This document shows, in pieces, positions 1-39,069 of a stretch of 39,069 nucleotides of DNA (position 1 is its first letter; each line of letters begins with the position of its first letter). The notes under the pieces are model-generated. The model searched no databases and had not been told where the DNA came from. It saw only the letters and a list, made by a program, of their open reading frames with translations. The stretch is taken from positions 1 to 39,069 of the forward strand of contig CAMHSI010000010.1 of the NCBI GenBank assembly GCA_946187775.1. Direction: 5' to 3'. Both the position numbers and the translations under genes were made by a program. The stretch is from an uncultured Clostridia bacterium. Its GTDB lineage: Bacteria > Bacillota > Clostridia > Christensenellales > Aristaeellaceae.

Positions 1-371
1 TCTCCAGCGTCATCATCTGCAGCCAGAGCGCCTTCGACGCCATCGACCAGATCGTCGATGACCAGGGCCGCGGCCTGCTGCAGCCCAACCCGGCGAACGC
101 CACCGAGATGCGGATTCTGGGCCGGCCTGTGCACGTCGTGAGCGACGCGTTCCTGCCCAACGGCACCGGCACCGGCACCCCCGCTGAGATCTTCATTGGC
201 GACGCGCGCGAGTTTGCCACCCTGTTCCGGCGGGATGCCTTCGAAATCGCCAGCACCAACATCGGCGGGAACGCCTGGGCGACCGACAGCACGGAGATCC
301 GCGGGATCACCCGGCTGTGCGTGAGCAAGTTCGACACCGCGGCCATGGTGCGGCGGAGCATCACGCTGTAA
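1..371 (+). CDS. Major capsid protein, HK97 fold, C-terminal part (5' end outside window)
   Basis: This is the C-terminal 122 residues of an HK97-type major capsid protein, read from base 3 to the TAA at 369-371. The stretch SAFDAIDQIVDDQGRGLLQP matches the family's conserved segment before the P-domain end, where a residue such as D or N precedes GRYLLQP. It is followed by GRPVHVV and by FIGDAREFATLFRR, typical of the A-domain and final strands. No start codon lies in the window. The N-terminal part of the same kind of protein runs off the right edge at 38388-39069, so both pieces most likely come from one gene split by the window edges. A short Gly-Thr run (GTGTGTP) sits in a loop. The terminator just downstream fits a very highly expressed gene. 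Confidence 0.9.
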   Translation, partial: SSVIICSQSAFDAIDQIVDDQGRGLLQPNPANATEMRILGRPVHVVSDAFLPNGTGTGTPAEIFIGDAREFATLFRRDAFEIASTNIGGNAWATDSTEIRGITRLCVSKFDTAAMVRRSITL

Positions 372-406
372 TCTCCCAGGGCCCTGGCAGCCTGTGACCT
401 GGTAAC

Positions 407-440
407 GGGGGGACGGGCTTCGGTCCGTCCCTCCCCTTTT
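407..440 (+). terminator. Hairpin terminator after capsid gene
   Basis: GGGACGG at 410-416 pairs with CCGTCCC at 425-431 around an eight-base loop. Flanking G and C runs lengthen the stem, and TTTT follows. It lies 36 bases after the capsid stop and 15 bases before the next start. It probably lowers read-through, giving more capsid than connector proteins. This function is inferred. Confidence 0.6.
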
Positions 441-454
441 ACGGAGGGACAGCA

Positions 455-616
455 ATGAGAACCAAAGAGCAGATCGAGCGGCTGGAGAAGCTGACCGAGG
501 CGCTGACGGAGAAGGTCGCAGCGCTGGAGAAGGAGATCGCGTGCCTGAAGGGCGCGGAACCTTCGGATAGCGCCGAGAAACCCGCAGCGCGGAAGGGCCG
601 GACGGCCGCAAAATAG
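455..616 (+). CDS. Small coiled-coil protein, unknown function (53 aa)
   Basis: Short ORF with a good ribosome site (GGAGGG, 9 bases upstream). It encodes MRTKEQIERLEKLTEALTEK and onward. Residues 4-35 form a heptad-repeat helix with leucines and valines in a/d positions, then a Lys/Arg/Ala-rich tail (ARKGRTAAK). It sits between capsid and first connector, a place where many Firmicutes siphophages carry a tiny ORF. I do not recognise a named family. A DNA- or capsid-binding accessory role is possible from the basic tail, but nothing shows it. Confidence 0.6.
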   Translation: MRTKEQIERLEKLTEALTEKVAALEKEIACLKGAEPSDSAEKPAARKGRTAAK

Positions 617-631
617 GAATGGAGTGAGACC

Positions 632-985
632 ATGGCCGAAGGCATGATTGAGAAAGTGCGCCGGTTTGCCGGAGCGGATCCGGACACGCCGGATACCGTG
701 CTGGAGATGTGCTACCAGGCGGCCGTGGCGTGGTATGTAGCCGCCGGGGTGGCTGAGGATCCGGAGGACCCGCTGTGGGTATTCTGGGTGTGCAACCTGG
801 CGGCCTGGATGTACGACAACCGCGGGAACGCGGATCCCAACGCCGCGGTGCCGATCTACATTGTGACCAGCGTGCACGCGCTGCGGCCCATCCGGAGGAC
901 CAGCGCCGCGGCCGCGGGCACCGGCACTGAAACCGGCACCGGCACTGAAACCGGCACCGGCACGGAAGCGGGTGACGGCGGATGA
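632..985 (+). CDS. Head-tail connector protein, gp6-like
   Basis: A 117-residue protein directly after the capsid gene, the usual place of the HK97 gp6/SPP1 gp15-type connector that forms a ring under the portal. The helical N-terminal two thirds (VLEMCYQAAVAWYVAAGV, then WVFWVCNLAAWMYDN) have the right length and helical pattern. The assignment rests mainly on position and size. The last ~25 residues are low complexity: Gly-Thr/Glu-Thr built from an 18-base tandem repeat. The stop overlaps the next start by four bases (ATGA), so translation is probably coupled to the head-closure gene. Confidence 0.65.
   Translation: MAEGMIEKVRRFAGADPDTPDTVLEMCYQAAVAWYVAAGVAEDPEDPLWVFWVCNLAAWMYDNRGNADPNAAVPIYIVTSVHALRPIRRTSAAAAGTGTETGTGTETGTGTEAGDGG
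919..967 (+). repeat. 18-bp tandem repeat encoding Gly-Thr/Glu-Thr tail
   Basis: About 2.6 copies of ACCGGCACTGAAACCGGC, in frame at the end of the connector gene. Each unit encodes a GTGTET-type hexapeptide. Copy number can change without a frameshift because the unit is a multiple of three. The capsid gene carries a shorter run of the same ACCGGC hexamer at 163-179. Confidence 0.8.
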
Positions 986-1335
986 GCAGGATAAAAGCCG
1001 GCGACCTCCGGACCCAGATCACCCTGATGCGGCCCACGGGAGAGCGGGAAAAGGATCTGAACAGCAGCACCCGGCGGCGGGGCGTGACCTTCGAGGACAT
1101 GGCCACCGTGGCCGCGGCGCGGGCCGAAGTATCCGGGCGGGAGTTTTACGCCGCCCACGCCGTCCACGCGGAGGATGTGGTGACATTCACCCTCCGATGG
1201 CGGGACGACGTGACCGCGGCCTGGCGGGTGCGGCATCACGACACGGTGTACAACATCCTGGAGGTCAACCACCTGGGGGATATGCAGGATTTTATGCGCC
1301 TGAAATGCCGGGCGGTGACCGCGGGAGGTGTGTAA
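982..1335 (+). CDS. Head closure / head-tail joining protein (SPP1 gp16-like)
   Basis: A 117-residue protein starting MSRIKAGDLRTQITLMRP, the typical opening of the phage head-tail joining family (PF05521; SPP1 gp16, HK97 gp7). These are small beta-barrel proteins that plug the connector once DNA is packaged. Other family hallmarks are AARAEVSGREFYAA in the middle and a C-terminal FTLRWRDDVT...V.HHDTVYNILEVNH, where a hydrophobic strand pattern precedes a conserved D/G. Length fits the family. It overlaps the upstream connector by 4 bases and ends 3 bases before the next start, so it is part of a tightly packed head-completion operon. Confidence 0.85.
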   Translation: MSRIKAGDLRTQITLMRPTGEREKDLNSSTRRRGVTFEDMATVAAARAEVSGREFYAAHAVHAEDVVTFTLRWRDDVTAAWRVRHHDTVYNILEVNHLGDMQDFMRLKCRAVTAGGV

Positions 1336-1338
1336 GGG

Positions 1339-1749
1339 ATGGACAGGATTGAGGAGATGATCCGGCGGCTGGAAACGGCCCTGCCGGACTACACCTGGGA
1401 CCGGGACGCCCTGGACATGGAACGCGGGGACAAGTACGGCGCGGTGGAGCTGAGCGGGATCGCCGCCACCCTGTGGGCGGACGATCAGCCCGTCGACCGG
1501 GCCTGGACGATCCAGATCTGGATGGCCATGGAGGGCAGCGGGCTGGAGAGCGTGGAAACGGTCGAGGCCGTGCTGGAAGCCTTCGACAGCGAGGTGGCGC
1601 CCATCGTATGGGACATGCCGCAGCGGGGCTATTACCAGGACATCGGGAAGCTGCTGTGGAACTGGCGGGTGACGCTGTACGGGCCGCCGGTGACCGAGGA
1701 CGCGGAGCTGGACCCAGCGCCTGATTCCTCCTGCACGGAGGGAGGCTGA
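1339..1749 (+). CDS. Tail completion / neck protein, unassigned family
   Basis: A 136-residue acidic protein (ribosome site GGAGGTG). It starts MDRIEEMIRRLETALPDYTWDR, a helix followed by mixed strands (AWTIQIWMAM, GKLLWNWRVTLYGP). It sits between the head closure and HK97 gp10-like genes. In related phages this interval holds a neck or tail-terminator protein, and a single alpha-helix plus a four-strand pattern would suit a tail completion protein. I do not recognise a diagnostic motif, so the name comes from position only. Confidence 0.5.
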   Translation: MDRIEEMIRRLETALPDYTWDRDALDMERGDKYGAVELSGIAATLWADDQPVDRAWTIQIWMAMEGSGLESVETVEAVLEAFDSEVAPIVWDMPQRGYYQDIGKLLWNWRVTLYGPPVTEDAELDPAPDSSCTEGG

Positions 1750-1753
1750 GCCC

Positions 1754-2170
1754 ATGGCCAGGATGGAATTCACGGGCACGGAGGTCGTGCTGCAGGAGAT
1801 GTTCCGGGAGAGCGAGCGCTTCGAAAAGAAGGCGCCCGCGATGCTGGAGGCGGCCGGACGGGTTATGACGAAGGCATGGAACGACGCCATTGCCGGCGCG
1901 GGACACGCGCCGCCGGGCAGAAGCGGCCGGGCCACCGGAGCGCTGGGAAGCAGCGTGGAGGCCTCCAGGCCGAAGAAGGCCGGCGAGACCTACAGCACCA
2001 CGGTCTATCCCCGGGGACGGGACCGGCGGGGCACACGGCTGGCGGAAATCGCCTTCGTGCTGCACTACGGTACCAGCCACCGGAACGGGGACTATTTTGT
2101 GGACAGCGCCGAGGACCAGGCTGAGGCTCCCGTCCAGGAAGCCATGGCGCGGGTCTGGGAACAGGATTAA
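1754..2170 (+). CDS. HK97 gp10-like neck protein
   Basis: A 138-residue protein with the HK97 gp10 pattern (PF04883). A helical N-terminus (MLEAAGRVMTKAWNDAI) precedes a G/S-rich link (APPGRSGRATGALGSSV) and strands ending in IAFVLHYGTSHRNGDYFV, where the family has 'A.YVE.GT....p.pFm'. The C-terminal helix (EAPVQEAMARVW) also fits. Family members sit at the head-tail junction and act in tail completion. The order head closure, unknown, gp10-like, major tail protein matches many Clostridia siphophages. The ribosome site is GGAGGGAGG. Confidence 0.8.
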   Translation: MARMEFTGTEVVLQEMFRESERFEKKAPAMLEAAGRVMTKAWNDAIAGAGHAPPGRSGRATGALGSSVEASRPKKAGETYSTTVYPRGRDRRGTRLAEIAFVLHYGTSHRNGDYFVDSAEDQAEAPVQEAMARVWEQD

Positions 2171-2196
2171 GGAAACGCTCGCGCACCGCGCGCGCA
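2171..2196 (+). repeat. Dispersed GC element, copy A (lacks hairpin)
   Basis: GGAAACGC followed by TCGCGCACCGCGCGCGCA. This is the conserved right flank of the elements at 2810, 2863 and 4936, without their central hairpin. It lies between the gp10-like gene and the ribosome site of the major tail gene. Confidence 0.7.
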
Positions 2197-2212
2197 AAAG
2201 GAGGAAAACAAT

Positions 2213-2782
2213 ATGGCACAGATTGGCATGCAGTACCCGGTGTGGGCGCCGCTGACCGGGGAAAGCGGGAACACCCTGACCTACGGCACCGGCATGGTGA
2301 TGGGCCGGGCCGTCAGCGCGAACCTGAGCTGGCAGCGGGAGGATAACGAGCTGTACGGCGACGATGCCGTCGCCGAGACGGACAACAGCATCACCGGATA
2401 CACCCTGGACGTGGCCACCACCGAGCTGGCGGAGAACGTCGAGGCGGCGGTGCTGGGCCTGGCGAAGGTCGGAAACACCGAGGAGTATGAGACGACCGGG
2501 GACAGCAGCCCCTACGGCGGACACGGGTATATCCGGGTCCTGAAGCGGAATGGCGCGGTGCTGTACAAGGCGTTCTGGTATCCGAAGCTGCAGTTCAGCC
2601 GGAACTCGGAGGCGGACAACACCAAGGGACGGAACATCAACTGGGGCACCCCCACGCTGAACGCCAAGGGCCTGGCCGTCTACGACGATCAGACCGGCAA
2701 GGCGAAATTCCGCAAGCAGCAGGTGTTTACCACGCTGGAGGCCGCCAAGGCGTACCTCAACGGCAAGGCGAACATCACATAA
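2213..2782 (+). CDS. Major tail (tube) protein, phi13 type
   Basis: A 189-residue tail tube protein. The opening QIGMQYPVWAPLTGE, the alternating strand pattern (VMGRAVSANLSWQREDNELYG), the ITGYTLDVATTELAENV block and the GNTEEYETTGDSSPYGGHGY segment are characteristic of the phi13-type major tail family (TIGR01603). The C-terminal FTTLEAAKAYLNGKANI is also usual there. Subunits stack as rings around the tape measure. The ribosome site is AAGGAGG, nine bases before ATG. It is followed by GC-rich elements and a terminator, as expected for an abundant structural protein. Confidence 0.9.
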   Translation: MAQIGMQYPVWAPLTGESGNTLTYGTGMVMGRAVSANLSWQREDNELYGDDAVAETDNSITGYTLDVATTELAENVEAAVLGLAKVGNTEEYETTGDSSPYGGHGYIRVLKRNGAVLYKAFWYPKLQFSRNSEADNTKGRNINWGTPTLNAKGLAVYDDQTGKAKFRKQQVFTTLEAAKAYLNGKANIT

Positions 2783-2809
2783 GCGGCGCGCACATCACGC
2801 GTTAAGAGG

Positions 2810-2859
2810 AACCGCACGCGCACCGCGGCCCGACGCCGGGCCCGCGCACCGCGCGCGCA
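2810..2859 (+). repeat. Dispersed hairpin element, copy B
   Basis: Left flank ACCGCACGCGCACC, stem GGCCCG (2827-2832), loop ACGC, stem CGGGCC (2837-2842), right flank CGCGCACCGCGCGCGCA. Non-coding, after the major tail gene. Its stem differs from those of copies C, D and E but is fully complementary. Confidence 0.8.
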
Positions 2860-2862
2860 CAT

Positions 2863-2912
2863 GAACCGCACGCGCTACCTGAGGCCGACGCCGGCCTCGC
2901 GCACCGCGCGCG
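2863..2912 (+). repeat. Dispersed hairpin element, copy C
   Basis: Left flank AACCGCACGCGCTACC, stem GAGGCCG (2881-2887), loop ACGC, stem CGGCCTC (2892-2898), right flank GCGCACCGCGCGCG. It follows copy B after three bases, as an imperfect tandem pair. Confidence 0.8.
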
Positions 2913-2916
2913 ATAT

Positions 2917-2962
2917 GCTCCGGCCTGCCCTGGAAGGAAATGGGCCGGCCGGAGCTTTTTTT
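2917..2962 (+). terminator. Terminator after major tail gene
   Basis: GCTCCGGCC at 2917-2925 pairs perfectly with GGCCGGAGC at 2947-2955, followed by a run of seven T. It closes the major tail transcript and isolates the glycosyltransferase gene behind it. Confidence 0.85.
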
Positions 2963-2984
2963 ATTTATACGTAAGGGGTACAGC

Positions 2985-4031
2985 ATGGCTTATTTAGACT
3001 TGATCGTGACCCACTGCCGGGAGAGCTGGGCCGTATGCCGGGGATTTTTCGAGATGCTGCGGATGCAGCGGGGCGTTACCTGGGAGACAGGAAGCGCACG
3101 CGTTACCAGGCCCAACGCCGGGCCTTCGCTGCCGGCGCGGGACTGGCGGGTGATCCTGGTGCAGGACGGGGACGAGGGCGCGCTGGATACGCGGAGGATG
3201 ACGCGGGCTTACCCGTTTGTGGATCAGGTGATCAGCCTGCCCCACGGGGGCGTAAGCGCGGCCCGGAACGCGGGGCTGGATGCGTCGGACGCGGAGTGGG
3301 TCATGTTCTGCGACTGCGACGACTGCCTGTACAGCGTAGACAGCCTGTACCGGATTCTGCAGAGCCTGCGGGAGGCCGGAGACCGGGCGGACATCGTATG
3401 GAGCCCCCTCTGGATCGAGATGCGGACGAAGGACGGGCAGTTCGGGAAGGTGCTGAAGGAATGGAACTCCGTCTTCATCCACGGCAAGGTGTACCGCCGG
3501 GCCTTCCTGGCGGAGCATGGGATCCGGTTCGATGAGGAGCTGACCTACAGCGAGGATGCGCTGTTCAACGCGGTGGCCGTGATGGAAACCAGCGCGGCGC
3601 GCATCGCGAAGATGCCGGAAAATGTGTACATGTGGTGCTACCGGGAGGAGAGCCTGAGCAACTACACCGGGGGCGACCTGGCCCGGACGCGGAGCCTTTT
3701 CAAAAAGAGGGTCCGACTGTGCGAGGAATATGAGAAGCGTGGGCTGCGGTATGAGGCGAAGACCGCCGCGGCCCGGGCGCTGATGGACTACTACTGGGAG
3801 ATCAACGGCGGGGATCCGCCCGAGGGCATGAGCGAGCGGGAGTGGATCGGGATGCCGCTGCTGATCCTGCACGGGTGGCCTGGGTGCATCATGGACATCT
3901 CCCCTGCAGACCGGAAGCTGCTGTACAAGATCACGAAGGAAGAGGCCCAGTCGAAGGGCCACGTCCGGGAGGGCATGCCAGGCATGCAGGAATGGATGGA
4001 GAAGATCGGGGCCGTCGTCCGGAATGGATGA
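2985..4031 (+). CDS. Glycosyltransferase family 2 (GT-A fold) in tail module
   Basis: A 348-residue GT2-type enzyme expected to transfer a sugar from a nucleotide sugar. Visible GT-A marks are the N-terminal strand LDLIVTHCRE, RVILVQDGDEG (nucleotide-binding Asp), GGVSAARNAGLDASDAEWVM and the metal site FCDCDD (residues 109-113). The C-terminal half is helical, with FDEELTYSEDALF resembling the catalytic ED region. I chose ATG 2985 (AAGGGG site) over 2940, which lies inside the terminator. Residues ~38-52 are encoded by a dispersed hairpin element and look like an insertion between MQRGVTW and RVILV. Lying between tail tube and chaperone genes, it may glycosylate a tail protein or alter the host surface; neither is shown. 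An AT-rich repeat tract follows. Confidence 0.85.
   Translation: MAYLDLIVTHCRESWAVCRGFFEMLRMQRGVTWETGSARVTRPNAGPSLPARDWRVILVQDGDEGALDTRRMTRAYPFVDQVISLPHGGVSAARNAGLDASDAEWVMFCDCDDCLYSVDSLYRILQSLREAGDRADIVWSPLWIEMRTKDGQFGKVLKEWNSVFIHGKVYRRAFLAEHGIRFDEELTYSEDALFNAVAVMETSAARIAKMPENVYMWCYREESLSNYTGGDLARTRSLFKKRVRLCEEYEKRGLRYEAKTAAARALMDYYWEINGGDPPEGMSEREWIGMPLLILHGWPGCIMDISPADRKLLYKITKEEAQSKGHVREGMPGMQEWMEKIGAVVRNG
3097..3140 (+). repeat. Dispersed hairpin element, copy D, inside coding sequence
   Basis: Flank GCACGCGTTACC, stem AGGCCC (3108-3113), six-base loop containing ACGC, stem GGGCCT (3120-3125), then a diverged right flank TCGCTGCCGGCGCGG. It lies in frame inside the glycosyltransferase, at residues ~38-52. 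Confidence 0.65.
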
Positions 4032-4050
4032 TCCGGAAGCGCTGAAAGTC

Positions 4051-4176
4051 AGCGATATTCAGCGATATTCAGTGATAATAAGTGATATTCAGCGTTATTT
4101 TGTGATATTTGCTGATCACAAGATATTGTGGTTTATCAGCTGATGAATTCTTCCCGGACGATACAAGATATTGAGA
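4051..4176 (+). repeat. AT-rich decamer array with palindrome
   Basis: Six head-to-tail 10-base units (4051-4110) with consensus AGYGATATTC; the first two are identical. Then comes the palindrome CACAA-GATA-TTGTG at 4117-4130, and ACAAGATATTG occurs again near 4163. The tract is AT-rich in an otherwise GC-rich late region, has no ORF, and separates the glycosyltransferase from the tail chaperone. It resembles iterons or an array of regulator sites; its function is unknown. Confidence 0.75.
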
Positions 4177-4216
4177 AAGGGAAATGCACGCGCTGCGCGC
4201 GGACGAGGAAAAGAAA

Positions 4217-4618
4217 ATGGTCATAGAGCTGCATGAAAAGAAAAACGGCAAGGACAGGGTGACCGGACGGAAAATCCTGATCGGAGACAAGGAGATCACG
4301 CTGCGGTTCACGATGCCGATGTGGTACCGGATGGAAGAGGAGATCTGCATCCTGGACGACCTCTACACCATGCTGAGCAGCCAGGGACGGTTTGCGGTGG
4401 ACAAACTCCCCTCCCTCATCGCCATGATGAGCGGGGACGCGGTGACGCCCAAAGAGGTGCTGCGGGAGTGCGACCCCGCCACGATGAAGGCGCTGATCGA
4501 CGAGGTCATGGCCACGGTGGCCAGGGCGATCAGTATGAAGGAAACGAAGTATGAGGACGGCAGCGTGCACGATGAGACGCTGGAGGAAATCGAAAAAAAA
4601 GGTCCCGCGGCAGACTGA
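4217..4618 (+). CDS. Tail assembly chaperone, N-terminal (G-like) frame
   Basis: A 133-residue protein upstream of the tape measure, the place of lambda gpG-type chaperones. It starts MVIELHEKKNGKDRV; the strand ILIGDKEITLRFTMPMWYRMEEE and the helical ATMKALIDEVMATVARAIS are common in this family. ATG 4217 (GAGGAAAAG site) fits better than 4184, whose first codons overlap a fragment of the dispersed GC element. The 3' end carries eight A residues in the codon order GAA AAA AAA GGT just before the stop, allowing a -1 shift into the next frame. Chaperones of this type coat the tape measure and recruit tail tube subunits. Confidence 0.85.
   Translation: MVIELHEKKNGKDRVTGRKILIGDKEITLRFTMPMWYRMEEEICILDDLYTMLSSQGRFAVDKLPSLIAMMSGDAVTPKEVLRECDPATMKALIDEVMATVARAISMKETKYEDGSVHDETLEEIEKKGPAAD
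4594..4600 (+). promoter_or_regulatory. Slippery heptamer A AAA AAA for -1 frameshift
   Basis: The zero frame reads GAA AAA AAA GGT and ends at TGA 4616-4618. Moving back one base after 4600 gives AGG TCC CGC and an open frame to 4893. The position near the end of the G-like gene is that of the lambda G/GT shift site. Confidence 0.75.
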
Positions 4619-4893
4619 CGCCTCGCACGGTCACTGCCTGGGGGCTTATCGCCGGGGTCAGCTACGCAGATCAGCGGGAGCTGACGCCGGGATATTTGTG
4701 CGACCTGTTTGTGCTGCGGCGGGCCTATGACGACGAGCAGCACGGCATCACCCGGGAGACGGACGACCATGACCTGAGCGCCGAGGATGAGGCCATGTTC
4801 GACCATTATGATGAGATTGCCGCGGCGGAGAAGGCGGCGCAGAAAAAGCCCTGCGTATGGGACGAGGATCCGGACGGCGGGCCGGAGGATTAA
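4600..4893 (+). CDS. Tail assembly chaperone, T-like frameshift extension
   Basis: This -1 frame is open from the slippery A-run to TAA 4891-4893. It adds ~97 residues to the G-like protein (fusion ~225 aa). The encoded TVTAWGLIAGVSYADQRELTPGYLCDLFVLRR has the short helical look of T-domains that bind the tape measure, followed by an acidic Asp/Glu-rich tail. It has no ribosome site near a suitable start at the beginning of the open stretch; an internal ATG at 4696 would drop the conserved WGLIAG part. Expression through frameshifting is therefore the simplest reading, as in most siphophages. Confidence 0.75.
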   Translation, partial: RSRGRLTPRTVTAWGLIAGVSYADQRELTPGYLCDLFVLRRAYDDEQHGITRETDDHDLSAEDEAMFDHYDEIAAAEKAAQKKPCVWDEDPDGGPED

Positions 4894-4935
4894 CTCGACC
4901 GGCACTCGACCGGCACGCGGTCGGCGCGCAGCAAG

Positions 4936-4990
4936 GAACCGCACGCGCACCGCGGGCTCGCAGTCGCGAGCCTCGCGCACCGCGCGCGCA
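4936..4990 (+). repeat. Dispersed hairpin element, copy E
   Basis: Left flank AACCGCACGCGCACC, stem GGCTCGC (4955-4961), loop AGTC, stem GCGAGCC (4966-4972), right flank TCGCGCACCGCGCGCGCA. It lies between the chaperone and the tape measure ribosome site. Confidence 0.8.
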
Positions 4991-5017
4991 GGATGATAAA
5001 AAAGGGAGGCTGGAAGG

Positions 5018-7384
5018 ATGCCCAGAGAGATTCGGACGACCATCGCCGTGGATGGCGAGGCGGCATTTAAGCGGGCCATCAACGAAGCGAATACCAGTAT
5101 ACGGAATATGGGCACCCAGCTGACCCTGGCCACCGCCGAATTCAAAAAAGACGGGGATGCCATGAAGCTGGTGGAGACCCGGGCGAAGGCCCTGCGGGGG
5201 GAAATCGGCCAGCAGGAGGAGATCGTCAAGGCGCTGGAGCGGGCCGTCAAGGAGAGCGCCGCCGCCTTCGGGGAGAACAGCGAGAAGACGGAGAAGTGGG
5301 AGGCGGAGCTGAACCGGGCAAGGGCCCGGCTGGTGAATCTGCAAAGCGAGCTGACGCTGAACAACGCCGGGCTGGATCGGAACGGGAAGAGCTTTGACGA
5401 AAGCAGCGAGAAGGCAGCCGACTACCAGGCGACGCTGCAGACCATCGGGAAGGGCGTCAGTTTCGAGAACGTGACCACGGGGATCAGCCGGATCACGGGG
5501 GGCTTCGAGAGCGCTGTCCGGAAGGTGTTCAATTTCGCCAAGGCCATGCGGGACACCCTGGCGGACGCGGGGAGCTGGGCGGACGACCTGATGACCGACG
5601 CCACGAAGTACAACATGGACGTGGAGGAGCTGCAGCGGTGGCGCAATGCGGCGGACTTCATCGACACCGACGTGGACACGATCATCACCGCCCGGGACCG
5701 GCTGAGTAAGAAAATGGCCGAGGGATGGACCAAGGGCAGCGGCAAAGAGCAGAAGAACATGTGGGAGCTGCTGGGCATCGACCTGAAGGACGGCGAGACC
5801 GGGAAAATGCGGGATCAGATGTCCGTCATGTTCGAGTTGGGCGAAACCCTGCGGAGCATGGTTGCGATCGACGGGAACGACGTGCGGGCCAGCGAGCTGG
5901 CCATGGAGGTATTCGGCAAAAGTTACCGGGAGCTGCTGCCCCTGTTCGCCGCCGGGCAGGCGCAATGGGAAAAAACCGTGGCGGAGCAGCGGGTGGTCAG
6001 CCGGGAGCATGTGGAATCCCTGGGGGCCATGGACGACGCCAACCAGCAGCTGGAAAACAGCTGGGAAACGCTGAAGATGTCCGCCCTGGCCGAGATCGCG
6101 CCGGTGCTGACGGACGCCACCAACGGCCTGTCGGAGCTGCTGAACCAGTTCAACGACTGGATCGAGACCGACGAGGGCAAGGAGGCCATGAAAGGGCTGT
6201 CCGAGGCGCTGAAGGAGCTGTTCGGCGGGATCAAGGACGTGAAGTTTCAGGACGTGATCAACACGGCCAAGAACGGCGTCAACGGCCTGAAGGACGGGCT
6301 GCAGTGGCTGGCGGCGCACAAGGATGAGGTCAAGACCGCCCTGATCGTGATCGGGGGCGGCTTTGCGGGGCTGAAGGTGGCCGAGGTGGCCACGAACGTC
6401 TGGAGTATCGTGAACGGGATGAAGCAGCTGTGGAACAAGGGCCAGCAGCCCGGCACGGGCACCGATACCCCGGCGCCCATCACCCACGACGCCCAGCCGG
6501 TGACCCCCGTGAGCGGCGGCTGGTACACGGGGCTGCGGAATAAGCTGACCGAGACCGCGACGAAGTCCAACAACATCTGGGTGCAGACCGGCGGGCTCTT
6601 CCCTGCCCTGGGCGACCGGCTGATCAACGAGACCAACGCCGGGCGGGCCATCCGGGATGGCGGGGACATCCTGGAGGGGATCAGCCAGGACATCGCGGAA
6701 AAGCGGGCCGAGGTGGAAAAAAACGCCAGCACCTTCTGGGACGACTGGGGGAACCTGTTTAAGACGGCCGGGGACAACGCGGCGCGGTTCTGGAACAAGG
6801 TATGGTACGGGAACGAGTACGGGCCCCAGCGGACCGTACCCCAGGAGGAAATCCCGCAGAACCCGGGGCGGGATCTGTGGGAGGTGCCCGCGCCCGAGGC
6901 CACGCCGGCGGACGTGCTGGCCGGCATTGGCCGGGAGATGAGCGAGGCGCAGCGGGCGGCCGCGGAGGAATGGTGGGACGTCCATCGGGCCGACCCCATG
7001 GGGGACGCGACGGACGAAAAATGGGCCGCGCTGGAGGAGCTGATGGGCGCGGACAACGAGCTGTATCTGCGGTTGAGCGACGCGATCGAAAACTGGCTGG
7101 AATCCCCGGAGAACCAGGACAACAGCCTGCTGGAGCAGGAGGACCTGCTGCAGGGGGCCGTCTCGGAAATGAAGCAGAACACGGACGCCGGGAAGGTCGT
7201 GGCCGAAAAGGTCAACGGCATGGACATCCGCAAGTATAACGGACTGCCGGCGGAAATGGTGGACGCGGTGCGCCGGGGCGCGGCCGACGGCGTGGGCCGG
7301 ATCAGCGTGCAGCTGGACGGGTACCCGGTCGGCAAGGCCGTATGGAAATACGTCAATGCGGAGATGGGGGCATCGATGCCCTAA
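5018..7384 (+). CDS. Tape measure protein
   Basis: A 788-residue protein with the tape measure layout. An N-terminal domain (MPREIRTTIAVDGEAAFKRA, then long amphipathic helices) resembles other Firmicutes tape measures that start with a 'vdgea.fk.ai' motif. A long coiled coil spans ~35-135. The segment around 205-330 (YNMDVEELQRWRNAADFIDTD, GNDVRASELAMEVFGKSYRE) is common in phage tail length proteins. A hydrophobic segment (TALIVIGGGFAGLKVAEV) lies near residue 440. The C-terminal ~350 residues are Trp- and acid-rich helices. Length sets tail length; at ~0.15 nm per residue it predicts roughly 120 nm. The ribosome site is GGGAGG. It directly precedes Dit, as expected. Confidence 0.9.
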   Translation: MPREIRTTIAVDGEAAFKRAINEANTSIRNMGTQLTLATAEFKKDGDAMKLVETRAKALRGEIGQQEEIVKALERAVKESAAAFGENSEKTEKWEAELNRARARLVNLQSELTLNNAGLDRNGKSFDESSEKAADYQATLQTIGKGVSFENVTTGISRITGGFESAVRKVFNFAKAMRDTLADAGSWADDLMTDATKYNMDVEELQRWRNAADFIDTDVDTIITARDRLSKKMAEGWTKGSGKEQKNMWELLGIDLKDGETGKMRDQMSVMFELGETLRSMVAIDGNDVRASELAMEVFGKSYRELLPLFAAGQAQWEKTVAEQRVVSREHVESLGAMDDANQQLENSWETLKMSALAEIAPVLTDATNGLSELLNQFNDWIETDEGKEAMKGLSEALKELFGGIKDVKFQDVINTAKNGVNGLKDGLQWLAAHKDEVKTALIVIGGGFAGLKVAEVATNVWSIVNGMKQLWNKGQQPGTGTDTPAPITHDAQPVTPVSGGWYTGLRNKLTETATKSNNIWVQTGGLFPALGDRLINETNAGRAIRDGGDILEGISQDIAEKRAEVEKNASTFWDDWGNLFKTAGDNAARFWNKVWYGNEYGPQRTVPQEEIPQNPGRDLWEVPAPEATPADVLAGIGREMSEAQRAAAEEWWDVHRADPMGDATDEKWAALEELMGADNELYLRLSDAIENWLESPENQDNSLLEQEDLLQGAVSEMKQNTDAGKVVAEKVNGMDIRKYNGLPAEMVDAVRRGAADGVGRISVQLDGYPVGKAVWKYVNAEMGASMP

Positions 7385-7404
7385 TGAGTGAGGGGTGACG
7401 CGGA

Positions 7405-8205
7405 ATGATACTACGGCATCGGGTGGCCCTGGACGGGGTGCAGCTGGATTCGGTGGACAGCCGGATCATGATCCAGAAGGTCGAGACCGGAGAGGGAAAG
7501 GAAAATTACAACACCGTGGCCCTGGCCGGGGGCAGCGGCAGCCGGGTCAGCGGCGGGCACCGGGACAGCCTGGATGTCACCGTGCGGTTCACCCTCCGGC
7601 TGCGGAAAACCGAGATGGCCGAGCGGGAGCAGGTGCTGGAGAAAGTCAACGCCTGGAGCTATGCCGGCGGATGGCTGACGGCCGCGCAGAAGCCCGGGCG
7701 GCGCATCCGGGTATACCGGGCCCAGGCCGCCGCGGCCGGGGATCCCTGGGAGTGGACGAAGGTGTATAGCATCGTGTTCCGGGCCTGCGGCGTCCCCTAC
7801 TGGCAGGAGGAGGCGCCGCAGAAGGTGCAGCGGGCGAATACCGCCAGCGAGACCATGGTGCTGGGCGTCGCCGGGAGCGAGAGGACCGTGGTGGACGCGG
7901 AATTCGCCAACACCAGCGGGAGCCGGATCGACACGTTCAGGATCGACACCGGGGAGAGCGCGATCGAGCTGACGTCCCTGGGCCTGATGGCCGGGGAGCG
8001 GCTGGTGATCGATCACATGGACATGGGCACGATGAGCTATCTGCGGCTGCGGATCCACAGCGGGAACGAGGTGCGCAGCGTGCTGGACAAACGGACGCCA
8101 GGCAGCAGCGACGACCTGTATGTGAGCCCCGGGTCCCATCAGATCCAGATGACGGCCGGGGGGCGCGGACGGATCACGATCAGCGCCAGCGGGAGGTTTG
8201 CGTAA
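7405..8205 (+). CDS. Distal tail protein (Dit)
   Basis: A 266-residue baseplate hub protein between tape measure and Tal-like genes, the fixed place of Dit. The N-terminal half (MILRHRVALDGVQLDSVD, RDSLDVTVRFTLR, YRAQAAAAGDPWEWTKVYSIVFRACG.PYW) fits the Dit ring domain, whose strands end in an aromatic 'PyW' segment. The C-terminal half, rich in beta strands (RTVVDAEFANTSGSRIDTFRI, then GERLVIDHMDMGTM), resembles the galectin-like extension. Dit hexamers join the tail tube to the fibre-bearing hub. Its stop directly abuts the Tal start (TAAATG), suggesting translational coupling. Confidence 0.85.
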   Translation: MILRHRVALDGVQLDSVDSRIMIQKVETGEGKENYNTVALAGGSGSRVSGGHRDSLDVTVRFTLRLRKTEMAEREQVLEKVNAWSYAGGWLTAAQKPGRRIRVYRAQAAAAGDPWEWTKVYSIVFRACGVPYWQEEAPQKVQRANTASETMVLGVAGSERTVVDAEFANTSGSRIDTFRIDTGESAIELTSLGLMAGERLVIDHMDMGTMSYLRLRIHSGNEVRSVLDKRTPGSSDDLYVSPGSHQIQMTAGGRGRITISASGRFA

Positions 8206-11200
8206 ATGTATAAATTGACGGGACACGGGCTGACGCGGGGGGAATGGTTCGTCCCGGAAAGCCAGCCCATGACGCTGACGGAGCGGAACAGCTCCTGCAG
8301 CATCACGCTGGGGCCCCGGGCGCTGGAGATCGGTTTTGACGACTGGATCCTGGACAACGACTGGCCCGAGGGGCCCACGGTCTGGCGGGTGAAGTCGATC
8401 GACAACCAGGTGGACAAGGAGACCGTGACGGTGCAGATGGAGCACGTCATCCGCCGGCTGGAGGATATTAAATTATTCGCCGGGGCCTCCCCTGCCGACA
8501 TGGGCGGCGGGGACACGGTGCCCGCGAAGACGGCCATCAGCTGGATTCTCTCCCATCAGTCGGACTGGCGGCTGGGGGACTTCGCCTATCCGGCGGACTA
8601 CGCCCTCCCCTATGAGTTCTCCGGCGGGGAAAGCCTGCTGGACGCGATCGAGAGCGTGACGGAGACGCTGGAGGACAGCGAGTGGTGGTACGACATGAGC
8701 GTGTACCCCTTCCTGCTGCACATCCGGCGGCGGTCCGCGGACGCGGCCTGCGAGATGCGGGGCGGGCGGAATCTTTCCACCCTGCGGCGGTCGATGAACC
8801 GGAGCGGGATGTACACCCGGATCTATCCCGTCGGCCGGAACGACATGCACCTCCCGGAGGAATACCTGAGCGAAAACGAGGGTGTGTACGGCCGGGTGGA
8901 CAAGGTCGAGACCGACCAGGGCAAGACCTCCGAGGCGGGCCTGCGGGCCTGGGCCGCCGGCCGGCTGCGGCGGCACTGCGAGCCGGTGGTGACCGTCACG
9001 ATCAGCGGGCTGGAATTGAGCCAGGAGACCGGCGAGGCCCTGGACACGATTACCGTCAACCGGGTGTGCCGGTGCCCGCTGCCGGAATACCGGACGACGA
9101 TCCTGGAGCGGGTGATTAAGAAGGCCTGGCGGGACCGGCGGGCGGATCCGGAGAGCGTCACCGTGACGCTGGGGAACAACAGCGCCGACGTGACCGACCT
9201 GACGAAGGTGCTGGAGGCCGGGAGCAAAACGAGCGGCCGCAGCGCCCGGGGCCAGGCGAAACAGAATTACCTCTTCGAGGCCAACGGGGAACACCTGCTG
9301 TATGAGGTGTTCGACGAGTGCGGACACCTGCATGGGGTGCTCCGGATGACGGAGCAGAGCCTGCGGGTGGCCTTCGAGAATCTGAACGACTGCACGCGGT
9401 CGGAGTTTAAGCTGACGAGCGAGAGCCTGCGGGTGCAGTTCGAGAATGAGATCCAGTGCACGCGGTCGGAGCTGCAGATGACATCGGAGTCGCTGCGGGT
9501 GCAGTTTGAAAACGAGATCCAGTGCACGCGGTCGGAGCTGCAGATGACGTCGGAGTCGCTGCGGGTGATCTTCGAGAATGATGTGGCCAGCGTGCGCAGC
9601 TCGCTGGAGATGACCGCCTCTTCCCTGCGGACGCAGTTCACCAACGACATCAACTCCACAAGGAGTGAGTTCCAGCAGACCAGCGAGAGCATGCGGATCA
9701 GCTTCGCCAACGACGTGGCCAGCGTGCGGTCGGAAATGCAGATCACGGCCAGCTCCCTGCGGGTCGTGTTCGAGAACGACGTGGCCAGCGTGCGGTCAGA
9801 GCTGCAGATCACGGCTACGTCCATGCGGACCGCCTTCGAGAGCGACATCGCCAGCGTACGCAGCGAGGTGACCCAGACGGAAAGCAGCTGGAAGGCCGCA
9901 GTGGCCGGGGTGGCCGGGGCGGATGGGAAAATCACCGCGGCCAGCATTGGGGTGGCCATCAACAAGGACGGAAGCAACGCCTTTATCAACGCGGACCACA
10001 TCCACATCACCGGGGACACGCTGCTGAGCGGACATCTGAGCGTCAAGAACGGGCACCTGAGCGTGGACACGGCGCTGAGCGTCGGGAACACCATCGGAAA
10101 GATTGTCACGATCAATAACGGCAGCGTGCAGGCGCCGACGGTGCAGGTCAACAGCGGCGGAAAGCTGCTGCTGGTCGGGTCAGGCGAAAACCAGCGGACG
10201 GAGCTGACCTTCGCGGGGATCCAGGAGTACATCAAGAAGGCGGAGCTCGACGGGAACACGCTGAAGCTGTACAAGGTGTCGGACAGCTCGACGCCGTCCA
10301 TAACTTTTAGCAAAGCCACCACTCTGGAAGGGGCGTGGAGCGGTGGCAAGCTGACGGTGGACGCCTATCAGACCAACAGCGGCACAAAGACCAAGGTCAA
10401 GAGCTTTTCCTCCACCCAGGAAATTGCGCTGGACGGCAACGGGAGCGCGAACTTCTCCGCCCAGGTTAAGAGCCAGGACACCGGGGAGAACACCCAGACC
10501 GTGCGGTACAGCAAATATATTTACCTGGTGGAGCAGGTTAACGGGGTCAACAGCAAGGTCGTGGCAGGAGAAAACAGCGACGGGACAAGCCCGGTGGGGT
10601 CCGTCAGTACGAAGGCGACCTATCAGGCCGGGCAGAACAGTGTGAACATCACCAAGGGCGCATGGAGCAGCGGGGTCATCCAGTTCACCAAATCCGCCGG
10701 CACGGCCAACACCAAGGAAGTGCGGCTGGTGGCCGCGACGCCCAGCTGGAGCGGAAACACCGCCACGGTGGCCATCTGGGACGGCACGGGCGCGAGTGCC
10801 CAGCAAGGGAGCAACACCGGGTACAGCGTTACGGTGGACGCCACGGCGCGGTATGACGCAGGAAACGCCAACCGGGGCGCGAAACTCACGCCGGCCAACG
10901 TGGCCTCCCAGACCGCCTCCCAGGTGGCTGACGTGCCCGCATCACAGAAGAAAACCGACCTGGCCGCGGATACGTGGTACAAGATTACGCCGCAGTATTC
11001 CAACGCGGCCGGACAGTTCCAGCAGGATACGACGGCCGACAGAGCCCTGTATATCAAGACGCCGGCCAGCAGCAGCGGCGATGCGCCGACGATCACATAC
11101 CATCTATCGAGTGTCCCATTTAAATCATCGGCAGAATTCACCGTCAGTGCAAACGGGAAAAGCACGCCAGGATGGGTAAGTATGTACCCAACCAAGATAC

Positions 11201-11496
11201 TGGTTGACGGTGATTATCATGAAGTCATGAACGTCTGTCAAGAGAGCGATTCTACGAAGATTGTCGCACGGTATGATATTCAGGAAATATGCAATAATTA
11301 TTACAGCAGTGGACATGCACAGGGTGTCATAGACGGGGCGGCGTCTGTAACGCCGGAGGCGCACAGCACAAAGTACAGCCTGTACTGCTCCAAAATCGCA
11401 TACAGCAGTGGCCAGTATTACAATTATACATTCACCGTGACGCTGCCCGGAAATAACAAATTCAGCACGGAACATACATATGATTTCTGGAGATAA
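8206..11496 (+). CDS. Tail-associated (Tal-like) hub and fibre protein
   Basis: A 1096-residue protein. Residues 1 to ~370 form a Tal/gp44-type hub domain (WILDNDWPEGPTVWRVKSID, SWILSHQSDWRLGDF, RIYPVGRNDMHLPEEYL) that plugs the tail tip below Dit. Residues 385-560 are eight 22-residue repeats. A trimer-stem-like stretch follows (HITGDTLLSGHLSVKNGHLS), then beta-rich modules of 80-100 residues to the C-terminus, probably the host-contacting tip. The last ~400 bases are visibly more AT-rich and use other codons, suggesting exchange of the receptor-binding end. No lytic motif is obvious. The start directly follows the Dit stop. Confidence 0.85.
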   Translation: MYKLTGHGLTRGEWFVPESQPMTLTERNSSCSITLGPRALEIGFDDWILDNDWPEGPTVWRVKSIDNQVDKETVTVQMEHVIRRLEDIKLFAGASPADMGGGDTVPAKTAISWILSHQSDWRLGDFAYPADYALPYEFSGGESLLDAIESVTETLEDSEWWYDMSVYPFLLHIRRRSADAACEMRGGRNLSTLRRSMNRSGMYTRIYPVGRNDMHLPEEYLSENEGVYGRVDKVETDQGKTSEAGLRAWAAGRLRRHCEPVVTVTISGLELSQETGEALDTITVNRVCRCPLPEYRTTILERVIKKAWRDRRADPESVTVTLGNNSADVTDLTKVLEAGSKTSGRSARGQAKQNYLFEANGEHLLYEVFDECGHLHGVLRMTEQSLRVAFENLNDCTRSEFKLTSESLRVQFENEIQCTRSELQMTSESLRVQFENEIQCTRSELQMTSESLRVIFENDVASVRSSLEMTASSLRTQFTNDINSTRSEFQQTSESMRISFANDVASVRSEMQITASSLRVVFENDVASVRSELQITATSMRTAFESDIASVRSEVTQTESSWKAAVAGVAGADGKITAASIGVAINKDGSNAFINADHIHITGDTLLSGHLSVKNGHLSVDTALSVGNTIGKIVTINNGSVQAPTVQVNSGGKLLLVGSGENQRTELTFAGIQEYIKKAELDGNTLKLYKVSDSSTPSITFSKATTLEGAWSGGKLTVDAYQTNSGTKTKVKSFSSTQEIALDGNGSANFSAQVKSQDTGENTQTVRYSKYIYLVEQVNGVNSKVVAGENSDGTSPVGSVSTKATYQAGQNSVNITKGAWSSGVIQFTKSAGTANTKEVRLVAATPSWSGNTATVAIWDGTGASAQQGSNTGYSVTVDATARYDAGNANRGAKLTPANVASQTASQVADVPASQKKTDLAADTWYKITPQYSNAAGQFQQDTTADRALYIKTPASSSGDAPTITYHLSSVPFKSSAEFTVSANGKSTPGWVSMYPTKILVDGDYHEVMNVCQESDSTKIVARYDIQEICNNYYSSGHAQGVIDGAASVTPEAHSTKYSLYCSKIAYSSGQYYNYTFTVTLPGNNKFSTEHTYDFWR
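9358..9885 (+). repeat. Eight 66-bp in-frame repeats in the Tal-like gene
   Basis: Eight consecutive 22-residue units of pattern S-(L/M)-R-x-x-F-x-N-(D/E)-(V/I)-x-S/C-x-R-S-E. Units 2 and 3 are identical in protein and nearly so in DNA. They would form a long helical rod linking hub and tip. Confidence 0.95.
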
Positions 11497-11510
11497 AGGG
11501 AGGACAGAAA

Positions 11511-11867
11511 ATGGCATTTGACATCAAAGCAACACGGGATCAGCTTGCGCACTGCGCGGATCAGCTGGGGGCTATCCGGATCCCAATCCTGGACGTGGAC
11601 ACCATCAACGCGCTGCTGGCCGTCCGGCAGTCGGTCGCCGAGTGCGCCAACCGGATGACCGCGGAGATCCTGCAGCAGGAGGAGGCCGCTGCCAGGGCGG
11701 CAGCTCCGGAGGGGGCGCCGGCTGCGGATGCCGCCCAGGTTCCGGCGATCGCAGACGGATCCTCCCCTGCTGGGTCTTCCGAGGACGGAAGCGAGGCGGG
11801 ACAAGGGGTTCCGGACCTGCCCACGTCGGCGGACGACGATCTTTTCGGGGAAAAAGAGGGAAGATAA
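11511..11867 (+). CDS. Small tail-associated protein, unknown
   Basis: A 118-residue protein with a good ribosome site (GGGAGGA). Residues 1-55 form a helical domain (FDIKATRDQLAHCADQLGAI, VDTINALLAVRQSVAECANR). The rest is a disordered Ala/Pro/Ser/Asp-rich tail ending DDDLFGEKEGR. It lies between the Tal-like protein and the appendage genes, so a structural or chaperone role in the baseplate is possible. I recognise no family. Confidence 0.6.
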   Translation: MAFDIKATRDQLAHCADQLGAIRIPILDVDTINALLAVRQSVAECANRMTAEILQQEEAAARAAAPEGAPAADAAQVPAIADGSSPAGSSEDGSEAGQGVPDLPTSADDDLFGEKEGR

Positions 11868-11903
11868 GTTCACATTTCGGGAAAACGAGGAGGGGGGAGC
11901 AAC

Positions 11904-12266
11904 GTGTTTAAACTGGATACGGACGGGACGACGATCCTGATGCACCGGGGGAACACCGGAACGCTGCGGATCACGCTGACGGGGTACACGTTCGGGAACA
12001 ACGACCGGGTGCTGTTCGTGATGCGCAGCCAGAACGGCTCGGAGGTCAAGAGCCAAATCTGCACCGTCGTGGACGGCGCGATCGAGATCCCGTTTATCAA
12101 CACGGACACCGACTACCTGTCGCCGGGAGATTATTACTACGGCATCACGGCCGCGACGGATCCCGTGTATGAGGACGGGAAAATCGTAAACGGCAGCGGC
12201 GTGTCCACGCCGGAAAATATCAATGAAAAAATCATCCGGATCGTGGGCACCACGGCGCTGATCTGA
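11904..12266 (+). CDS. Baseplate/appendage beta-domain protein (BppU N-terminal-like)
   Basis: A 120-residue beta protein starting at GTG with a strong GGAGGGGGGAG site. Its pattern MFKLDTDGTTILMHRGNTGT, ITLTGYTFGNNDRVLFVMRS, SQICTVVDGAIEIPF, YYYGITAATDP resembles the small immunoglobulin-like domain that anchors upper baseplate proteins (BppU N-terminus) in lactococcal phages. Many Clostridia phages carry such a stand-alone copy before the fibre genes. It probably links fibre to hub. The similarity is judged by eye, so the family name is tentative. Confidence 0.6.
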   Translation: MFKLDTDGTTILMHRGNTGTLRITLTGYTFGNNDRVLFVMRSQNGSEVKSQICTVVDGAIEIPFINTDTDYLSPGDYYYGITAATDPVYEDGKIVNGSGVSTPENINEKIIRIVGTTALI

Positions 12267-12283
12267 TAAAGGGGGGCTGTGAG

Positions 12284-13264
12284 ATGGCTGACAATATCGA
12301 TATGACCCCGGTGGTGGAGATCCAGGCGGACTCCGGCGTCGAGGCCAATCCCACCATCAACCTGCAGGGCCAGGTGGAGATGGGCGGGAAAAGCAGTGAG
12401 TACAACGCCGAGGCCTGGGCCGTCGGGCAGCGGGGCGGCGTGGACGTGGACAGCACGGATCAGACCTACCACAACAACGCCAAATACTACGCCAACAGGA
12501 CCGGGACGGACGCCAGCACCGCCAGCAGCGCGAGGCAGGCAGCCGTTTCCGCGGCTGACGCGGCTTCCTCCTCGGCATCGGCCGCTTCGGCTTCCGCGGC
12601 GGCGGCGGCCCAGGCGGCGCAGGATTCGGATGATCAGTGCTTCGTGATCGAGACGGGAGTGATTGCGTCATTTCCGAAAATCATCGAGGACGCGCGGATC
12701 ACCGCCGCCCACGTGGTGCTGGACGAGGAGCCCGACGCCACGCGGGACCTGGGGTGCATCACCGACGCGGGGCGGCTGATCCTGTACGGGTCCCTGGCCG
12801 AGGGCGAGACCTATCCCTCCCAGAAGCTGAAGCTGCACCACTGCGCCGGGATGACCCAGGACGCGGTGGGGCTGACGATGCGGCTGGTGGTGAGCAGCAG
12901 CGTCAACGGGAATTATCTGTGCGCCGACGCCTCGAAGCTGATGCCCGGGACCCAGTACAACTGGAGCCTGTACCGGCGGGAGAACGGCACGGACACCTAT
13001 GTCTACGGCATCGGGACCGTGGTGCATTATCCGGATCGCGGGATGTGGTTCCAGGAGGTGCCGCGGGGACTGGTGGACGGGGCGACTTATGTATGCACCA
13101 TCCGGACGCCTTCGGGCTCCGGCGTGCTGGCCACAAGCAACGAGGTTGTCTTTGCCGGCGGGGCCAATGTGCCGGCGGCCGCCAATGGGCTGATGAGCTC
13201 CGCTGCGCCGGCTGCTGCTGATCCGTCGGATCCGGAGGCGGCCGGGAATTCTGAGGATGAATAA
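12284..13264 (+). CDS. Tail fibre/appendage protein with Ala-Ser linker
   Basis: A 326-residue protein. Residues 1-80 (IDMTPVVEIQADSGVEANP, NAEAWAVGQRGGVDV, YHNNAKYYANRTG) match the N-terminal segment of many Firmicutes tail fibres in which 'sE.WAvG.R.G..v...d.tY.nNAkyYa' is conserved. Residues 80-115 are a low-complexity Ala/Ser helix (ASASAAAAAQAAQ), followed by a beta-rich C-terminal domain and a disordered acidic tail. The N-terminal part probably attaches to the baseplate. The following gene carries a separate, longer fibre. Confidence 0.75.
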   Translation: MADNIDMTPVVEIQADSGVEANPTINLQGQVEMGGKSSEYNAEAWAVGQRGGVDVDSTDQTYHNNAKYYANRTGTDASTASSARQAAVSAADAASSSASAASASAAAAAQAAQDSDDQCFVIETGVIASFPKIIEDARITAAHVVLDEEPDATRDLGCITDAGRLILYGSLAEGETYPSQKLKLHHCAGMTQDAVGLTMRLVVSSSVNGNYLCADASKLMPGTQYNWSLYRRENGTDTYVYGIGTVVHYPDRGMWFQEVPRGLVDGATYVCTIRTPSGSGVLATSNEVVFAGGANVPAAANGLMSSAAPAAADPSDPEAAGNSEDE

Positions 13265-13279
13265 GGGGGGAATAGATCT

Positions 13280-15265
13280 ATGGCGCGGACAATCCTGCGG
13301 AGCAAACGCAGCCGGGACGGACAGGTCGCCTCGGTGTGGGAAAATATGGGCATGCTGGAGGAGACCGTTTACCAGCGGGAGGAGCAGTGGGCCGGAGAGG
13401 TTCAGAAGTTCAAAGACATGGAGGCTTCCCTGGCTTCCGCCGGGCTGCGGTGCTTCAACAAGCCGAATCTGTTGAAGCAGAATTTCTGGACGCAGAACAG
13501 CGCCCTGGGCCGGAATGTGGTCTACGGGGCTGACAGCCGGTGGGCCGCCACCAGCAGCCCCTACCTGAGCAGCTACAACCGGCCCACCGAGTACACCCAG
13601 ACCACCGCGCCCACCGCCGCGGAGCTGGCCGAGTGCTGCGCGTATTACACGACCACGGAGGATGGGGTCACCACGTATCACCTGTACAAGGACGAGGACG
13701 ACATCAAGGCCACGGTCGCTGACCTGGCCGCGGCCGACCAAATCACAGAGCTGGACGGGGACGTGTACAGCAAGGCCATCCAGTATGCCATTACCGCCAA
13801 TACCGCCTGGGGCAACGCGGAGTGGCTGATGTATTACTGGAGCCAGACCAACAAGTATAAGCAGGGGGACAGCTGCCGGGAGTACGGACAGATCCCCGAG
13901 ATGATTCCCGGCGAGAAGTACACCGTGAGCGTGTGGGCCCGGGTCATCAGCGGGGACGGCGCCCTGATCCGCTTCTCCTGGGGCGGGACGCACAACAATA
14001 CGCCCTTCAACCAGGAGGGAAAGTGCGTCGTGAGCGATCCCATCGAGGTCAAGGGCAGCGCCTGGGCGCGCTACAGCTGGACCTTTACGTTTAACCCCCA
14101 GGGGGACTGGTACACGGAGACCTCGGAGGACGTGGAGGGCGTGACCTGGATCACCCGGAACTACAACTGGAACAAGCGGGTTGCCTTCGGCGTGCTGCGG
14201 AAATGGAACAGCGTGATCCAGCTGACCGGGTTCCGGCTGGTGGCCGGCCGGATGTGGGTCACCGATACCTGGGACGACATCGGGGATAAGATTGACCAGT
14301 ACACCGGGACAATCGATCAGCTGGCCACGGATATGGCCGCGAAGGCCGACAAGGCGAAGACGGAGCTCACCGGGCCCGTCAGCATGGGACGGAAGACCGG
14401 CTCCCCTGCCGGCGTCCGCAGCCTGGCCATGGGCGACAACGCCGTCGCCGGCGGGAAAGGCTCCGCCGCGCAAGGCATCGGGGTCGTGACCTACACGGAC
14501 GGGGGCCGGGCCTTCGGCAGCTACAACGCCGTGCCGACGCGGAACGTGGCCAACTATGCCGTGGCCCATGAGTACGTGGTGGGCGATTATGCGCGGTATG
14601 AGGAGGATATGATCGACCCGGTGACTGAGCAGATCATCCCCGAGGATAGCACGGTGGAGATCTATCTGTGCACGGAGGCGCATACCTCCGTTGAGGACTG
14701 GCCGGATCCAGATAAATGGTATCGGGTCGCGCGGTTTACCCTGGCCGAGTACAGCGGCAACTCTGTGCCGGCGGATCTGCTGGAGGCCGTCGGAAACGGG
14801 ACCGGCGACGGCGCGCGAAGCAATGCCCGGACCCTGGACCGGGATGGAAATGAGACTTTGGCGGGGAAACTCACCCTGGGGGCCGCGCCGGCCGGCGACA
14901 TGGACGCCGCCACGAAGGCTTATGTGGACGGGGCCGGGCCCGTCATTATGGTTAACCTGGGGACCGTTGACCTGGGAAACGGCTCTGTGCGGTTCTACCC
15001 GCCCTTCGCCGCCCACAGATACCGTCCAGCGGAGCTCGTGCTGAGCAGTACGGACGGCATCAGCGCGGTGACGGTCAAAACGGGGAAAACAACCGCCGAA
15101 TATATCAACCTCAACGCCACACTTACAATCACGCCCGGGGTTATGTACAACTACAGCAAAGATGTCACCCTCAAGCTGGAGAAGATCGAAAAGACCTACA
15201 CCCTCGACGGGTCGGCCTGGTCTGAGGCGGATGTAAACGGGGCCACCGTGGATTTCACCTATTAA
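13280..15265 (+). CDS. Long tail fibre protein with carbohydrate-binding-like and head-repeat domains
   Basis: A 661-residue fibre. It starts with a helical segment (SVWENMGMLEETVYQREEQW). Residues ~60-330 hold a beta-sandwich resembling a carbohydrate-binding module (IPGEKYTVSVWARVISGDGA, SAWARYSWTFTFNPQGDWY). Then come a YadA-head-like stretch (SLAMGDNAVAGGKGSAAQG), a short module with DKWYRVARF, and the common phage fibre motif KLTLGAAPAGDMDAATKAYV (~540-560). A beta tip of ~110 residues ends the protein. It is the best candidate for the main receptor-binding fibre. The C-terminal tip is followed 13 bases later by the next gene. Confidence 0.8.
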   Translation: MARTILRSKRSRDGQVASVWENMGMLEETVYQREEQWAGEVQKFKDMEASLASAGLRCFNKPNLLKQNFWTQNSALGRNVVYGADSRWAATSSPYLSSYNRPTEYTQTTAPTAAELAECCAYYTTTEDGVTTYHLYKDEDDIKATVADLAAADQITELDGDVYSKAIQYAITANTAWGNAEWLMYYWSQTNKYKQGDSCREYGQIPEMIPGEKYTVSVWARVISGDGALIRFSWGGTHNNTPFNQEGKCVVSDPIEVKGSAWARYSWTFTFNPQGDWYTETSEDVEGVTWITRNYNWNKRVAFGVLRKWNSVIQLTGFRLVAGRMWVTDTWDDIGDKIDQYTGTIDQLATDMAAKADKAKTELTGPVSMGRKTGSPAGVRSLAMGDNAVAGGKGSAAQGIGVVTYTDGGRAFGSYNAVPTRNVANYAVAHEYVVGDYARYEEDMIDPVTEQIIPEDSTVEIYLCTEAHTSVEDWPDPDKWYRVARFTLAEYSGNSVPADLLEAVGNGTGDGARSNARTLDRDGNETLAGKLTLGAAPAGDMDAATKAYVDGAGPVIMVNLGTVDLGNGSVRFYPPFAAHRYRPAELVLSSTDGISAVTVKTGKTTAEYINLNATLTITPGVMYNYSKDVTLKLEKIEKTYTLDGSAWSEADVNGATVDFTY

Positions 15266-15278
15266 GGGGGTATTTGGG

Positions 15279-15473
15279 ATGGACGGGAATAAAACCATCT
15301 ACCTGACCGGGCTGTATGGCCAGATGATCCCCGTCCGGGCCGGCGACATCCTGCGGGTGATGCCCCACACGGTCTGGACGGAGGTCGTCCTCCTCGGCGG
15401 GACTGTGATTAAGGTCCTGGAGGATGGGGACATGGTGGAAAAAATGAGAGCCGGAGGAAAAGAAAATGATTGA
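15279..15473 (+). CDS. Small protein after the fibre gene, unknown
   Basis: A 64-residue protein preceded by AAGGGGG. The sequence starts MDGNKTIYLTGLYGQMIPVR and contains hydrophobic strands (WTEVVLLGGTVIKVLEDGDM). It may be a small beta-barrel. Its 3' end overlaps the next ORF by 8 bases. No family recognised; its place suggests a fibre chaperone or accessory protein. Confidence 0.55.
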   Translation: MDGNKTIYLTGLYGQMIPVRAGDILRVMPHTVWTEVVLLGGTVIKVLEDGDMVEKMRAGGKEND

Positions 15474-15666
15474 ACTGCCGAAGGGGCTGCAACAGATCGG
15501 AGACGAGGCCTTCCGCGGGTGCTCCGGGTTTAACGGGCAGGTCATGCGGATCCCCAGAGACTGCCGCGTCGGCCGGATGGGGCTGATGGACTGCTTCCTG
15601 GACCGGGTCGAGACCTATCCGACCGAGTTCCGGGAGGATACCACGCCCGAGGAGGTGAACGGCTGA
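15466..15666 (+). CDS. Short leucine-rich-repeat (BspA-type, LRR_5) protein
   Basis: A 66-residue protein starting MIELPKGLQQIGDEAFRGCS. LPKGLQQIGDEAFRGCSGF and the following IPRDCRVGRMGLMDC read as two BspA-type LRR_5 units, in which 'lP.gv..Ig..AF.gC..L..v.iP' repeats. Full BspA proteins carry many such units as adhesins; here only about two remain. It may be a cut-down adhesin module or a small partner of the protease behind it. The start has a GGAGGAAAAG site, and the stop overlaps the next start by one base (TGATG). Confidence 0.6.
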   Translation: MIELPKGLQQIGDEAFRGCSGFNGQVMRIPRDCRVGRMGLMDCFLDRVETYPTEFREDTTPEEVNG

Positions 15667-16337
15667 TGGCCATGGCTACGGTGCTTAAGATGGAGCTGTG
15701 GGACCGGTCGGATGGGAGTGCACGGTGCATGATCACCAGCGTGCCCGTGGACCCGAAAAAGGTCATGAATACGCGGGATTATGCGCATAAATACCGGCGG
15801 CATCTCGCCCAGCTGCGGGCCTATAACCGGTTTATGATCATCATCGACAGCAAGGGCGGCGCGAAGGACTCCGCCATCGGCCTGCTGGACGCGATGCGGG
15901 CCGAAATCGGGACGAAAAAACAGCCGGCCGCCATCCTGATCGACGGCCTGTGCGGCAGCGCGGCGACCTACATCGCCGCGGGGCTGAAAAAGGTGCCGGT
16001 CTACATCACGCCAGGCAGCCGGTACTATATCCACATGCCCAAGACCACCTGCTTCGTGCGGCGGGGCGGCGGCGTCTGGAACGCCATCTACAAGGCCGGG
16101 AATAAGGCCACGATTCGGGATATGGTGAAGATGTACCACCAGAAAACCAGTGTGCCGGCGGGCGGCATATGGAAGGTGCTCGGGATCCGGAAGAAGGTCC
16201 ATGTGCCGAAACGGACCATCCGGAAATGGATGACGGAGGGAAAGTCATTTACCGCCGGGGAGGCGGTTAATTATGGGTTGTGTGACGGGATCATGACACG
16301 GCACGAGTTCGAGAAGGGAGGCGCTTGGGGATGCTGA
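15666..16337 (+). CDS. ClpP-like serine protease in tail/lysis region
   Basis: A 223-residue protein with the ClpP/crotonase fold pattern. FMIIIDSKGGAKDSAIGLLD (residues 56-75) matches the oxyanion-loop strand and GG turn. LIDGLCGSAATYIAAG holds the likely nucleophile Ser98, and YYIHMPK the His123. SFTAGEAVNYGLCDGI matches the C-terminal 'A.e.GlvD.I' helix. The acid residue is not obvious. An insertion of ~60 residues with basic patches (KVLGIRKKVHVPKRTIRKW) lies before that helix. The phage already has a canonical prohead ClpP protease at 37383, so this one must do another job, possibly fibre or tail processing. Coupled by overlap to genes on both sides. Confidence 0.7.
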   Translation: MAMATVLKMELWDRSDGSARCMITSVPVDPKKVMNTRDYAHKYRRHLAQLRAYNRFMIIIDSKGGAKDSAIGLLDAMRAEIGTKKQPAAILIDGLCGSAATYIAAGLKKVPVYITPGSRYYIHMPKTTCFVRRGGGVWNAIYKAGNKATIRDMVKMYHQKTSVPAGGIWKVLGIRKKVHVPKRTIRKWMTEGKSFTAGEAVNYGLCDGIMTRHEFEKGGAWGC

Positions 16338-16432
16338 TGTTTGCGGTGGGCATGTGGTTCGGCGCTATGGTCGGGGCTTTTCTCGTGGTGCTGGTGGTGG
16401 CGGCTGCAGATCGGGGGGATGAGGATGGTTGA
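16331..16432 (+). CDS. Tiny single-pass membrane protein (33 aa)
   Basis: An ORF of 33 residues, MLMFAVGMWFGAMVGAFLVV and onward, one transmembrane helix followed by an acidic DRGDEDG tail. It overlaps the protease gene by 7 bases and the endolysin start by 8. The ribosome site is inside the upstream gene (GGGAGG at 16316-16321). Its place before the endolysin suggests a holin-type or holin-modulating role, but the length is at the lower limit for such proteins. Confidence 0.5.
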   Translation: MLMFAVGMWFGAMVGAFLVVLVVAAADRGDEDG

Positions 16433-17342
16433 CTCCAAGCTGCTCGCCCGGGCAGGGTATACCTACCTGGGGCGGCACTATTCGGAGATGGACTGCCAGG
16501 CTTTCGTCGAGCGGTGCCTGGCTGACTGCGGGAAGCGGGTTAACCTGGCCGGGAGCAATGCCTGGTATCGGAAAATGAGCTGGGTCGGCACGCCTGAGGA
16601 GTGCCGGAAAATGTTCGGGTGCATCCCTGAGGGCGCGTTCCTGTTTATCCTGGAGAACGACGGGAAGGAGCCCGCTAAGTACCGCGGGGACGGCGTCGGA
16701 AACGCCTCCCACATCGGGATCTACACCGGCACCCGCCAGGGCGCCATCCACTCCAGCGCTTCCCGTGGCTGCGTCGCGGAGAGCCGGTTTGCCGGGAAAT
16801 CTATCCGGGGCGGGTGGAACCGCGTCGGGCTGTGGCGGGAAATCAGCTACAGCACCAGCATCAATGCCGCCCTGGGGCGCGATCCCGGCGCGGAAAAGGT
16901 CAAAGAGAACGGAGGGATTATTATGGGCATGTACGCGAAAACGGTGCCCACGTCCACCAGTCGCGGCGATACCGTCAACATGCGCAAGGGCGCCAGCCTC
17001 GATCACAAGATCGTCACGCGGGTGCCCTTCGGGGCGAAGGTGCTGGTGGTCCAGGATCTGGGGAAATGGTGCCAGGTTAAATGGACCGACGGCACCGGCC
17101 ACGACTGGAACGGGTACATCGCCAGCGATTACATCGAGTACGGCGGCGCGGACGGCGAGGCCGGCGAGGTGTCGCTGGATCAGTGCAACGAGATCGACCT
17201 GGGCATCGGCGAGGCTGAGGGGCTGCAGCGGCGGCTCCTGGCCGTGCTCGACAGGGACGGCGCCGGCGATGAGGCTCTGCAGCTGGTGCGCGATACCTTG
17301 GAGACACTGGACCGTGTCGGCGCGATCGTGGGGCGGGGGTAA
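16425..17342 (+). CDS. Endolysin, NlpC/P60-type with SH3b domain
   Basis: A 305-residue peptidoglycan hydrolase. Residues 1-150 form an NlpC/P60-like cysteine peptidase: EMDCQAFVERCLADCG with nucleophile Cys24, and NASHIGIYTG with His96. Such enzymes cut peptide bonds near D-Glu in the stem peptide. Residues ~167-245 are an SH3b wall-binding domain (TVNMRKGASLDHKIV, GAKVLVVQ, WCQVKW, GYIASDYIEY). A helical C-terminal tail follows. I chose ATG 16425 (GGGGGGATGAGG site); the longer frame from 16341 only adds a Trp-rich antisense-like stretch. There is no signal peptide, so export depends on the holin. Confidence 0.9.
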   Translation: MVDSKLLARAGYTYLGRHYSEMDCQAFVERCLADCGKRVNLAGSNAWYRKMSWVGTPEECRKMFGCIPEGAFLFILENDGKEPAKYRGDGVGNASHIGIYTGTRQGAIHSSASRGCVAESRFAGKSIRGGWNRVGLWREISYSTSINAALGRDPGAEKVKENGGIIMGMYAKTVPTSTSRGDTVNMRKGASLDHKIVTRVPFGAKVLVVQDLGKWCQVKWTDGTGHDWNGYIASDYIEYGGADGEAGEVSLDQCNEIDLGIGEAEGLQRRLLAVLDRDGAGDEALQLVRDTLETLDRVGAIVGRG

Positions 17343-17370
17343 ATAATAATTTGTGGATGAGGTGGTTGCG

Positions 17371-17730
17371 ATGCCTGAGTGGATTGTTAAATACTGGGTC
17401 GAGTGGGTTTTTGGTTTGATCATCGCCGGGCTTGGCTTTATCGTGAAGCGGCTCAGCGCCAAGATCCGGAGGGAGCGCGAGGCCAGGGAGCAGCTCGACC
17501 AGCGGGCCGCCGCGGAGACGGAGGCCCTGAAGGCCGGAATGAAGAGCCTGCTGCGGCGGCAGATCCTCGCGGACTGTAAGGTGGCCATGATGGATGGGTA
17601 CTGCGACGAAACCGTGCGCGATACCATCACGGCCATGTATGAGGCCTATCATGGACTGGGTGGGAATGGATCAGTGACAGATGCCTATAATTCTATGCGA
17701 CAGCTGCCACTGGTTCCGATGGATCATTAA
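17371..17730 (+). CDS. Membrane-anchored coiled-coil protein in lysis block
   Basis: A 119-residue protein starting at ATG 17371 (GAGGTGG site). One N-terminal transmembrane helix (WVFGLIIAGLGFIVKRL) is followed by a long charged helix (KIRREREAREQLDQRAAAE). A conserved-looking motif around residues 60-95 (MKSLLRRQILADCKVAMM, YCDETVRDTITAMYEAYHGLGGNGSV) matches a small protein found with endolysins in many Clostridia prophages. A holin-accessory or spanin-like role is plausible; most such hosts are monoderm, so a spanin is less likely. Confidence 0.65.
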   Translation: MPEWIVKYWVEWVFGLIIAGLGFIVKRLSAKIRREREAREQLDQRAAAETEALKAGMKSLLRRQILADCKVAMMDGYCDETVRDTITAMYEAYHGLGGNGSVTDAYNSMRQLPLVPMDH

Positions 17731-17742
17731 GAGGAGGAGAAT

Positions 17743-18111
17743 ATGATGAAAAAGTTGCTGTGGTGCCTGGTGCTGCTGTCTGCTCTGCTGCTGTCCTGTT
17801 CGGTTGCTCTGGCTGAAGGCGAGCTTCCCACGGAGCCTTTCTCGTGGGAGCAGCTGGCCACCATTGCCGGCGCGACGGTGGCCACTGTCCTGATCGTCCA
17901 GCTGCTCAAGTTGCCGCTGGATAAGGTCTGGAAGGTGCCTACTCGCATTGTGGTGTATCTGATCGCGCTGGTGATCCTGCTGCTGGCCACTCAGTTTACA
18001 ACGGGACTGACGACGCAGAACGGGATCCTGACAGCGGTCAATGCGGTGATCGTCGCCCTGGCTGCCATGGGTGCCTATGAGGTGACATTTAGGAAGCTGG
18101 AAGGTAAATAA
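17743..18111 (+). CDS. Probable holin with signal-like N-terminus
   Basis: A 122-residue membrane protein with an excellent AGGAGGAG site. Residues 1-24 look like a cleavable signal (MMKKLLWCLVLLSALLLSCS, then ALA-EG). Two transmembrane helices follow (ATIAGATVATVLIVQLL, IVVYLIALVILLLATQF) and a third hydrophobic stretch (GILTAVNAVIVALAAMGAY), then a short charged end. Size, topology and place after the endolysin fit a holin or pinholin. A signal-type start is seen in some holins with regulated insertion. It is the last gene before a strong terminator. Confidence 0.75.
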   Translation: MMKKLLWCLVLLSALLLSCSVALAEGELPTEPFSWEQLATIAGATVATVLIVQLLKLPLDKVWKVPTRIVVYLIALVILLLATQFTTGLTTQNGILTAVNAVIVALAAMGAYEVTFRKLEGK

Positions 18112-18124
18112 TAGGAATATGATT

Positions 18125-18160
18125 CCCCAGAGGAGTGATCCTCTGGGGCTTTTTTTTATT
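18125..18160 (+). terminator. Terminator at end of late operon
   Basis: CCCCAGAGGA (18125-18134) and TCCTCTGGGG (18139-18148) form a perfect 10-bp stem with loop GTGA, followed by C and a T-rich tail. It ends the lysis block. Confidence 0.95.
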
Positions 18161-18171
18161 TGCGCGAAAAA

Positions 18172-18225
18172 AGTTTAATTAAACTCAAAAAATGTATTGA
18201 CTTTAAGTAAACTTAATAGTACAAT
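18172..18225 (+). promoter_or_regulatory. Promoter with two palindromic operators
   Basis: TTGACT (18197-18202), 17-base spacer, TACAAT (18220-18225): a strong sigma-70 type promoter. The palindrome AGTTTAATTAAACT lies just upstream (18172-18185). A related one, TTAAGT-AA-ACTTAA (18203-18216), fills the spacer. A repressor bound there would block RNA polymerase. The sites differ from the 22.8 kb operators. Confidence 0.85.
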
Positions 18226-18270
18226 ATAGACGTTCCCTGAGGGGACGATAAAAAACGGGAGGAAATGAAA

Positions 18271-18705
18271 ATGAAGAGCATCATGAAAAACGCCTGGGAG
18301 ATCGCAAGGAAAGCCGCGACTGAATTCGGCGGAAAAGCCTCCCAGTATATTGCAGAGGCGCTGCGGATGGCGTGGGCAGCTGCCCGGCGGAACATCGTTG
18401 ACCGGATCGCTGATCTGGAGCGCATGGGATTCCGTCGCTGGCAGAAAAACGGCATGGACCGGATGTACATCAACGCCAGCACGCTCGGCCTGATCTGCTC
18501 GTACCACAAGAGCGGCACCATCAGCTACGCAGAGTTTGGCGGCGAATACGTCAGCAACAGCGAAGCGCGCCGGATGTCCGGAGCGAAAACCTATATCGAC
18601 CTGATCCACAGGCGCATCGTTAGCGACAGCGCCAGGCTGGCGGCTGCGGCGGCTGATCTGGTTGGAGTTGACTACAGCTACGGTGATACGATCATCGCGC
18701 TGTGA
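18271..18705 (+). CDS. Accessory protein of unknown function (conserved in Clostridia mobile elements)
   Basis: A 144-residue protein with its own promoter. ATG 18271 is preferred because GGGAGG lies eight bases upstream; ATG 18265 is too close. The N-terminal 40 residues are helical (AWEIARKAATEFGGKASQYI, ALRMAWAAARR). The core FRRWQKNGMDRMYINASTLG with CSYHKSGTISYAEFGG and NSEARRMSGAKTYID resembles a small protein family that I recall from Lachnospiraceae prophages and conjugative elements, with no known function. It is separated from the lysis genes by a terminator and probably forms a two-gene unit with the next ORF, expressed independently of the lytic cycle. Confidence 0.65.
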   Translation: MKSIMKNAWEIARKAATEFGGKASQYIAEALRMAWAAARRNIVDRIADLERMGFRRWQKNGMDRMYINASTLGLICSYHKSGTISYAEFGGEYVSNSEARRMSGAKTYIDLIHRRIVSDSARLAAAAADLVGVDYSYGDTIIAL

Positions 18706-18727
18706 GATAGAAAAGGAGGAGAAAGAA

Positions 18728-19156
18728 ATGAAAAAAATCATCAATGGAAAACTGTACGACACGGAGACTGCAAAAGAGATTGGACTCAGGGCACACGGTG
18801 AAGGCCCTCGGGATTTCCATTATTTCGTCGAGCGTCTGTACAGAAAAAGGACTGGCGAATATTTCCTTCATGGTGAGGGCGGTCCTATGACACAATACGC
18901 CAGAACGATTGGCCAGAATCAGTGGTCAGGCGGTGAGAAAATCATGCCGCTGGATTATCAGGCCGCGCGGGAATGGGCAGAGAAACACATGGACGCTGAT
19001 GATTACATGGAGGAATTCGGACCTGTCAGCGAGGATGGCAATGGAGAGAGAACCGTGCTGACTATTTCGCTGGATGTCGCTACAGCCGAGCGGATCCGGA
19101 GAGCAGCAAAAGAAGGTGGTGTGAGCGTTAGCGCACTGATTGCATCAAAGTTCTGA
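18728..19156 (+). CDS. Accessory protein with C-terminal ribbon-helix-helix-like segment
   Basis: A 142-residue protein (site AAGGAGGAG). Residues 1-95 (MKKIINGKLYDTETAKEIG, YRKRTGEYFLHGEGGPMTQY, MPLDYQAAREWAEKHMD) match a domain that recurs in Clostridia plasmids and prophages, of unknown function. The last 35 residues (RTVLTISLDVATAERIRRAA, then EGGVSVSALIASKF) have the strand-helix-helix pattern of Arc/CopG-type DNA-binding proteins, so it could bind the palindromes in its own promoter. That autoregulation is an inference. A terminator follows directly. Confidence 0.65.
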   Translation: MKKIINGKLYDTETAKEIGLRAHGEGPRDFHYFVERLYRKRTGEYFLHGEGGPMTQYARTIGQNQWSGGEKIMPLDYQAAREWAEKHMDADDYMEEFGPVSEDGNGERTVLTISLDVATAERIRRAAKEGGVSVSALIASKF

Positions 19157-19163
19157 TCAGAGC

Positions 19164-19202
19164 GGAGGCCTGCAGGAAGATCTGCAGACCTCCACTTTTT
19201 TA
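19164..19202 (+). terminator. Terminator after accessory pair
   Basis: GGAGG-CTGCAG (19164-19175) pairs with CTGCAG-CCTCC (19182-19193) around one mismatch, followed by a T-run from 19196. Confidence 0.9.
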
Positions 19203-19472
19203 TTGTCCTTCGGTGGCCAGACGCCAGGCGCATCAATGGATTTTATCCGGAAGAAAAAAACGCGGTAATGAGGGGAGCGGGCAACGCGGATGTTTTGAGG
19301 CTGGCGAAATTTTTTATTTTCACGCTGCTGAATCTATAACAGACGCCGGTCCGGACGGATCAGACCTATCCCCCGCCCCATCAAGAGTTAAAAGGCAGGG
19401 GAACGAACACCGTGAAGGGCCCAGTCCTTTACAGCGCGTGATACAAAACAAAAAGGGGGGTTTTCGTCCAAC
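19203..19472. other. Non-coding stretch before attachment region
   Basis: No ORF here has a ribosome site or family likeness. A short frame at 19213-19476 is low in coding character. The stretch has mixed base composition and leads into the integrase arm-type sites. Nothing else seen. Confidence 0.6.
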
Positions 19473-19590
19473 CTAACAGTAAATGATATTTTCTAACAGT
19501 TTCTAACAGAAAAATTATTTTACTGTTAGGCGGTGCATATTATAGAAGGAAAAGCGCATAATTGACAATCTAACACTTCTAGCAGTAAAA
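19473..19590. promoter_or_regulatory. Arm-type integrase sites, left cluster
   Basis: Repeated CTAACAGT-type octamers at 19473-19480 and 19493-19500, CTAACAGA at 19503-19510, the inverted ACTGTTAG at 19522-19529, CTAACACT at 19570-19577 and CTAGCAGT at 19579-19586. They lie 50-160 bases from the tRNA-like core and in AT-rich DNA, as expected for sites bound by the integrase N-terminal domain. Confidence 0.75.
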
Positions 19591-19635
19591 TAAACATAGG
19601 GAGCCGTTATTTTTGATGTGGCTTGTGGCGGACAG

Positions 19636-19677
19636 TTCGGGACCAAAAGGCCGCGGGTTCGAATCCCGCCACTTCGA
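19636..19677 (+). other. attP core: 3' half of tRNA-Pro(CGG)
   Basis: Canonical 3' half of a tRNA: anticodon loop TTCGGGA (19636-19642), 3' anticodon stem CCAAA, five-base variable loop AGGCC, T arm GCGGG-TTCGAAT-CCCGC (19653-19669), acceptor strand CACTTCG, discriminator A (19677). The bases before the loop cannot pair with CCAAA, so the tRNA likeness begins at the loop. Integration at this core would restore the 3' part of a host tRNA-Pro gene. It stands 260 bases downstream of the integrase gene's 3' end. Confidence 0.88.
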
Positions 19678-19680
19678 CTT

Positions 19681-19722
19681 TCTCCGGAAGTGTTAATCTG
19701 TAAGGCTTCCGGAGATTTTTTT
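19681..19722 (+). terminator. Terminator directly behind the tRNA-like core
   Basis: TCTCCGGAAG (19681-19690) and CTTCCGGAGA (19706-19715) form a 10-bp stem, followed by seven T. It would replace the terminator of the host tRNA after integration. Confidence 0.92.
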
Positions 19723-19880
19723 ATTCCGCGGGCGTGTGGAAAACGCTGTGGAAACGGTGCAAAAATGGGGGAAAAATCGGCGCGTGGATGCCTGGATGCC
19801 TTGTGCGGCAAGGGTTTGCGGTTGGGAGAAATGGGGGAAATTTTCATTTGTTCGCCCTGGTATTCTGTTTTCCGGGAAAT

Positions 19881-19925
19881 AAAAAAAGCGCCTGGGTCCT
19901 TTATTTACAAGGGCTCAGGCGCTTT
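19881..19925 (-). terminator. Integrase terminator (both directions possible)
   Basis: AAAGCGCCTG (19885-19894) pairs with CAGGCGCTTT (19916-19925). The - strand copy ends in a run of seven T, 17 bases after the integrase stop. Confidence 0.88.
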
Positions 19926-19941
19926 GCATCGAAGGCTGGCT

Positions 19942-21216
19942 TTATTTATTCTGATCCGGATCTGGATCCTCCTCTGTGGGAATGGTGCCGGTGGCCAGGA
20001 GGAGGCGGTCCATGGTGGCAGCGGCTTCCTGATCCTGGGCGGGCATGGCGTCGGCGTAGGCCCGCAGCGTGACGGAGGGATCTGAGTGCCCCATCCGGAC
20101 GGAGACGGACTGCAGATCCACATGATGCTGCAGGAGCAGGCTGGCGTGAACGTGGCGCAGGCCGTGGAACGTCAGGCCCTGGTATCCGTGTTCGTCCGCG
20201 AACTTGCGGAACCATTTGCTGGGGGTGTCCTTATTTACGCGGGCTCCGTGCCGGCTGTGGACGATCCAGAAGTTTCCCTTCCAGGTTTCCGGATAGTCCT
20301 GGGACTCCATGACATCGTCCCACATGGCGTCGTGGAGGATCCGGATCATGGAGGGGGGCAGCGTGATCACGCGGTCGCCGGCCTCGGTTTTCGTTTCGGC
20401 GATGAAGGCGCCGTCCGCGGGGGTATATTTCAGGGCGCGGTCCACGGTGATGGTGCCGGCGTCCCAGTCTATAGCCGGATATCTGAGGGCGCCGACCTCG
20501 CCGAGGCGGAGACTGCAGAGCATGGCCAGCAGGACGGCCAACTTCAGCGAGGTGTCCGCTTCGGTGATGATCAGCTGCAGGAGGGCGATCACTTCCGGCT
20601 CCGGGAGGGTCGTCTTCTTTTTTTTGCGCCGCTTCGGGCCCTGTACCCTGTCCGCGGGGTTATATTCCAGGAGGCCCACCCGGACCGCAGCGGCCAGCAT
20701 CGTTTTGACACAGCCGAGATAGTTCTGGGCGGTTTTCGCGGAGAGGGGCTTCGCGGCCTGGGCGTCGGTGATCAGCTGCTCGCCCTGCCGGCGGGGGCGC
20801 TTCAGCTGATCGTCCGGGAGGCGGGTGGTTTTCCGGGGCTCTTTGCGGAGATTGTAGAGCCAATCTGAGAGTCTGGCCGGCGTCAGGTCCGACAGCGGGA
20901 GGTCACCCAGCTGCGGGAGGATCCGGGACCGGAGCAGGTAACGATAGTTTGAGACGGTCACCGGGCTGGCGTCCAGGCTGAGGTGCTGCGTCAGCCAGGT
21001 CTCCGACCATTCGCGCAGGGTGGGCATGTCCAGGGGTTTGCCCTCCAGGCGGGCCTCCAGCTTCAGGAGCTCGCGCTTTGCTTCGCGGCGCTGGGCCTCC
21101 TCCGGCATGTCCGGATCCATGCGGAGCTTCATCCGGACCCATTCCCATCTGTCTCCTATTTTGACCTGGGTGCCGATTCTCCAGGAATTTTTGCCTCTTT
21201 TCTCGATCGTGCCCAA
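19942..21216 (-). CDS. int: Tyrosine site-specific integrase
   Basis: A 424-residue phage integrase that recombines attP with the host attB. The N-terminal arm-binding domain (MGTIEKRGKNSWRIGTQVKI) and the SAM-like core-binding domain (~64-180) precede the catalytic domain. Catalytic residues are Arg237 (CSLRLGEVG), Lys276 (AETKTEAG), His351 and Arg354 (FHGLRHVHAS), His377 (MGHSDPS) and the nucleophile Tyr387 (LRAYADAM): a complete set. An unusual charged insertion (~125-155: RKEPRKTTRLPDDQLKRPRR) sits in the core-binding domain, a known variant in Firmicutes integrases. The start is TTG at 21214-21216, with GGAGGTG eight bases upstream. It is transcribed towards attP. No excisionase was recognised nearby. 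Confidence 0.95.
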   Translation of the reverse strand: MGTIEKRGKNSWRIGTQVKIGDRWEWVRMKLRMDPDMPEEAQRREAKRELLKLEARLEGKPLDMPTLREWSETWLTQHLSLDASPVTVSNYRYLLRSRILPQLGDLPLSDLTPARLSDWLYNLRKEPRKTTRLPDDQLKRPRRQGEQLITDAQAAKPLSAKTAQNYLGCVKTMLAAAVRVGLLEYNPADRVQGPKRRKKKKTTLPEPEVIALLQLIITEADTSLKLAVLLAMLCSLRLGEVGALRYPAIDWDAGTITVDRALKYTPADGAFIAETKTEAGDRVITLPPSMIRILHDAMWDDVMESQDYPETWKGNFWIVHSRHGARVNKDTPSKWFRKFADEHGYQGLTFHGLRHVHASLLLQHHVDLQSVSVRMGHSDPSVTLRAYADAMPAQDQEAAATMDRLLLATGTIPTEEDPDPDQNK

Positions 21217-21284
21217 AAGGTCGCACCTCCATTTTTCGTGATGTCTGTGTGTGCATATAAATTTGTGTGTGGGTATACCTCTTT

Positions 21285-21416
21285 TTTTACTGCTAAAGTG
21301 TTAGGATGGGGCTTTGATGCCCTTCAAACCCTTATAAATCAACGGGTTCACGCCTATCACATAAGCGCGAAAATGGTGTTAGAAAACTGTTAGGAAACTG
21401 GTATTTTTCTGTTAGG
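21285..21416. promoter_or_regulatory. Arm-type sites upstream of integrase, right cluster
   Basis: TTTTACTGCTAAAGTGTTAG (21285-21304) is the inverted, one-base-shorter copy of 19570-19590. Further GTGTTAG (21376-21382), ACTGTTAG (21386-21393) and TCTGTTAG (21408-21415) follow. The same octamer family therefore lies on both sides of the integrase gene, ~1.7 kb apart. These copies may bind integrase for autoregulation or long-range assembly. Confidence 0.7.
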
Positions 21417-21468
21417 AAGCCATTTTCACCGGATGGATAGATCTATGGCCGGATTTTTCGGCGGGGCG

Positions 21469-21494
21469 CAAAAGCGACAACGTCGTCGCTTTTG
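21469..21494. repeat. 26-bp palindromic repeat, copy 1
   Basis: CAAAAGCGACA-ACGTCGTCGCTTTTG: a palindrome with one mismatch, identical at 25 of 26 bases to 23424-23449. It lies 3' to the secreted-protein gene on the - strand, where it may act as terminator. The rest of 21305-21598 holds short AT-rich repeats (GTTGCTATAT twice, ATGGCTGCG twice) and no gene. Confidence 0.85.
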
Positions 21495-21598
21495 GGGGAA
21501 AAAACAGCGGATGCATTATAAAACGTTAAAATACATTAAAAACGTTCTGGTGCGTTGTGGTTGCTATATCGTTGCTATATTATTGCAATATGGCTGCG

Positions 21599-22273
21599 TT
21601 ATGGCTGCGATATGGCCAGGGGCTTCGCGTACATGATGATCACCGGGAAGGCGACCACGTCCAGGCGGCCTCCCTCCGGGAGGTTCAGCTTCGCGTAGAC
21701 GGGGGAATTCTCGGAGACGGCAGCGAAGGCTGACCACATGGTGGCCTCCGGATCCTTCCGGACGAAGATGTCCACCGGGGCGTTGTAGTATTCGAAGCGG
21801 TAGTTCCCGGCCGGGAGATCTTCACCGATGATGTACTGGCCGGGATCCAGCAGGAAGCCGCCCTCCAGATTCCCTGGGACGACCTTCGGGGCGTCGGCCG
21901 GTGCTTTATATGGGACGGGAAAGATCTTTTTGTAACGGGTGGGCAGCGACTTCTCCCCGTCGGACAGCCTGCCGTCCTCGGTCAGAAGGTATTCCCGGTA
22001 GCCGGCGCTGAACTGGATGCGGACGCCGTTTTCCACCGGCTGCCAGGTTGTCATCATGTCCAGCGGATCCGGATCCACATCCCCGTCGTTGATCCTGGAG
22101 GAGTAATAGCATTTCCCATCCTCGAAAAGGTGGAACATTTTCATGGCGTAATAGTCGCCGTCCAATTCCATCGCGGAGAACCATGTGCCGTAGTAATATT
22201 CGGCGTTATTCTCCGCGGAGGCCGCGGTGCAGCACAGCAGCGCGGTCAGGAAAATTGTAATTAACTTTTTCAT
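21599..22273 (-). CDS. Secreted protein in lysogeny module, unknown (possible conversion or exclusion factor)
   Basis: A 224-residue protein with a clear Sec signal peptide (MKKLITIFLTALLCCTAASA, cleavage near SA-EN) and an AGGAGG site before ATG 22273. The mature part is beta-rich with two parts: ~25-110 (YYYGTWFSAMELDGDYYAMK, CYYSSRI) and ~135-224 containing LDPGQYIIGEDLPAGNYRF, a pattern 'G.Y.vG.DiPaG.Y' seen in many Firmicutes exported proteins. It lacks a lipobox or wall anchor. Lying between integrase and repressor and facing the same way, it is probably expressed in the lysogen. This position is often used for superinfection exclusion or host-altering genes; its function here is not shown. 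Confidence 0.8.
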   Translation of the reverse strand: MKKLITIFLTALLCCTAASAENNAEYYYGTWFSAMELDGDYYAMKMFHLFEDGKCYYSSRINDGDVDPDPLDMMTTWQPVENGVRIQFSAGYREYLLTEDGRLSDGEKSLPTRYKKIFPVPYKAPADAPKVVPGNLEGGFLLDPGQYIIGEDLPAGNYRFEYYNAPVDIFVRKDPEATMWSAFAAVSENSPVYAKLNLPEGGRLDVVAFPVIIMYAKPLAISQP

Positions 22274-22342
22274 GTGCAGCCTCCTGTGATATAATTCCAC
22301 CACGCGCGAAAAAAGCAGGAATGTTCCAGCGGAAAGGAATAT

Positions 22343-22498
22343 ATGATGACAAAAGAGGAGATTATGCGGGAGATTGCTGACCGGCTGGATCGGATGAACC
22401 GGGAGCAGCTGGAGCAGCTGAACCGTCTGCTGGATGCGATTGAATCGCGTCCATCAATTCCAGAAGTTTCAGAAGGACAGGTTCCGGAAGGGCGCTGA
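22343..22498 (+). CDS. Small helical protein antisense to the repressor 3' end (51 aa)
   Basis: An ORF starting MMTKEEIMREIADRLDRMNR with a GGAAAGGA site. It encodes a heptad-rich helix (QLEQLNRLLDAIES) and a short polar tail. It reads towards the repressor gene and overlaps it by 137 bases on the other strand. A near-palindrome at 22431-22451 makes the two proteins look alike there (LLDAIES versus LMDAIQS). Codon usage is plausible, but a transcript through it would be antisense to the repressor. It may be a regulator or a chance ORF. Confidence 0.45.
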   Translation: MMTKEEIMREIADRLDRMNREQLEQLNRLLDAIESRPSIPEVSEGQVPEGR

Positions 22499-22751
22499 TC
22501 CTCTCCATGGTCTGGGCCCTGAGCTCGTCGTCACTGACGGCGGGCTCTTTTTTTTGTGTCGTTTCCTCGTGGAAAAGCAAATAATCTGTGGTTACGTTGA
22601 AAAGGTTGGCGAGTTTAACCAGGGTGTCCTTCGACGGTTCTTTTATACCTGATTCCCATTGACTGACCATAGGCGGGGAAACACCAACAGACAGGGCCAC
22701 AAACTTCTGGCTCATGCCAAGGGCCTGCCGGCATTGCTTATATCGGTTCAT
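22362..22751 (-). CDS. Phage repressor (CI-like), XRE family HTH
   Basis: A 129-residue repressor. Residues 1-60 are an XRE/Cro-CI helix-turn-helix: MNRYKQCRQALGMSQKFVAL, SVGVSPPMVSQWESGIKEPS, and LVKLANLFNVTTDYLLF. A linker and helix follow (LPEPVLLKLLELMDAI), then an Ala/Pro/Ser-rich end. It has no S24 peptidase domain, so it is not a LexA-type self-cleaving repressor; release must use another route, such as an antirepressor. ATG 22751 has a GGAGGTGA site; the upstream frame extension runs through the operators. It faces away from the Cro-like gene across the operator region. Confidence 0.9.
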   Translation of the reverse strand: MNRYKQCRQALGMSQKFVALSVGVSPPMVSQWESGIKEPSKDTLVKLANLFNVTTDYLLFHEETTQKKEPAVSDDELRAQTMERISALPEPVLLKLLELMDAIQSHPADGSAAPAAPGSSDPAGQQSPA

Positions 22752-22781
22752 GCAGCAGTCACCTCCATCGACAAGAATATT

Positions 22782-22861
22782 ATAACCTAAGGTTATTTGC
22801 AAGAAAAGATATAAAAAATAACTAAAAGTTATTGACAATAACCTACAGTTAATGATATGAT
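22782..22861. promoter_or_regulatory. Lysogeny switch: three operators and early promoter
   Basis: Three related palindromes: ATAACCTAAGGTTAT (22782-22796), TAACTAAAAGTTA (22819-22831) and TAACCTACAGTTA (22839-22851); consensus TAACYTAMAGTTA. On the + strand TTGACA (22832-22837) and TATGAT (22856-22861), 18 bases apart, form the early promoter, with operator 3 in the spacer. On the - strand TATAAT overlaps operator 1 and probably serves the repressor gene. Confidence 0.9.
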
Positions 22862-22894
22862 AACCACTGCTTAAGTGCGGGGGGTGATAAAAGC

Positions 22895-23104
22895 GTGCGA
22901 ACCTGGTTGAGAGACATACGAAAAAAGGCAGGCATGACAGAGTGGCAGGTAGCTGAGGCTGTGGGGATCACGCAGGTTGGTTACCACCTGATCGAAACAG
23001 GTGAGCGTACGCCGAGGCCTGATACGGCGCAGCGGATCGGGGCGGTGCTGGGGTTCCCCTGGACGCGGTTCTATGAGGCGGAAACGGATGATACGGAATC
23101 ATGA
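22895..23104 (+). CDS. Cro-like HTH regulator
   Basis: A 69-residue XRE-type DNA-binding protein starting at GTG with a GGGGGGTGA site. The helix-turn-helix spans MRTWLRDIRKKAGMTEWQVA, EAVGITQVGYHLIETGER and the final helix DTAQRIGAVLGFPWTRFY, where the family ends in '.iA..L.v.w..l'. It is the first gene of the rightward early operon, opposite the repressor, the typical arrangement of a Cro-type antagonist. It may share the three operators. Confidence 0.88.
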   Translation: MRTWLRDIRKKAGMTEWQVAEAVGITQVGYHLIETGERTPRPDTAQRIGAVLGFPWTRFYEAETDDTES

Positions 23105-23122
23105 CAGGAAGGAGGTGCAGGA

Positions 23123-23422
23123 ATGAAGTTTGAGGCGAATAAGCAGGCTTTGGGAATTGCCCTCACGCTGGAGGAGCTGATGATGCTGATCCCGGAGGAT
23201 CAGTTCGTGATCGTGTTCGACCAGCGGGATGGGACGGAGAACGGGTTCCGGGAAGAGGACGCGATCTTCAACGGGCAGGTGCTGGACTTTCAGGCATATG
23301 ATCCGAAGGATGAACCGGCCCGGCTCCGGCTGCTGAACCTGAAGCATACGGACGTGATGGGAGTGCAGGCCGCGGAGATCGGGAGCGTGGTCGGGCCGGT
23401 GCTGATGGTTGTGGTGATCTGA
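23123..23422 (+). CDS. Early protein, unknown (99 aa)
   Basis: ATG 23123 with an AAGGAGG site. The protein starts MKFEANKQALGIALTLEELM and contains strands (QFVIVFDQ, AIFNGQVLDFQAYD) and a C-terminal hydrophobic end (VVGPVLMVVVI) that may be a strand. No family recognised. It follows the Cro-like gene at 18 bases and is itself followed at once by a 26-bp palindrome. Confidence 0.6.
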   Translation: MKFEANKQALGIALTLEELMMLIPEDQFVIVFDQRDGTENGFREEDAIFNGQVLDFQAYDPKDEPARLRLLNLKHTDVMGVQAAEIGSVVGPVLMVVVI

Positions 23423-23423
23423 G

Positions 23424-23449
23424 CAAAAGCGACGACGTCGTCGCTTTTG
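23424..23449. repeat. 26-bp palindromic repeat, copy 2
   Basis: A perfect palindrome of 13+13 bases beginning CAAAAGCGACGAC. It starts two bases after the stop of the preceding gene. With its second copy at 21469 it brackets the lysogeny region. It could be a weak terminator or a protein site. Confidence 0.9.
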
Positions 23450-23470
23450 ACGTGGACAGGAGGGACAGGA

Positions 23471-23719
23471 ATGTACAAGGGACTGATTGATAACCTGGCG
23501 TTTGTGTACGGGTTTGTCTGCAAGGGGCGCGGGAAGGTGCCGGAGGAGGATCTGCGCAGCGTGGCCAACGGGGCGCACACCCTGGTGCGGCACGCGCCGG
23601 CGGTGCTGGGCGGCGAGGATGAGCAGGCCGACGACCGGGCGGATCTGGCGCTGGCCGGGGAGATGGACCGACATATTGAGGAGGCCGTGGTGTTCTTGGA
23701 GCACCTGGAGATCTGCTGA
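23471..23719 (+). CDS. Early protein, unknown (82 aa)
   Basis: Starts MYKGLIDNLAFVYGFVCKGR after a GGAGGGACAGGA site. Mostly helical, acidic C-terminal half (EDEQADDRADLALAGEMDRH, then IEEAVVFLEHLEIC). Its stop overlaps the next start by one base. No family recognised. Confidence 0.55.
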   Translation: MYKGLIDNLAFVYGFVCKGRGKVPEEDLRSVANGAHTLVRHAPAVLGGEDEQADDRADLALAGEMDRHIEEAVVFLEHLEIC

Positions 23720-23952
23720 TGAACAATAAATACTGGAAAGAGCTGCACAGCGGAAACAGCGGCGCAGCACTGGTGAATTTGCTGGTGGACGAGGTTGAGC
23801 TGATGATGCGGGCCAGGTACAACGCAAACGGCTATCCCCATGGGTACCCGGCGAACTATTGGAACGAGGAAGAAAAGTACCACGCGGAGCGGGTGGCCTG
23901 GCTCCGGGAAATGCTGTACAAGAAATTTGAAAGGGAACCCGGGAAGGGCTGA
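23719..23952 (+). CDS. Early protein, unknown (77 aa)
   Basis: Starts MNNKYWKELHSGNSGAALVN at the TGATG overlap. It has aromatic and charged helices (NEEEKYHAERVAWLREMLYK). Tight coupling to the gene before it suggests shared expression. No family recognised. Confidence 0.55.
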   Translation: MNNKYWKELHSGNSGAALVNLLVDEVELMMRARYNANGYPHGYPANYWNEEEKYHAERVAWLREMLYKKFEREPGKG

Positions 23953-23978
23953 GGACGGAAGAAAGGAAGGACAGGAAG

Positions 23979-24302
23979 ATGGGAAAGACGTTGAATCTGG
24001 ACACGTTTAACGAGATTCTGTTCGGCGCATTTAAGGAACAGACACCGAAAAACAAGCTGGAACTGCTGCGGATGGAGCTGGAGTTTGCCATGACGGCAAA
24101 GATTGAGGCCATGGAGGCCGTGATCCGGGACCTGAACGAGGGGAAGGTTGCCGAATGTCATCAGGACCTGGCAAAGGTGAACAACATTGACAGCAACCTG
24201 GACGCGCTGGGGAAACGGATTGACGAGCTGATCGCGGAGCACCCGGAGCTGGATGCAAAGATCGAGAAAACGAACGGAGGACAGGAATATGTACACAATT
24301 AA
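23979..24302 (+). CDS. Early helical protein, unknown (107 aa)
   Basis: Starts MGKTLNLDTFNEILFGAFKE with an AAGGAAGGACAGG site. Heptad-rich throughout (KLELLRMELEFAMTAKIEAM, NLDALGKRIDELIAEHPELD), so it probably forms a coiled-coil dimer. Its end overlaps the next gene by 14 bases. No family recognised. Confidence 0.6.
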   Translation: MGKTLNLDTFNEILFGAFKEQTPKNKLELLRMELEFAMTAKIEAMEAVIRDLNEGKVAECHQDLAKVNNIDSNLDALGKRIDELIAEHPELDAKIEKTNGGQEYVHN

Positions 24303-24618
24303 GATCACGAGCGATAACCCGGAGATGCAGGAAGAGGATCTGATAAATGGGATCCAGGCGGACGGATATGTGCTGCTGACGTATAAGGGCGGAGAGCCCT
24401 GTCTGGAAAATATCTATTCCCTGAGCACGGAACAGGTTTCCCGGTTTTTTATCCACAATACGGAGGGCGGCAGCATCCTGCGGCAGGCGGCCGCGATCTC
24501 CGATGGGTACCGGAAGGCCTGCCGCATCAAGGAGGAGGACAGAGCCTCCCGGAAGATGTCGCAGTTTACGTCATCGATTGGGGACCTGCTGGCGGCGATG
24601 AATAAGGACAAGAAGTGA
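24289..24618 (+). CDS. Early protein, unknown (109 aa)
   Basis: ATG 24289 has an ACGGAGGACAGG site inside the preceding gene. The protein starts MYTIKITSDNPEMQEEDLIN, with an alpha-beta first half and a helical, charged second half. It is the last gene before the long non-coding repeat array. Function unknown. Confidence 0.6.
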   Translation: MYTIKITSDNPEMQEEDLINGIQADGYVLLTYKGGEPCLENIYSLSTEQVSRFFIHNTEGGSILRQAAAISDGYRKACRIKEEDRASRKMSQFTSSIGDLLAAMNKDKK

Positions 24619-24679
24619 GCGCGGAGGCGGCCGGATTAAGGCGGGCAGGGATCCGCCATCCGGTACCGCGCGACATCGA

Positions 24680-24923
24680 GGGGAACCTGCCCGCAGGAGG
24701 GCGGGGGCCCCACTCCTTCCACTGATGGGGGCTCCGGTCTGATCAGCCGGGGCCTCTGCATGGGGAACCTGCCCGCACGAGGGCGGGGGCCCCAATCCTC
24801 CAATGATGGGGGCTCCGGTCTGATCAGCCGGGGCCTCTGCATGGGGAACCTGCCCGCGCGAGGGCGGGGGCCCCACTCCTCCAATGATGGGGGCTCCGGT
24901 GTCAGCAGCCGGGGCCTCTGTAT
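24680..24923 (+). repeat. Three tandem 81-82 bp structured repeats
   Basis: Copies begin at 24680 (82 bp), 24762 (81 bp) and 24843 (81 bp), each opening GGGGAACCTGCCCGC. Within each unit GCCC and GGGC can pair around a six-base loop. Further on, GGCTCCGG pairs with CCGGGGCC around a loop containing TGATCAG or a variant. Differences between copies fall mostly outside the stems. The region 24619-25147 holds no convincing gene; the open frames are a by-product of the near-81-bp period. Confidence 0.9.
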
Positions 24924-25030
24924 GGGACCGTCGCCCAGAGGATGGGCCTGGGGGTTGCATTGCCCCCGGCCCGGCTGATCTTGCTACCAATCTGCAGCCG
25001 GGGACGCAGGTTCGAGTCCTGCCGGTCCCA
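24924..25030 (+). ncRNA. tRNA-like element of 107 nt closing the repeat array
   Basis: A seven-base acceptor stem GGGACCG (24924-24930) with CGGTCCC (25023-25029) plus A; a D-like arm GCCC-AGAGGAT-GGGC; and a perfect T arm GCAGG-TTCGAGT-CCTGC (25006-25022). Between D and T arms lie two hairpins, GGGGG/CCCCC with loop TTGCATTG and CCCGGCTG/CAGCCGGG with a 17-base loop, instead of one anticodon arm and a short variable loop. It starts in exact phase with the repeat array. A functional tRNA (Cys-like GCA in the first loop) is doubtful because that loop has eight bases and no purine at position 37. Confidence 0.6.
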
Positions 25031-25147
25031 AGAGAGCGCTACCAGGGCGCGACAGACCGCCGCACAGGGCGGGGAAATGCGATGGGCCTGCCGGGGGCGG
25101 GCTGATGGAACGGGGACAGGGAACGGACAGAGAAAGGGGGGTCGCTG

Positions 25148-28100
25148 GTGGATCTTGTGCAGATACTGGGCATGCTGGATCATGTGAGCGGCCCGAACAG
25201 CAGCGGGGAGTATACGGCGCGGTGCCCGGCGCACGCGGACCGGACGGCGAGCCTGACGGTGACGGAGAAGGGCAGTCCAAAGGACGGAAAGAAGCGGATT
25301 TACCTCTGCTGTCATGCCGGATGCGGGAACGACAAGGTGATGGAGGCGCTGGGGATCACGGCCCGGGATCTGATCGTGGACCCGGATCCTTCCTGGAGTG
25401 CTGCGAAAACGCAGCGCCGGCGCGGAAACGCTGCGAAAGCGCAGCGCTCTGACGTGCCGACGGACGCGGATGTGCCCGCGGAGACGGTGGACCCGGAGAC
25501 CGGGGAGATTATCCACGGGATGGTGGTGCACACCGTGGGGACGGACGCCAGCACCGGCGGGGCCGGGAGCGCCGCGGGCAGGAATGGTTCCTCTGGAAGC
25601 CAGGCTTCGGGCCGGGCATCAGCTGATGGGGCCGGGAGCGCCGCGGGCAGGAATGGTTCCTCCGGCGCCCAGGCTTCGGGCGGAGCCGGTACCGGGGCCG
25701 GCAGCCAGGCATCGAAGGGAGCCGGAAAGGGAGCCGGTACCGGGGCTGCGGAGAAGGACGCGCTGCGGCCGGACTGGGATCATCCGGATGCTGTATATCG
25801 GTACACGGACGCGGAGGGGAACGAGGTTTTTCAGGTGGTGCGGCTGCACTACCTGGACGGGAAGCCCGGGAAGACCTTCCGGCAGCGGGTGTATGACCCG
25901 GGGAGCCCGAAGGCCAACCGGGCCGGGTATGTGAACAGCGTGCCGGCGGAGATCCGGGACAGCACCCTGTACCGGATGCCGCAGGTGGCGAAGGCGATCA
26001 GCGAGGGGAAGCCGGTCTTTGTGGTCGAGGGCGAGAAGGACGTGGAGACCCTGGAGCGGCTGGGGCATGTCGCCACCTGCAACCCCGGCGGGGCCGGGAA
26101 ATGGCGGGACGGCTACAGCCTGGTGCTGGCGGGGGCGGACGTGATCATTCTGCCGGACAACGACAGCCGGGGGAACGGGTTCACCGGCCAGAACCACGCC
26201 TATGACGTGGCGCTGAAGCTGCAGGGCATCGCGAAGCGGGTGCGGCTGGTGGATCTGAAAGAGGCGTGCGCGGAGCTGCCGGAGAAGGGCGACATCAGCG
26301 ACATGGTGCAGCTGATGGGCGACACGGAGGCCATGGACGCCCTGGCCCGGCAGGTGGCTGCGACGCGGGACTTTGACCCCCAGATGGTTCCGTTCTGGCT
26401 GACGCCGATGGAGCAGGCCGAAAGGTTATACGGCGCGGTGAAGGGCTATGGCGTTACCAACGGGTGCATCAGCCAGCTGAACGGCCAGGAAACCAAGGCC
26501 TTGTGCGATTTCGTGGTGCTGCCGCGGGAGGAGCTGACGCGGGACGACGGGGTTAATACCAGCCTGAACTTCGTGCTGGACGGATGGAATCAGAAGGGCA
26601 GGAAGCTGGGGCGGGTCACGATCCGGGCCAGCGAGCTGGACACCATGAACTGGGTCACGGAAAAATGGGGCTTCGACGCCTCGCTGGCGCCGGGGAGCAC
26701 CACGAAGGGGAAAGTGGCCTGGGCCATCAAAAAGGTCGGGCAGATGACCGCCAAGCGGGTGACGGAATACAACCACACCGGATGGCGGAAAATCGGCGGG
26801 AAATGGTGCTACCTGTACCACGGCGGGGCCGTGGGGATGGAGGGCATCACCGTGGACATGGGGGACGCGCTGAAAACCTACCGGCTGGACGGGGGCGGCG
26901 CGCCCGGTTTCGAGCAGATCCCATTCCCGGAGGCGGCGCGGGTCAGCCTGCGGATCAAGGATCTGATGCGGGAGGAGATCGGCATCGCGCTGCTGGGGAC
27001 GGCCTACCTGGCCCCGCTGCGGGAGTTCCTGGGGGCGACGGACATCGCCCCGGCCTTCGCGCTTTTCCTGTACGGGGAGAGCGGAACCCACAAGACCACG
27101 GCCGCGGCCCTGGCCATGTCCCACTTCGGAAACTTCCACGCCAAAAACCCGCCGGCCAGCTTCAACGACACGGGGAACCAGATCCGGAAAAAGGCCTTCT
27201 TAGTGAAGGACATGCCGATCCTGGTGGACGACTATCACCCGGTGACCAGCGTGCAGGAAAAGCGGCAGATGGCCGCGACGGCCCAGACCCTGAGCCGGGC
27301 CTTCGGCGACGGGGTGGACCGGGGCCGGCTGAACGCGGACAGCAGCATCAAAGCCAACACGCCGCCCCGAAGCGTGGCCATCATCACGGGAGAGGACCTG
27401 CCGGCCATCGGGGCCAGCGGCCTGGCCCGGTACTTTATCCTGGACATCGATAAGGGGGACATCCCGTTGGGAAACGAACTGACGGAAATGCAGGAGCTGG
27501 CCCGGGGCGGGTATCTGCAGAAAGCCATGCGGGGCTACATCCTGTGGCTGCTGAAGCAGACGGACGGCATGCCGGAGCGGCTGCATCAGATGTTCCTGCG
27601 GTACCGGGAGGACATCCGGCGGGACAGCAGCGGACAGCACGACCGGGCGCCGGAGACGGTGGCCTGCATCCTGATCGGATACAGCCTGATGCTCAACTAC
27701 ATGCGGGACCTGGGGCTGTTCGGCACGGAGGTGGCCGGGGAGCTGCTGCGGGACGCGCGGCGGAAACTGATGGACAGCAGCCGGAGGCAGGCCCGGGACA
27801 TGGAAGCGGAGAAGCCGACGCGGATCTTCCTGGACACCCTGAGCGAGCTGATGAGCAGCCACCGGGTGGGGCTGAAGGATCTGGTGATCCCGGAGGCCAA
27901 GATGCCGCCGGCCACGGAGCTGATGATCGGATACATGGACAATGAATACTACTACCTGCTGCCGAACGTGGCCTTCGGGGCGGTCAGCAGGCAGTGCAGG
28001 GAGCAGGGGCAGGAATTCCCGGTCTCCCTGAAGGCATTGTACAAACACCTGCGGACGGACGGGGTGCTGAAGGGGCTCGGGAAAGAGGAAAACCCGACGC

Positions 28101-28237
28101 GGCAGAAATGGATTGATGGGAGGAACCTGCGGCTGCTGTGGATCCCCATCAGCGAGATGCGGGGCGGGCCGCAGCCCGGCTCCGTGCAGGTGCAGATGAC
28201 GGAGGTCAGCAGCGAGGAGCTGCCGGAAGGATGGTAG
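25148..28237 (+). CDS. Primase-helicase (CHC2 zinc finger, Toprim, DUF927-type ATPase)
   Basis: A 1029-residue replication protein starting at GTG (AAAGGGGG site). Residues 20-75 form a CHC2-type zinc finger (C26, H29, C54/55, C59). Residues ~130-200 are a Gly/Ala/Ser linker with an internal DNA repeat. Toprim-like residues follow (VFVVEGEKD near 290, DVIILPDND near 330). The C-terminal ~600 residues match the DUF927 helicase family, with Walker A LYGESGTHKTTA (near 640) and Walker B-like ILVDDYHP (near 690). It probably primes and unwinds phage DNA; no phage DNA polymerase is present, so the host enzyme must extend. It lies right after the tRNA-like array, a possible origin region. Confidence 0.88.
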   Translation: MDLVQILGMLDHVSGPNSSGEYTARCPAHADRTASLTVTEKGSPKDGKKRIYLCCHAGCGNDKVMEALGITARDLIVDPDPSWSAAKTQRRRGNAAKAQRSDVPTDADVPAETVDPETGEIIHGMVVHTVGTDASTGGAGSAAGRNGSSGSQASGRASADGAGSAAGRNGSSGAQASGGAGTGAGSQASKGAGKGAGTGAAEKDALRPDWDHPDAVYRYTDAEGNEVFQVVRLHYLDGKPGKTFRQRVYDPGSPKANRAGYVNSVPAEIRDSTLYRMPQVAKAISEGKPVFVVEGEKDVETLERLGHVATCNPGGAGKWRDGYSLVLAGADVIILPDNDSRGNGFTGQNHAYDVALKLQGIAKRVRLVDLKEACAELPEKGDISDMVQLMGDTEAMDALARQVAATRDFDPQMVPFWLTPMEQAERLYGAVKGYGVTNGCISQLNGQETKALCDFVVLPREELTRDDGVNTSLNFVLDGWNQKGRKLGRVTIRASELDTMNWVTEKWGFDASLAPGSTTKGKVAWAIKKVGQMTAKRVTEYNHTGWRKIGGKWCYLYHGGAVGMEGITVDMGDALKTYRLDGGGAPGFEQIPFPEAARVSLRIKDLMREEIGIALLGTAYLAPLREFLGATDIAPAFALFLYGESGTHKTTAAALAMSHFGNFHAKNPPASFNDTGNQIRKKAFLVKDMPILVDDYHPVTSVQEKRQMAATAQTLSRAFGDGVDRGRLNADSSIKANTPPRSVAIITGEDLPAIGASGLARYFILDIDKGDIPLGNELTEMQELARGGYLQKAMRGYILWLLKQTDGMPERLHQMFLRYREDIRRDSSGQHDRAPETVACILIGYSLMLNYMRDLGLFGTEVAGELLRDARRKLMDSSRRQARDMEAEKPTRIFLDTLSELMSSHRVGLKDLVIPEAKMPPATELMIGYMDNEYYYLLPNVAFGAVSRQCREQGQEFPVSLKALYKHLRTDGVLKGLGKEENPTRQKWIDGRNLRLLWIPISEMRGGPQPGSVQVQMTEVSSEELPEGW

Positions 28238-28241
28238 ACGA

Positions 28242-28622
28242 ATGGAACCCTTAAAAACAGCGGAGACGGACATCTGGCGGGGCAGCTGTAAATTCTGCGG
28301 ATCCGACGATCTCTACAACCGGAGCGTCTACGCAGAAAATAGCAGCATCATGGTTTTCGTGATCTGCAGGGAATGTGGAAGGAGCTGGGCGCTGCCTTAC
28401 ATCAAGAACGACCGGAAAAGGACAAACACAACGCTGCAGCACTGGGCCGCCCAAGTGAAAAAGAGGGACGGATTTCGGTGCGTGATCTGCGGACGGACGG
28501 AACACCTGGAGGCTCATCACCTGATTCCGGTCCGCGTGGACGCGGAGCTGAAGTACAGCGTCCAGAACGGGATCACGCTGTGCAGAGACTGCCACGCAAG
28601 GGTGGAGGGCCGGAAAGAGTGA
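28242..28622 (+). CDS. HNH endonuclease with N-terminal zinc ribbon
   Basis: A 126-residue protein. Residues 16-50 hold a CxxC...CxxC ribbon (CKFCG, CRECG). The C-terminal half is a beta-beta-alpha metal HNH domain: CVICG, EAHHLIPVRVDAELKYSVQN, GITLCRDCHARV, with the catalytic HH and paired zinc cysteines. It starts four bases after the primase-helicase. It could be a free-standing homing nuclease or serve replication or recombination. A second, different HNH at 33443 sits with the terminases. Confidence 0.85.
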   Translation: MEPLKTAETDIWRGSCKFCGSDDLYNRSVYAENSSIMVFVICRECGRSWALPYIKNDRKRTNTTLQHWAAQVKKRDGFRCVICGRTEHLEAHHLIPVRVDAELKYSVQNGITLCRDCHARVEGRKE

Positions 28623-28693
28623 ACCACGGGGGAAGCGAGAGCCAGGAGCGGACCCCGAGGGAATAGACAACAAAAGGACAGGAGGGAAAGACG

Positions 28694-30115
28694 ATGACGA
28701 TGCTGGCGGAAAAGACAGGAGCCGGGAGTGCAGGCAAGACAGTGAAAACATGGGTTGTCAGTTCTAACCGGCAGCCGGAGAAACCCGGGGTGTATAAGGT
28801 GTATAACCGGCGCAACGGAAAGACGACGGAAACGGAGATGGTTTGGAACGGCACCTACTGGATGACGATCAACGGCGGCAAGACTGTGGAGGTTGTACAG
28901 TGGCTCGAGGAGGCTCCGGTGGCGGATGGGACGGCCCTGGCATCAGCTGATGCCGGGACGATGACGGAAGCGGAGCGGGCCTCCGCGGTGGCCAGATATG
29001 AGGCGAGGATCCAGCTGTACAAGGAGCAGATCGGGACGGGGTACATCGGAATCGGGCGGACCCTGAACGAGGCCAAGGCGGCCCAGGTGGTGCCCCACGG
29101 GCAGTGGGAAAGCTGGGTGACGCAGACCACGGGGCTGACGCCCAGGCAGGCCCAGCGGTGCATGCAGGCGGCCACGGAGATCCGGGACGGCAGCGCCCTG
29201 GCGCAGCTGGAGATGAGCAAGGCGATCCTGCTGCTGGGGAGCGGGCTGGATGAGGAGACCCGGGAGGAAATCGCCGGGAAGGCCGCCGAGGAGGGGGCCA
29301 CCGTGCGGGCCCTGCGGGAGGAAATCCGGAAAGCCAAGGAAGCCCAGGCCGCCGCGGACGCGGAGAACGCGGAGACGGTGAAGGCGCTGAAATTGCAGGT
29401 GGTCCGGGAGAGCGGAGCCGCCGCGGAGATCCGGGAGGCGCTCAAAAAAGCACAGGCTGAGCGGGCGGAGATCGAGCAGCAGATGACGGCCGCGATGAAC
29501 GAGTACAAGGCCCAGATGGACAACGCCGTCGGGGATGCCTACCGGCGCGGGATGACGGACAAGGCTGAGGGGATGCGGAAGGACCTGGAGCGGGAGCTGA
29601 AGGGCAAGATTGATTTTATCGCCAGTCAGCGGAACCAGGCAGAGGAGCGGATCCGGGACCTGACAGAGGAGCTGGAGAAGGTCCGGCAGGAAGGCGGGGC
29701 CAAATGGGACGAAGGCTACCGGGCGGCCAAGAAGGAAATCGACATGCTGAGCGAGGAGTTTGACAAACTCCAGAAAAAGCAGGAAGAGACCCGGAAAGAA
29801 GCGGACAGCCTGCGGCGGAACCAGGGCGACCTGCTGGCGGCGGCGGAAGATGCGGAGAAGCGGGCGGCCGACGCGGAGGCGGAGCTGGAACAGCTGCGGG
29901 CCGGACGGAAGGCGGACGCGGAGCCGGCCGTGATGGTGCTGAGCCGGGCGCTGGCGGCTTTCTTCGGGGAGTGCGAGCTGATGCCCTACTATCCAGAGAG
30001 CCTGCGGGGACACCGGCAGCCGATCCTGGAGAGCATCGCGGGGCTGGAAACCTGGTGCGAGAGGATGCGCGGGGCGCTGGACGCCGCCGTGCCGGCAGAG
30101 GGGGCGGTCTTATGA
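28694..30115 (+). CDS. DUF3102 coiled-coil protein
   Basis: A 473-residue protein (GGAGGG site). Residues ~15-75 form a small beta domain (VYKVYNRRNGKTTETEMVWN). Residues ~95-165 match DUF3102: YKEQIGTGYIGIGRTLNEAK, VPHGQWESWVTQTTGLTPRQ, AQRCMQAA. These features recall the helix-turn-helix of partition-type proteins. The remaining ~280 residues are an almost unbroken coiled coil. Such proteins are common in Clostridia prophages next to replication genes. Function is unknown; DNA binding or a structural role at the replication site is possible. It overlaps the next start by 4 bases. Confidence 0.75.
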   Translation: MTMLAEKTGAGSAGKTVKTWVVSSNRQPEKPGVYKVYNRRNGKTTETEMVWNGTYWMTINGGKTVEVVQWLEEAPVADGTALASADAGTMTEAERASAVARYEARIQLYKEQIGTGYIGIGRTLNEAKAAQVVPHGQWESWVTQTTGLTPRQAQRCMQAATEIRDGSALAQLEMSKAILLLGSGLDEETREEIAGKAAEEGATVRALREEIRKAKEAQAAADAENAETVKALKLQVVRESGAAAEIREALKKAQAERAEIEQQMTAAMNEYKAQMDNAVGDAYRRGMTDKAEGMRKDLERELKGKIDFIASQRNQAEERIRDLTEELEKVRQEGGAKWDEGYRAAKKEIDMLSEEFDKLQKKQEETRKEADSLRRNQGDLLAAAEDAEKRAADAEAELEQLRAGRKADAEPAVMVLSRALAAFFGECELMPYYPESLRGHRQPILESIAGLETWCERMRGALDAAVPAEGAVL

Positions 30116-30798
30116 CGACGATGAACGAGAGAGCGGAGAAGCTGGATGAACTCGCGAAGGCGAAGGCGAAAGAGATCTCCGAACGGTTTGAAAATGTGAA
30201 ACAGACGACCGAACGGCGCTATACCGCGAAATGCCCCTGCCATCGGGATCGGTACAACAGCCTGCACATCGAGGCGAAGGCCGGCCGGGTGATACTGTAT
30301 TGCCACGCGGGATGCTCCAGGGACGCGATCATGGCGGCCGTGGGGCTGACCGAGGATGACCTGGATTATATCCCGGTACCGGAGAAGATGCCTGGCGAGC
30401 TGATCGCTGTGGAAGAGCCGGAGGCGGCGCTGAGCCTGCAGAAGGACGTGGCGCAGCTGGGGACCTATCTGGCCCAGCTGGGGCAGATGATGGCGACCAT
30501 GCAGCGGCGGATGGATGAGATGGAGGCCGCCCAGGGGCGGGTCACCATCCGGCACGCGGACGTGAAGCGGCTGCAGGGGCTGATCCGGATGCGGACGGAG
30601 CAGATCTGCGGGAAGTATCAGCTGACGGATAAGGACAGCACCCGGATCATCCGGGCGGCCATAAAAAAAGACCTGCTGAAGCGGTACGGGGTGAAGGACC
30701 TGCACGACATCCCGGAAAGCGGGCTGGCGGGCGCGGAGAGCCTGGTGGCCGGATGGACCAACATCCGGCTGGTGATGGAACGGAGGGAGCGGGCATGA
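30112..30798 (+). CDS. CHC2-type zinc finger fused to ORF6C-like domain
   Basis: A 228-residue protein starting at ATG 30112, overlapping the previous stop. Residues 38-78 form a primase-like zinc finger: C41, H44, C64, C68 within CPCHRDRYNSLHIEA and VILYCHAGCSRDAIMAAVG, closely resembling the finger of the primase at 25148. A coiled coil follows (~105-140). Residues ~142-226 (VTIRHADVKRLQGLIRMRTE, DSTRIIRAAIKKDLLKRYGV, LHDIPESGLAGAESLVAGW) look like the ORF6C domain usually found at the end of phage antirepressors. No Toprim or polymerase part is present. This pairing is unusual. It may act in repressor release or origin recognition. Confidence 0.7.
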   Translation: MTTMNERAEKLDELAKAKAKEISERFENVKQTTERRYTAKCPCHRDRYNSLHIEAKAGRVILYCHAGCSRDAIMAAVGLTEDDLDYIPVPEKMPGELIAVEEPEAALSLQKDVAQLGTYLAQLGQMMATMQRRMDEMEAAQGRVTIRHADVKRLQGLIRMRTEQICGKYQLTDKDSTRIIRAAIKKDLLKRYGVKDLHDIPESGLAGAESLVAGWTNIRLVMERRERA

Positions 30799-31499
30799 CG
30801 GACATCGGGAAGCTGCAGCGGTTCGATGCGGAGATGCGGAAGCGGTTCGGGGTACGGTGGGCGGTGCCCACCCCCGTGCCGCCGGAGGACCGGGGGGAGC
30901 AGTTGCCGGAGGTGCAGCCGGAGAAGCGGGGCCAGCTGATCCGGGAGGCGCTGGCCGGGGATCCGGAACCCAAAGCGGCGGAAGCTCAGGCGAAGCCGGC
31001 GCGGACGAAACCGAACCGGCGGGAAAACGAATTTATGTTGAACATGATGATTTTAAGAAACGCCCTGGTGGCCTTCGGGCCGGTGGTCCGGGAGCGGGCC
31101 CGGCGGGCCGGAAAGACGACCTGGCGCGACATCCGGCTGATGACCCGGCTGTGCTGCAAGGTCCAGGACCAGATGCTGGCGACCATGCCGGCCTCCAAGG
31201 ACGACTACTACCGGGCCTACGCGGAACACGGGCACTATGAGCTGCAAATGAACGGCCCCGTCCGGAATAAGCGGGTGGTGCTGATCAGCGACAAATACCT
31301 GGGGGCCGTATGCGAGGCCGCCATGGAAAACGACTGCTGCATGTGCATGCGGGAGGGCAGCGAGATCGGGAGCTGCCTGCTGCGGCAGGCGCTGCTGGAG
31401 GTGGCCCCGCCCACGGAGGTGCTGGACGGACGGTGGACCCGCTGCGAATATCGGGAGGCCGCCGGGCAGCTGATCCGGGAGGAGGAGGTGAATGTGTAA
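30795..31499 (+). CDS. DUF5651-like early protein
   Basis: A 234-residue protein overlapping the previous gene by ATGA. The N-terminal ~75 residues are low complexity and basic. The rest (FMLNMMILRNALVAFGPVVR, DDYYRAYAEHGHYELQMNGP, then NKRVVLISDKYLGAVCEAAM) with a cysteine-rich C-terminus (CCMCMREGSEIGSCLLRQAL) matches a conserved prophage family of unknown function (DUF5651). The clustered Cys residues suggest metal binding. It belongs to the same tight operon as its neighbours. Confidence 0.7.
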   Translation: MTDIGKLQRFDAEMRKRFGVRWAVPTPVPPEDRGEQLPEVQPEKRGQLIREALAGDPEPKAAEAQAKPARTKPNRRENEFMLNMMILRNALVAFGPVVRERARRAGKTTWRDIRLMTRLCCKVQDQMLATMPASKDDYYRAYAEHGHYELQMNGPVRNKRVVLISDKYLGAVCEAAMENDCCMCMREGSEIGSCLLRQALLEVAPPTEVLDGRWTRCEYREAAGQLIREEEVNV

Positions 31500-31787
31500 A
31501 TGCCTGACCGGGAGAAGGTTATCAAAGGATTGGAAGAAATATCAGATTATTTCTTCAGCGTTTATCATCATTCGAAAGACAGAGAAGAAATCAATAAGGC
31601 AAAGGACATGTGTGATGCTGTTGAGGATGCCCTTGCCCTGCTGAAAGAGCAGGAAGCAGTTCCTCCGGAGCGTGAGTCTTCCGGCGGAGGCATCACATGG
31701 TGGAACGTATGCGGAGCTTGTCGGGTAGCTATCAATCCAAATGACAAGTATTGCCATGAGTGCGGAAGGCCGGTGAAGTGGACTTAA
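31500..31787 (+). CDS. Small zinc-ribbon protein
   Basis: A 95-residue protein starting directly after the previous stop, with GGAGGAGGTG as site. The N-terminal helix (KVIKGLEEISDYFFSVYHHS) and a C-terminal zinc ribbon CGACRVAINPNDKYCHECG define a common small phage protein of unknown role. Its DNA is more AT-rich than the surrounding genes, suggesting a separate origin. Confidence 0.75.
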   Translation: MPDREKVIKGLEEISDYFFSVYHHSKDREEINKAKDMCDAVEDALALLKEQEAVPPERESSGGGITWWNVCGACRVAINPNDKYCHECGRPVKWT

Positions 31788-32015
31788 TGAGTACATAGTC
31801 TGAGCGTTTACGGGATGTGACGTGACGGTGGGCCGGGGAGTCAACGGGGCCCGGCCGGGCCGGAGGGGCCGCCCCAGGGAGATCAATTAAATAATCAACT
31901 GCCAATTACCAAAATAGCAAAGCCGCATGCCGCGCGTGCGGAATGGGAGACCTCCGTTTTTTATCCTCCCTGGGGCGGGAGGGCTCAGATATAACGACAG
32001 AAAGGAAGGGAGAAC
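31788..32015. other. Non-coding gap before SSB gene
   Basis: No gene. It holds a long-range inverted repeat (GCCCCAGGGAG near 31870 with CTCCCTGGGGC near 31966), an AT-rich stretch, and a hairpin CCGCATGCCGCGCGTGCGG (31923-31941). A T-run follows ~15 bases later. A transcription pause or promoter is possible but not clear. Confidence 0.45.
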
Positions 32016-32444
32016 ATGAATCAGCTGACGATTATCGGGAACCTGGTGCGGGATCCGGAGACGGGCACGACCGAGGGCGGGGTGAACTGGTGCCGGTTCA
32101 CGGTGGCGGCCCGGAAGAAGCGGGTGAAGGAGGGGGAAGCGGACGCGGAGTTCGTGCGGGTGACCGCCTGGCGGGGACTGGGGGACACCTGCGCGAAGTA
32201 TTTGCGGAAGGGGCGGAAGGTGTGCATCATCGGGGAGCCGACGGTGCACGCCTGGATCGGACAGGACGGGAACGCGAAGGGCGCCATTGACATGAACGCG
32301 GACAGCGTCGAGTTCCTGAGCCCGGGGAGCGGGCAGAACGACGCGCCCACGGACGCGGACGCGCCGCCAGAAAGGGGCGCGGCGCCGGTGGATCAGGAAA
32401 GCGGCATGGCGCAGGTGGATGCGCCGGCAGATCAGCCATGGTAA
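32016..32444 (+). CDS. ssb: Single-stranded DNA-binding protein
   Basis: A 142-residue SSB. Residues 1-105 form the OB fold: MNQLTIIGNLVRDPETGTTE, NWCRFTVAARKK, FVRVTAWRGLGDTCAKYLRK, GRKVCIIGEPTVHAW. The tail is disordered and acidic, ending DQPW rather than the usual DDDIPF; this may weaken or change the partners bound by the tip. The ribosome site is GGAAGGGAG. It works with the primase-helicase in phage replication. Confidence 0.92.
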   Translation: MNQLTIIGNLVRDPETGTTEGGVNWCRFTVAARKKRVKEGEADAEFVRVTAWRGLGDTCAKYLRKGRKVCIIGEPTVHAWIGQDGNAKGAIDMNADSVEFLSPGSGQNDAPTDADAPPERGAAPVDQESGMAQVDAPADQPW

Positions 32445-32476
32445 AAACGTGAGAGGATGACGGGGAGGCCTGAGGG

Positions 32477-32950
32477 ATGAAAGCGATGACAATACTGAAA
32501 CGGTGCCGGGCGGCCGACGCGGACATTGCGCGGCTGCAGCAGCGGATTGATCAGTGGCACGACGTGCTGACCAGCCTGAGCGCGCCGCAGGCCGACCCGA
32601 ACGGAGGAAGCCGCGGGAGCGGCGACAAGGACAAGACGGGCAGGATCTGGGCGGAGATCGACGCCCTGGAGCGGGAGAAGACCCGCCGGCAGGAGGCCGC
32701 GGAGGCGGAGCGGGTGGCCGCCCGGGCGCTGATGGACCTGGTGCCGGATCTGGAGGGGAAGATCCTTTTCCGGTATTACATCAGCGGATGGGAGACGCCC
32801 CGGATCGCCAAGGCGGAGAAGTACACGGCCGGATACGTGCGGAAAGTGAAGCGGGGCGCGGAGCAGCTGCTGGAGATGCTGGACCCGGAACGGGTGGACG
32901 GGACGCTGCCGCCCTGGTACCTGCGGGAGAAAGGAGAAAAGGCGAAATGA
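32477..32950 (+). CDS. ArpU/DUF1492-type regulator, probable late gene activator
   Basis: A 157-residue protein. A coiled-coil N-terminal half (ADIARLQQRIDQWHDVLTSL) is followed by a sigma-region-4-like helix-turn-helix: LFRYYISGWETPRIAKAEKY and TAGYVRKVKRGAEQLLEML. This layout matches the DUF1492/ArpU family, which is placed just before the packaging genes in Firmicutes phages and controls late expression. The palindromes at 33243-33288 are candidate targets. It overlaps the next gene by ATGA. Confidence 0.82.
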   Translation: MKAMTILKRCRAADADIARLQQRIDQWHDVLTSLSAPQADPNGGSRGSGDKDKTGRIWAEIDALEREKTRRQEAAEAERVAARALMDLVPDLEGKILFRYYISGWETPRIAKAEKYTAGYVRKVKRGAEQLLEMLDPERVDGTLPPWYLREKGEKAK

Positions 32951-33147
32951 GGTACAGACCGAAAGCCGGAAGAAATGTCGAGGAGGGCGCGGCCCAGCGG
33001 CCGGACTGCAGCAGCTGCGCGGAGCGGGATACCTGCGAGCGGTACGCGGAGAACAGCTTCTGCACCCGGTGGCACAGCCGTGACCCGGAGAAGCAGGGCA
33101 TCAACCCGAACGATGCCTGGCTGCGGGGAGATCCGGTGGAATTTTAG
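32947..33147 (+). CDS. Small cysteine-rich protein
   Basis: A 66-residue protein starting MRYRPKAGRNVEEGAAQRPD with four cysteines (CSSCAERDTCERYAENSFC) that may bind zinc. It ends the early operon, directly before a terminator. Small Cys-rich ORFs in this place are common; function unknown. Confidence 0.6.
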   Translation: MRYRPKAGRNVEEGAAQRPDCSSCAERDTCERYAENSFCTRWHSRDPEKQGINPNDAWLRGDPVEF

Positions 33148-33180
33148 GGGAAAAGGGAGCCCGGGAGGCTCCCCTTTTCT
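33147..33180 (+). terminator. Terminator at end of early operon
   Basis: AAAAGGGAGCC (33151-33161) pairs with GGCTCCCCTTTT (33168-33179) with one bulge. It starts at the stop of the cysteine-rich gene and has a T-rich 3' arm; more T follow at 33185-33194. Confidence 0.85.
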
Positions 33181-33242
33181 TATGTCCTTTTTTTCGGGCA
33201 TATATTAGAAGGAGTATACGCCAAGGAACGCGGATGGAACAC

Positions 33243-33288
33243 GTGGGAACGTGTTCCCACACGTATTCTACATGTATCCTACATGTAT
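33243..33288. promoter_or_regulatory. Candidate late control sites
   Basis: GTGGGAAC-GT-GTTCCCAC (33243-33260) is a perfect inverted repeat. It is followed by two copies of CTACATGTAT (33268-33277 and 33279-33288), spaced 11 bases and so on one face of the helix, each containing the palindrome TACATGTA. They lie between the early terminator and the packaging genes. Confidence 0.7.
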
Positions 33289-33339
33289 AACCCTTGAAGG
33301 AACGCGGGAACCCCTGTAAACTGTAGGCTGTCAAAGTGA

Positions 33340-33374
33340 GGGCGAACGGGAAGCATCCCGGGCGCCCTTTTACT
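33340..33374 (+). terminator. Hairpin before packaging genes, terminator or attenuator
   Basis: GGGCG (33340-33344) with CGCCC and inner CGGG/CCCG form a stem, followed by TTTTA. Another hairpin, CCCGG-CCGCAG with CTGCGG-CCGGG, lies at ~33379-33412. Both precede the first late gene. Confidence 0.55.
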
Positions 33375-33442
33375 TTGCCCCCGGTCCGCAGACCTGTCCC
33401 TGCGGCCGGGATCATTTTATACGGGACGGAGGGACAGGACAG

Positions 33443-33778
33443 ATGCCAGGGTATAAGGAGAGCGATCCTTTTTATCACTCGAAGGAGTGGAAAAAGCTCC
33501 GGATGGACGCGCTGATGCGGGACGGCGGGATGTGCCAGGACTGCATGGACAAGTTCCGGGCGGGGATCATCCGGCGGCCGCGGCGGGCGGTGATGGTGCA
33601 CCACATCATCCCCCGGAAGGAAAGGCCGGACCTGGAGCTGGTGATGGACAACCTGCGGAGCCTCTGCGCCACCTGCCACGAGGAGCATCATCCGGAGCGG
33701 CGGGCCAAAGCGAAGCGGAAGACGGCGGAACGGCGGGCCCCGGCCGGCGGGCACCGGATGCGGGTGATCAAGGTGTAA
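33443..33778 (+). CDS. HNH endonuclease adjacent to terminase
   Basis: A 111-residue HNH protein: YHSKEWKKLRMDALMRDGG, CQDCMDKF, VHHIIPRKERPDLELVMDN, LRSLCATCHEEHH. It has the metal-binding HH, N and H residues and zinc cysteine pairs. Family members beside TerS/TerL (as in HK97) are needed for cos cleavage, so this suggests cos-type packaging. The ribosome site is GGAGGGACAGGACAG. It is the first gene of the packaging block. Confidence 0.9.
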   Translation: MPGYKESDPFYHSKEWKKLRMDALMRDGGMCQDCMDKFRAGIIRRPRRAVMVHHIIPRKERPDLELVMDNLRSLCATCHEEHHPERRAKAKRKTAERRAPAGGHRMRVIKV

Positions 33779-33839
33779 GGGTCTCCCCTCCCCTGCCGGG
33801 CGAGAAGCAGAGGAAAAGGGACAGGAGGACAGGACAGCC

Positions 33840-34214
33840 ATGAACACAGGGATGAAAAAGGAGCACTGGGAGCGGATCACGGATCCCACCGCCCGGCGGA
33901 TGTACGGGCGGCTGATCGACGCCTGCGAGCGGCGGCCGGGGGGCATCACGGACGCGGACCAGATGATCGTGGCGGACGTGGCCTACGCGGAGCAGATCAA
34001 GGGCGTGCTGCAGAAGGACATCGCGGAGCGGGGCGTCGGGAAAGAGGTCCGGAACGGCCGGCAGACCTACTGGCAGGACAACAAAAGCCTGGCCCAGCTG
34101 CGGGGCTTCGTCGAGAGCCAGCGGAAGCTGCTCAACGAGCTGCGGCTGACACCCAACGGACGGAAAGCGGCCTCCGTCGAGCTCGACGACGATTTTGACA
34201 GCTTCCCGGATTAG
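33840..34214 (+). CDS. terS: Terminase small subunit, P27 family
   Basis: A 124-residue protein with P27-type features: TARRMYGRLIDACERRPGGI, DADQMIVADVAYAEQIKGVL, then NGRQTYWQDNKSLAQLRGFV and ESQRKLLNELRLTPNGR, the family's 'R....l..eLgLTP.sR' ending. It binds the packaging start site and activates TerL. The end is acidic (DDDFDSFPD). After the TAG the same frame stays open for ~60 codons, which may be chance. Confidence 0.9.
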   Translation: MNTGMKKEHWERITDPTARRMYGRLIDACERRPGGITDADQMIVADVAYAEQIKGVLQKDIAERGVGKEVRNGRQTYWQDNKSLAQLRGFVESQRKLLNELRLTPNGRKAASVELDDDFDSFPD

Positions 34215-34380
34215 TGCATCGGCGACAGCCGGCGCGGGGGCGTCCAGGAGCCTGACGGCTTCCGGACGGTCTACTCCCCCACCGCACGCCCGAAGCGCCG
34301 GACGGGGTCAGAAAAGGCCGCAAAACGCAAGGGCCCCGGAAAGCGTGGGACGGACGGAGCCGGGCACGGAGAGCACCGCG

Positions 34381-36132
34381 GTGAAGCGGGCGATGGATTA
34401 TGCCCGGGATGTGACCGCCGGCCGGATCCGGATGGGCGAAAAGGTCACGAAGGCCTGCCAGCGGTTCCTGGACGACCTGGCCCGGGCCGGACAGGATCCG
34501 GACCGGCCGGCGCTCCGGGACGAAAGCTGGCCCTGGGTGTTCGACGCCCACAAGGCCGCCCGGCCGGTGGATTTCATCGAAAAATTCCTGAAGCCCACCA
34601 AGGGCGACTACGACAACATGACCCTGATGGGCTGGCAATGTTTCATTGAGTGCAACCTGTACGGATGGGTGGACCGGGAAACCCGGCTGCGGAGATTCCG
34701 GGAGGGCCTGATCATCGTCGGATCCGGAAACGGGAAATCCACCATGGTGGCCGGAAACGCCACCTTCGCCGCCTGCAAGGACGGGGAACGGGGCGCGGAC
34801 GTGTACCTGCTGGCCAACAGCAAGGATCAGGCGGGCATTGTGTTTGAAGAGTGCAAGGGACAGATCGACAACTCCCCTGCCCTGGCGTCGCGGTTCCGGA
34901 CATTACGGGACGGCGTGTATTACGACAAAATGAACGCCCGGATCCGGCACCGGAGCAGTGATTCGAAACGCCTGGACGGCCTGAACCCGCACCTGGCGAT
35001 TTTTGATGAGATCCACGAGTACCGGGATTTTAAGTTGATCAACATCATCGCCCGGAAGACGATCAAACGGACCCAGCCGCTGATCCTGTACATCACGACC
35101 ATGGGCAACGTGATCGACGGGCCGCTGGCCTATTATTACGATCAGTTCACCGACGCCATGAACGGGACGCTGAAAAGCGACGTGGCGGACCGGATGTTTG
35201 CCTACATCGCGGAGCTGGACGCCACGGACGACATCGAGGATACGGACAACTGGATCAAGGCCAACCCGGGCCTGGGGTACACGCTGCACCTGGAGGAGCT
35301 CAAGGAGAAATGGGAGCGGAATAAGCTGATCCCCAGCGAGCGGGCCGACTTCATTTGCAAACAGCTCAACATCATGGTCAACGCCGACGACATGGCATTT
35401 GTCCAGCCGGAGGTGATCCGGCGGAACCGGGACCACGTCCAGCCGGAGAGCCTGCTGGGGCGGCGGTGCTACGGGGGATTCGACCTGTCCAACCGGGAGG
35501 ACTTCACAGCGGCGGCCCTGGAGTTTCCCCTGGACGACGGGCGCAGCTACGTGCTGCTGCACAGCTGGGTTCCGCAGCGGAAGGTGGATCTGGATCAGGA
35601 GAAGATCGACTACTACGGGCTGGCCATGAAAGGCCATCTGACCATCGTGCCGGGGGAATACATCCAGCAGGAGGATGTGTACAAATGGTTCGCGGAGATG
35701 AGCTGGCTGTATGAGATCGTGACGATCGGATACGACCCGGCCAACGCGACCCGGCTCCGGCAGATGCTGGAGGTCGGGGGCAAGGTCGACGGGAAAAGCG
35801 TGCAGGCCTTCGACGTCCAGGTGGTGCGGCAGGGGCCGATCACATTAAATGACCCGATGAAGGACATCAAAGAAATGTTGTTAGCGGGCCAGGTGGTGAG
35901 CAACGAGGACCCGATGCTGACCTGGTACACGGATAACGTGCGGATCAGCGGGGAGCGCCGGCACCTGGACAAAGAAAACTGGATGCCGATGAAACGCAAT
36001 AAGTTCCGGAAAATTGACGGATTTATGGCCTGGTTGGACGCCCACTGCGTGCGGATGCAGAAGCAGCCGGCCGGGACGGACTACATCCCGCCCGCCATCC
36101 GGGTGGTGGAGCTGGGGAGCAGGCACAGATAA
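34381..36132 (+). CDS. terL: Terminase large subunit (HK97-type)
   Basis: The ATP-driven packaging motor and nuclease, ~583 residues from GTG 34381 (GGAG upstream). The frame is open from TTG 34195, but its first 60 residues look unlike the family, which starts near AMDYARDVTAGRIRMGEKV. Walker A GSGNGKS (34720-34740), Walker B AIFDEIHE (near 34996-35020) and motif III TTMGN form the ATPase. The nuclease half has GGFDLSNREDFTAAAL with an acidic metal ligand and later YDPANAT. Together with P27 TerS, HNH and HK97 portal this is the usual cos-type set. Confidence 0.93.
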   Translation: MKRAMDYARDVTAGRIRMGEKVTKACQRFLDDLARAGQDPDRPALRDESWPWVFDAHKAARPVDFIEKFLKPTKGDYDNMTLMGWQCFIECNLYGWVDRETRLRRFREGLIIVGSGNGKSTMVAGNATFAACKDGERGADVYLLANSKDQAGIVFEECKGQIDNSPALASRFRTLRDGVYYDKMNARIRHRSSDSKRLDGLNPHLAIFDEIHEYRDFKLINIIARKTIKRTQPLILYITTMGNVIDGPLAYYYDQFTDAMNGTLKSDVADRMFAYIAELDATDDIEDTDNWIKANPGLGYTLHLEELKEKWERNKLIPSERADFICKQLNIMVNADDMAFVQPEVIRRNRDHVQPESLLGRRCYGGFDLSNREDFTAAALEFPLDDGRSYVLLHSWVPQRKVDLDQEKIDYYGLAMKGHLTIVPGEYIQQEDVYKWFAEMSWLYEIVTIGYDPANATRLRQMLEVGGKVDGKSVQAFDVQVVRQGPITLNDPMKDIKEMLLAGQVVSNEDPMLTWYTDNVRISGERRHLDKENWMPMKRNKFRKIDGFMAWLDAHCVRMQKQPAGTDYIPPAIRVVELGSRHR

Positions 36133-36147
36133 CACGGGGGTGAGAGA

Positions 36148-37386
36148 ATGAAGAATCCATTCAGGCGACACAAGGCCCAGGCGCGGGACAAGCCCGGCGT
36201 GCGGGCGAGCAGGAACCTGCGGGCGCTGACCCGGCCGCGGGCCGACATCACCATCCAGGGCAACGAGGCGATTTACGCCGCGGTGAGCCGGATCAGCAAC
36301 ACCATCGCGTGCATGCCGATCCACCTGTACAAGGGGTTTGAGATCCAGAAGGACCATCCGCTGGAGCGGCTGATCAGCCTGGAGCCCCACCCGAATTTCA
36401 CCGCGTTCACCTGGCGGCAGACCATGGAGGTGATGCGGAACACGGAGGGCAACGCCTACGCGCTGCGGGTCCTGAACAACTACGGCCAGACCGTGCGGCT
36501 GGACATCCTGAACCCCACGCGGGTGACGCCCCAGACCGACCCGGAGGACGGGAGCATCTGGTACGCCATCACGATGGACGACGGGAAACAGGCCTTGGCG
36601 CCCGGCTTCCTGGTGGTCAACCTGCGGCACATGAGCGCCAACGGCATCAGGGGAATCCGGCCGATCGACGTGCTGCGGAAAAGCCTGGACTACGACACGC
36701 AGGTCAAGGCCCTGAGCCTGGACCAGCTGGACGGCGTCAACCACGGGGTGGCGCTGACCATCCCCAGCGTGGGCCTGAGCCAGGCGCAGAAAGACGAGGC
36801 TGTGGACAGGTTTCTGGAGACCTACGAAAAGAGCGGGAGAAGCGTGGTCATCCTGGAGGGCGGCATGACCGCTACCAATTTTTCCAGCAGCCCGGTGGAC
36901 GCCCAGCTGCTGGACGTGGAGCGGATTACCCGCAACCGGGTGGCCACGGTGTACAACCTGCCGCCCCACCTGCTGGGGGATTACACGGACACCAGCTTCG
37001 GCACCGCCGAGCAGCAGATGATGGAATATCTGCAGCTGACGATCACGCCGATCGTGGAGCAGTGGGAGGAAGAGCTGGACCGGAAGCTGCTGACGCCGGA
37101 GGACTACGCGGCGGGCTACCGGTTCCGCTTCGACACGGCGAGCCTGACCCGGACGGACGTCAAAACGACCGCGGAGCGGAACCAGATGGCCATCCGCGGC
37201 GGATGGCGGAAACCGAACGAGGTGCGGGCGGAGCTGAGCCTGCCGCCGGATCCCTACGGCGACCAGCTGATGAGCAGCCGGGATCTGATCCCGCTGTCCG
37301 TCTCCGTGGAGCATCCGGAGCTGCTGCTGGGCGGCAAGGCTGCTCCCGCGGGCGATTCTGAGGGAAAGGAGGAAAAGACTGAGTGA
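36148..37386 (+). CDS. Portal protein, HK97 family
   Basis: A 412-residue portal (PF04860). Recognisable blocks are AIYAAVSRISNTIACMPIHL, HPLERLISLEPHPNFTAFTW, EGNAYALRVLNNYG, LDILNPTRVTP, GIRGIRPIDVLRKSLDY, then NRVATVYNLPPHLLGDYTD and QQMMEYLQLTITPIVEQWEE. Twelve copies form the DNA channel at one capsid corner and dock the terminase. The ribosome site is GGGGGTGAG. The stop overlaps the protease start. Confidence 0.95.
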   Translation: MKNPFRRHKAQARDKPGVRASRNLRALTRPRADITIQGNEAIYAAVSRISNTIACMPIHLYKGFEIQKDHPLERLISLEPHPNFTAFTWRQTMEVMRNTEGNAYALRVLNNYGQTVRLDILNPTRVTPQTDPEDGSIWYAITMDDGKQALAPGFLVVNLRHMSANGIRGIRPIDVLRKSLDYDTQVKALSLDQLDGVNHGVALTIPSVGLSQAQKDEAVDRFLETYEKSGRSVVILEGGMTATNFSSSPVDAQLLDVERITRNRVATVYNLPPHLLGDYTDTSFGTAEQQMMEYLQLTITPIVEQWEEELDRKLLTPEDYAAGYRFRFDTASLTRTDVKTTAERNQMAIRGGWRKPNEVRAELSLPPDPYGDQLMSSRDLIPLSVSVEHPELLLGGKAAPAGDSEGKEEKTE

Positions 37387-38324
37387 GCAAGTTTTTTAAC
37401 CTTGCGCCCTCCGCGGACAACCCGGCGGACGGGGAGCTGGACATCAACGGGGTCATCAGCTCGGGGGAATGGTTCGACGATGACGTGACTCCGGCCCAGT
37501 TTAAGCAGGCCCTGGCGGGCTGCAGGAACGTCACCGTCCGGATCAACAGCCCCGGCGGGGATGTGATGGCCGGCGCGGAGATCTACAGCGCCCTGCTGGA
37601 GCACCGTCTGAACGGCCGGGGCAGGGTGACGGTGATCATTACCGCGCTGGCGGCATCGGCGGCTTCGGTCGTCGCCATGGCCGGGGATGAGATCCTGATC
37701 AGCCCGGTGGCCTACATGATGATCCATAATCCCTGGAGCTTTGCCCTGGGCGATTCCCACGACATGCGGCATGAAGCCAAGGTGCTGGACGAAATCCGGG
37801 AAGGCCTGATCACCGCCTACGAGCGGAAGACCGGGAAGGACCGGGAAGCCCTGCGGAAAATGTTGGATCAGGAAACCTGGATGAGCGCCACCACCTGCGT
37901 GGAGGAAGGATTCGCCGACGGCATCTGGGGCGGGGACATCCAGGCGGCCGCGTGCAGCGTGCCCGCCATGATGACCGGACCCCGGGCCGACGCCGTGCGG
38001 GAGCTGTGCGCCCGGTGGGAAGCGGCACGGAAGCCGGACAAAGCGACCGCGGGCGCGGGCGAATGTTCGGGAAATACGGTGACGATCGACGCCACGGGCG
38101 ACGATCCGCGGGCAATTGTTTCCTGTCCGGCCGGAAAAACCGAACAGTGGAACCCGGAAGACATCCGGACCGGGTACCCGGCCGTGAAGGCGGAGGATGA
38201 TCCGGAGAAGGCAAACACTCTCCGGGCGGAAATCGCCGCACGGGCTCAGGCAATCGCCGACGCCGCGCAGGGATGGTTTGACGCGGAGCAGCGCCTCCAG
38301 GACTACCTGGGGGATATGCGGTAA
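37383..38324 (+). CDS. Prohead maturation protease, ClpP-like
   Basis: A 313-residue S14-type protease starting at GTG inside the portal stop. The ClpP core: VRINSPGGDVMAGAEIYSAL, catalytic Ser92 in TALAASAASVVAMAG, His115 in MMIHNPW, and TWMSATTCVEEGFADGI. The core ends near residue 195. The remaining ~120 residues are disordered and then helical (EDDPEKANTLRAEIAARAQA); they may act as scaffold or processing segment. It removes the capsid delta domain and scaffold during head maturation. Confidence 0.93.
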   Translation: MSKFFNLAPSADNPADGELDINGVISSGEWFDDDVTPAQFKQALAGCRNVTVRINSPGGDVMAGAEIYSALLEHRLNGRGRVTVIITALAASAASVVAMAGDEILISPVAYMMIHNPWSFALGDSHDMRHEAKVLDEIREGLITAYERKTGKDREALRKMLDQETWMSATTCVEEGFADGIWGGDIQAAACSVPAMMTGPRADAVRELCARWEAARKPDKATAGAGECSGNTVTIDATGDDPRAIVSCPAGKTEQWNPEDIRTGYPAVKAEDDPEKANTLRAEIAARAQAIADAAQGWFDAEQRLQDYLGDMR

Positions 38325-38387
38325 ACATGGGGGCGGATGCCCCGGAGCACAGGGGCACAGCCCCGGACAAAATAGGAGGAACATCAA

Positions 38388-39069
38388 ATGAACCTGCAGG
38401 AAATGATGAACAGCATCAGCACCCTGGGCGCGCAGATCCGCGCCAAGAACCAGGAAATCGCCGCCATGGCGGCGGACAACAGCGCGGACCTGTCCGCGAT
38501 GAATGCGAAAAAGGAGGAACTGAACACCATGAACGAGCGGCTGACCATGCTCCAGAACGCGTATAACGCGGAGAAGAACGCCCAGGCGGTCAACGTGGTC
38601 CCCGCGGCGAAGCCCGCCGGCAGGATCCGGGCCTGCAACGAGTATGCCCGCGCTTTTGCCTACGCCATGAAGCACGGCCTGAACGCCAGGAACGGCATGG
38701 GCAACGAGAACGTGAAGATCCTGTTTGACGCGCTGACCGAGGAGGGCGGCTCCCCCGCTGGCACGGACGGCGGGTTCCTGGTGCCCGAGGATATGGACCA
38801 CCAGATCCGCGAACTCAAGCGGGCGCTGAACCCCCTGAGCGCGCTGTTCAACGTGGAGAACGTGACCAGCTTCACCGGCTGGCGCGTGGTGGACACCGCG
38901 CCCACCAGCGGCATGACCCTGGTGAACGAGATGGGCACCATCCCCACCGACGACCAGCCCGCGTTCGTGAAGGTGCCCTACACGCTGGACAAGTACGCGC
39001 TGCGGCTGCCCGTGTCCAACGAGCTGCTGAGCGACGAGGTGGCCGGGCTGATGGCCTACCTGTCCAAGT
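38388..39069 (+). CDS. Major capsid protein, HK97 fold, N-terminal part (3' end outside window)
   Basis: The first 227 residues of the capsid protein, with an AGGAGGAAC site. Residues 1-70 are the coiled-coil delta domain (SISTLGAQIRAKNQEIAAMA) that acts as scaffold and is probably removed by the protease upstream. The mature part follows: EEGGSPAGTDGGFLVPEDMD, LKRALNPLSALFNVENVTSF, GWRVVDTAPTSGM, YTLDKYALRLPVSNELL. The window ends within the spine-helix region. The C-terminal end is at bases 1-371. Joining the edges keeps the frame, but a segment of the usual protein seems absent between them. Confidence 0.95.
   Translation, partial: MNLQEMMNSISTLGAQIRAKNQEIAAMAADNSADLSAMNAKKEELNTMNERLTMLQNAYNAEKNAQAVNVVPAAKPAGRIRACNEYARAFAYAMKHGLNARNGMGNENVKILFDALTEEGGSPAGTDGGFLVPEDMDHQIRELKRALNPLSALFNVENVTSFTGWRVVDTAPTSGMTLVNEMGTIPTDDQPAFVKVPYTLDKYALRLPVSNELLSDEVAGLMAYLSK

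What the first reader, a model, noticed from the sequence alone, without database searches (positions are those of the whole stretch)
15279..16432. Cassette of LRR fragment, second ClpP-like protease and tiny membrane protein between fibre and lysin
Four overlapping ORFs follow the main fibre. One holds two BspA-type LRR units; the next keeps the ClpP Ser98 and His123 with the typical GG turn and C-terminal helix, yet the phage has its own prohead ClpP protease 21 kb away. A protease translated together with fibre and lysis genes could process fibres, cut host surface proteins or control lysis. I know of no established role for a ClpP homologue at this place.
Basis: partly seen in the sequence, partly recalled or inferred. 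Interest (0 to 1): 0.75.

Follow-up and report, generated by a model that had tools for sequence, protein, structure and literature searches.

The report
ClpP-like partner of phage fibre
A phage carries, next to its host-binding tail fibre, a second protein with the fold of the ClpP protease, and related phages usually carry this protein together with the same kind of fibre, even where the two genes lie far apart, which suggests that it works on or with the fibre.

The parts
13280..15265 (+). fibre, 661 aa, partner of the ClpP-like protein
   Evidence: its domain is found with 18 ClpP-like genes
13697..14299 (+). CBM4-like domain of the fibre (first row of alignment A5), the part shared by the partners
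15279..15473 (+). 64-aa ORF of unknown function between fibre and ClpP-like gene
   Evidence: homologue in the same slot of L181/G449, E 6e-8; no Pfam or PHROG match at E<=1
15466..15666 (+). 66-aa ORF with a BspA-type LRR remnant
   Evidence: LRR_5 E 0.021, below cut-off; homologues directly before ClpP-like genes in L154 and L043/L153
15666..16337 (+). ClpP-fold protein, 223 aa: Ser98, His123, Gly64-Gly65; Gly192 at the ClpP Asp171 position
16325..16432 (+). 35-aa membrane-segment ORF; homologues with ClpP-like gene and kin lysin (L135/L234), with ClpP-like gene but no kin lysin seen (L181), and with lysin but no ClpP-like gene (L010)
16425..17342 (+). lysin: bacterial SH3 plus NlpC/P60-like part
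   Evidence: PF08239 1e-9; NlpC/P60 E 0.013 below cut-off; 23 kin loci
37383..38324 (+). the phage's own prohead ClpP-type protease (not part of the pair; for reference)
   Evidence: PF00574 1.3e-27, phrog_94 6.5e-74; lies outside the family in the tree

Best explanation
The ClpP-like protein is a dedicated accessory (maturation) factor of a fibre whose receptor-binding part is a CBM4-like carbohydrate-binding domain. Made in the cytoplasm, it docks on the fibre and, most likely, makes a limited cut in it or in something needed to assemble it, using Ser98 and His123 without the usual aspartate, so that its activity may depend on oligomerisation or on docking to the fibre. SHOWN here: ClpP fold by sequence and model; invariant Ser, His and GG; loss of the third acid; separate clade; frequent reciprocal presence with the fibre domain, also where genes are far apart and partners were swapped; no N-terminal hydrophobic segment in 17 of 18 stretches scanned. 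INFERRED: physical contact with the fibre, catalysis, and that the fibre is the substrate.
Against: No biochemical data. Pairwise identities of fibre and ClpP-like proteins do not correlate (r 0.08, Mantel p 0.19), so there is no sign of fine co-adaptation. The fibre ends 10-17 residues after the domain in 6 of the 18 ClpP-bearing partners, so there is no constant C-terminal piece to remove. Of the 6 records first met through the fibre, only 3 have the ClpP-like gene; the misses are a 31.6-kb contig on which nine scanned ORFs show no head gene (G580), a contig ending inside the fibre (G586) and a 72-aa match of 31.7 bits (G587). Two carriers, G585 and G578, share 15 and 11 of the 27 window genes, so not all pairs are in unrelated phages. 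The third acid is lost, so the protein may be inactive.
Confidence: 0.5

Rival explanations
1. Non-catalytic fibre chaperone or fibre-bound subunit: a ClpP fold re-used as an assembly factor, as other small proteins are for other fibres; Ser and His kept for structure only.
For: Third catalytic residue lost in the 17 members resolved there; fibre pairing; [quoted passage not shown]
Against: Ser, His and the oxyanion GG are invariant in 18 of 18 although the proteins are only about 30% identical (median), which a scaffold alone would not need.
Confidence: 0.22
2. Receptor-directed enzyme: it destroys or alters the host structure that this fibre type recognises (superinfection exclusion or release of progeny), so that it goes with the fibre type.
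For: Explains pairing with a fibre type without contact, the tree discordance and the distant positions in 6 of 18; one member (G576) has an N-terminal hydrophobic segment.
Against: 17 of 18 show no N-terminal hydrophobic segment in the stretch scanned; the fibre domain is closest to glycan-binding modules, and a shared fold shows no function.
Confidence: 0.15
3. Hitch-hiking: the two genes merely circulate together in one pool of related phages, without a shared function.
For: The 8 rows of profile A5 all come from ClpP-like carriers; records are few and partly fragments; no identity correlation; only 3 of 6 records first met through the fibre have the gene; some carriers are kin (G585, G578).
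Against: Pairs persist 11-19 kb apart, in carriers that share little else with the window (G582, G581, G579, G584), with a baseplate wedge protein in G584 and other terminase and portal families in G583, and with swapped partners.
Confidence: 0.1
4. Relocated prohead protease doing head maturation from another place.
For: Best PHROG matches are head maturation proteases.
Against: Separate clade, 100/99, from 17 head-type rows; carriers also have a head-type protease, e.g. the window, G583, G577, G585, G398.
Confidence: 0.02

Closest known systems
ClpP proteolytic subunit (Pfam PF00574; S14 is recalled)
   Different: no acid at the Asp171 column, remote sequence, phage gene that goes with a fibre; whether it has an ATPase partner was not looked for
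ClpP-type prohead (head maturation) proteases of phages
   Same: closest PHROG profiles; phage-encoded ClpP fold
   Different: separate clade, mostly about 195-262 aa, beside the fibre or elsewhere, and in several carriers present in addition to a head-type protease
Listeria monocytogenes ClpP1 (PDB 4jcq/4jcr)
   Same: among the best structural matches; third catalytic residue not Asp (passage of PMC9765437)
   Different: Asn there, Gly here; works in a ClpP1/2 complex of the cell
Phage fibre chaperones (T4 gp38, Mu Tfa, V22 gp27)
   Same: small gene directly downstream of a fibre gene
   Different: not compared here by sequence or structure; that none of them has a ClpP fold is recalled
CBM4 carbohydrate-binding modules (Rhodothermus xylanase CBM4-2)
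   Different: 17-18% identity, part of a phage fibre, ligand unknown

Membership tests
ClpP fold family | significant match to PF00574 | tested here: met
   window 4e-10; 14 of 14 members of A4 at E<=0.01
ClpP fold family | ClpP fold | tested here: met
ClpP fold family | nucleophile Ser, His and oxyanion GG | tested here: met
   18 of 18
ClpP fold family | third catalytic residue Asp (or another acid) | tested here: not met
   17 of 17 rows with a letter at this column are non-acidic, 14 of them Gly; G576 has a gap; the 6 cellular-type rows all have Asp there. So it is called a ClpP-fold protein, not an active ClpP
ClpP fold family | tetradecamer and partner AAA+ ATPase | not testable with these tools
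   only a monomer model could be made
Phage prohead (head maturation) protease | groups with head proteases in a tree | tested here: not met
   17 family rows on one side of a branch, 100/99, against 17 head and 6 cellular-type rows (the near-copy G588 was dropped before, and L036 was not included)
Phage prohead (head maturation) protease | gene between portal and capsid | tested here: not met
   12 lie beside the fibre; of the 6 others G583 and G588 lie before the terminase, G579 and G581 before the lysin, G577 downstream of a primase/helicase gene; neighbours of G394 were not identified
Phage fibre accessory factor | gene goes with one fibre type | tested here: met
   same 5 of 300 genomes; 11 of 14 and 12 of 13 records; but 3 of 6 records first met through the fibre
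Phage fibre accessory factor | needed for fibre folding, trimerisation or binding | not testable with these tools
   needs co-expression
Lysis protein | goes with the lysin | tested here: not met
   4 of 23 lysin-kin loci have a whole gene, one more (L008/G593) is cut by the contig end; L029 begins inside the lysin and shows no upstream DNA

The most novel reading that the evidence does not exclude
A two-gene receptor-recognition module: a CBM4-type fibre and its own ClpP-fold partner that has given up the catalytic aspartate and is active (Ser-His) only when docked on that fibre: a ClpP homologue devoted to the phage tail rather than the head, kept together with its fibre across quite different phages even where the genes are unlinked.
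Probability: 0.35. Interest if true: 0.82.

Novelty: new variant of a known kind. Interest (0 to 1): 0.7.

Why it matters
ClpP homologues in phages are mostly filed as head maturation proteases (as PHROGs do here). A separate clade that goes with a fibre domain would be a new job for the fold and a new kind of fibre accessory factor, and 'Clp protease' annotations near tail genes would need a second look. It also gives a concrete, testable pair of proteins for how carbohydrate-binding fibres of such phages are made functional.

Tried and rejected
Lysis control: rejected, see membership test. Head protease moved by recombination: rejected. Removal of a constant C-terminal pro-domain: not supported. 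Mirror-tree co-evolution: tried, no correlation. Single-protein searches with P0001 in viral contigs and genome contigs found no relative, in phages one 25% match to a head protease, in 297 genomes of the order, besides the window itself, only weak matches in three genomes. The members came from lysin neighbours, then from profiles and a DNA pattern. The whole fibre gave nothing in viral contigs; its domain profile did. No match of the fibre domain in 50,697 phage records for the two members tried. The L022 ClpP-like protein matches 50 phage records; the 15 listed are 28-32% identical and are named Clp or head protease, major head protein or hypothetical, or carry no annotation. Portal and terminase Pfam models matched only G577 of 8 records, so they could not tell whether G580 lacks its head module; nine G580 ORFs scanned with PHROGs gave tail, integration and replication genes, unknowns, and no head gene. 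Foldseek 'pdb' could not be queued; the VIA second look and BFVD (of 50 rows shown many are Clp or other proteases) were used. Catalytic distances could not be measured, as no coordinates are given out. Fibre domain in the order: 1 of 396 genomes, the window's own.

Weak points: A5 was built from 8 fibre domains that all come from ClpP-like carriers, A4 from the first 14 members. The Fisher value 3.4e-5 (table 12/2/2/17) and 5e-11 for 5 of 5 in 300 treat related phages as independent and are rough. That table leaves out the weak match G587 and the three genome-based records G590-G592; it counts the truncated G593 and the fragment G589 as 'ClpP-like only' and G580 and G586 as 'fibre only'. Of the 23 lysin loci the 18 controls leave out the four ClpP-like carriers and L026, a twin of L025. 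The head/family profile test covered the 20 loci that one search returned (of 69 genomes with a match), plus six from other calls. The hydropathy scan used the matched stretch, which begins at the profile match and is cut at the 5' end for G590. Several carriers were fetched in part (G577, G579, G581, G588 nearly whole; G398 36 kb of a 200-kb contig), and one capsid fragment was dropped from the 28 window genes.

Literature: six word searches listed no paper whose title or abstract start describes a ClpP homologue paired with a fibre; two searches returned nothing. One search found the papers on ClpP without Asp. Seen: passages only of PMC9765437, PMC12900304 and PMC7289586, and the outline of the last. 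The number Asp171 of E. coli ClpP is recalled; the column itself is fixed by Asp in 6 of 6 cellular-type rows. Names of window genes such as Tal, Dit, tape measure and holin rest on position and reading by eye.

Full report
WHAT IS THERE. Starts and stops overlap (15466/15473, 15666, 16325/16337), as in genes translated together. The window is a whole contig of a 1.9-Mb incomplete genome and reads, by eye and position, as a tailed phage: tail genes, fibres, the cassette, lysin, holin-like ORFs, early genes, then a terminase (2780 phage records match), a portal-like ORF and the prohead protease.

THE ClpP-LIKE PROTEIN. P0001 (223 aa) matches Pfam CLP_protease at 4e-10 and a PHROG head maturation protease family at 2e-11. 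It is so remote that 50,697 phage records gave one match, 25% identical to a head protease, and peptide words in viral and genome contigs gave none. The window's own prohead ClpP-type protease is another gene, 37383-38324.

FINDING ITS FAMILY. I searched for relatives of the neighbouring lysin: 23 loci in viral contigs. In four a ClpP-like ORF precedes the lysin: L009, L018, L022, L028. Profile and pattern scans added L033-L036, L043, L058, L135, L141 and L152; whole-genome and record searches added G449, G488, G578, G582 and G585. I paired 18 ClpP-like genes with a fibre. L036 (record G589, a 14.3-kb fragment) is a further member without a fibre on its contig, and L008/G593 shows a cut end of another. 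The 18 score 145-271 bits with the family profile. Of the 20 loci returned from the 300 genomes, 5 score higher with the family profile than with a head-protease profile and 15 the other way round. A maximum-likelihood tree puts 17 family rows (the near-copy G588 left out) on one side of a branch with 100/99 support against 17 head-type and 6 cellular-type rows.

MORE THAN LINKAGE. Twelve pairs are neighbours, fibre first, with at most about 0.7 kb between fibre and matched ClpP-like stretch; six lie 11-19 kb apart: G577, G579, G581, G583, G588, G394. Of 27 window genes compared with 10 carriers, only the fibre and the ClpP-like gene were found in all 10. G582 matched no other gene at E<=1e-4, G581 and G579 one and two others; but G585 and G578 share 15 and 11 of 27 and are kin of the window phage. 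G584 has a baseplate wedge protein, and G583 a terminase (phrog_15) and a portal (phrog_21) without a match to the window's. The trees disagree at supported nodes: G588 has a ClpP-like protein 97% identical to G583's but a fibre domain grouping with G585 and G586; G398 has its ClpP-like protein with G582 and its fibre within the group of G583, G577, G579 and G394. Identities do not correlate. So partners were swapped and both genes kept. This argues for a functional bond to the fibre type, less for a finely co-adapted interface. Hitch-hiking in a shared phage pool is not excluded by so few records.

OTHER PARTS. The lysin, the 35-aa membrane ORF, the LRR ORF and the 64-aa ORF are each found with only some members. 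A small ORF with an acidic tail lies between fibre and ClpP-like gene in G449, G488, G574 and G576. Three lysin-kin phages without the ClpP-like gene (L017, L023, L027) have a Peptidase_C39-type ORF shortly before the lysin, perhaps another protease serving another fibre; not followed up.

HOW IT MOST LIKELY WORKS. The protein is probably made in the cytoplasm, where fibres are folded and trimerised. A ClpP-fold oligomer could hold the CBM4-like domains, and a Ser-His site that is weak by itself could be completed on docking. A limited cut is my first choice because Ser, His and GG are fixed; a pure chaperone is the next. As the fibre ends 10-17 aa after the domain in 6 of 18, a cut would have to lie in or before the domain, or in another protein. 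All of this paragraph is inference.

VERDICT. The fibre link is well supported by presence and absence; the mechanism is open. Six word searches of the held papers listed no report of such a pairing in titles or abstract starts.

Noticed in passing
L017:1864-2301, L023:93-569, L027:4930-5403: Peptidase_C39-type ORFs (PF03412, E 2e-20 to 1.5e-26) lie shortly before the kin lysin in phages without the ClpP-like gene: perhaps an alternative protease near the same slot.
   Followed up: partly
L181:3911-4288, L180:783-1106, L018:4921-5223, L058:873-1262: A small ORF (100-129 aa, acidic tail) recurs between fibre and ClpP-like gene; no Pfam match for the two tested (L018, L058).
   Followed up: no
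window 1-~400 and 38400-39069: By eye, a capsid-like reading frame seems to run across the two contig ends with a piece missing, so the contig is probably a cut-open phage genome.
   Followed up: partly
window 8206-11496: The Tal-like protein holds several head-to-tail repeats of roughly 20-25 aa ('SESLRVQFENE...'; by eye); part of it matches Streptococcus phage proteins annotated as hyaluronidase.
   Followed up: no
L022:4545-5222, L028:2585-3334: Two similar proteins of unknown function (no Pfam or PHROG match for L022's) directly precede the distal ClpP-like gene, away from the fibre.
   Followed up: no
head-type rows L069, L055, L083, L087, L090, L143: One clade of phage head-type ClpP proteases also lacks the acid at the Asp171 column (Thr there).
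   Followed up: no
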